Positions 1 to 38,194 of a stretch of DNA of 38,194 bases are shown piece after piece. The first letter of the stretch is position 1. Every line of letters begins with the position of its first letter. The stretch spans positions 1-38,194 of the forward strand of contig JAKQJM010000055.1 of the NCBI GenBank assembly GCA_029561145.1, written 5' to 3'. The DNA comes from Pseudomonadota bacterium (lineage in GTDB: Bacteria > Pseudomonadota > Gammaproteobacteria > Xanthomonadales > Rhodanobacteraceae). Made by a program: the position numbers and the translations under genes. The notes under the pieces are model-generated. The model was not told where the DNA came from, did no database searches, and was given only the letters and a program-made list of their open reading frames with translations.

Positions 1-24
1 GACATGCGCCGCGTGCTGCTTTGA
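1..24 (+). CDS. aceF: C-terminal end of pyruvate dehydrogenase E2 (dihydrolipoamide acetyltransferase), partial
   Basis: The window opens inside a reading frame that encodes DMRRVLL followed by TGA. This is the usual last helix of 2-oxoacid dehydrogenase E2 catalytic domains, and the stop lies 15 bp before a lipoyl-domain E3 gene. Only seven residues are visible, so the identity rests on that ending and on the neighbour. Pyruvate dehydrogenase is favoured over 2-oxoglutarate dehydrogenase because E3 proteins with an N-terminal lipoyl domain usually sit in the aceE-aceF-lpd operon. Confidence 0.55.
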   Translation, partial: DMRRVLL

Positions 25-39
25 ACCGGAGAGACTGAG

Positions 40-1914
40 ATGGCAACCACGATCGAGATCAAGGTCCCCGATATCGGCAATTACAGCGATATCCCGGTCA
101 TCGAAGTGCTCGTGAAAGCGGGCGATACGGTCAGCAAGGACCAGGGCATCGTCACGCTCGAATCGGACAAGGCGACCATGGAAGTGCCGTCGCCGGCCGC
201 TGGCGTGATCCGCGAAGTGAAGGTCAAGGTCGACGATACGGCGAGCGAAGGCAAGGTGGTGGCGATCCTGGAAACTGCGGCGACGTCCGCTGCCGGCGCG
301 CCCGCAAAGAGCGAAGTGTCCGCAGCGAAGGCCGAATCCCGGAAGGCCGAAGTGCCTGACCAGTCCGTACCCTCGACCGCTGTTCCCGGCGCGGTTCTAC
401 CTCCTGCATCCATGCAGTCGTCACCCGCCGCTGCGGGGCACCCTCTCCCGGGAGGAGAGGGAAAAGCGGCGCCGCAGGCCGCCGCAGCGAGTGGACGCAA
501 GGCCGACATCGAATGCCAGGTCGTCGTGCTCGGGTCCGGGCCGGGCGGCTATACGGCCGCTTTCCGCGCCGCCGACCTCGGCCAGGACACGGTGTTGATC
601 GAGCGTTTTGCGACGCTCGGCGGCGTCTGCCTCAATGTCGGCTGCATTCCATCGAAGGCGCTGCTGCATGCCGGGCGCGTGATCGAGGAAGCCGCGCACG
701 CCGAAGAAATCGGCCTCAGCTTCGGCAAGCCGAAGATCGATCTCGACAAGTTGCGCGCGAGCAAGGACAAGGTCGTCAAGCAGCTGACCGGCGGCCTCTC
801 CGGCATGGCCAAGCAGCGCAAGGTCAACGTCGTCAGCGGAACCGGCAAGTTCATCTCGGCCAACGAGATCGAAGTCGACGGGACCGGCGGCAAGAAGCTC
901 GTGCGCTTCGAGAAGGCGATCATCGCGGCCGGCTCGCAGGCGGTGAAACTGCCGGGTTTCCCGTGGGACGACAAGCGCATGATGGATTCCACCGATGCGC
1001 TCGATCTCGCCGATATCCCGAAGAAACTTCTCGTCGTCGGTGGCGGCATCATCGGTCTCGAAATGGCCTGCGTGTACGACGCGCTGGGCAGCGAAGTCAC
1101 CGTTGTCGAACTGCTCGACCAGCTCATGCCTGGCGCCGATCCGGATCTCGTGCGTCCGCTGCAGCAACGCCTGGCCAAGCGTTACGCCGGTATCCATCTC
1201 AAGGTGAAGGTCGCAAGAATCGAGGCCGAGAAGAAAGGCCTCAAGGCGACGTTCGAAGGCGACAAGGCGCCCGAACCGCAACTCTACGATCGCGTGCTGG
1301 TCGCGGTCGGCCGATCGGCGAATGGCGGCAAGGTCAATGCCGAAAGTGCCGGCGTCAAGGTCACCGAGCGGGGCTTCATCCCGGTCGACAGGCAGATGCG
1401 CACGAACGTGCCGCATATCTTCGCGATCGGCGATCTCGTTGGCCAGCCGATGCTCGCGCACAAGGCCACGCACGAAGGCAAGGTCGCCGCCGAAGTCGCG
1501 GCCGGCGAGAAGAGCGAATTCGTCGCGCGCGTGATCCCGTCGGTCGCCTACACCGATCCCGAGATCGCTTGGGTCGGCCTGACCGAAGCCGAAGCGAAAA
1601 AGGAAGGCATCGCCTACGGCGTCGGCAAGTTCCCGCACGCTGCATCAGGTCGCGCGATCGGCATCGGCCGCACCGAAGGTTTCACCAAGCTGATCTTCGA
1701 CGAAGCCAGCCATCGCGTCATCGGCGCCGGCATCGTCGCGCCGAATGCCGGCGACCTGATCGCCGAAATCGGTCTCGCCATCGAGATGGGCTGCGAAGCC
1801 GCCGACATCGGCCTGACCATCCACCCGCATCCGACCCTGAGCGAATCGGTCGGCATGGCCGCCGAGGTCTACGAAGGCACGATCACGGACCTGTACATCC
1901 CGAAAAAGAAATAG
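40..1914 (+). CDS. lpdA: Dihydrolipoyl dehydrogenase (E3) with N-terminal lipoyl domain
   Basis: This flavoenzyme re-oxidises the dihydrolipoyl groups of the E2 core and passes the electrons to NAD+ in the cytoplasm. Residues 1-80 are a biotinyl/lipoyl domain with the lipoylated lysine at K44 (motif ESDKATMEVP). Residues 81-155 are an Ala/Pro/Ser-rich swinging linker. The E3 fold follows: FAD loop GSGPGG (165-170), redox disulfide C197/C202 in GGVCLNVGC, an NAD loop VVGGGIIGLEM near 330, and the C-terminal HPHPTLSE box with the catalytic His-Glu pair. The 624-residue length fits the fused lipoyl-E3 form; plain E3 is about 475. The ATG follows GGAGAG by a short spacer and lies 15 bp behind the E2 stop, so the two genes are an operon. 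Oddity: linker residues about 122-142 are encoded by two palindromes that look like an inserted repeat. Confidence 0.97.
   Translation: MATTIEIKVPDIGNYSDIPVIEVLVKAGDTVSKDQGIVTLESDKATMEVPSPAAGVIREVKVKVDDTASEGKVVAILETAATSAAGAPAKSEVSAAKAESRKAEVPDQSVPSTAVPGAVLPPASMQSSPAAAGHPLPGGEGKAAPQAAAASGRKADIECQVVVLGSGPGGYTAAFRAADLGQDTVLIERFATLGGVCLNVGCIPSKALLHAGRVIEEAAHAEEIGLSFGKPKIDLDKLRASKDKVVKQLTGGLSGMAKQRKVNVVSGTGKFISANEIEVDGTGGKKLVRFEKAIIAAGSQAVKLPGFPWDDKRMMDSTDALDLADIPKKLLVVGGGIIGLEMACVYDALGSEVTVVELLDQLMPGADPDLVRPLQQRLAKRYAGIHLKVKVARIEAEKKGLKATFEGDKAPEPQLYDRVLVAVGRSANGGKVNAESAGVKVTERGFIPVDRQMRTNVPHIFAIGDLVGQPMLAHKATHEGKVAAEVAAGEKSEFVARVIPSVAYTDPEIAWVGLTEAEAKKEGIAYGVGKFPHAASGRAIGIGRTEGFTKLIFDEASHRVIGAGIVAPNAGDLIAEIGLAIEMGCEAADIGLTIHPHPTLSESVGMAAEVYEGTITDLYIPKKK
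400..465. repeat. Dual-hairpin palindromic repeat inside the lpdA linker (copy 1)
   Basis: Two inverted repeats lie close together. CTGCAT-CC-ATGCAG is at 404-417, and CCCTCTCC-CGGGA-GGAGAGGG at 441-461, with GCTGCGGGGCACC between. Translated in the lpdA frame it gives residues around HPLPGGEGK. From general knowledge, this kind of peptide is a frequent trace of dispersed palindromes that have landed in proteobacterial genes. A related arrangement occurs at 31955-32022. It lies in the flexible linker, so the frame and both domains are preserved. Confidence 0.55.
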
Positions 1915-1927
1915 CCCTGCGCCTCGG

Positions 1928-2005
1928 CTCGCATGCGTTTGATGCGAGTGCACCGGCGACGGGCAACACGCGGACCGGACCCGGCCTGGCCAAACCCGGC
2001 GGGTT
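1928..2005. terminator. Hairpins between convergent lpdA and msrB
   Basis: The 93-bp convergent gap holds two perfect inverted repeats: CTCGCAT-N7-ATGCGAG (1928-1948) and AACCC-GGC-GGGTT (1993-2005). Neither is followed by a clear T-tract, so intrinsic termination is only a possibility. They could equally protect 3' ends. Confidence 0.35.
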
Positions 2006-2007
2006 GC

Positions 2008-2439
2008 TCAGGTCGCCGGCTCCGGCATGAAATCCATCGCCGCCGAGTTCAGGCAGAAGCGCAGGCCGGTCGGTTTCGGTCCATCCGGAAAGACGTGGCC
2101 GAGATGGCTGTCGCAGCGTGCGCAGCGGATCTCGACGCGGATCATGCCGTGGCTGATGTCGCGGATCTCGCGCACATGCTGCGTATCGAACGGCGCGAAG
2201 AAGCTCGGCCAGCCGGTCCCCGATTCGAACTTGCTGTCGGACCTGAACAGCGGCAGCGCGCACAGCTTGCAGACGTAGCTGCCGTCTTCCTTGTTGTCGA
2301 GCAGGCCGCCGCAGAACGGATGCTCGGTGCCGTGATCGAGCAGAATGCGGTGCTCTTCGGCGCTCAGCTTCTGCGCGAGTCGCGCACGCTCGGCATCGTC
2401 GATCGGCGTGATGTCGTAACCGGCTGCCGAGGTCGTCAT
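2008..2439 (-). CDS. msrB: Peptide-methionine (R)-S-oxide reductase
   Basis: It reduces the R epimer of methionine sulfoxide in proteins, using thioredoxin. The 143-residue protein has no signal peptide and is therefore cytosolic. Visible family features are the zinc-binding CxxC pairs C57/C60 (VCKLC) and C106/C109 (RCARC), the SGTGWPSFF substrate loop, HLGHVFPDGP, and catalytic C129 in RFCLNS, so this is the Cys form and not a selenoprotein. The start codon overlaps the end of msrA by 4 bp, which implies translational coupling. Both epimer-specific repair enzymes are therefore made together. Confidence 0.96.
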   Translation of the reverse strand: MTTSAAGYDITPIDDAERARLAQKLSAEEHRILLDHGTEHPFCGGLLDNKEDGSYVCKLCALPLFRSDSKFESGTGWPSFFAPFDTQHVREIRDISHGMIRVEIRCARCDSHLGHVFPDGPKPTGLRFCLNSAAMDFMPEPAT

Positions 2440-3077
2440 GCCTTGGCTCCTTTCAGCTTGTCGGCGAACTGCTTGCGCAGCTTGGCGACCTTCGGTGCAG
2501 CGACGGCTGCGATGTAACCTTGTTCGGGATGCAGCTCGGCGTAGTTGTGGTGATAGGCCTCGGCCTCGTGGAAGGCTTCCAGCGGCACGACTTCGGTGAC
2601 GATCGGCGCGTTGAACACGCCGGCGCGATCGAGCTGGGCGATATACGCTTCGGCCACCTGCTTCTGCGCCGCATCGACGTGGAAGATCGCCGAGCGGTAC
2701 TGGCGACCGCGATCCTCGCCCTGGCGATCCTTCTGGGTTGGATCATGCGCGACCGCAAAATAGACCTTGAGCAACTGGCCGAAACTCGTGCGCTGCGGAT
2801 CGAAGCGGATCGAGACGACTTCGGCATGCGCGGTCGTGCCCGTGCAGACCGTCTTGTAGTCGGCGTTATGCGCGCCGTCGCCGCTGTAGCCCGAAGTCAC
2901 CGAGTTGACGCCGTCGATTTCCTTGAACACGGCCTCGACGCACCAGAAGCAACCACCGGCAAGCACCGCATGTTGTTCACCACGCACCGACGCGGGATCG
3001 ATGTCGAACTCCGGATTCGGGAAGTCGCCACGGGCAATAGCCAGGTTGGCGCCGGGAATTTCACAGACGAGGTTCAT
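2436..3077 (-). CDS. msrA: Peptide-methionine (S)-S-oxide reductase
   Basis: It reduces the S epimer of methionine sulfoxide and is the partner of the downstream msrB. The catalytic motif GCFWC is at residues 42-46 with nucleophile C43, followed by the expected GVxxVxSGYSGD segment and an RQYRSAIF box. The frame stays open upstream to 3125. The ATG at 3077 is chosen because AGGAA stands 4 bases before it, while the extra upstream residues resemble no MsrA. That gives 213 residues with no export signal. It is divergent from frmA across about 240 bp. Confidence 0.95.
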   Translation of the reverse strand: MNLVCEIPGANLAIARGDFPNPEFDIDPASVRGEQHAVLAGGCFWCVEAVFKEIDGVNSVTSGYSGDGAHNADYKTVCTGTTAHAEVVSIRFDPQRTSFGQLLKVYFAVAHDPTQKDRQGEDRGRQYRSAIFHVDAAQKQVAEAYIAQLDRAGVFNAPIVTEVVPLEAFHEAEAYHHNYAELHPEQGYIAAVAAPKVAKLRKQFADKLKGAKA

Positions 3078-3208
3078 CGGGGTTCCTGGTGGGGAAGGCT
3101 CAAGCAATGCGACCGGCGCAACCACTTTTCAAGCAGGCGAAGGTCGTCCGCGTCGCCCGGAGCATACAGCCGTCGAACATCCGGCATCCGCCATTGCGCG
3201 GCGAGTGA

Positions 3209-4776
<1,568 letters not shown>

Positions 4777-4915
4777 CGCGGATCTCCGCCAAACGGGTCC
4801 GTGATCATCGCATAGTGGGGCAGCGCTGGCGTGTCGCTGCTCGCGCACCGCAGCGCGTCGAATCCTTGTTGAGTAGACTTCCGCTTGCCCGATTGCGGGC
4901 GATCGGAGAATGGCC

Positions 4916-5866
4916 ATGTGGGCGGACATCGGAAACATCCTGCTCGGCGCAGTGCTGCTGTTGTTCGGCACCGACTCGCTGGGCAACGGCATCGCCGGGC
5001 TGTGGGCCAGGCGGACGGCGGAGTCGCATGCGGTTGCGTGGGCAGGTGTCATTGCTGCAGCGGTCGTGCCGGCGCTGGCCGTGGTAATCGCCACGAGCGT
5101 TCTCGACCGGCCTGAACTCGCAGTCGGTTCGCTGTTCGGCGCAGCGATCGCCCAGCTCGGCCTGATGCTTGGCCTGGCCGCGCTGATTGCGCCGCTGCTG
5201 TCCCGCTTGCGCGCGCTGGCCTGGCTGAATGCGGCGGTACTGGTCGCGATCGTGCTGGTCGGGGCGCTCAGCATCGATCCTGTCTATTCGCGCCTCGATG
5301 GCAGCATCCTGATCGTCGCATTCGCCGTGGCGGCGGTATTTTTCCTGCGTATCGGCGGCAGCGAACGCGTCGCTGCGCGCGCACTGTTCGCGCACGCGCC
5401 GCGCCGGTTCGGCGTGCCGATGCTGCTGTTGCGGCTGGTGCTCGGCCTGGCCCTGCTGGGGCTCGGCAGCTGGCGCCTTGTCGTGGGTGGATCGGCGTTT
5501 GCGACCGACCTCAACTGGAATCCATTGATCGCCGGCTTGATCCTGCTGGGCCCCGCCATCGCCCTGGCCGGAGCACCGTCAGCCCTGCTTGCGGCGCGTC
5601 GCGGACACGGCGATCTTGCCGTCGGCCAGGCTTTTTCCGGCACCCTCGCCGCGTTGCTGTTGCTGCTCGGTGGACTCGCCATCTGGCAGCCGCTGGCTGC
5701 TTCGCCTTCGCTGATCCGGGTCGAGATTCCGGGGTTGCTCGCGCTGGCCGCGGCGGTCTATCCGATGATGCGCAGCGATGGTGCCTTGTCCCGGCGCGAA
5801 GGCGGCGTGCTGCTTGCGGCCTACCTTCTGTTCGTTGTGGTCGAGATCTGGCTGACTTCCGCCTGA
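4916..5866 (+). CDS. Degenerate CaCA-type (Na+/Ca2+ exchanger-like) membrane protein
   Basis: This is a 316-residue inner-membrane protein with about ten hydrophobic helices arranged as two similar halves. Each half retains the spacing of a CaCA alpha-repeat: residues 45-85 (…SVLDRPELAVGSLFGAAIAQLGLMLG) and 205-250 (…SALLAARRGHGDLAVGQAFSGTLAAL). In working exchangers these stretches carry GTSxPE and GNxxGSNxxN, whose Glu and Asn coordinate the ions. Here they read VVPALAV/GAAIAQ and LLGPAIAL/SGTLAA, so the acidic ligands are gone. The homology is inferred from pattern. The protein may be a non-transporting or differently selective relative. GGAG at 4905-4908 favours the ATG at 4916 over that at 4910. 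A small GCCCG-ATTG-CGGGC hairpin lies just ahead of it. Confidence 0.6.
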   Translation: MWADIGNILLGAVLLLFGTDSLGNGIAGLWARRTAESHAVAWAGVIAAAVVPALAVVIATSVLDRPELAVGSLFGAAIAQLGLMLGLAALIAPLLSRLRALAWLNAAVLVAIVLVGALSIDPVYSRLDGSILIVAFAVAAVFFLRIGGSERVAARALFAHAPRRFGVPMLLLRLVLGLALLGLGSWRLVVGGSAFATDLNWNPLIAGLILLGPAIALAGAPSALLAARRGHGDLAVGQAFSGTLAALLLLLGGLAIWQPLAASPSLIRVEIPGLLALAAAVYPMMRSDGALSRREGGVLLAAYLLFVVVEIWLTSA

Positions 5867-5878
5867 GCATCGCGTCTA

Positions 5879-5903
5879 TATACTGCTGCCTGTTTTCGGG
5901 AGG
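5879..5903 (+). promoter_or_regulatory. Possible -10 element and strong RBS of the histidine-kinase-like gene
   Basis: TATACT at 5879-5884 is a good -10 hexamer, 28 bp before the start codon, with no convincing -35. GGGAGG at 5898-5903 is an excellent ribosome-binding site 8 bases before the ATG at 5912, and rules out the ATG at 5904. The gene may be transcribed separately from the preceding transporter-like gene. Confidence 0.35.
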
Positions 5904-5911
5904 ATGGCTGG

Positions 5912-6946
5912 ATGGTCTGGATAAGCTGGGTACTCGCGTTGATCGCGTTCGGAGCCGTGGGATACCTGGCCATGCGCTGGAACGACGAGCGCAAGACGAC
6001 CCAACACCTGCGCAACGAGCGCATGCATCTTGCCGATGAGATCGAGCAGCTCAAGATCCAGCAGGCGCGCCTGATCCAGGCGGTGCCGATGTCCATCGTC
6101 GGTCGCGTCGCCAGTGATGTCGCGCGGGAGGTCGATCCCCCGCTCGGCTTCGCGCGCAGCAATGTCGAAGGAATCGGCGAACTGCTCGATGACTACCGCA
6201 AGCTGGTCAAGAACTACGACGCCGCCGTGCAGTACTGCCTGCAGCCGGTCGAGATGATCTTCGGTGCCGACAAGGCCGGACTCGATCAGCTCGTCAAGCA
6301 TGTCGAAGAGGCGCGTCGACGGCTTTTCAGCACGCGCAGCGACCTCGAGAAGAGTTCGATCCTGAGCGACTCGAAGGAAATGCTCGGCGAGGCCGTTGCG
6401 GGACTCGGCCGTTCGTCGACCCTGATGCAGAGCCTGTGTCGGTTGACCCGACCGGAGGTCGACGGGCTCGACACGATCGATGTCAACGAGATGGTCGATG
6501 CGGCGCTCAATCTGCTCGTTCCGGAATGGGGCGAGCGCATCGTTGTCGTGCGCGAATACGCCGACCTGCCGAAGATCACGGCCATGCCTGCGCAGATCGG
6601 TCGCGTGATCCTCAACATCCTCGACAACTGCGCCGCGGCGATCGACGGGCGCGGACGCATCGGCGTCCAGACACGTGCCGGTGGCACGCGCAATGTTGAA
6701 ATCCGCTTCAGTGATTCGGGATCAGGCATCGCCAATGACGCCTTGCCGGAGGTCTTCGAGCCTTTTTTCTCGACGCGTGACAATGCGCTCGGGCTGGGCC
6801 TCAGCATCGCCCACGGCATCGTCAAGGCACATGGAGGTTCGATCACGATACGTTCGACCTCGGCCGAAGGAACGGTAGTCGTGGTCAGCTTGCCGATCAC
6901 CGCGGCGGCACTGGCTGGAGTGCTGCCCGCAGTACCGCGGCGCTGA
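5912..6946 (+). CDS. Membrane histidine-kinase-like protein lacking the phosphoacceptor histidine
   Basis: The 344-residue protein has one N-terminal membrane helix (residues 3-20), a charged coiled coil (24-56), a dimerisation region and a C-terminal HATPase domain. The ATPase boxes look intact: N-box NILDN (235-239), G1 DSGSG (268-272), F-box FEPFF (282-286) and G2 GLGLS (294-298). The H-box, which in this subfamily reads AHEINNPLGF, reads AREVDPPLGF, with R72 encoded by CGG at 6125-6127 in place of the histidine. It also has no sensor domain beyond the membrane helix, and no response regulator is adjacent. It may bind ATP without autophosphorylation, dimerise with another kinase, or be decaying. 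The frame is otherwise clean. It lies 17 bp upstream of the SDR gene. Confidence 0.85.
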   Translation: MVWISWVLALIAFGAVGYLAMRWNDERKTTQHLRNERMHLADEIEQLKIQQARLIQAVPMSIVGRVASDVAREVDPPLGFARSNVEGIGELLDDYRKLVKNYDAAVQYCLQPVEMIFGADKAGLDQLVKHVEEARRRLFSTRSDLEKSSILSDSKEMLGEAVAGLGRSSTLMQSLCRLTRPEVDGLDTIDVNEMVDAALNLLVPEWGERIVVVREYADLPKITAMPAQIGRVILNILDNCAAAIDGRGRIGVQTRAGGTRNVEIRFSDSGSGIANDALPEVFEPFFSTRDNALGLGLSIAHGIVKAHGGSITIRSTSAEGTVVVVSLPITAAALAGVLPAVPRR

Positions 6947-6963
6947 TCGGGTCCGTCGCGCCG

Positions 6964-7839
6964 ATGTTGCGCTCGCTCGTCCTCGGCGCCAGCGGCCAGA
7001 TCGGTCGTTTCCTTGTGCCGCGCCTGCTCGACGCCGGGCACGATGTGCTGGCCGTGAGCCGTCAGCTGCGCGAGTCGAAGCGTGCCCGCCTGCGGTGGAT
7101 CGCGGGCGACCTGTTCGCGACGATGCCGGAGCTTGCGCCCGTCGACGCGATCTTCAGTCTCGGTCCGCTCGATGGTTTCGCCGCCTGGCTTGCTGCTGCG
7201 CGACTGCATGGTACGCCCCGCATCATCGCCCTCGGCTCGATGAGTATCGAGAGCAAACGTGGCTCGACCGATCCGCACGAGCGCGCCCTGGTCGAGACCT
7301 TGCGTCGCGGCGAGGTGCAACTGGCCGAGGCCGCCGACAAACGCGGCTGTGCATGGACCTTGCTGCGCCCGACCCTGATCTACGGAGCGGGCATTGACCG
7401 CAGTCTCAGCGCATTGGCGCGATTCGGTTCGCGTTTTCGCGTATTGCCGAAAGTGTCTTTTGCGAAAGGGTTGCGCCAACCCGTGCATGCCGACGATCTC
7501 GCGGATGCCTGTCTCTCGGCGCTGGGGCGCGACTCGGCACGATGCCGGACCTTCGATCTGGGTGGCGGCGAGCGCCTGGGCTTTGCCGAGATGCTCGAAC
7601 GGGTGCGCTGCTCGTTGCCCGGGCCGGTGCTCGGCGTTCCGTTGACGCCGCGGATGGCGCGGCTTGCCTTGTCGATCGCGCGAACGCGTCCCCGCTGGCG
7701 TGGCCTCGGCCAGGCCGCGCTCGAACGTCTGCAGCACGATCTCGTGGCTGACGATGCCCCGGCGCGCCGCGACCTCGCCTGGGCGCCGCGAGCATTTCTG
7801 CCCGAGGCATCCACCTGGCAGGCGCGCGAGCTGGATTGA
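6964..7839 (+). CDS. Atypical short-chain dehydrogenase / NAD-dependent epimerase family protein
   Basis: A 291-residue Rossmann protein with the nucleotide loop GASGQIG (8-14), a second strand ending in SRQLRESKR that suggests NADP preference, LGSMSIES where the catalytic Ser strand lies, and LLRPTLIYGAG at the substrate side. The classic YxxxK dyad is not in the expected place, as in atypical (epimerase-like) SDRs that bind but may not oxidise. A helical C-terminal part (about 215-291) has PVHADDLADACLSAL, typical of nucleoside-sugar or isoflavone-reductase-like relatives. It follows the kinase-like gene by 17 bp, so the two are probably co-transcribed. Substrate unknown. Confidence 0.8.
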   Translation: MLRSLVLGASGQIGRFLVPRLLDAGHDVLAVSRQLRESKRARLRWIAGDLFATMPELAPVDAIFSLGPLDGFAAWLAAARLHGTPRIIALGSMSIESKRGSTDPHERALVETLRRGEVQLAEAADKRGCAWTLLRPTLIYGAGIDRSLSALARFGSRFRVLPKVSFAKGLRQPVHADDLADACLSALGRDSARCRTFDLGGGERLGFAEMLERVRCSLPGPVLGVPLTPRMARLALSIARTRPRWRGLGQAALERLQHDLVADDAPARRDLAWAPRAFLPEASTWQARELD

Positions 7840-7874
7840 GTACTGCCGAGTACACCATTCTCAACCGTATGGTG
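7840..7874. other. Tandem small inverted repeats after the SDR gene
   Basis: GTACT-GCCG-AGTAC (7840-7853) is directly followed by CACCAT-N10-ATGGTG (7853-7874), immediately after the SDR stop and before the lipase promoter. They could form weak hairpins that separate the two transcripts or serve as regulator sites. There is no T-tract. Confidence 0.3.
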
Positions 7875-7920
7875 CGCCGCAACATACTGTTGTGCCTCGT
7901 GATTTTCTGTTAAGCGGACG

Positions 7921-7950
7921 TTGCCAACGACCGTTTGAACGGCCTAAGAT
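7921..7950 (+). promoter_or_regulatory. Sigma70-like promoter of the lipase-DUF1302-DUF1329-YCF48-RND cluster, with palindrome in the spacer
   Basis: TTGCCA (7921-7926) and TAAGAT (7945-7950) are separated by 18 bp and lie 35 bp before the lipase start. CCGTT-TG-AACGG (7931-7942) sits between the two hexamers, where a bound repressor would block RNA polymerase. No other promoter of this quality was found before the remaining four genes. Confidence 0.5.
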
Positions 7951-7985
7951 GAGGTCGCTGAAATTCCATGATGAAGGGGATACCA

Positions 7986-10175
7986 ATGCAGGCCCGATTG
8001 ATCGCGGCAGCGTTACTGCCGTCTCTGCTCCTCGCCGCTTGCGGTGGTGGGAGCAATAGTCCCCGCGCGGTTGACACGCCGGTCGCAACCAACTCTGACG
8101 GATCTCCGGTCACCGCGGTCATCACGGCTCGATTCGATCCTTCCAACGGCGTCGTGCCATTCCCGACCAACCTGTTGCTGTCGGGCACCACGGATCTGAC
8201 CCTGAATATCCCGGTCGCCAATCCGGCCAATTTCGGTGATCCGAAAGTGGCCATGAACGCACTGGACGGATTCAGCACGGTCTCGCCGATGACGACTTCG
8301 TTCTCGACACCGCCACGACCGAGCAGCCTGGTCGCCGGATCGACGGTGCGCGTCTTCCAGGTCACCCTCAGCGGCCCTGGCGGTGGCGTTACGGGACTGA
8401 CCCGCGAGTTGCAGGCCAACGTCGATTTCGTCGTCGCGCTGACCAGTTCGGATGCCGCCCGCCGCACGCTGGCCGTGGTTCCGACCAAGCCACTGCAGCA
8501 GCTCAGTTCCTACCTCGTCGTGCTGACCAATGGCATCACCGACAACGCCGGCAACGACGCCACGCCGGACCAGACCTATTTCCTCGCCAAGCGCACCACG
8601 GCCTTGTGCATCAACGGCGTCTCGCAGGAGCCCTTGCTGCCGAATGCGACCGCCTGTGCGCTCGAACCGCTGCGCCGCCTGACCAATTCACAGGAGGCGG
8701 CCGCCGCCGCCGCGGGCATTTCGCCGAGCAAGATCGTGTTGTCCTGGGTAGCGACCACGCAGGGCGTCACGCCGGTCCTCGGCGCCGTGCAGGCACGCAC
8801 CGCGCAGACTCCTGCTGCAGCGACCCAGATCGCACCGACCGGGCTGACGCTCGCCGGGATCAGTCCGTCCCTGCCGCCGATCGCCGACGTCTATATCGGC
8901 ACGATCGACCTGCCGTACTACCTCGCCGCGCCGACGCAGGCGGCGCCAACCGCGCCACTGACCGGATTCTGGCGTGCTGCGCCCGGCGCGTACATTCCGC
9001 CGTTCGCCGGCCAGCTCGATCCGACCTCGACCTTCGTGACCTTCGCCAACCCGCTGCCAGTTGCCGGCTCGACGCAGAAGGTACCCTTGCTGTTGACGAT
9101 CCCGAACGCGGCATCCGGCAAGACCAAGCCCGCCGCGGGCTGGCCGATCGTTATCTACCAGCACGGCATCACGCGTGATCGCACCGACATGTTTGCCGTG
9201 GCCGGCACGCTGGCCTCGCAGGGCTTCGCGGTCATCGCGATCGACGCGCCGCTGCATGGCATCACCAGCGCTGCCAACCAACTGAACATCGCCAACACGC
9301 CGTTCGCCGCCCTCGGTGCACGCGAGCGCACGTTCAATCTCGACCTCTCGAACAACACCACCGGCGCCTCGGGGCCGGACGGCGTGATCGATTCGTCGGG
9401 AACCTATTTCATCAACCTGACCAGCCTGCTGACCTCGCGCGACAATATCCGCCAGGCGGTCGCCGACCTGCTCGTGCTTGCCCGCGCGATTCCGAGCTCG
9501 CACTACTCGGCAGGCGGAACCGATTTCGATGGATCCCGTATCGCCTTTGTCGGGCAATCGCTCGGCGGCATCATCGGCACCGTGTTCATGGGCGTGAATC
9601 CCGACGCGCAGGTTGCCCTGCTGAACGTGCCGGGTGGCGGCATTGCACGCCTGCTCGAGGCTTCGCCGACGTTCGGCCCGCGCATTCGCGCCGGCCTTCT
9701 GGCCGCTGCAGGCCTGAGCCCCGGCACGCCGGACTACGACGCGTTCTTCGGCGCTGCGCAGACCGTCATCGACTCGGCCGATCCGGTCAACTGGGCGCTG
9801 GCAGCCAACAACAGCCTGCTCGGCTCGAAGCGCCTGCTGCTGCAGGAAGTCGTCGGTGGCGGGACCGGAACGCCGGAGCAGACGATGACCGATCAGGTCA
9901 TCCCGAACTCGGTTGCCGGTGCGCCGCTTTCCGGCACCGAACCGCTGATCCGCACACTTGGCCTCGCCACGATCACACAGACGACGCAGTCGGCCAGCGG
10001 GATTCGTGGCGTCGTCCGCTTCACCCAGGGTAATCATGGTTCGCTGCTGAGTCCGTCGGGGCCAACGGGATCGCCCGCCACAACCGCCGAGATGCAGGGC
10101 GAAATGGCCAGCCTGCTGGTCAGCCAGGGTGCTGCGGTGCAGGTCAGCAATCCTTCCGTCATTCGTACGCAATAA
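7986..10175 (+). CDS. VolA-type extracellular lipase / lysophospholipase lipoprotein
   Basis: A 729-residue predicted lipoprotein: the signal sequence ends in LLLAAC, so Cys20 would be lipidated. The N-terminal part (FDPSNGVVPFPTNLL, then an immunoglobulin-like region) matches the bacterial virulence-factor lipase N-terminal domain of VolA/Pla-1-like surface lipases. The catalytic alpha/beta-hydrolase part shows the oxyanion segment IYQHGITRDRTDMF, nucleophile S525 in GQSLGG, probable acid D636 in DQVIPN and H684 in QGNHGSLLSP. Vibrio VolA releases fatty acid from external lysophosphatidylcholine; here the substrate is unknown. The ATG at 7986 follows AAGGGGA by 5 bases and gives the best signal peptide; ATGs at 7968 and 7971 are less likely. 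First gene of the five-gene cluster, 23 bp before DUF1302. Confidence 0.85.
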   Translation: MQARLIAAALLPSLLLAACGGGSNSPRAVDTPVATNSDGSPVTAVITARFDPSNGVVPFPTNLLLSGTTDLTLNIPVANPANFGDPKVAMNALDGFSTVSPMTTSFSTPPRPSSLVAGSTVRVFQVTLSGPGGGVTGLTRELQANVDFVVALTSSDAARRTLAVVPTKPLQQLSSYLVVLTNGITDNAGNDATPDQTYFLAKRTTALCINGVSQEPLLPNATACALEPLRRLTNSQEAAAAAAGISPSKIVLSWVATTQGVTPVLGAVQARTAQTPAAATQIAPTGLTLAGISPSLPPIADVYIGTIDLPYYLAAPTQAAPTAPLTGFWRAAPGAYIPPFAGQLDPTSTFVTFANPLPVAGSTQKVPLLLTIPNAASGKTKPAAGWPIVIYQHGITRDRTDMFAVAGTLASQGFAVIAIDAPLHGITSAANQLNIANTPFAALGARERTFNLDLSNNTTGASGPDGVIDSSGTYFINLTSLLTSRDNIRQAVADLLVLARAIPSSHYSAGGTDFDGSRIAFVGQSLGGIIGTVFMGVNPDAQVALLNVPGGGIARLLEASPTFGPRIRAGLLAAAGLSPGTPDYDAFFGAAQTVIDSADPVNWALAANNSLLGSKRLLLQEVVGGGTGTPEQTMTDQVIPNSVAGAPLSGTEPLIRTLGLATITQTTQSASGIRGVVRFTQGNHGSLLSPSGPTGSPATTAEMQGEMASLLVSQGAAVQVSNPSVIRTQ

Positions 10176-10198
10176 CCGATCTGGAACCGGAGTCCCAC

Positions 10199-12097
10199 AT
10201 GAAGACTTGCAAAACCCTCCAGAGCGGTACGCGCACGCGCAGTCCCGCTTTGTCCACCCTCTCGGTCGCCCTCGCGCTCGCCCTGGCCGGTGTTGCCAGC
10301 CAGGCGCAGGCGTTCGAATTCGGCGAACAGGACGGCTTCAACGGCACCGTCAACACGACGATCGGCTACGGTATCGGCTGGCGTACCCAGGATGCGTCCG
10401 ACGATCTCGTCGGCAAGGCGCAGTTCAATCCCCTGGTCAGCGCGCTCGGTCTCGGCAGCGCGCTGCAGCGGGAAGCGCAAGGCCGCTATTCGGTCAACGG
10501 CGATGACGGTGACCTGGCCTACGAAAAATGGTCGCCGATCTCGAACGCGGTGAACGCCACGGTCGAACTCAGTCTGCGTTACGGCGCGAACTGGGGTGGC
10601 TTCGTCCGCGCCACCGCGTTCTACGACTTCGAGAACAACGATCGCGACAACCTTTCCGAATCGGCCAAGGCCCGCGTCGGCACGCAGTCGCGCATCCTCG
10701 ATGCCTTCATCTTCCACGATTTCGAGATCGGCGGACGCCAGGCCACCGTGCGTTTTGGCCGACAGGTGGTCAGCTGGGGCGAAAGCACCTTCATCCAGGG
10801 CGGCATCAACGCGATCAACCCGGTCGATGTGTCGAAGCTGCGCGTGGCCGGTTCCGAGCTCAAGCAGGCGTTCCTGCCGGTCAACATGCTGTGGGGTTCG
10901 TACAATTTCGCGGACAACTTCTCGGGTGAGGCGTTCTACCTGCTCGACTTCCAGAAGACCGATCCCGATCCGGTCGGCACCTACTTCTCGACCAATGACT
11001 TCGCCGTCATCGGCGGTCGTTACGTGATGCTGAACTTCGGTACCGTGCCGCAGCCGGTGATCAACCCGGACCTGTACGTCGAGGTCTGTGGCGGCAACTA
11101 TGCCGCCAGCGACACCGGCTTGCCGGCCAACCTCGTTGCGGCCGGCTGCAGTGCCGCGTTCCCGCGCAGCAAGACGCGACTGGCAAGGGATGCGGGCCAG
11201 GGTGGTTTTGCCCTGCGCTATCTCGCCGAGAGCCTGAACAATACCGAGTTCGGTTTCTACGCGATGAACTACCACAGCCGCCTGCCGCTGATCAGCGGCA
11301 TCTCGGTCACCGGCCAGGCGCCGAATACGGGATCGGTCTTCACCGAGTATCCCGAGAACATCCACCTGTTCGGTGTCAGCTTCAACACCCAGCTCGAAGC
11401 CAGTGGCATCGCCCTGCAGGGTGAATTGAGCTACCGGCCGAACCAGCCGTTCCAGGTCGATGACGTCGAACTGCTGTTTGCCGGCCTTTCGCCGCTCAAT
11501 GTGCTGATTCCACAGCCCTATCTGCGCTTCGTCAGCCAGCTTGGAAACTATGCGCCGGGTACCGAGATCCCGGGTTACGAGCGGCACAAGATCGCCCAGT
11601 TGCAGTTCACCGGCACCAAGGTGTTCGGACCTGGCAACTGGGTGGGTGCGGACCAGGTCGCCGTGGTCGGCGAGGTCGGATTCACCAATGTGGATCTGCC
11701 CGGCAACCTGCGTTTCAACGGCGACGGCACCGACACCGGTGGCGGTGGCGACGTCACTTCGGGTGTGGGCCGCAATCCGATTACCCAGGTCGGCGGTTTC
11801 CCGACGCGGTTCTCGTGGGGCTATCGAATCGCTGCGCGCGCCGACTACAACAATGTCTGGGGCAGCCCGATCAACCTGTCGCCACGCATCGCTTTCAATC
11901 ATGACGTCAACGGCACCACTCCGGGACCGGGCGGCAGCTTCGTCGAGGATCGCAAGTCCGTCACGATCGGCACCGAGGCGAATTACCTGAGCAAGTGGGT
12001 ATTCGATATCGCCTACACCAATTTCTTTGGTGGCGGCTCGTTCAACCTGATCCATGATCGCGATTTCGTCCAGATCGCTGCCCGCTACTCGTTCTGA
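10199..12097 (+). CDS. DUF1302 family outer-membrane beta-barrel protein
   Basis: A 632-residue exported protein with a Sec signal peptide ending AQA before FEFGEQDGF (cleavage near residue 39). The mature part is rich in alternating aromatic strands, Gly and Asn (for example RFGRQVVSWGESTFIQGGINAINPVD), and ends in an aromatic C-terminal strand RYSF, as expected for a barrel assembled by BAM. DUF1302 proteins are recurrently encoded beside DUF1329 proteins, YCF48-like propellers and RND pumps. Their molecular role is not settled to my knowledge; a hydrophobic-compound channel is inferred. GGAG lies 8 bases before the ATG. The gene lies between the lipase (23 bp upstream) and DUF1329 (10 bp downstream). 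Confidence 0.9.
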   Translation: MKTCKTLQSGTRTRSPALSTLSVALALALAGVASQAQAFEFGEQDGFNGTVNTTIGYGIGWRTQDASDDLVGKAQFNPLVSALGLGSALQREAQGRYSVNGDDGDLAYEKWSPISNAVNATVELSLRYGANWGGFVRATAFYDFENNDRDNLSESAKARVGTQSRILDAFIFHDFEIGGRQATVRFGRQVVSWGESTFIQGGINAINPVDVSKLRVAGSELKQAFLPVNMLWGSYNFADNFSGEAFYLLDFQKTDPDPVGTYFSTNDFAVIGGRYVMLNFGTVPQPVINPDLYVEVCGGNYAASDTGLPANLVAAGCSAAFPRSKTRLARDAGQGGFALRYLAESLNNTEFGFYAMNYHSRLPLISGISVTGQAPNTGSVFTEYPENIHLFGVSFNTQLEASGIALQGELSYRPNQPFQVDDVELLFAGLSPLNVLIPQPYLRFVSQLGNYAPGTEIPGYERHKIAQLQFTGTKVFGPGNWVGADQVAVVGEVGFTNVDLPGNLRFNGDGTDTGGGGDVTSGVGRNPITQVGGFPTRFSWGYRIAARADYNNVWGSPINLSPRIAFNHDVNGTTPGPGGSFVEDRKSVTIGTEANYLSKWVFDIAYTNFFGGGSFNLIHDRDFVQIAARYSF

Positions 12098-12107
12098 GGT
12101 AATACCC

Positions 12108-13493
12108 ATGACACTGATGAAGAAAGCAGGACTCGCCGCACTCATCGCCACGACCATGCTGGCGAATGCGGCGTTGGCCAAGGTCAGCGCCGACGAGGCC
12201 AGGAAGCTCGGAGTGAGCGGTACACCGCTGACTCCGATGGGCGCCGAACGCGCCGGCAACAGCGATGGCTCGATTCCGGCATGGACCGGCGGCATCACCC
12301 AGCCGCCCGCCGGATACAAGGTCGGCATGCATCACCCGGATCCGTTCGCGGGCGACAAGCCGCTGTTCACGATCACCGCGAAGAACTACAAGGATTACGG
12401 CGACAAGCTCTCGGTCGGCCAGATCGGCATGTTCGCGAAGTACCCCGAATGGCGCATGGTGGTCTACCCGACGCGTCGCTCGGCCTCGAACCCGCAGCGC
12501 ACCTACGAGATGACGATGAAGAACGCGCTGACCGGCGAACTGGTCGGCGACGGTGATGGCGTGGCCAAGGTCGCCGAAGGTATCCCGTTCCCGATTCTCG
12601 ACAGCGATCCGGTGAAGGCTGGCGAGCAGGCGATGTGGAACCACAAGCTGAAGTACAAGGGTGTCTCGGCGCGGCGCTGGGCGAACCAGGCCCCGGTCAC
12701 GGCTACCGGCAAGTACGTCATGGTCCGCATCAAGGAAGAGTTGCTGGGTCTGTACTACCGGCAGGGCGCGACGCTCGCCGACATCAACAACATCCTGATC
12801 TATTTCTATCAGGAAGTCGTTTCGCCGCCGCGTCTGGCCGGTCAGGTCCTGCTCGTGCACGAAACGCTGAACTCGCAGATCGGGCCGCGCCAGGCCTGGG
12901 TCTACAACCCCGGCCAGCGTCGCGTGCGTCGCGCGCCGAACATCGTCTACGACAACCCCGGAACGGCGGCCGACAACCTGCGCACGACCGACATGACCGA
13001 CATGTTCAACGGCTCGCTCGCCCGCTTCGATTGGAAGCTGGTCGGCAAGCGCGAGATGCTCGTGCCTTACAACTCGTACAAGGCCCACAGTGCCGACAGC
13101 AAGGTCGAGGCGATGCTCAAGCCCGGTTTCGTCGATCCGGATTATCTGCGCTACGAGCGTCATCGCGTCTATGTCGTCGAGGCCACGGTCAAGCCCGGCC
13201 AGCGCCACATCAATCCGCGTCGCACGTTCTATCTGGACGAGGACAGCTGGCAGATCCTGACCGTCGACCACTACGATGCACAGGGCAACATCTGGCGCTA
13301 CTCCGAGGCACCGAGCGTCAACTACTACGAAGTGCCGGTGTTCTGGTCGACCCTCGAGGATCACCATGACCTGAAGTCTAGCCGCTACATCGCAGTCGGC
13401 CTCGACAACCAGGATGACATGTACGACTTCTCGTTCCAGACCACGCCCGACATGTTCTCGCCGCAATCGCTTCGTCAGCGCGGAATCCAGTAA
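12108..13493 (+). CDS. DUF1329 family periplasmic protein (LolA/LolB-like fold)
   Basis: A 461-residue protein with a signal peptide (MTLMKKAGLAALIATTMLA, cleaved after ANAALA). Family landmarks are ADEARKLGxxLTPxGAExAGN near the mature start, IPAWTGGI, and a large beta-rich domain with RRTFYLDEDSWQILTVDHYD toward the end. DUF1329 is related to the LolA/LolB half-barrel that cradles acyl chains, so a lipid shuttle across the periplasm is the natural inference. The start is the ATG at 12108, behind GAGGT, and not the in-frame upstream ATG at 12054 that lies inside DUF1302. The 10-bp gap to DUF1302 supports co-translation and a stoichiometric pair. Confidence 0.92.
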   Translation: MTLMKKAGLAALIATTMLANAALAKVSADEARKLGVSGTPLTPMGAERAGNSDGSIPAWTGGITQPPAGYKVGMHHPDPFAGDKPLFTITAKNYKDYGDKLSVGQIGMFAKYPEWRMVVYPTRRSASNPQRTYEMTMKNALTGELVGDGDGVAKVAEGIPFPILDSDPVKAGEQAMWNHKLKYKGVSARRWANQAPVTATGKYVMVRIKEELLGLYYRQGATLADINNILIYFYQEVVSPPRLAGQVLLVHETLNSQIGPRQAWVYNPGQRRVRRAPNIVYDNPGTAADNLRTTDMTDMFNGSLARFDWKLVGKREMLVPYNSYKAHSADSKVEAMLKPGFVDPDYLRYERHRVYVVEATVKPGQRHINPRRTFYLDEDSWQILTVDHYDAQGNIWRYSEAPSVNYYEVPVFWSTLEDHHDLKSSRYIAVGLDNQDDMYDFSFQTTPDMFSPQSLRQRGIQ

Positions 13494-13516
13494 CGCCGAC
13501 TCGATGCATTCGCCGT

Positions 13517-13544
13517 CACCATCCCTCGTAGCCGGGGGATGGTG
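13517..13544 (+). other. Hairpin in the DUF1329-YCF48 gap
   Basis: CACCATCCC-N10-GGGATGGTG forms a 9-bp stem in the only sizeable gap (106 bp) of the cluster. There is no T-tract, so it more likely acts as an mRNA processing or stabilising structure, or a partial attenuator, giving barrel and shuttle more expression than propeller and pump. Confidence 0.4.
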
Positions 13545-13599
13545 GCTTCCACGACACCGAGACGATCCAACGGGTCGTCAGCGAAGCACTGGTATCCGC

Positions 13600-14748
13600 A
13601 TGCAACGCTTCAAGCCCCGACTCGCGGTCACCCTGTCCTTGCTCGCCCTTTCGTGTGTGGCTTGCGCACAAGGGTCCGAAAACCCGGCCACGCAAGCACC
13701 CGCAAGCACGCCCGCAGACCCGCTGGACCGACCGGCCGAAGTCATGCCGCTGGCCGACCGATCGCTGATCCTCGATGTGACCAAGGTCGGCGAACGCTAT
13801 GTCGCGGTAGGCGAGCGTGGCCACGTGCTCCTTTCCGATGATGGCGTCGAGTGGACCCAGTCCGCGCATGTTCCCCTGCGCAGTACCCTGACCGCCGTCA
13901 GCGCGATAGGCGCCGATGTCTGGGCGGTTGGACACGATGGTGTCATCCTGCACAGCGGAAACGCCGGAGAGAACTGGGAGATCCAGCGCCACGACCCGCA
14001 CGGCATCCCGGGCGACACCCAGATCGACGAGCTTCGTCAGGGCGTACCGCTGCTCGACGTGCTTTTCACCGACATCAACCACGGCATCGCCATTGGTGCG
14101 TACAGCTTGTTGTTGCGCACCGCCGATGGTGGCAAGACCTGGACCGGTGCGCGCATCAATGCGAAGGATGACGGTGAAACGGCCAACGCCGAACCGGACG
14201 CCAACGCCGGATCGGACGCCCATTCCGACAACGAGTTGCAGAGTTCGGTGTTCAGCGATGACGAACTCAAGATCGGCAGGGAGAGCGACCCGCATCTCAA
14301 CGCGATCGCGCGGACAGGAAGCGGCGGCTATGTGATCGTCGGTGAGCGCGGCGCGCTGTTTCGCTCGCGCGATGGCGGCGAATCCTGGGAGCGCGGTCAG
14401 TTGCCCTACGACGGTTCGATGTTCGGGGTGTTGGGCTATGACGGCCAGCACGTGATCGCGTTTGGCTTGCGCGGACATGTCTTCGAATCCACCGATCTCG
14501 GCGTCAATTGGACCGAAGTGGCGACTGGCACCGAATTGAGCCTGATGGGCGGTGCCGCCACCGCCGATGGCGGCGCGGTCATCGTCGGTGCCAATGGCAT
14601 CGTGCTGCAGCGCGCGCGCGGTTCCGATGCGCTGACCGCGAGCACCCTCACCGCTGCCGGAATCATTGCCAATGTCCTGCCGATCGGTGCCGACGGCGAA
14701 CTGCTGATTGCCAGCGAAAACGGCATCAGCCGCTACCAGCCCAAGTGA
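13600..14748 (+). CDS. YCF48/BNR-type beta-propeller protein, exported
   Basis: A 382-residue protein with an N-terminal signal (LAVTLSLLALSCVACA, type I cleavage near ACA-QG; a lipobox is not canonical). The body is built of repeated blades such as VAVGERGHVLLSDDGVEW, AVGHDGVILHSGNAGENW, IGAYSLLLRTADGGKTW, VGERGALFRSRDGGESW and FGLRGHVFESTDLGVNW. These match the HCF136/YCF48 photosystem-assembly propellers and BNR repeats. An acidic, low-complexity insertion (about residues 188-225) interrupts the propeller. In this gene context it is probably a periplasmic scaffold joining the RND pump to DUF1329/DUF1302. The start is uncertain: the ATG at 13600 begins the signal peptide directly but lacks a strong RBS, and an in-frame ATG at 13504 would add 32 residues. 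Confidence 0.8.
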   Translation: MQRFKPRLAVTLSLLALSCVACAQGSENPATQAPASTPADPLDRPAEVMPLADRSLILDVTKVGERYVAVGERGHVLLSDDGVEWTQSAHVPLRSTLTAVSAIGADVWAVGHDGVILHSGNAGENWEIQRHDPHGIPGDTQIDELRQGVPLLDVLFTDINHGIAIGAYSLLLRTADGGKTWTGARINAKDDGETANAEPDANAGSDAHSDNELQSSVFSDDELKIGRESDPHLNAIARTGSGGYVIVGERGALFRSRDGGESWERGQLPYDGSMFGVLGYDGQHVIAFGLRGHVFESTDLGVNWTEVATGTELSLMGGAATADGGAVIVGANGIVLQRARGSDALTASTLTAAGIIANVLPIGADGELLIASENGISRYQPK

Positions 14749-14758
14749 CGGGGATTCA

Positions 14759-17260
14759 ATGAGCGCAGCCAGTTCCAGCAACAACCCCCCGAACGCCTTC
14801 CATCGCGCCGCCGAACGACTGGTATTCGGCAGCCGACCCGTTGTCCTGATCCTGTTCGCGATCGTCACCGTCGTCCTGACTTACTTTGCCGCGCAGCTGC
14901 GCGTCGATGCGGGCTTCAAGAAGCAGATCCCGCTCAAGCATGAGTACATGCAGACCTTCATCGACTACGAGCAGGAATTCGGCGGCGCCAACCGCGTGCT
15001 CATCGCGGTGATGGACAAGAACGGCGACATGTTCAACCTGCCGTTCTTCCAGACGATGGAACGGATCACGCAGGACGCCAAGGCCATCGACAGCGTCGAC
15101 GAGGCCCGCGTCCGCTCGATCTTCACGCCGAACGTGCGTTTCGTCGAAGTGGTCGAGGACGGCTTCGCCGGCGGCAACGTGATTCCCCAGGACTTCACGC
15201 CGAACAGTGAAGGTTTCGAGGCCAGCGCCGAACAGTTCGCCACGATCAAGGCCAACATGGAGAAGGCCAGCATCGTCGGCCGCCTCGTCGCCAAGGATTT
15301 CTCGGGCGCGATGATCTGGGTGGACCTGGTACCCGAGAATCCCGAAAAGGGTGTCAAGGTCGACTACAACAGGATTGCCGGCCAGCTCGACGAGATCCGC
15401 GCCAGGTACGAGAACGAACACACCACGGTCGCGATCATCGGCTTCGCCAAGATGGTCGGAGACATCACCGCCGGTGCGCAATCGGTGATCTGGTTCTTCG
15501 GCCTGACCATCGTCTTCACCTGGCTGTTGCTTTTCATCTACTCGTCGTCGGTCAAGCTCGCGTCGCTGACCGTGTTCTGCGCGTTGATTTCGGTGGTCTG
15601 GATGCTGGGTGCATTGCGCCTGCTCGGCTTCGGCATCGACCCGATGAACATGCTGACGCCGTTCCTGATCTTCGCCATCGCGGTCAGTCACGGTGAGCAG
15701 ATGATCAACCGCTACCGCGGCGAGATCTTCTTCGGCGGCCTCGAGGAAGGCACGCCGGAGGAACTGTCGCATCGTACCGGCGTCGACCCCGAAACCGCTG
15801 CACGCAGCGCGTTCCGCGCCTTGCTCGTCCCCGGGTCGGTTGCGCTGATTGCCGGATGCATCGGCTTTGCGGCGATCCTCGTGATTCCGATCCGGATCAT
15901 CTTCGAGCTGGCGATCACGGCGACCGTCGGCGTTGCCCTGACCATCCTGACCGATCTGGTCCTGTTGCCGGTACTGCTTTCCTACACGCGCCTGCGCAAC
16001 CTGCCGCGCAAGCGCGCCTATCGCCTGCGCCAGCTGACCCAGTTCGACAAGATCTGGAACGTGCTGGCGAAATTCAGCAAGCCGGTGCCCGCTGCGATCA
16101 TCCTGCTGATCGGCATTGCGATCTGGTTTGCCGCGGAACGCTACGGCGAGCACGTGATGATCGGCGATGCGCAAAAGGGCGTGGCCGAGCTGAGGCCGGA
16201 TGCGCGTTACAACCGCGATGCGGTGCTGATCAGCGACAAGTTCGCTCTCGGCGTCGATATCCTCAACGTGATTGCCGAGGGTCCGCCCTCCGCCTGCACG
16301 GCAAGTTACCCGGCCATGGAGCTGATCGACCGCTTCGCCTGGCATCTGCGCAACGTCGAAGGCGTCGCGCAGGTCATGACCATGCCGATGGCGGCCAAGA
16401 TCGTCAATGCCGGCTGGAACGAGGGCAATGTGCGCTGGCGCGAACTGCCGCGCGATGCCGACACGCTGCGTCTCGATACGCAGGGTTTCGAAACCGATAC
16501 CGGCCTGCTCAATGCCGACTGCAGCGCAATGCCGATCATGGCGTTTCTCACCGATCATCGCGCGACGACGATCGATCGCGTCGTCGATGCAGTGAAGACC
16601 TTCCGCGCCGACAATCACGCCTGGGCCGGCTCCAATGTGAACCTGCAGAAGAAGCTTGCCGAGCAGGCGGCGAGCGGCGAAGGCCTCGAGGGCAATCCCG
16701 ATCAGGTCAACCTGCGCCTGGCGACCGGCAACGTCGGTGTCATGGCAGCAATCAACGACGAGGTTCGCGCGGTCAAGCGCCAGATCCTCTACATGCTCTA
16801 CGCGGCGGTCTTCGTGATGTGCCTGATCAGCTTCCGCAGCCCGCGCGCGGCACTCTGCATCACCTTGCCGCTGGTCCTCGTCACCGAGCTCGGCCATGCG
16901 CTGATGGTGCATCTCGACATCGGCATGAAGATCAATACGCTGACCGTGGTCGCGCTCGGTGTCGGCATCGGTGTCGATTACGGCATCTACATCTTCGCCC
17001 GCATGCGCGAGTCGCTGCTGGCCGGCAAGCCGCTGACCGAGGCATATTTCGCATCGCTGAAAACCACCGGCATCGCGATCTTCTACACCGCCCTGACCCT
17101 CGCCGTCGGCGTCGGCACCTGGGTCTTCTCCGATCTCAAGTTCCAGGCCGACATGGGCGTCATGTTGACCTTCATGTTCGTCGTCAACATGGTCGCCGCG
17201 ATTGTCTTCCTGCCGGCGCTATGTCGCTGGCTGCTGCGCCCGACCGAACGGGCCACCTGA
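14759..17260 (+). CDS. RND-superfamily transporter of the HpnN/MmpL-like hydrophobe exporter group
   Basis: An 833-residue inner-membrane protein with two repeated halves. Each half has one helix, a large periplasmic loop (about residues 45-240 and 470-675) and a bundle of five helices. That size is smaller than drug RND pumps (about 1030) and matches MMPL/HpnN/COG1033 proteins, which need no tripartite outer-membrane channel. The proton-relay region in the second half reads GVGIGVDYGIYIFARMRE; the matching first-half segment reads FAIAVSHGEQMINRYR, so the relay is asymmetric (Asp-Tyr versus Ser-His). GGGGA precedes the ATG at 14759, 10 bp after the propeller gene. It likely powers transfer of a hydrophobic substrate between the inner membrane and the DUF1329 shuttle. 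Confidence 0.9.
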   Translation: MSAASSSNNPPNAFHRAAERLVFGSRPVVLILFAIVTVVLTYFAAQLRVDAGFKKQIPLKHEYMQTFIDYEQEFGGANRVLIAVMDKNGDMFNLPFFQTMERITQDAKAIDSVDEARVRSIFTPNVRFVEVVEDGFAGGNVIPQDFTPNSEGFEASAEQFATIKANMEKASIVGRLVAKDFSGAMIWVDLVPENPEKGVKVDYNRIAGQLDEIRARYENEHTTVAIIGFAKMVGDITAGAQSVIWFFGLTIVFTWLLLFIYSSSVKLASLTVFCALISVVWMLGALRLLGFGIDPMNMLTPFLIFAIAVSHGEQMINRYRGEIFFGGLEEGTPEELSHRTGVDPETAARSAFRALLVPGSVALIAGCIGFAAILVIPIRIIFELAITATVGVALTILTDLVLLPVLLSYTRLRNLPRKRAYRLRQLTQFDKIWNVLAKFSKPVPAAIILLIGIAIWFAAERYGEHVMIGDAQKGVAELRPDARYNRDAVLISDKFALGVDILNVIAEGPPSACTASYPAMELIDRFAWHLRNVEGVAQVMTMPMAAKIVNAGWNEGNVRWRELPRDADTLRLDTQGFETDTGLLNADCSAMPIMAFLTDHRATTIDRVVDAVKTFRADNHAWAGSNVNLQKKLAEQAASGEGLEGNPDQVNLRLATGNVGVMAAINDEVRAVKRQILYMLYAAVFVMCLISFRSPRAALCITLPLVLVTELGHALMVHLDIGMKINTLTVVALGVGIGVDYGIYIFARMRESLLAGKPLTEAYFASLKTTGIAIFYTALTLAVGVGTWVFSDLKFQADMGVMLTFMFVVNMVAAIVFLPALCRWLLRPTERAT

Positions 17261-17309
17261 GGACCGCGACAAAGACAGAGAGTGATCCGGCCCGCGGTCG
17301 GCATGAAAG

Positions 17310-17373
17310 CCGTTCGGGCCGAATCGTTCGGCGAGGCTCGGGACGGGCCTGTCGAAGGGCCCGGGGCGAACGG
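17310..17373. repeat. Dispersed palindromic repeat 3' of the RND gene
   Basis: Outer arms CCGTTCG (17310-17316) and CGAACGG (17367-17373) enclose GGCTCGGGAC and GGGCC-TGTCGAA-GGCCC-like arms. From general knowledge, this composition resembles the CTTCGACAGGCTCAGG-type extragenic repeats scattered through many proteobacterial genomes. No second copy was found in this window. Confidence 0.45.
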
Positions 17374-17379
17374 TATTCG

Positions 17380-17401
17380 CGGGCCCGATCGATCGGGCCC
17401 G
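17380..17401. terminator. Perfect 22-bp palindrome between convergent genes
   Basis: CGGGCCCGATC is followed by its exact reverse complement GATCGGGCCCG with no loop bases. It lies midway between the convergent RND and VIT-like genes. As RNA it would form a strong GC-rich hairpin on either strand and could be a bidirectional terminator, although no T-run follows. A DNA-binding site is the alternative. Confidence 0.4.
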
Positions 17402-17486
17402 AAGGCAGCCGGCAGCCGCGTGTTCCCGTCAGCGCGAGCACGAATTGAGCGAACTCGTGATCGTCATTGCGCCGGCGGGGCGCTGA

Positions 17487-18197
17487 TCAGACCGCGCCCG
17501 AACCGGCCTCGAAAAGACTGCCGATCCAGGCCGTTGCGAGCATGGCCAGCGTGCTCCAGAGCACGACGCGCGCTGCGCCCTTCAGCGCGCTGGCACCGCC
17601 GGCCCGCGCGGCCACCGCGCCAAGCACGGCCAGAAAGACGAGCGAAGAAACCATGATGCCGACGACGCGATGTGCATCCGGCAGCAGGAAAGCGCTCAAC
17701 AACGGCAGGGAGGCGCCGGACGAAAAGGCGGCTGCCGAGGCGAGCGCCGCTTGCATCGGTCGCGCGCGAAACTCCGGGGTGATGCCGAGCTCATCCCTCG
17801 CATGCGCGGCGAGCGCGTCGTGCGCGGTAAGCTGCTCGGCGACCTGCGCAGCCAGCTTTGGCTCAAGTCCGCGCTTGATGTAGATCCCGGCGAGTTCCTT
17901 CAGCTCCTGCTGCGGGCTGCTTTCGAGTTCGCGGCGCTCGGTCGCCAGATCGGCGTTCTCGGTATCGGCCTGCGAACTGACCGATATGTATTCTCCAGCC
18001 GCCATCGAGAACGCCCCGGCAATCAAGCCGGCCACGCCCGCGACCATGATGCTCGCCGATGAGGCATGCGAAGCGGCCACGCCGACGATGAGACTGGCCG
18101 TCGAGACGATGCCGTCATTGGCGCCGAGCACCGCGGCGCGCAGCCAGTTGACGCGATCGGTGCGATGGGATTCGCGGTGGCGCCTCGGCATGGTCAT
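17487..18197 (-). CDS. VIT1/CCC1 family transporter (iron/manganese)
   Basis: A 236-residue membrane protein of the vacuolar-iron-transporter family. Residues about 15-80 carry the signature LRAAVLGANDGIVSTASLIVGVA and AGAFSMAAGEYISVSSQAD. A charged cytoplasmic loop (80-150, ESSPQQELKELAGIYIKRGLEP…) follows, then three more helices. Family members export Fe2+ or Mn2+ from the cytosol; which metal is used here cannot be told. Either of two start codons two residues apart is possible. It follows the Mpo1-like gene by 23 bp on the same strand and so is probably the second gene of a two-gene operon. Confidence 0.9.
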   Translation of the reverse strand: MTMPRRHRESHRTDRVNWLRAAVLGANDGIVSTASLIVGVAASHASSASIMVAGVAGLIAGAFSMAAGEYISVSSQADTENADLATERRELESSPQQELKELAGIYIKRGLEPKLAAQVAEQLTAHDALAAHARDELGITPEFRARPMQAALASAAAFSSGASLPLLSAFLLPDAHRVVGIMVSSLVFLAVLGAVAARAGGASALKGAARVVLWSTLAMLATAWIGSLFEAGSGAV

Positions 18198-18220
18198 TCA
18201 GGCGGATCGCGGAGATCGGT

Positions 18221-18685
18221 TCAGTAGCCGATGTGCAGGCGACGCATCACCTTGCCGGCGAGCCAGGCCGGGCCGATCAGCAGATAGGCCAGGTCCGTGA
18301 AGAACGACGGGCGCGCGCCCTCGATCATGTGGCCGATGAATTGGCCGATCCAGGCCGCGACGAACACGGCGGCCGCGCTCCACAACAGCGTGGTTGGACC
18401 AAGCGCGCGATACAGGCCTTCGGTCACCAGGCCGAACACGATGAAGACCAGCAGCATCGCTGCACCTATGGGCTTTGACATTTTCCAGTAAAACGCAAAA
18501 GCGCCAATCATCGCCATGCCGCACCAGAATCCGGGGCGACCGATCGAGGCCGGCACCGGGATCACCCAGAGCGCGGCGATCACCGCCCACAGGATCAACG
18601 GCACGCAGACCCAGTGGACAAGACGATTGACCGGGTTGCGGTGATCCTTGCTGTAGTTTCCGAACCACTCGTTGACGCTGCGCAT
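18221..18685 (-). CDS. DUF962 / Mpo1-like membrane protein
   Basis: A 154-residue protein with four predicted membrane helices and the DUF962 landmarks YSKDHRNPVNRLVHWVCVPL at residues 11-30 and WIGQFIGHMIEGARPSFF in the C-terminal half. The conserved histidines (H15, H24, H118 region) correspond to iron ligands in yeast Mpo1, a 2-hydroxy fatty acid dioxygenase of sphingoid-base breakdown. Bacterial substrates are unknown. GGAG lies 8 bases before the ATG. It is the first gene ahead of the VIT-like transporter, which hints at an iron link, but that is inference. Confidence 0.88.
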   Translation of the reverse strand: MRSVNEWFGNYSKDHRNPVNRLVHWVCVPLILWAVIAALWVIPVPASIGRPGFWCGMAMIGAFAFYWKMSKPIGAAMLLVFIVFGLVTEGLYRALGPTTLLWSAAAVFVAAWIGQFIGHMIEGARPSFFTDLAYLLIGPAWLAGKVMRRLHIGY

Positions 18686-18744
18686 GGGTATGCTCCGACG
18701 ATCAGGTTGCCAGGGAGGCGTTCAGGGATTGCAGTGAGCGGGTC

Positions 18745-19431
18745 TCAGTGGCGGGTTGCTGCAGGATCATGCCATCCGTCCGGATTGCGGGATATCTTGA
18801 GCGAATGCAGCGGCGAGCTGTACCACTCGACCAGGATGCCTTTCTGGAAGCGCACCCAGGACGGACCATACGTCCAGCGATCGCCTTCGTCGGTGGTCGG
18901 CGCACCAGCCAGCTCGATGACGTAGGCCTTCGGCATACCGAACTGCAGGCCGTCGACGGACGGCGACGATCGTGCGGGCGCGGGGTTGGCGCTGTGGAAT
19001 GCCGGTGCAACATCGATCATGTCCGACAACCCGGGCTCGTCCGGAATCTGCGACACAAGGAACCAGACCGCCGCCGTCGCAACCAGCAGCGCGGCGATGA
19101 AGCGCCACGATCCGTTGCGTGGTGCGGCCGCCGGCGGGACAGGGTGAGCAGGTCGTGTTGCATTGTTCCTGCGCTCGGGATGGCTCGGTGCAATCGCACC
19201 AGGCAGCCGACCGTGCTGGCGATGGAACTGCACTCCAGCCTCGTAGAGCGCGGTCAGGCTTTGCAGGTGTTCGGTCGCGAGGTGCTGCGAAATGGCGTCC
19301 TTCGCACTGAGCCGATCCGGATGCACCGCGGATACGCGGCGACGATAGGCTAGCTTGAGGTCGTCGATATCCGCGCCGGGTTCCAACTGGAACTCGCGAT
19401 ACAGACGCAAGAAGTCGACGTTACGGACCAT
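18745..19431 (-). CDS. Membrane-anchored J-domain protein with a novel C-terminal domain
   Basis: A 228-residue protein. Residues 5-70 form a J-domain (FLRLYREFQLEPGADIDDLKLAYRRR, then AVHPDRLS with the HPD tripeptide) that would stimulate a DnaK/Hsc partner. A Pro/Ala-rich stretch and one membrane helix (about 108-125, WRFIAALLVATAAVWFLV) follow. The last about 65 residues (GMPKAYVIELAGAPTTDEGD then RWTYGPSWVRFQKGILVEWY) would be periplasmic and resemble small SmpA/OmlA-like beta domains with a G-x-P-x-x-V-x-x-x-x-G-x-P pattern. The J-domain would be cytosolic. It is transcribed in the same direction as purC, 111 bp downstream. Confidence 0.75.
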   Translation of the reverse strand: MVRNVDFLRLYREFQLEPGADIDDLKLAYRRRVSAVHPDRLSAKDAISQHLATEHLQSLTALYEAGVQFHRQHGRLPGAIAPSHPERRNNATRPAHPVPPAAAPRNGSWRFIAALLVATAAVWFLVSQIPDEPGLSDMIDVAPAFHSANPAPARSSPSVDGLQFGMPKAYVIELAGAPTTDEGDRWTYGPSWVRFQKGILVEWYSSPLHSLKISRNPDGWHDPAATRH

Positions 19432-19502
19432 GCTTCACCCTGCTGCGCGACGATGCCGGAATTCCACCCGGCCCGGCTCCGGTTCGCGGCATCCCCGCAG
19501 CC

Positions 19503-19508
19503 AGTATA
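19503..19508 (-). promoter_or_regulatory. Candidate -10 element of the J-domain protein gene
   Basis: On the minus strand the sequence reads TATACT, 72-77 bases before the start codon, in the gap after purC. The -35 region is GC-rich and not convincing. It suggests that the J-domain gene can be transcribed apart from purC. Confidence 0.3.
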
Positions 19509-19542
19509 GCCAAGGCCGGCGGTCCGCGGCGGCTGTCCCCGC

Positions 19543-20439
19543 TCAATCGATGCGCTGGTCGGTCAGCCGATACAGGGCCTCGGCGTACCGGCCGGCGGTT
19601 CCCTCGATGATTGCGGCCGGAACCGATGGACCGGGCGACTGCTTGTTCCAGTCGAGCGTTTCCAGATAGTCGCGGACGTACTGCTTGTCGAAACTCGGCG
19701 GACTGATTCCCACGCGATATTCCTCAACCGGCCAGAATCGCGACGAGTCCGGCGTCAGCATCTCGTCCATGACATACAGCTTGCCCGAGGCATCGGTACC
19801 GAACTCGAGTTTGGTGTCGGCAATCAGGATCCCGCGCGTCGCCGCGTAGCCAGCGGCGAACCGATAGATCGCCAGGGTCGCATCGCGCACCTGCTCGGCC
19901 AGGTCGGCACCGACCTGTTTGACGAGCGTGTCGAAGTCGACGTTCTCGTCATGGTTTCCGACCGCTGCCTTGGTCGAGGGCGTGAAGATCGGCTCGGGCA
20001 GGCGCTCGGCCTGGCGCAGGCCGCGTGGCAGCGTGATCCCGCACAAGCTGCCGCTGGCCGTGTAGTCCTTCCAACCCGATCCGATCAGGTATCCACGCGC
20101 GATCGCTTCGAAGGGGACCGGCTTGAGCCGCTTGCCGATCACGCTGCGGCGCGCATAGAGATCGGGATCGACAGCGTCCGGCAATACCTCGGAGACGGGA
20201 CGGCCGGTCAGGTGGTTCGGCATCACCGCCGCGGTTTTCGCGAACCAGAAATTCGACATCTGGGTCAGCATCTCGCCCTTGCCCGGGATCGGATCCGGCA
20301 GCACCACATCGAACGCACTCAGGCGATCGGTCGCGACGATCAGCAACTGCTCGTCGGGCAAGGCGTAGACATCGCGCACCTTGCCGCGATGGATCAGTTC
20401 AAGGCCGGGAAGGTGCGAGTTGGACAGCGTTGTGGGCAC
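19543..20439 (-). CDS. purC: Phosphoribosylaminoimidazole-succinocarboxamide synthase (SAICAR synthetase)
   Basis: It catalyses the ATP-dependent joining of aspartate to CAIR in purine synthesis. The family landmarks are complete: [13 protein letters not shown] for ATP binding, [44 protein letters not shown] and [13 protein letters not shown]. The frame is open upstream to 20532, but the family N-terminus (M/V-PTTLxNSxLPG) begins at the GTG of 20439, giving 298 residues. A GTG start with only a weak RBS is assumed. The monofunctional enzyme stands apart from other pur genes. Confidence 0.95.
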
Positions 20440-20788
20440 GATCGGATACCGGGCGGGGCAGGACGACAGTTTAAGGCAAGGCTGATCCGCCAACCCAATC
20501 ATCATTGCGATCCGGAGCTGTCCGCTCCGCATCCACGTCGACTCATGCCTGATCCGGGTTCTCGCTAGCGGCTTCAGTCGCGATGCGCTTTGACCAGCCA
20601 GGCTTGCCAGCCGGCGTCCGCGTCCCGGCCGTGTAAAATCGCCGCTCGATCCGCCCGGAAGGCTGCTGGATGCCGCGACACCCCCGGTTCTGCTCTCCGT
20701 TCAACCTTACTTGCACTGCGCTTTGCAACCAGGACTGCCGATTGGCCACGGCAGCCGGTTCCTGCAAGGCCACCGGACCCATTCGCGC
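20440..20788. other. Divergent gap between purC and djlA
   Basis: About 349 bp without a supported gene. A possible -10 TAAAAT lies at 20634-20639 toward djlA, with no -35 at proper spacing (TTGCCA at 20604-20609 is too far away). No hairpin, riboswitch or repeat was recognised. Open frames here have no family character. Confidence 0.4.
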
Positions 20789-21574
20789 ATGAGCATCATT
20801 GGCAAGGTCGTCGGCGCCATCCTCGGCCTGATCGTTTTCCGCAACTTCTTCGGCATGCTGATCGGTGCTTTCGCCGGGCACATGTTCGACCTCAGTGTGG
20901 TCCAGTCGCGGCGCCAGGGCGGCGGCTCGTCCTTTATCGAACCGCTGTTCGCGTTCGCCGGTGCGCTGGCCAAATCCGATGGCCGTGTTTCCGAGCAGGA
21001 AATCCGTGCCTGCGAGCGCTTGATGGATCGTCTGCGTCTCGATGCCGATCTGCGACGCGTCGCGATCGAGCAGTTCAACGTCGGCAAGGCGCCTGAATTC
21101 GAAGTGCATCGCGTCGTCAGCGAGCTCAGGGCTTGGACGCGGGGTCGACGCGATCTGGCCTTCCTCCTGCTCGACATGCTGCTCGATCTCGTCTATGCGG
21201 AAGGCACGCTCGCCGCGAACAAGCTCGACATGGTGCGCAAGCTGTGCTGGGCGCTCGGTGTCAGCGATGCCGAACTTGCCGCGGTCTCGGCGATGAAGGG
21301 ATACGGCCCCGCCTACAGCGGGCCGCAGGGTGGATATTCCGGCCAGCGCCCGCCGCGCAATACGGTGCCTGCAGCGGATCCCTACGTCGTGCTCGGCATT
21401 CCGCGTGAGTCCGATCCGCGCGACATCAAACGTGCCTATCGCAAGCTCATGAGCCAGCACCATCCCGACAAGCTCGGCAACGTGCCTGCGGAACTCAAGC
21501 ACGGCGCCGAAGCGCGCGCGAGGGAGATCAATGCGGCGTACGAGCGCATCAAGTCCGAGCGCGGCTTCACCTGA
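20789..21574 (+). CDS. djlA: DjlA-type membrane J-domain co-chaperone
   Basis: A 261-residue type III membrane protein. A single N-terminal helix (residues 5-28, VVGAILGLIVFRNFFGMLIG) carries the Gly-spaced pattern of DjlA. A TerB-like helical domain (about 48-160, FAGALAKSDGRVSEQEI…) follows, then a Gly/Pro/Tyr-rich linker, and a C-terminal J-domain (195-261) with MSQHHPDKLG containing HPD. In E. coli DjlA works with DnaK and influences the Rcs envelope-stress relay. The start at 20789 is chosen because the membrane helix begins there; the RBS is weak. It is divergent from purC, whose other flank carries a second membrane J-domain gene. Confidence 0.92.
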   Translation: MSIIGKVVGAILGLIVFRNFFGMLIGAFAGHMFDLSVVQSRRQGGGSSFIEPLFAFAGALAKSDGRVSEQEIRACERLMDRLRLDADLRRVAIEQFNVGKAPEFEVHRVVSELRAWTRGRRDLAFLLLDMLLDLVYAEGTLAANKLDMVRKLCWALGVSDAELAAVSAMKGYGPAYSGPQGGYSGQRPPRNTVPAADPYVVLGIPRESDPRDIKRAYRKLMSQHHPDKLGNVPAELKHGAEARAREINAAYERIKSERGFT

Positions 21575-21637
21575 CCGATCGCACGAGTCGCCCGGAGTGA
21601 CCGCTGTCGATGCGTCGCGCTTCGGCCGACCCGGCGA

Positions 21638-22912
21638 TCAGGCGCCGTCGACCGCTTCGCGAAATCCACCGATCGCGACGACCACATCGCTCAGCGCGGC
21701 GCGCTCGACTTCGCTCAGGTAGGGATTCCAAAGATCGAAGATCAGCACCACGCGGGTCTGGCGACTGCGATTCCAGGCTTCGTGTTCGTAGGTGTCGTCG
21801 AACACCACCACCTTGCCTTCCTGCCAGGCATGCAGCTCGCCGCCTACATTCAGCGCGCAATCCTCGGGGATGATCAGCGGCAGATGACCGACGACCCGGG
21901 TGTTGGTGACGCCACGATGCAGGGCCAGATGGGTTCCCGGGGTGAAAACCGAAAACAGGGTTTCGGGCGCATGCCGCGGTACGCGCGCCAGCGGCAGGCT
22001 GTCGAGCGATTCGCTCGTATGCGGGCAACTCGCGTGATTCTCGTTGCGTCGTTCGCCATGCCGGTAGAAGTAGTAGCCGTTCCAGCTCGGTGGATCGACC
22101 GTGCTGCTCAGGTTGTGCGATTCGAGCTCCGCATTGAGGAAGACGCGCTCGCGCCCGGCTTCGGTCGGCAGCAGGCGCAACAACTCCTCGCGAATCCGCG
22201 GGGTGCGCGACTCGAGATCCTCGATCCACGGAAACACCGAGCGATCGAGATAGGCGCTGGTCGGCAGGCCGGGAAAATACAGGAAGGTCGGGCGCTGGCG
22301 ATCGTCCGCATAAACCGGCGCTTCTTCGCCTAGGTAGATGCGCAGGCAATGTTCGACACGAGCCAGCGAGGCGCGCCCGTATTTCTGCACCAGCGGTTCG
22401 AGCAAGCCGAACAACAATCCGCGCCGACCGCCGCGAATCACCAGAACGGCATGTTCGACCAGAGGCCGCAGGCCCGGCGGAGTCGTCGCCGGATCCAGCC
22501 AGCGACCGAGCGCCTGCGCCTGTTTTATCGCACGCGCATAGTGCGGTAGTGCCTGGTCCAGCTCGCCCTGGAATTCCAGCATCGCAGCCAGATGCAAACG
22601 CGACAGGTTGTGTTCCGGATTGACGCGCACGGCTTCTTCATAGGCCCTCCACGCGCTCGCCGAATCGCCAACCGCCTCGTGTGCGAGGCCGATCCGCAGC
22701 GACAGGCTGGCATCCGTCGGCGTCAATGCGTGGGCCTGCTGCAGCAATCCCAGCGCCCGCGCCGCATCGCCGCGCTCCATGCTTGTCATGGCCAGATAGC
22801 TCAGTGCCTCGACGTTCCCGGGCGTGCCCTCGAGAATGCGCTGATAGGCATCTTCGGCCTCCTGCCAGCGGCCTTGACGCGCCAGCTCCTGCGCTTCGAG
22901 TGGGGAAATCAT
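21638..22912 (-). CDS. TPR-containing aspartyl/asparaginyl beta-hydroxylase domain protein
   Basis: A 424-residue cytosolic protein. Residues 1-140 form about four tetratricopeptide repeats (AEDAYQRILEGTPGNVEAL, ALGLLQQAHALTPTDASL, AWRAYEEAVRVNPEHNLS, and so on). The C-terminal part (about 225-400) is the AspH fold of 2-oxoglutarate/Fe(II) oxygenases: LFSVFTPGTHLALHRGVTN, HLPLIIPEDC and VVVFDDTYEHEAWN. The two histidines in LALHRG and TYEHEAWN are the iron ligands (the family uses a two-His site), and RVVLIFDLWNP contributes 2-oxoglutarate binding. It may hydroxylate a protein side chain held by the TPR module. GGAG is 12 bases before the ATG, somewhat far. Confidence 0.9.
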   Translation of the reverse strand: MISPLEAQELARQGRWQEAEDAYQRILEGTPGNVEALSYLAMTSMERGDAARALGLLQQAHALTPTDASLSLRIGLAHEAVGDSASAWRAYEEAVRVNPEHNLSRLHLAAMLEFQGELDQALPHYARAIKQAQALGRWLDPATTPPGLRPLVEHAVLVIRGGRRGLLFGLLEPLVQKYGRASLARVEHCLRIYLGEEAPVYADDRQRPTFLYFPGLPTSAYLDRSVFPWIEDLESRTPRIREELLRLLPTEAGRERVFLNAELESHNLSSTVDPPSWNGYYFYRHGERRNENHASCPHTSESLDSLPLARVPRHAPETLFSVFTPGTHLALHRGVTNTRVVGHLPLIIPEDCALNVGGELHAWQEGKVVVFDDTYEHEAWNRSRQTRVVLIFDLWNPYLSEVERAALSDVVVAIGGFREAVDGA

Positions 22913-23240
22913 GCGAATGCGAAGCTCCAGGCGTGATCGATCGCCCTCAGTTTCTCATGATTCATAAAGGTCAAGGAAATCGCAGGAGAGATGCGGTCCG
23001 TCGAAGCAGGGGGCGAACCTGATGGCACATCGCGTCGCCGTCCTGCGCCGCTCTGCGTGGCGAACTGCCAGGAGCGTGCGCCATGCGCCGCTGGATCTTC
23101 CGTATTCCACCGGTTGCGATGGCGGTGATACCGCGCGCGGGCGTCGGGCACGCGCCGAGCGTGTCCTGTTGATCGATTCCTGCTTGCCGTCGGGGTCGCG
23201 ATGGTCGAGCATCCACATTCCGCACGAACCGATCGCCACC
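22913..23240. other. Divergent gap between the hydroxylase gene and rpe
   Basis: 328 bp with no recognised gene family. It must hold promoters for both flanking genes, but no clear -35/-10 pair was found. The only translatable feature of note is the 29-codon frame at 23083-23172. Confidence 0.4.
23083..23172 (+). CDS. Possible 29-residue small protein upstream of rpe
   Basis: An ATG preceded by AGGAG with 8-base spacing opens a 29-codon frame ([20 protein letters not shown]…) ending in TGA, 68 bp before rpe. The ribosome-binding site is better than that of rpe. The peptide is basic then hydrophobic. It may be a leader or small protein, or a chance ORF in GC-rich DNA; I recognise no family. 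Confidence 0.25.
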
Positions 23241-23915
23241 ATGTCCAAGTCCCCCTGCGTCATTGCGCCCTCGATCCTTTCGGCCGATTTCGCCCGTCTC
23301 GGCGACGAGGTCGATGCAGTGATCGCCGCGGGCGCGGACTGGGTGCATTTCGACGTCATGGACAACCACTACGTGCCGAACCTGACGATCGGACCGCTGG
23401 TCTGCGAAGCCTTGCGCAAGCATGGCGTCACCGCGCCGATCGACGTGCACCTGATGGTCAAGCCGGTCGATCGCATCATTCCGGATTTTGCCAGGGCCGG
23501 TGCGAGCCTGATCAGTTTTCATCCCGAGGCCTCCGAGCATGTCGATCGCAGCATCCAGCTGATCCACGCCAGCGGCTGCAAGGCGGGACTCGTGTTCAAT
23601 CCGGCAACGCCGCTCAACCATCTCGACCACGTGCTCGACCAGCTCGACCTGGTCCTGATCATGTCGGTCAATCCGGGATTTGGCGGGCAGAGTTTCCTGC
23701 CGTCGGCACTCGACAAGCTGCGTCGCGTGCGCGAGCGGATCGATCGCAGCGGGCGTGATATCCGGCTCGAGATCGATGGCGGCGTGAAGGTCGACAACAT
23801 CGCCGAGATTGCGCGGGCCGGCGCCGATACCTTCGTCGCGGGTTCGGCGATCTTCGGCAAGCCTGACTACGCGGCCGTGGTCGCGGCGATGAAAGGCGCC
23901 GTCGCGGCGGCCTGA
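23241..23915 (+). CDS. rpe: Ribulose-phosphate 3-epimerase
   Basis: It interconverts ribulose 5-phosphate and xylulose 5-phosphate in the pentose phosphate pathway. The 224-residue TIM barrel carries [17 protein letters not shown] at the N-terminus, the metal and acid/base region [41 protein letters not shown] (phosphate loop), the catalytic Asp in LEIDGGV, and VAGSAIFG. The start is the ATG at 23241; the open frame continues upstream to 23022 but the added residues are not conserved-looking. It is followed after 110 bp by the tricorn-like gene. Confidence 0.96.
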
Positions 23916-24025
23916 TTGCGCGCGGCAGCTGCGGGCATCCCGCAACGAGACATGCCTTCCGGCCATCGGGTTTCCGGCGCCGAGACGCTAAGATGCGGGA
24001 TTGTCCGTTGTCGTGGAGTCTGTCG

Positions 24026-27000
24026 ATGCGTCTGGTTATTCCCGTTGCCGTGCTCGCCTTCGGTGCAGCATCCGTTGCCCAGGCCATGCCGGCTGGCGAC
24101 TCGCGCCTGCTGCGCTTTCCCGATATCTGCGGCGATGCGATCGCCTTCGTCCAGGCCGGCGACATCTACACGGTGGCGGCGAACGGCGGAACCGCGCTGC
24201 GTCTGACCTCGCATCCGGGACAGGAGCTGTACCCCAAATTCTCGCCGGACTGCCGCACGATCGCGTTCTCGGCCGAATACGATGGCACGCGCCAGGTCCA
24301 TGTGATCCCGGCCAGCGGCGGCGAGCCGAAACAGTTGACCTGGTACAACGACATCGGCGCGCAGCCGGTGCGTGGCGGCACCGATTACCGCGTGCTCGAC
24401 TGGACCCCGGACGGCAGGAATGTACTCGTGCGCGCCAATCGCGTGGCGACCGACGATCGCGGTGGCCGACCGTATCTCGTGCCTGTCGATGGCGGCATGG
24501 AAGTACCGCTGGCCGTTCCCGAAACCGGCGGTGGCATGTTGTCGCCGGACGGCAAGACCTATGTGTACACCCCGATCGATCGCGAGTTCCGCAGCTGGAA
24601 ACGCTACCGCGGCGGTCGCGCGCAGGATGTCTGGACCTACGATCTCGCCAGCAACAGTACAAGGCGCCTGACCGACAATCCGGCCACCGACAACCAGCCA
24701 ATGTGGATAGGCGACACGGTCTACTTCACGTCGGATCGCAACTACACGATGAACCTGTTCGCGATGCCGGCCCAGGGCGGCGAAGCGCGACAGCTCACCA
24801 CGTTCACCGATTTCGATGTGCTCTGGCCGAGCGCCGGCAAGGACGCGATCGTGTTCGAAAACGGTGGCGCGATCTGGCGCTTCGACCCGAAGACGGAGCA
24901 GGCGGCACGCGTGCCGATCCGTGTCACCGGCGACTTCGCGCAGACTGTTCCGGGCTGGAAGAACGTCGCCGGCCAGGTCGAGTCGTTTGACCTGAATGCC
25001 GATGGCACGGCCTATGTATTCGCGGCGCGCGGCGAACTTTTCCGGGTCAGCGGCAAGGAGCCCGAGATCCGCAACATTTCGCGCACGCCCGATGCACGTG
25101 AACTCGGTGCAAGCCTGTCGCCGGATGGTCGGACCGTCGCCTATCTCTCCGATGCGAGCGGCGAGTACGAAATCTACCTGCAGGACCTGGCCGGCGGCGC
25201 GCCGCGACAGATCACCCGCGATGGTGACGTCTGGCGTTTTGCGCCGGTGTATTCGCCGGATGGCCGTCATCTCGCCTACGCCGACAAGCGGCAACGCCTG
25301 CGCATCGTCGACATTGCCAGGGGCAGTACGCGCGACGTCGATACCGCGCACCATGACGACATCACCGAATACCGCTGGTCGCCCGACGGCCAGTGGCTGG
25401 CGTATACGCTGGAGAGTGACGCCGGCCTGACCCGGATCTGGCTGTACTCGCTCAAGGACGGCTCGCGCACAGCCGTCACCGAAGCGACATCGGCGGCGTC
25501 GAGTCCGGCGTTCGATCCGAAAGGGCGCTGGTTGTATTTCCTTTCCAGTCGCGACTACAACCTGCAGTTCAGCGCCTTTGAACAGAACTACCTTTACACG
25601 AATGCGACGCGCATCTATGCAGTGAGCCTCGCTGCCGAGGGTCCCTTCCTTTACGCAGACGCCGTGGCGACCAAGTCGCCGGCTGATGACGCCGGTCCGG
25701 CGAAGCACGAGGTGTCGATCCTGCATGTCGAGCCGCAAGGCATGATCGGCCGCGAACAGGTCCTCAAGGCCGCCAGTGGCAACTACCAACGACTGCAGGC
25801 CGGTGAGGATGCGGTGTACTTCGGTGCCAACAGTGGCGGCCGCGACGAGAATGCCTTCGAGCTGCGCGCGCTCGCCCTCGATGCAGACAAGGAAGTCACC
25901 GTTGCGCGCGGTCTCGATGATTTCCGCATCGCCGCCGATGGCAAGCATGCTCTGGTCCAGTACAGCGGCAAGTTCGCCGTGGTCGAGCCCAAGCCTGACC
26001 AGGATCTGGCCAAGGCCACGCTGGATCTTTCGCAGATGAAGATGCTGATCGATCCGCCACGCGAATGGCGCCAGGAATTCGTCGATGGCTGGCGCATCCT
26101 GCGCGACTGGTTCTATGACCCGGGCGTGCATGGCGGCATTGAGCGCTGGAATGCGGTTCGCGCGCGCTACGAACCGCTGGTTGACTACGTCGCCAGCCGT
26201 CAGGATCTCGACTACCTGTTCCAGGAGCTGGTCGGCGAAGTCCAGTCGGGGCATGTCTATGTGCAGCAAGGCGATCAGCCGAAACTTGAACGCACGCCGG
26301 GTGGATTGCTCGGCGCCGAAATCGTGGCCGATGCTTCAGGCTACTTCCGCATTGCGCGCATCATGCCGGGGGCGAACTGGGATCCGCGCAACCGTTCGCC
26401 GCTGACCGAGCCCGGCGTGTCGATCCGCGAAGGTGATTTCATCCTCGCGGTCGATGGCGTCGACGCGCGGACGGTGAAGAATTTCTACCAGCTGTTGCAA
26501 GGCAAGGGCGGCCGCAAGGTCACGCTGCGCATCAACTCGCGGGCCGACGCGAATGGAAGCCGTGAACAACGCGTCGAGACCCTGACCTCCGAGTTGAACC
26601 TGCGCTATGCCGGCTGGGTGGCGGCGCGGCGCGCCCTGGTCGATCGCCTGTCGGCGGGCCGCATCGGATACATCCACCTGCCGAACACGGCCGTCGACGG
26701 CAACCGCGAACTGTTCCGCGGCATGCTTGCCTATGCCGACAAGGACGCGCTGATCATCGACGATCGCTACAACGGTGGCGGCTTCATTCCGGACCGAATG
26801 GTCGAACTGCTCGCGCGCAAGCCGCTCAACTACTGGAAGCGGCGCGGACTCGAGCCCGTCGCCACGCCGATGCTTTCGCACAACGGTCCGAAGGCGATGC
26901 TGATCAACGGGCTGTCGAGTTCGGGCGGCGATGCGCTGCCCTATTATTTCCGCAAGCTCGGCCTCGGCAAGCTGATCGGAACGCGCACCTGGGGTGGACT

Positions 27001-27277
27001 GATCGGCATCTCGGGCAATCCCTCGCTGGCCGACGGCGGCATCCTGCTCGCGGCGACCTTCCGTTTCATGGATACCGAAGGTCGATGGGCGATCGAGAAC
27101 GAAGGGGTCAGTCCCGATATCGAGGTCATCGATCGGCCCGAGTTGCTCGCGGGCGGGCGTGATCCGAGTGTCGAGAAGGCCGTCGAGGAACTGCTGCGCG
27201 AACTTGCCGAGCATCCGCCCGTGAAGCCGGTCGCGCCGCCGGCGCCGACCGATTTCGGGGCGCCGTCACCACGCTGA
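24026..27277 (+). CDS. Secreted tricorn-type S41 peptidase
   Basis: A 1083-residue exported protein (signal MRLVIPVAVLAFGAASVAQA). Residues about 25-660 are two beta-propellers of PD40/WD40-like blades (LSPDGRTVAYLSDASGEYEI, YSPDGRHLAYADKRQRLRIV). A helical C1 segment (FVDGWRILRDWFYDPGVHGG), a PDZ domain (about 770-860) and the S41 core follow. Predicted active-site residues are H743 in VQSGHVYV, the SSSGGD nucleophile box at 964-969 (probably S966) and E1024 in IENEGVSPDIEV. Thermoplasma tricorn degrades peptides released by the proteasome; bacterial exported homologues probably clear periplasmic peptides. GGAG lies 7 bases before the ATG. The upstream sequence has a TAAGAT at 23989-23994 that may be a -10. 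Confidence 0.93.
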   Translation: MRLVIPVAVLAFGAASVAQAMPAGDSRLLRFPDICGDAIAFVQAGDIYTVAANGGTALRLTSHPGQELYPKFSPDCRTIAFSAEYDGTRQVHVIPASGGEPKQLTWYNDIGAQPVRGGTDYRVLDWTPDGRNVLVRANRVATDDRGGRPYLVPVDGGMEVPLAVPETGGGMLSPDGKTYVYTPIDREFRSWKRYRGGRAQDVWTYDLASNSTRRLTDNPATDNQPMWIGDTVYFTSDRNYTMNLFAMPAQGGEARQLTTFTDFDVLWPSAGKDAIVFENGGAIWRFDPKTEQAARVPIRVTGDFAQTVPGWKNVAGQVESFDLNADGTAYVFAARGELFRVSGKEPEIRNISRTPDARELGASLSPDGRTVAYLSDASGEYEIYLQDLAGGAPRQITRDGDVWRFAPVYSPDGRHLAYADKRQRLRIVDIARGSTRDVDTAHHDDITEYRWSPDGQWLAYTLESDAGLTRIWLYSLKDGSRTAVTEATSAASSPAFDPKGRWLYFLSSRDYNLQFSAFEQNYLYTNATRIYAVSLAAEGPFLYADAVATKSPADDAGPAKHEVSILHVEPQGMIGREQVLKAASGNYQRLQAGEDAVYFGANSGGRDENAFELRALALDADKEVTVARGLDDFRIAADGKHALVQYSGKFAVVEPKPDQDLAKATLDLSQMKMLIDPPREWRQEFVDGWRILRDWFYDPGVHGGIERWNAVRARYEPLVDYVASRQDLDYLFQELVGEVQSGHVYVQQGDQPKLERTPGGLLGAEIVADASGYFRIARIMPGANWDPRNRSPLTEPGVSIREGDFILAVDGVDARTVKNFYQLLQGKGGRKVTLRINSRADANGSREQRVETLTSELNLRYAGWVAARRALVDRLSAGRIGYIHLPNTAVDGNRELFRGMLAYADKDALIIDDRYNGGGFIPDRMVELLARKPLNYWKRRGLEPVATPMLSHNGPKAMLINGLSSSGGDALPYYFRKLGLGKLIGTRTWGGLIGISGNPSLADGGILLAATFRFMDTEGRWAIENEGVSPDIEVIDRPELLAGGRDPSVEKAVEELLRELAEHPPVKPVAPPAPTDFGAPSPR

Positions 27278-27288
27278 ACCGATGACGG

Positions 27289-27308
27289 GCTGCGCTATCC
27301 TGCGCAGC
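27289..27308. other. Inverted repeat between the tricorn gene and ycgL
   Basis: GCTGCGC-TATCCT-GCGCAGC, a 7-bp stem with a 6-base spacer, 11 bp after the protease stop and 27 bp before ycgL. The spacer could act as a -10 element. Either a terminator-like hairpin or an operator is possible. Confidence 0.35.
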
Positions 27309-27335
27309 TCGTCCTTGTCCGGGGAGTTTTCGTCG

Positions 27336-27587
27336 ATGCAGTGTTTCGTCTACAAGAGCCTGCGCATGGCCGATACCTATGTGTTTCTGCGCGAAGCCGA
27401 AGGTTTCGATGCGATGCCTGCCGCGCTCGCCGAGCAACTCGGTGAGCTTGCCTTTGTCATCGAGATCGAACTGTCGGCGCAGCGCAAGCTGGCTCGGGAG
27501 GACGTCGAGGTCGTCATGGTCAATCTCGAGGTGCAGGGATACCACCTGCAGTTCCCGCCGCCGCCGGAGTCGACCAGGGCGCCCTGA
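27336..27587 (+). CDS. ycgL: YcgL domain-containing protein
   Basis: An 83-residue cytosolic protein starting MQCFVYKSLRMADTYVFL, the highly characteristic opening of the YcgL family. It continues with FDAMPAALAEQLGELAFVIE and ends with VNLEVQGYHLQFPPPPE. The family has a known small alpha/beta fold and no established biochemical role. GGGGAG at 27321-27326 fixes the start; the upstream in-frame ATG at 27282 would add residues outside the domain. It lies 58 bp after the protease gene. Confidence 0.92.
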   Translation: MQCFVYKSLRMADTYVFLREAEGFDAMPAALAEQLGELAFVIEIELSAQRKLAREDVEVVMVNLEVQGYHLQFPPPPESTRAP

Positions 27588-27650
27588 AGCAACTCTCGCG
27601 AACGCGCACCGCGAACCTGGCAAGGCGCGCGCAACGAGGTCTCGCGTGGA

Positions 27651-27656
27651 TATACT
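27651..27656 (+). promoter_or_regulatory. Candidate -10 element for the ankyrin gene
   Basis: TATACT in an otherwise GC-rich 105-bp gap, 36 bases before the GTG start of the ankyrin gene. No good -35 hexamer was seen at 16-18 bp upstream. Confidence 0.35.
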
Positions 27657-27692
27657 CGCGTCATCGCGGCTCATGCTGCAGTCCGGCTGAAC

Positions 27693-30600
27693 GTGTTGCT
27701 CGAAGCGCCCAAATCCTCCGTCAGCCGGTCGCCGTCACTGCTGCTCGGACTGGCCCGTTTCCTTCCGGCGCTTGTGTTGTTCGCAGCAGCGATCCCGCTG
27801 ACGGGACCGATCGCCCTGATTCCGTTGCTCGCAGGCACTGTCCTCATGCTGACGGCGATCTGCGCCGGCATCGGATTCGAGATGGATTCCGGTTTCGTGC
27901 GCAGCGCGTCGCGTCGAGGTCTCGCCGGTCTGATCCTGCTGTGTGCCTATACCTTCTTCGTCGCCGCACTGCTCGGCGGGCCGGCATGGTGGCTTGCGCG
28001 CGAGCCCTCCCTGCTCGGTGCGCTCGTGCTGTCCGCGGCGCTGTTGATTGCGGTGCTGTCGTTGTGGCGGCTCTGGCCGGTTTTCGTCCTTCCGTACGTC
28101 TGGGACGACGCCTATGCAGGCGAACCGGGCTCGACGTCGACCCCGGGTGTGCTGCGCAGGTGCCTGGGGTTCGCGCGCCGTCTGACCGATGAGCACGATC
28201 TGTTCTTCAGCCATGGCCTTGTTTCCGCCCTGGCCATCCTGATCGTCAGCGCCGGCGCGCTGAGCCTGGCCGCGATCGGTGAGCGTCTCGAGTTCGAGAT
28301 GCGCGTATCGGCCGTCGTCGTCTATGCGCTGGTGATTGTCCCGCTGGCCTGCCTGACCATCGCCACGCGATGTGCAAACGCGACGTTTGCCGATGCGCGC
28401 GCGCGCCGTGCGACGCTCATCCGGGGCAGCGATGATGGATTCTCGCGATCGCCTGCGCAGGCCGGGCTCGCGCCCGACGCCGGCATGTTCGATGCCAGCG
28501 CGACCCTGCTCGCCGCAGCGCGATCCGGCCAGATCGACCTGGCCCTTGCCGCGCTCGAGCGCGGGGCGAATCCCGATACGGCGCCTCTCGACGGCGAGCG
28601 CGACCAGCGCAGCGTCCTCATCCATGCGGTGATCCTTCCGGATCTGCGCCTGCTGCGCGCGCTGATCGCCCGCGGCGTAGACATCAACCGCAGCCACGCC
28701 GGCATGTCGCCGCTGATCGCGGCCACGCGGGACAGCTACCAGGGCCGACCCGACGCGATCATGACCCTGCTCGCCAACGGCGCCGATCCGAACGTCACCG
28801 ACCAGGCGCAGAACGGGGCACTTCACCATGCCGCCCTGTGTGGCGAGCCGATTGTCGCGGCCTTGCTGCTCGATGCGGGCGTCGCGATCAATGCGGTCAA
28901 TCGCGATGGCATGACTGCGCTCGGCATCGCCTGTGCCAATGGCAACTGGACTCTCGTCACGTTTCTGCTCGATCGTGGCGCGGCGCCCGAAGTCGATCAT
29001 GCGCAGCCCGCCTTGCTGCTCGCCGCGGCGCCAACCGATGACGATCCGGCCGGCGTGCGCCTGCTGCTCAAGCGCAAGGTCAAGGTCGATGCGCGCGGCG
29101 TGCTGGATCGCACGGCGTTGATGGTCGCTGCGCTCAATGGCCATGCGCAAATCGCCGAGGTCCTGCTGGCTGCCGGCGCCGATGTCGAATTGCTCGATCG
29201 CAACGGCACCAATGCATTGATGGAGGCTGCGCGTTCGGGTTCGGTGGCGGTCATCCACGGACTTGGCAAGCGCAAGGTCGATCCGGACCGTGTCGATGCG
29301 CTCGGTCGCACCGCCTTGATGATCGCCTGCGGTGCGCGCGCAGGAATCGAGGAGACCGTGCGTGCGCTGCTCGCGATCGGCGCCGATCGCGGCATCGTCG
29401 CCAGTGATGGACGGCGTGCGGTCGAATTCGCGGCGGCCGCCGGCCGCTGGCCGATCGTGGCCTTGCTCGATCCCGACTTCGAGCTTCCCGGCAGCGTTTC
29501 CGTCGAGGCCACGGCCAGTGAGCAGGGCGGCGCATCACACCTGCTCGATGCGCTGCGCTTCGGGCACTGGAATGTCGCCGACGAACTGCGCGAGACAACC
29601 CAACTGCGGCCGGGCTCCGAGCTGGCCCGGTTGTACATGGGCCTGATCGAACCTGAGCACGAACGGGCGCGTGACTGGATCTGCAATCTCGGCTTGCGCT
29701 CCGATGTGCGCCTGGACAACGGGCAACTGCTGACCGACGCGCTGCTCGCCGGTCTTCCTGCCACCGCGTGCGCGCTGCGCCAGCTGTTGCGTCGTGGATT
29801 TCCGGTCGGCGGTGCATCGCTGATCGCGCGCGTACTCTCGATTGCGCCGGTCGGTGGCGACAACACCCAGCTCTGCGACCTGGCCGGCGAACTGATCGAA
29901 CGCGGCGGCGATTGTTTCGGACGCGCGTCCGGCGAGGCGACTCCTCTGCACCTGGCCAGTGCGCTCGGCTGCGTCGATCTGGTCGAGCGGCTGCTTGCCA
30001 GCGGTAGCGACCCGAATGCACGCGATGCGCGCGGACGCATGCCGATGCACTATGCGTTGAAGGCATCGAGCGTTCACGCCGTCGCTGTTTCGCGTGTGCT
30101 GATTCGCCACGGAGCCGATCCGGAGCGCGCCGCCGCCAGCGGCGAAACCGGCCTCGGCCTGGCCCTGTCGCGTGCAGATCGCGATCTGGTCTACTGGCTC
30201 AACTGGCCGCGCTGGCGACTGCCCGGTCGCGCCCTGATCGGGGCGGATCTTCCCGCCGCAGCAGCGACCGGCGACATCGATGCGGTCGACAAGCTGGTCG
30301 CGCTCGGATTCCCGGTCGGCAGCGTCGACAGTCAGGGTGCGAGTGCGCTGATCCGTGCGGCGGGATCGGGATACGCCGCTTTGGTCGTGCGCTTGCTCGA
30401 TGTCGGTGCCGACCCGACGCAGGCGTCCTATTCGGGCGCCACCTGTTTGTCTGCCGCCGTCGCGGCAAGGCGCGAGGCGGTCATGCGCACCTTGCTGCAA
30501 CACGGGGTCGAAGCCGACCAGCGCCTGCCCGGCGGAGGCACGCCGTTGATGATCGCTGCGGCACTCGGCCTGCCGCGATTGGCCGAGCCGCTGCTCGAAC

Positions 30601-31109
30601 GTGGCGCCGATCCGAATGCGGCGGATGACCGCGCGAACACCTCGTTGCAGGCTGCGGCACAGTTTGCATTCGACAGCCGCGACACGGCCGTGGCCGCCGA
30701 ACTGCTTGAGTTGTTGCTGCGCCAGGGCGCACGGATCGATGCACGCAACCAGGGCGGCCAGGATGCCCTGCTGCTCCTGCTGGGTGCGCGTGCGGAACCG
30801 GGCGCGGCCTGCGATGCCCAGCATCTGGGCCGTCTGGCGACCTTGCTGATCGACAAGGGCGCGGCGGTCGACGGTCATGATTTGCGTGGAGTCAGTCCGC
30901 TGCACTGCTGCGCGATGCACGGCCTGCTCGGCGTCGCCCGCCTGCTCAAGTCACGCAACGCACCGATCGAACAGGTCGATGCGCTTGGCCGCACGGCCGG
31001 CGAGATTGCCGCCCTGCTCGGCTACGTCGATGTCGCCGCCGAGCTCGGCGTCGTGCGCAGTCCGGTGCCAGGCCCACGCATGACCCTGCGCAAGCGCGTG
31101 ATCGACTGA
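27693..31109 (+). CDS. Large membrane-anchored ankyrin-repeat protein
   Basis: A 1138-residue protein with about six hydrophobic helices in residues 12-230 and then two ankyrin arrays, roughly 266-595 and 745-1120, totalling about 17 repeats (for example DRTALMVAALNGHAQIAEVLLAAGADV and EATPLHLASALGCVDLVERLLASGSDP). They are separated by a non-repetitive helical region (595-745). The repeats should face the cytoplasm. No enzymatic motif is visible, so a scaffold or inhibitor role is likely. The start is a GTG without a clear RBS (an adjacent TTG is possible); no in-frame ATG lies upstream. The next gene is ubiE after 51 bp. Recognised only as an ankyrin protein. Confidence 0.88.
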   Translation: MLLEAPKSSVSRSPSLLLGLARFLPALVLFAAAIPLTGPIALIPLLAGTVLMLTAICAGIGFEMDSGFVRSASRRGLAGLILLCAYTFFVAALLGGPAWWLAREPSLLGALVLSAALLIAVLSLWRLWPVFVLPYVWDDAYAGEPGSTSTPGVLRRCLGFARRLTDEHDLFFSHGLVSALAILIVSAGALSLAAIGERLEFEMRVSAVVVYALVIVPLACLTIATRCANATFADARARRATLIRGSDDGFSRSPAQAGLAPDAGMFDASATLLAAARSGQIDLALAALERGANPDTAPLDGERDQRSVLIHAVILPDLRLLRALIARGVDINRSHAGMSPLIAATRDSYQGRPDAIMTLLANGADPNVTDQAQNGALHHAALCGEPIVAALLLDAGVAINAVNRDGMTALGIACANGNWTLVTFLLDRGAAPEVDHAQPALLLAAAPTDDDPAGVRLLLKRKVKVDARGVLDRTALMVAALNGHAQIAEVLLAAGADVELLDRNGTNALMEAARSGSVAVIHGLGKRKVDPDRVDALGRTALMIACGARAGIEETVRALLAIGADRGIVASDGRRAVEFAAAAGRWPIVALLDPDFELPGSVSVEATASEQGGASHLLDALRFGHWNVADELRETTQLRPGSELARLYMGLIEPEHERARDWICNLGLRSDVRLDNGQLLTDALLAGLPATACALRQLLRRGFPVGGASLIARVLSIAPVGGDNTQLCDLAGELIERGGDCFGRASGEATPLHLASALGCVDLVERLLASGSDPNARDARGRMPMHYALKASSVHAVAVSRVLIRHGADPERAAASGETGLGLALSRADRDLVYWLNWPRWRLPGRALIGADLPAAAATGDIDAVDKLVALGFPVGSVDSQGASALIRAAGSGYAALVVRLLDVGADPTQASYSGATCLSAAVAARREAVMRTLLQHGVEADQRLPGGGTPLMIAAALGLPRLAEPLLERGADPNAADDRANTSLQAAAQFAFDSRDTAVAAELLELLLRQGARIDARNQGGQDALLLLLGARAEPGAACDAQHLGRLATLLIDKGAAVDGHDLRGVSPLHCCAMHGLLGVARLLKSRNAPIEQVDALGRTAGEIAALLGYVDVAAELGVVRSPVPGPRMTLRKRVID

Positions 31110-31160
31110 AGCGCGGATCCGGCCGCGAATCCCGATTCCCGAATCCGCTACCATGCCGCC

Positions 31161-31910
31161 ATGAGCAAATCCGGCACCACCCATTTCGGTTATCGTGATG
31201 TCGCCGAGGCCGACAAGGCCCGCCTGGTCGGCGAGGTATTCAGTTCGGTCGCGCGCAAGTACGACATCATGAATGACCTCATGTCATTCGGCGTGCATCG
31301 GCTGTGGAAGCGCCATTTCGTCGCGACGAGCGGGGTACGGCCGGGCGATGCGGTACTCGATCTCGCCGGTGGCACAGGAGATATCGCGGCCCTGCTGCTG
31401 CCGCGCGTCGGCGCCAAGGGTCGCATCGTCATCGCCGACATCAATGGCGACATGCTGCGCGTCGGGCGCGACCGCATGATCGATCGGGGCCTGCTGCGCG
31501 GACTCGATTACACCCAGGTCGATGCCGAGGCCTTGCCGTTTCCCGATCAGAGCTTCGACTGCGTGACGATGGCGTTCGGCTTGCGCAACGTGACGCGCAA
31601 GGAGAATGCGCTGAGCGAGATCCATCGCGTGCTCAAGGTCGGCGGGCGTGCCCTGGTCCTCGAGTTTTCTACGGTGCGCGAGCCGCTGCTCAAGCCGCTC
31701 TACGATTTCCATTCGTTCTCGGTGTTGCCGCGCATCGGCAGGCTCATCGCCGGTGATGAAGCAAGCTACCGCTACCTCGCCGAGTCGATTCGCAAACACC
31801 CCGACCAGGCCACCCTGAAGACAATGATGGAAGCCGCCGGCCTTGCCCGTGTCGATGTGCGCAACCTGTCGGCCGGTATCGTCGCAATCCACCGCGGTTA
31901 CCGGATCTAG
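31161..31910 (+). CDS. ubiE: Ubiquinone/menaquinone biosynthesis C-methyltransferase
   Basis: An SAM-dependent methyltransferase that adds the ring methyl in ubiquinone (and, where made, menaquinone) synthesis. The 249 residues show the UbiE opening THFGYRDV…[23 protein letters not shown] motif [11 protein letters not shown] (65-74), the acidic IADIN loop, [11 protein letters not shown] and the C-terminal [12 protein letters not shown]. The ATG at 31161 is family-consistent; another ATG 8 bases upstream is out of frame. It is followed by a 480-bp non-coding region with repeats and hairpins. Confidence 0.97.
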
Positions 31911-31954
31911 GGCGCCGCCGCGACGTTGCGGAGTCCTGCCGCATCCATCCGTGG

Positions 31955-32022
31955 ATATGTATCGACCGCATCCATGCGGTCTCCATCCCCTGCGGGACCT
32001 TCCCCTGCTTGCAGGAGAAGCG
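31955..32022. repeat. Dual-hairpin palindromic repeat downstream of ubiE (copy 2)
   Basis: GACCGCAT-CC-ATGCGGTC (31964-31981) is followed by CTGCGGG (31990-31996) and the near-perfect hairpin CTTC-C-CCTGC-TT-GCAGG-A-GAAG (31999-32020). The order (GCATCCATGC hairpin, CTGCGGG, pyrimidine-rich arm, purine-rich arm, AAGCG) matches the element inside lpdA at 400-465, with compensatory changes in the stems. Confidence 0.5.
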
Positions 32023-32106
32023 CGGAGCTGAACTCGCGACGGTCAGGATCGTGTCGATCGTCGCGGCCAGGCACTACGTCCGCGAACGGGGGACGGGCTC
32101 AAACGA

Positions 32107-32133
32107 GAACGCCGCAGTCGGGCTGCGGCGTTC
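32107..32133 (-). terminator. Perfect hairpin, possible terminator
   Basis: GAACGCCGCAG-TCGGG-CTGCGGCGTTC, an 11-bp perfect stem with a 5-base loop. On the minus strand it is followed by TCGTTTGAG, a weak T-rich stretch; on the plus strand there is no T-tract. It could end a minus-strand transcript coming from the luxR or lux-box side, or the ubiE transcript. Confidence 0.5.
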
Positions 32134-32265
32134 TACGAGATAAATAGCCGAACAAGGAGCGGATCGCATCCTGCGAACCGTTCTCCCCCTGTTCGACCAG
32201 GGGGACTGGAGTGACGGCTGTGCCGATCACTGGTGGTCAGGATGCCGCGGGAAAACCGGTTGCGA

Positions 32266-32287
32266 TAGCTGTCAGTTTTGACAGCTA
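32266..32287. promoter_or_regulatory. Lux-box-like palindrome
   Basis: TAGCTGTCA-GTTT-TGACAGCTA: 9-bp perfect arms with a 4-base centre. The inner 20 bp fit the size and the CTGTCA…TGACAG half-sites of binding sites for AHL-responsive LuxR-type regulators. It lies 103 bp beyond the 3' end of the luxR gene and about 355 bp beyond ubiE, with no obvious protein gene directly downstream on either strand. Confidence 0.65.
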
Positions 32288-32389
32288 GTATTTGTCAGGA
32301 AAACATGCTAGGCGCCTGCCCGGCCTATCGTCCACGCAGAGGGATTTGCAGCCGATTCCCGACGAGCCCGGCAGGCTCGCGGAGATCGA

Positions 32390-33103
32390 TCAGAGACCGA
32401 TCAGCTGCAGGCTCATCGCTTTCGCGATCGCCTGGCGGCGGCCCATCACACCGAGCTTGCGCGCGGCGTTGTTGAGATGGAATGTGGCCGTGCGCTCACC
32501 GATGGTGAGCAGGCAGCCGATTTCCCAACTGGTCTTGCCCTCGGCGGCCCAGCGCAGGCAATCCAGCTCGCGTGTCGTGAGGTGCACGGATTCCGGTTCG
32601 GGCGATTCATGTCCGACCAGGCGCTGCCCCGCCTCATGCATGAATGAAGCGAGCAACTGCAGTTCACCGAGGCGAGCCAGATGATCGCCGACATGCGCCG
32701 TATCGCTGGTCGCCACCGAAACCATGCTGGAACGCCCGCCAGGACCATGGATCGGCAGGGCGATGCCGGCACGCAGGCCGTAGTCCGCCGCTTCCCTGAA
32801 GAATTCGGTGCGGTAGCCAGCCCGACGTGCGCGTGGATCGGCAGCCCAGAGGCAGGGTGTCGTATGGCGACGACAGTGGTCGACGACCGGGTCGATCTCG
32901 AAGTAGCCCTGGCGCCGGTAGTGCGCCATCCAATCGGCTGGATAGGCATTGAGTCGATCGGGCCACGCATGCGAGGACGAGCCGAGGGTATAGATCCAGT
33001 TGTCGAATCCAAGCCGACGCACCTGTTGCGCACTGCTCGCGCGCAGCTCGTCCGCCGAACGGCATTCAAGCAATTGCTGCAGGCTGTCCCACTGGACTGA
33101 CAT
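32390..33103 (-). CDS. LuxR-family quorum-sensing regulator, AHL-binding type, without adjacent luxI
   Basis: A 237-residue transcription factor with an autoinducer-binding domain (about 15-165) and a C-terminal GerE/LuxR helix-turn-helix (172-232; LTTRELDCLRWAAEGKTSWE, then HLNNAARKLGV). All the acyl-homoserine-lactone pocket residues are present: W58, Y62, D71, P72 and W86, matching TraR W57, Y61, D70, P71 and W85, plus a Gly in GLRAGIALPIHG. It is therefore not the plant-signal subtype, in which the first two residues are changed. No synthase is encoded in the window, so it may be a solo receptor that listens to neighbours. GGGAG precedes the ATG by 8 bases. Divergent from the M1 aminopeptidase gene. 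Confidence 0.93.
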   Translation of the reverse strand: MSVQWDSLQQLLECRSADELRASSAQQVRRLGFDNWIYTLGSSSHAWPDRLNAYPADWMAHYRRQGYFEIDPVVDHCRRHTTPCLWAADPRARRAGYRTEFFREAADYGLRAGIALPIHGPGGRSSMVSVATSDTAHVGDHLARLGELQLLASFMHEAGQRLVGHESPEPESVHLTTRELDCLRWAAEGKTSWEIGCLLTIGERTATFHLNNAARKLGVMGRRQAIAKAMSLQLIGL

Positions 33104-33126
33104 TCATTCGGCTCCCGACCGTGGTC

Positions 33127-33157
33127 AATATACTCCGCGTACGTCCGTTCATGCCAA
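33127..33157 (-). promoter_or_regulatory. Candidate luxR promoter
   Basis: On the minus strand, TTGGCA (33157-33152) and TATATT (33132-33127) are separated by 19 bp and lie 24 bp before the luxR start. No lux-box-like palindrome overlaps it, so direct autoregulation through this promoter is not suggested. Confidence 0.4.
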
Positions 33158-33239
33158 TAGCGCCGCCATCCGGCCACGGTTTGCGCGATCCGGCGACGTG
33201 GCGCCGATGGCATACTTGGGCGATAGCCACGGAGGAACC

Positions 33240-35084
33240 ATGAAGCCCAATCCCTTGCTCGGCGTCGTCCTGTTCGTCGCCACGATCACCCCGCTGCATG
33301 CGGAGCCGGATCCGCACAGTTATGCGGAGCCGCTGAAAGTATCGATTTCCGCGCTCGATCTTGATCTCGCGGTCGATTTTTCGAAGCAGGAACTGGCCGG
33401 CCAGGCCGAGCTTTCGCTCGACTGGCACGATACCGCGGCGCGCACGCTGGTCCTCGACACGCGCGACCTGCACATCGATGCGATCGAAGCGATCGATGCG
33501 CGCGGTTCAGCGGCGGCAGTCAGCTACACCCTCGATGCGAACGATGCGATCCTCGGGTCGGCGTTGCGCATCGAAATGCGCGAAGCGTCGCCCAAGCTGC
33601 GCATCCGCTACCACACCTCGCCGAAGGCCTCGGGCCTGCAGTGGATGACGCCGCAGCAGACCGCGAGCGGCAAGCATCCCTTCATGTTCTCGCAGTCGCA
33701 GGCGATCCATGCGCGCAGCTGGATTCCGTTGCAGGACACGCCGTCGGTGCGCTTCACCTATACCGCGCACATCACGACGGCGAAGCCGTTGCGCGTCGTG
33801 ATGAGCGCCGACAACGACGTCCATCACGTACTCGATGGGGACTATCGCTTCAGCATGAAGCAACCGATTCCGTCCTACCTCCTCGCGCTCGCGGTCGGCG
33901 AACTCGATGTCCGCGAAACAGGCCCGCGCACGGCCGTGTTCGCCGAGCCCAGTCTCGTGGTCAAGGCGGCGAAGGAGTTCGAGGACACCGAGAAGATGAT
34001 CGCGGTGACCGAGCAGCTCTACGGGCCGTATCGCTGGGATCGCTACGACATCCTCGTGCTGCCGGCGAGTTTCCCGTTCGGTGGCATGGAGAACCCGCGC
34101 GTCACCTTTGCCACGCCGACCGTGATCGCCGGCGACAAGAGCCTGGTCGGCCTGATTGCGCACGAGCTGGCCCATTCGTGGTCGGGCAACCTCGTCACCA
34201 ATGCCAATGCCCAGCACATGTGGCTCAACGAAGGTTTCACGACCTATGTCGAGAACCGCATCATCGAGTCGCTGTACGGCAAGGATGTCGCGACGATGCA
34301 ACTGGTCGTCGACGATCAGGAGTTGCTTGTCGAAATGGCGGACATGAAGCCGCGCGAGCAGTTGCTGGTGTCCGACCTGACCGGCATTGATCCGGACGAG
34401 GGCCTGTCCGGCGTACCGTACGACAAGGGCCGCTGGTTCCTGCGTTTCCTCGAATCACGTTACGGACGCGCGGATTTCGATCCGTTCGTACGCGCCTACT
34501 TCGACCACTTCGCGTTCAAGAGCATCACGACGCGCGATTTCCTCGTTTACTACAGCGCGAACCTCGAAAAGCAGCATCCCGGCAAGGTCAGCGCCGCCGA
34601 GATCGACGAGTGGTTGCACCAGCCCGGCATTCCGGAAAGTGCACCGATCGCGCACTCGGATCGCTTCGACGCCGTCGACAAGGCGGCAACTGATTTCCTG
34701 GCCGGCAAGCTTGCGGCGAAAGCCATCCCGGCAAGGCAATGGGTGACCTCCGAATGGCTGCGCTTCATCAATGCCTTGCCGGCGAAACCCGATGCCGCAC
34801 AGTTGGCCGCCCTCGACAAGGCGTGGAAACTGAGCGGGACCGGCAATGCCGAAATCGCCTTCCGCTGGTACGTGGCCACGGTACGCGCCGGCTACACCCA
34901 GGCGCGTCCGCAGATCGCGGCGTTCATCGAGCGCATCGGTCGACGCAAGCTCGTCGTGCCGATCTACGAGGAACTGGCCAAATCCGAAGACGGCAAGGCG
35001 TTCGCCAAAGAGGTCTATCGCAAGGCGAGGCCGGGCTATCATCCGATCACCCAGGCCAGCGTCGACAAGGCGCTCGGTCTGTAA
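33240..35084 (+). CDS. Secreted M1 family aminopeptidase (leukotriene A4 hydrolase-like)
   Basis: A 614-residue zinc exopeptidase with a signal peptide (LLGVVLFVATITPLHA). The layout is an N-terminal beta-saddle domain, the exopeptidase motif GGMEN (281-285), zinc ligands H308, H312 and E331 in HELAH-x18-E with general base E309, and a C-terminal helical domain (about 470-614) of the leukotriene A4 hydrolase type. It removes N-terminal residues from peptides in the periplasm or outside. GGAGG stands 4 bases before the ATG at 33240; the long upstream open frame is antisense to luxR. Together with the tricorn-type gene it gives the region two exported peptide-degrading enzymes. Confidence 0.95.
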   Translation: MKPNPLLGVVLFVATITPLHAEPDPHSYAEPLKVSISALDLDLAVDFSKQELAGQAELSLDWHDTAARTLVLDTRDLHIDAIEAIDARGSAAAVSYTLDANDAILGSALRIEMREASPKLRIRYHTSPKASGLQWMTPQQTASGKHPFMFSQSQAIHARSWIPLQDTPSVRFTYTAHITTAKPLRVVMSADNDVHHVLDGDYRFSMKQPIPSYLLALAVGELDVRETGPRTAVFAEPSLVVKAAKEFEDTEKMIAVTEQLYGPYRWDRYDILVLPASFPFGGMENPRVTFATPTVIAGDKSLVGLIAHELAHSWSGNLVTNANAQHMWLNEGFTTYVENRIIESLYGKDVATMQLVVDDQELLVEMADMKPREQLLVSDLTGIDPDEGLSGVPYDKGRWFLRFLESRYGRADFDPFVRAYFDHFAFKSITTRDFLVYYSANLEKQHPGKVSAAEIDEWLHQPGIPESAPIAHSDRFDAVDKAATDFLAGKLAAKAIPARQWVTSEWLRFINALPAKPDAAQLAALDKAWKLSGTGNAEIAFRWYVATVRAGYTQARPQIAAFIERIGRRKLVVPIYEELAKSEDGKAFAKEVYRKARPGYHPITQASVDKALGL

Positions 35085-35569
35085 CGGATTTCAATTCATC
35101 GCATGTCGTTCCGGCACCCCGGCATTTGCCGGGGATGCCGGAACCGTCAACACGAGGCTCGCCGCAAGTCGCATGATCTCGGCACAAGCGCTCGATCGCG
35201 CCTGCTGGCGACGCTGTGCGAATACGCGAACAATGCGAGCTTGAGCACGGTCGCCGGGGCCGGTCAGTCGCCCCGATTCAATCGTTGCGGTAACGCGCAT
35301 CACGCGCGGACAGCCGATCTCGTGATCGAGCGCATGCTCGAACGTATCGGACAGCAACTGGCGCTGCAGGTCGAGCGCGATGAACCGGGTGATGCATCAC
35401 TCACATTGCATCGCGGCGGCAGCACTACTCCCGGCGACGATGCGTTGTGGAGATGTTGCCGAGGCGATGCGCACGGTGCAAGATGCGTGAGGCGTCCCGC
35501 CGCCATAGGGCGTTCGCGTCGGCCAATATCCAATCAAGCGTGTACGGCAACATTGCCCGGCGAATCGAT
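35085..35569. other. Gap between the M1 gene and the small lipoprotein gene
   Basis: About 485 bp. It begins with a strong bulged hairpin (35108-35144). Overlapping open frames on both strands (for instance plus 35103-35573 and minus 35091-35357) are Arg/His/Cys-rich and carry no domain pattern. No gene is supported; decayed coding sequence cannot be excluded. Confidence 0.4.
35108..35144. repeat. REP-like extragenic palindrome
   Basis: GTTCCGGCA + CCCCGGCA, then TT, then TGCCGGGG + A + TGCCGGAAC: a 17-bp stem with a single bulged A, 23 bp after the M1 stop. It has no T-tract. The form suits a REP/extragenic palindromic element that stabilises or ends the upstream mRNA. Confidence 0.5.
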
Positions 35570-35950
35570 ATGAAACATATTGCAATGATTTCGTTTGTGT
35601 TGCTGAGTGGATGCGCCAGCATGCAATGGGGTGAGTTTGACGGCCAACGTAAGAAAATGGCCGACCCGGATGTCTATGACGTCATTGTTGTCGCGGTTGA
35701 TGGGAGAGCGGATTTTGGCGGACGAACCAACTATCGTCTTCAGCCCGGCTTTCATCTGCTCCAGGTGGCCTCATCGAAGCAAGGTAATCATGGCGAGGTT
35801 TCAGTGATTCCGCTTCCGATCAGCGTGAAGCCATGCACGAGATACAGTTTCGCCGCGAAACACCATTCGCGCATTGGCATCGAAAACTGGGACCTGCTAT
35901 CGACCGGTGAAACGCTCATGCCGGGCTGTGAGGAGCCTGCAAAAAAATAG
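35570..35950 (+). CDS. Small lipoprotein of unknown function
   Basis: A 126-residue protein with a lipoprotein signal (MKHIAMISFVLLSGCASMQ; lipobox LSGC, Cys15). The mature part has VYDVIVVAVDGRADFGG, then YRLQPGFHLLQVASSK, and a CTRYSFAAKH segment. That is a beta-sandwich-like pattern seen in small lipoproteins of this order, in which two cysteines (here in KPCTRY and MPGCEE) may form a disulfide. No function is known. The start at 35570 is set by the signal peptide; no RBS is obvious. Base composition is visibly less GC-rich than that of its neighbours, which suggests recent acquisition or relaxed selection. Confidence 0.65.
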   Translation: MKHIAMISFVLLSGCASMQWGEFDGQRKKMADPDVYDVIVVAVDGRADFGGRTNYRLQPGFHLLQVASSKQGNHGEVSVIPLPISVKPCTRYSFAAKHHSRIGIENWDLLSTGETLMPGCEEPAKK

Positions 35951-36333
35951 TGGGCGCCACCACGCCCTCCTCGACAGCGCCGCGAACAGGCCGAGGCATT
36001 CTGCGACATCGTCAGGCAGCAGTCGGATTCCTCGCAGGAGTCCACTTGCGCCGACTGGGACAGCGCAGTGAAAAGTTCGATCTGGCCAACTTCAATTCCG
36101 GTCAAGTCGTCTCGACTCTTGCGAACTTGGGTGTTCCTGGCGGATTGATCATGGTGGCAGTCCAGTCTTCAAGCCGCTCACGCCGTGTGTGAAACAGCGT
36201 CAAGGCATCGAAGGCCCTGATGGAATCCGGGCGGCAAGCCAGGGTCAACTCGCCTGAAGCCAGGGGCAGCTCCAGCAGCACGATCAAGCCGATGTGCTGA
36301 CGCATGCGACGGGTTCACGGCATCAGGCTACGC
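35951..36333. other. Gap between the lipoprotein gene and the riboswitch
   Basis: About 380 bp. One minus-strand frame (36305 to 36102) is listed separately with low confidence. The rest shows no domain, hairpin or promoter that I can support. Confidence 0.35.
36102..36305 (-). CDS. Doubtful 67-residue ORF
   Basis: The frame reads [20 protein letters not shown] and ends in [12 protein letters not shown]. The start is not preceded by a ribosome-binding site and no family is recognised. It might be a remnant or a chance frame. Confidence 0.15.
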
Positions 36334-36379
36334 AGAAGTGAGGACGACCCCACTTCTCAACTTTTCCGGGGACGACCCC
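36334..36379 (+). ncRNA. Guanidine-II (mini-ykkC) riboswitch
   Basis: Two hairpins, each with the ACGA loop that defines this class. P1 is AGAAGTG-A-GG-ACGA-CC-C-CACTTCT (36334-36357, one A-C mismatch). P2 is GGGG-ACGA-CCCC (36368-36379). P2 ends 6 bases before the GGGAGG ribosome-binding site of the guanidinium exporter gene. In the known class, guanidine bridges the two loops and frees the ribosome-binding site. CCGG at 36366-36369 could alternatively pair with CCGG at 36384-36387 next to the RBS, a plausible off-state. Confidence 0.92.
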
Positions 36380-36396
36380 AAAACCGGGAGGTGGTC

Positions 36397-36717
36397 ATGA
36401 ACTGGTTCATACTCGTCATCGCTGGATTGTTCGAGATTGGCTGGGCTGTTGGTCTCAAATATACCGAAGGATTCACGCGCCTTTGGCCCACCGTCGGTAC
36501 GGTTGCAGCGATGGTCATCAGCATGGGGCTGCTTGGTGTCGCGATGAGGTCGCTTCCGGTGGGCACGTCCTACGCGGTCTGGGTCGGCATCGGAATGGTC
36601 GGCACGGCACTATTCGGTATCGTGGTTTTCAATGACTCCGTGAATGTGTTGCGTATCGCGAGCCTCGCGCTCATCGTTGTCGGTGTGATTGGATTGAAAA
36701 TTGCAACGCCGACCTGA
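36397..36717 (+). CDS. gdx: Guanidinium exporter of the SMR family (Gdx/SugE)
   Basis: A 106-residue, four-helix membrane protein that works as an antiparallel dimer and exchanges guanidinium for protons. The proton/substrate glutamate lies in helix 1 ([19 protein letters not shown]13), and WPTVGT plus [20 protein letters not shown] are typical of the SugE/Gdx branch and not of the EmrE multidrug branch. The ATG at 36397 has GGGAGG just upstream; the in-frame upstream region is the riboswitch, so the longer frame is not the protein. Control by guanidine is strongly indicated and also fixes the substrate. Confidence 0.97.
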
Positions 36718-36848
36718 CAAATCGCTGCGGCAGACGGGGTCGTCTCTCCGGTTCGGTGGACGCACCGTCGTGTTGCGGACGGCTTGAATCAGCATCGCGC
36801 CTGCGCGGGACAGCCAAGGCGCTTTGCCATATTGCGAACAAAAGTGCA

Positions 36849-38194
36849 ATGAGGACATTTTCCACCTGGTTGATCGCAACGGGCATCGTCTTTGTGGGAG
36901 CGTTCCCCGCATCGACGCATGCCGACGAACTCGCGGCCGGGGCTGAACTTCGCGCGGGAATGGAAGCGGCAGCCCAAGCGGAGGGGCTCGCCGGTGTTGT
37001 CTGGGCAACCATTACGCCAGGCGGGATTGCGACTGGCGCAATCGGGCTCGCAGATGCGGATCGCCAGGAGTTGCTTGCCGATGACAGCAAGGTCCAGACA
37101 GGCTCGATCGTCAAGACGCTCATCGCCGCAGGAATACTGCGCCTGGTCACGCAAGGAAGACTGACACTCGACAGCCCGGTGGCACCGCTGCTGCCGGGTC
37201 TCGCGTTCGACAACACCTGGGAGGCCAGCCATCCGGTCCTTGTACGGCATCTCCTGGATCACACCTCCGGGCTCGACGATGCCCGGCTGTGGCAGGTGTT
37301 CAGTCTCGATGCCGGGCCCGATACGCCGTTGAGCGCGAGCTTGCAGCGAGGTCCGTTGCGAATCCGGAATCGGCCGGGCAGCCGCATTTCCTACTCGAAC
37401 CTCGGCTACACCCTGCTCGGGATGGTGATCGAACATGTTGCCGGCGAGCGCTATGAACCGTACCTCGACGCCCACCTGCTGCACCCGATCGGCATGCGCC
37501 AGAGCACGTTCCAGTTCGTGTCGCAGGAGGGACCGCATGCGGACAGCCGCCTGGCGATGGGGCATTTCGAGAACGGCGCGACCCAGCGTGCAGTTCCGCT
37601 GCATCTGCGTCCTGCCGGGCAGTTCAGTACCACCGCGTCGGACATGGGCCGCTTCGCGCGCTTCCTGATGGGCAACGGTGAAATCGATGGCAAGCCGTTC
37701 ATCGCATCCGGACTGCTGCGGGCGATGGGAAGGCCGACGACCACCGACGCAGCCCTGGCCGGATTGGTCGACGCGGGATACGGGCTTGGCTTGAACAGCA
37801 GGGACCGGCATGGCGTCATCGGGAATTGCCATATCGGCACGACCGTGGGGTTCCGCGCAAACTTCTGCATTTTTCCCGATACCGGAAAGGCGTTCTTCGT
37901 CGCGATGAATGCCGACATCGAGACAGCGGACTACGATCGATTTGACGCCTTGCTGATCCGGGAACTCGGCATCGCAGCAGCGGCACCGTCGCCGGATGCG
38001 GCCCCGCCGAGCGGGATCGATGATTGGCGAGGCGTCTACGTGCTTGCTCCGGGCCGCACGGAAAGCTTCGCCTATCTCGATCGGATCCTGAACTTCGCGA
38101 CTGTCCGATGGGACGGGCAGCGGCTCCAGCTGAATCCGTTCCAGGGTGCGACACGATCCTTGTTGCCCGCTGGGGGTTGGCTGTTCCGCGCGGA
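36849..38194 (+). CDS. Serine beta-lactamase-fold hydrolase (class C / PBP-like), 3' end outside the window
   Basis: The frame is open from the ATG at 36849 to the window edge (448 codons seen). A signal peptide (MRTFSTWLIATGIVFVGAFP, ending STHA) sends it to the periplasm. Penicillin-recognising motifs are SxxK in TGSIVKTLIAAG (nucleophile Ser and Lys), HTSG in LLDHTSGLDD, YxN in ISYSNLGYTLLG, and HIGTTVGF in the place of the KTG/HxG box. Such proteins include esterases, D-aminopeptidases and class C-like enzymes, so resistance should not be assumed. A further domain begins near residue 395 (WRGVYVLAPGRTESFAYL). No good RBS is visible and there is 131 bp between gdx and this gene. Confidence 0.85.
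   Translation, partial: MRTFSTWLIATGIVFVGAFPASTHADELAAGAELRAGMEAAAQAEGLAGVVWATITPGGIATGAIGLADADRQELLADDSKVQTGSIVKTLIAAGILRLVTQGRLTLDSPVAPLLPGLAFDNTWEASHPVLVRHLLDHTSGLDDARLWQVFSLDAGPDTPLSASLQRGPLRIRNRPGSRISYSNLGYTLLGMVIEHVAGERYEPYLDAHLLHPIGMRQSTFQFVSQEGPHADSRLAMGHFENGATQRAVPLHLRPAGQFSTTASDMGRFARFLMGNGEIDGKPFIASGLLRAMGRPTTTDAALAGLVDAGYGLGLNSRDRHGVIGNCHIGTTVGFRANFCIFPDTGKAFFVAMNADIETADYDRFDALLIRELGIAAAAPSPDAAPPSGIDDWRGVYVLAPGRTESFAYLDRILNFATVRWDGQRLQLNPFQGATRSLLPAGGWLFRA

Follow-up and report, generated by a model that had tools for sequence, protein, structure and literature searches.

The window analyzed here, a stretch of 38,194 nucleotides, comes from a Dokdonella genome and carries a five-gene operon in which a VolA/Pla-1 family lipase precedes a DUF1302 barrel, a DUF1329 protein, a YCF48 propeller and an RND pump (Table 1). 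As the initial annotation had it, the five genes are co-directional and separated by gaps of 23, 10, 106 and 10 bp, an arrangement confirmed from the open reading frames and family profiles; the starts of the DUF1329, YCF48 and RND genes are internal ATGs, taken from the frame translations by eye, and the lipase has an alternative start at 7986. Export signals had been claimed for every product except the pump, and this also held when they were judged by eye rather than with a signal predictor: the lipase carries a lipobox (LAAC, Cys codon at 8040-8042), and DUF1302, DUF1329 and YCF48 have Sec-type N-termini. The nearest named loci belong to a Dokdonella MAG, other Lysobacterales MAGs and Dokdonella immobilis.

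Table 1. Coordinates of the operon features in the window
Feature	Position	Strand	Evidence
Promoter TTGCCA-18-TAAGAT	7921..7950	+	Sigma-70-like scan; block recurs in 18/31 loci
VolA/Pla-1 family lipase, predicted surface lipoprotein	7968..10175	+	TIGR03502 419 bits, cut-off 383.9
DUF1302 outer-membrane beta-barrel (AmeA-like)	10199..12097	+	PF06980 558 bits
DUF1329 periplasmic LolA-like carrier (AmeB-like)	12108..13493	+	PF07044 464 bits
YCF48/BNR-type propeller (AmeC-like), exported	13600..14748	+	PF14870 74 bits, cut-off 27
RND inner-membrane pump, HAE3/MMPL type (AmeD-like)	14759..17260	+	MMPL 82.6 bits

The sole sigma-70-like match between positions 6900 and 18300 is the one in Table 1, but the scan alone is at chance level, since 1 match was found where 1.8 were expected. 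A TTGCCA...TAAGAT/TATGAT block lies 5' of the operon at the query locus and 17 others among the 31 compared, its carriers being Dokdonella, Tahibacter, Rudaea and their kin; none was seen in the upstream stretch inspected at the other 13. The promoter-derived motif CGTTGCCAACG is not enriched in the genome itself (9 sites, against 10 for the reversed control), and we therefore propose no regulon for it.

The lipase reaches the curated NCBIfam cut-off of the VolA/Pla-1 family and is by this match a putative lysophospholipase; Ser531 of its GQSLGG motif and His690 are invariant in 18 aligned sequences. We found no plasmid-borne copy at 1e-20. Sequence searches gave no related solved structure for the lipase or DUF1329 (E 0.01), nor for DUF1302 (E 0.1). 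The C-terminal Tyr-x-Phe of DUF1302 is invariant in 48 sequences. Membership of DUF1302 in the FadL family was considered and rejected, the protein having no PF03349 match and matching only PF06980 at E 0.001. The relation of DUF1329 to LolA/LolB suggested in the initial annotation is borne out, marginally, by a PF17131 LolA_like match of 31.1 bits (cut-off 30), and the associated reasoning that DUF1329 may carry hydrophobic molecules is supported. Two tandem DUF1329 genes occur in the operon at five loci (L081, L124, L146, L167 and L178).

A simple hydropathy scan of the pump gives 12 TM-like segments and two large loops. Its best NCBIfam match is the HAE3 model (146 bits, below the cut-off of 352), which scores better than the HpnN model TIGR03480 (71 bits, cut-off 752); NF052374 gives 27 bits against a cut-off of 1100. 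The earlier comparison with HpnN, a hopanoid transporter, is accordingly abandoned. The best solved-structure matches bear the exporter names MmpL4, MmpL5 and MmpL3, and the match to 5khn/5khs, which we take to be HpnN, is weaker. Known HAE3/MmpL pumps are exporters, and MmpL3 has an Asp-Tyr pair in both TM4 and TM10. When the pump and related RND proteins were aligned (92 sequences), every variant displayed had Ser-His in TM4, and TM10 had Asp-Tyr apart from two rows gapped there. Set against the two Asp-Tyr helices of MmpL3, this pattern suggests that the proton relay of the cassette RND proteins may be asymmetric.

The conservation of the operon was surveyed in 60 genomes of the order, that is, the Dokdonella genome and 59 relatives from its genus, family and order. 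DUF1329 was found in 33 of them and a VolA-type lipase also in 33, the latter above the family cut-off in 24. The complete lipase-DUF1302-DUF1329-YCF48-RND set is present in 31/60 genomes: 26 sets are complete on one contig, four are cut at contig ends and one is split over two contig ends. G021 and G027 carry DUF1329-YCF48-RND but lack the lipase and any detected DUF1302, and two others (G016 and G034) have the lipase only. The situation named beforehand as speaking against the module, a relative that keeps the other four genes and lacks the lipase, was not seen, as all 31 genomes with the full cassette have it. One Dokdonella genome (G001, locus L062), counted among the 26 complete sets and also possessing FadL, has lipase and DUF1302 frames that look interrupted, which may mean either that a redundant operon is decaying or that the sequence contains errors.

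Named lipase loci were examined as the best 80 of at least 505 confirmed. Among these 80, 45 hold the full set, 24 leave the contig after DUF1302 or later, four are too short to judge, and at seven the lipase stands by itself despite at least 2.4 kb of available sequence. Pooling the genome survey and the named loci, two sets that overlap, yields at least 61 different loci with all five genes, each of them co-directional, and the lipase lies within 60 bp of DUF1302 in 57/61. Because order, direction and spacing are kept across the genomes and these 61 loci, we regard the joining of the lipase as real.

Flanking genes served as a control and were counted at complete loci whose sequence extended 1.5 kb or more on the side in question. 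Upstream, an epimerase was found at 29/57 loci, a histidine kinase at 14/57 and an exchanger at 13/57; downstream, a DUF962-like gene was found at 18/54 and a VIT1-like gene at 4/54. The flanking genes are thus partly kept too, but less so than the five operon genes. This comparison is one-sided because the loci were chosen for holding the five genes; the 31/31 of the genome survey was not so chosen. No fatty-acid genes were found beside the operon within the order.

The lipases fall into two kinds according to their surroundings. A regular expression detected a lipobox in 73/87 distinct cassette-linked lipases; by eye, ten of the remaining 14 have LQAC, two are truncated and only two (L080 and L089) are truly without a lipobox. 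At 13 lipase loci DUF1302 is absent. Three of these (L112, L114 and L138) carry a lipobox, and no cassette is visible there because the contig ends within 214 bp of the lipase. The other ten represent nine distinct sequences; two begin at a contig edge, and one of these two is cut in its signal region. Their N-termini are of the Sec type, end in AYDY or DYDY and lack a lipobox. Cassette lipases are therefore predicted to be nearly all lipoproteins, and orphan lipases are not.

The distribution of FadL was scored with a threshold of 180 bits for PF03349, no match in the order survey falling between 182 and 102 bits. Strong FadL is present in 3/31 operon genomes (G001, G005 and G022), the only three to combine the two, versus 27/29 of the others (Fisher 3e-11); two genomes (G006, which is 85% complete, and G033) have neither. 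In the 28 other operon genomes, PF03349 matches are weak or missing: 18 encode a remote member of the FadL family scoring 45-102 bits (61 bits in the Dokdonella genome itself), one has a match of 20 bits and nine have none at E 0.001. FadE, an enzyme of fatty-acid oxidation, is found in 59/60 genomes, and fatty-acid oxidation is therefore kept with and without the operon. The one genome in which FadE was not found, G053, is an outlier of the order in which rpoB was read as two adjacent pieces.

In nine of the 12 sampled families, every genome sampled has the operon and no strong FadL. Relatedness weakens this inverse pattern. In an rpoB phylogeny of 57 genomes (G035, G039 and G057, which gave no rpoB match, were left out, and G053 entered by the longer of its two pieces), the operon and FadL labels each change six times. 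Five supported independent pairs gave on average 3.1 opposite changes, none in the same direction and 1.9 without difference, so that with few independent changes the phylogenetic sign test falls short of significance (p 0.25); it takes six or more pairs differing in FadL for this test to reach 0.05.

A wider sample of the class held 149 genomes, mostly one per family and including our own. Leaving the latter out, FadL occurs in 4/21 genomes with DUF1329 above 100 bits versus 64/127 others (p 0.009), and in 2/13 genomes with a high-score four-gene cassette versus 66/135 others (p 0.02). Restricted to FadE-bearing genomes, the figures become 3/15 versus 47/75 (p 0.004) for DUF1329, and 2/9 versus 48/81 (p 0.07) for high-score cassettes. 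Five genomes (G081, G136, G154, G161 and G191) carry four to ten copies of DUF1329 scoring above 100 bits, and strong FadL is absent from all five. In G016, the order genome noted above for its lipase without cassette, the lipase lies 28 bp upstream of FadL; no such neighbor was found among the other orphan lipases searched.

Outside the order, the lipase is less constant. The 21 further class genomes with DUF1329 include the 13 with a high-score four-gene cassette, and several of the others have sets that score lower or are rearranged. A VolA-type lipase was found in 5/13 (a 26-bit trace in a sixth was not counted), on a contig other than that of the cassette in G114 and G180, and linked to the cassette in only three, all below the family cut-off; the lipase of G180, a genome with strong FadL, is the only one of the five to reach it. 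The lipase is thus a fixed part of the module within the order (31/31), but not beyond it (3/13). Since the four genes usually stand without a lipase outside the order, we regard the lipase as an addition to a known cassette.

All three lipase-linked cassettes outside the order adjoin beta-oxidation or acyl-CoA-synthetase genes, and all are co-directional with them. At L193 the order is fadE-fadB-fadA-lipase-DUF1302-DUF1329-YCF48-RND, with a fadB-like gene and a thiolase and with the lipase read in two frames; at L184 it is lipase-enoyl hydratase-SDR-small ORF-acyl-CoA synthetase-cassette, and at L189 lipase-enoyl hydratase-cassette-acyl-CoA synthetase. Overall, relatives of fatty-acid genes were found at 9/172 loci, namely these three, L186, where a thiolase lies 4 kb from the cassette, L195, and four DUF1329 loci without a full cassette. 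At L195 (4561-8568, in G116), where the cassette is lipase-free, a single open frame of 1336 amino acids joins the RND pump to an acyl-CoA synthetase, the partner comprising a full AMP-binding domain and the C-terminal domain of such synthetases. No match to this fusion was found at 1e-80 in two congeners of G116, and a Pfam scan of one to three neighbors at each of ten lipase-free cassettes revealed no beta-oxidation genes. A Cupriavidus plasmid carries DUF1329-DUF1302-RND-YCF48, one further gene, an acyl-CoA synthetase and a thiolase. On the Vibrio alfacsensis plasmid pVa1 (L292), DUF1329-DUF1302-YCF48-MMPL adjoins genes of aromatic-catabolism type. A Comamonas plasmid locus (L293) was set aside, its RND gene being the sole annotated cassette gene, with transposases around it.

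The core of the cassette is already known as a module associated with hydrophobic substrates. Both DUF1302 and DUF1329 are treated in several reports (PMC6394551, PMC10866462, PMC3110197, PMC7012976). The closest system is AmeABCD of Castellaniella defragrans, composed of DUF1302, DUF1329, COG4447 (YCF48-like) and an HAE3 RND protein, whose authors report a conserved cassette lineage (PMC6394551). The last four operon genes belong to the same families in the same order, contiguous and co-directional, a likeness judged on families and order. The Castellaniella cassette differs in lying in a monoterpene gene island and in its interpretation as an efflux system, and the available part of its description mentions no lipase (PMC6394551). 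In Pseudomonas putida, PP_0765/PP_0766 and PP_2018/PP_2019 are required for growth on Tween 20, and AlphaFold predicts contacts among these proteins (PMC10866462). That set likewise joins DUF1302 and DUF1329 to a periplasmic protein and an efflux-type transporter; PP_2018 is probably YCF48-like and PP_2019 of the RND type found in our operon. It differs in occupying two sites, judging from the locus numbers, and in that the text available mentions no lipase (PMC10866462).

VolA of Vibrio cholerae acts with FadL, the surface lipase freeing fatty acids for the outer-membrane importer (PMC12208996). The likeness lies in a surface lipase feeding an outer-membrane importer, and the gene pair of G016 matches this functional pairing; as far as the accessible text goes, the Vibrio importer differs in being FadL, with no carrier, propeller or pump (PMC12208996). 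The same families also occur in catabolic clusters for hydrophobic substrates, with the Delftia nanopod pair (PMC3110197) as a known case of the DUF1302/DUF1329 type and DUF1329 clusters from benzene cultures (PMC13101534) as another; their cargo is aromatic and the parts available mention no lipase. A Zoogloea cluster ties the core module to a hydrophobic substrate, and a Thalassolituus MMPL/LolA-like protein is raised on C28 alkane. Among the titles and abstract openings listed, with subscription papers and preprints outside the search, we found no description of a lipase-cassette operon or of an inverse relation to FadL.

These observations support the view that the five genes form one functional module, and a route from cell surface to inner membrane, as initially envisaged, is likely. 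We consider it probable that the operon is a lipase-coupled, envelope-spanning importer that takes up long-chain fatty acids or comparable acyl chains and stands in for FadL; this replacement would concern function, not family membership. The lipoprotein lipase would release a fatty acid at the cell surface, the DUF1302 barrel would pass it through the outer membrane and the LolA-like DUF1329 protein would ferry it across the periplasm, docking via the YCF48 propeller on the RND pump. The pump, possibly drawing on the proton gradient, would deliver the fatty acid to the inner membrane for trapping by an acyl-CoA synthetase and subsequent beta-oxidation. In this order, the operon would thus replace the FadL channel that partners VolA-type lipases elsewhere. 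The initial annotation had left open whether the lipase releases a product or acts on an exported one; release with import is now favored and export less so, direction and cargo being read from genome comparisons. Import fits better because FadL shows the inverse distribution while FadE is kept, and because of the lipase-FadL pair of G016, the acyl-CoA neighbors, the synthetase fusion and the anchoring of the lipase; the fixed arrangement of the operon and the Tween 20 phenotype of P. putida also speak for it. Points against it include the few independent changes on the tree, the three genomes with both systems, the sub-threshold scores of the three linked lipases outside the order, the occurrence of the fusion in a single genome, and the lack of fatty-acid neighbors at most of the ten lipase-free cassettes scanned and in the order itself. 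The main points opposing it are the exporter relatives of the pump, the dye influx in Castellaniella and the distant FadL-family proteins in many operon genomes.

The first two of these main points belong to an exporter reading, in which the RND protein would expel hydrophobic molecules such as free fatty acids, detergents or terpenes via DUF1329 and the barrel, the lipase creating the stress or trimming the product. Besides the kinship with MmpL4, MmpL5 and MmpL3, it draws on the ameABCD deletion, which raised net Nile Red influx, lowered monoterpene tolerance and was interpreted as loss of efflux (PMC6394551). Such an exporter would predict neither the loss of FadL with FadE kept nor the synthetase fusion and beta-oxidation neighbors, and we find it unlikely. 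The presence of related genes or cassettes in monoterpene, phenanthrene, benzene, toluene and other aromatic catabolic clusters would suit a general uptake route for hydrophobic compounds, perhaps sterol esters, waxes or terpene esters, joined to the lipase by common regulation. The tight lipase spacing and the split between lipoprotein and orphan lipases argue against so loose an association, and the complementarity with FadL points to fatty acids, making this route rather improbable. It is conceivable, finally, that a LolA-like carrier and a VolA-type phospholipase maintain the envelope, shuttling endogenous phospholipids or lysophospholipids from one membrane to the other while the lipase removes outer-leaflet phospholipid; yet the operon is not universal in the order (31/60), FadL is present in 27/29 genomes without it and catabolic neighbors occur, so that we consider this very unlikely.

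To our knowledge, DUF1302 and DUF1329 are widespread families without known function, and long-chain fatty-acid uptake in FadL-free Gram-negative bacteria is unclear. Taken together, the lipase, the complementarity with FadL and the pump-synthetase fusion would assign the cassette a specific cargo and direction and make the proposal testable. More tentatively, an energized importer with its own lipase may replace FadL in most of the sampled families, its RND uptake pump handing the fatty acid to an acyl-CoA synthetase that in one genome is part of the same polypeptide. If true, this would add an import class to the RND proteins.
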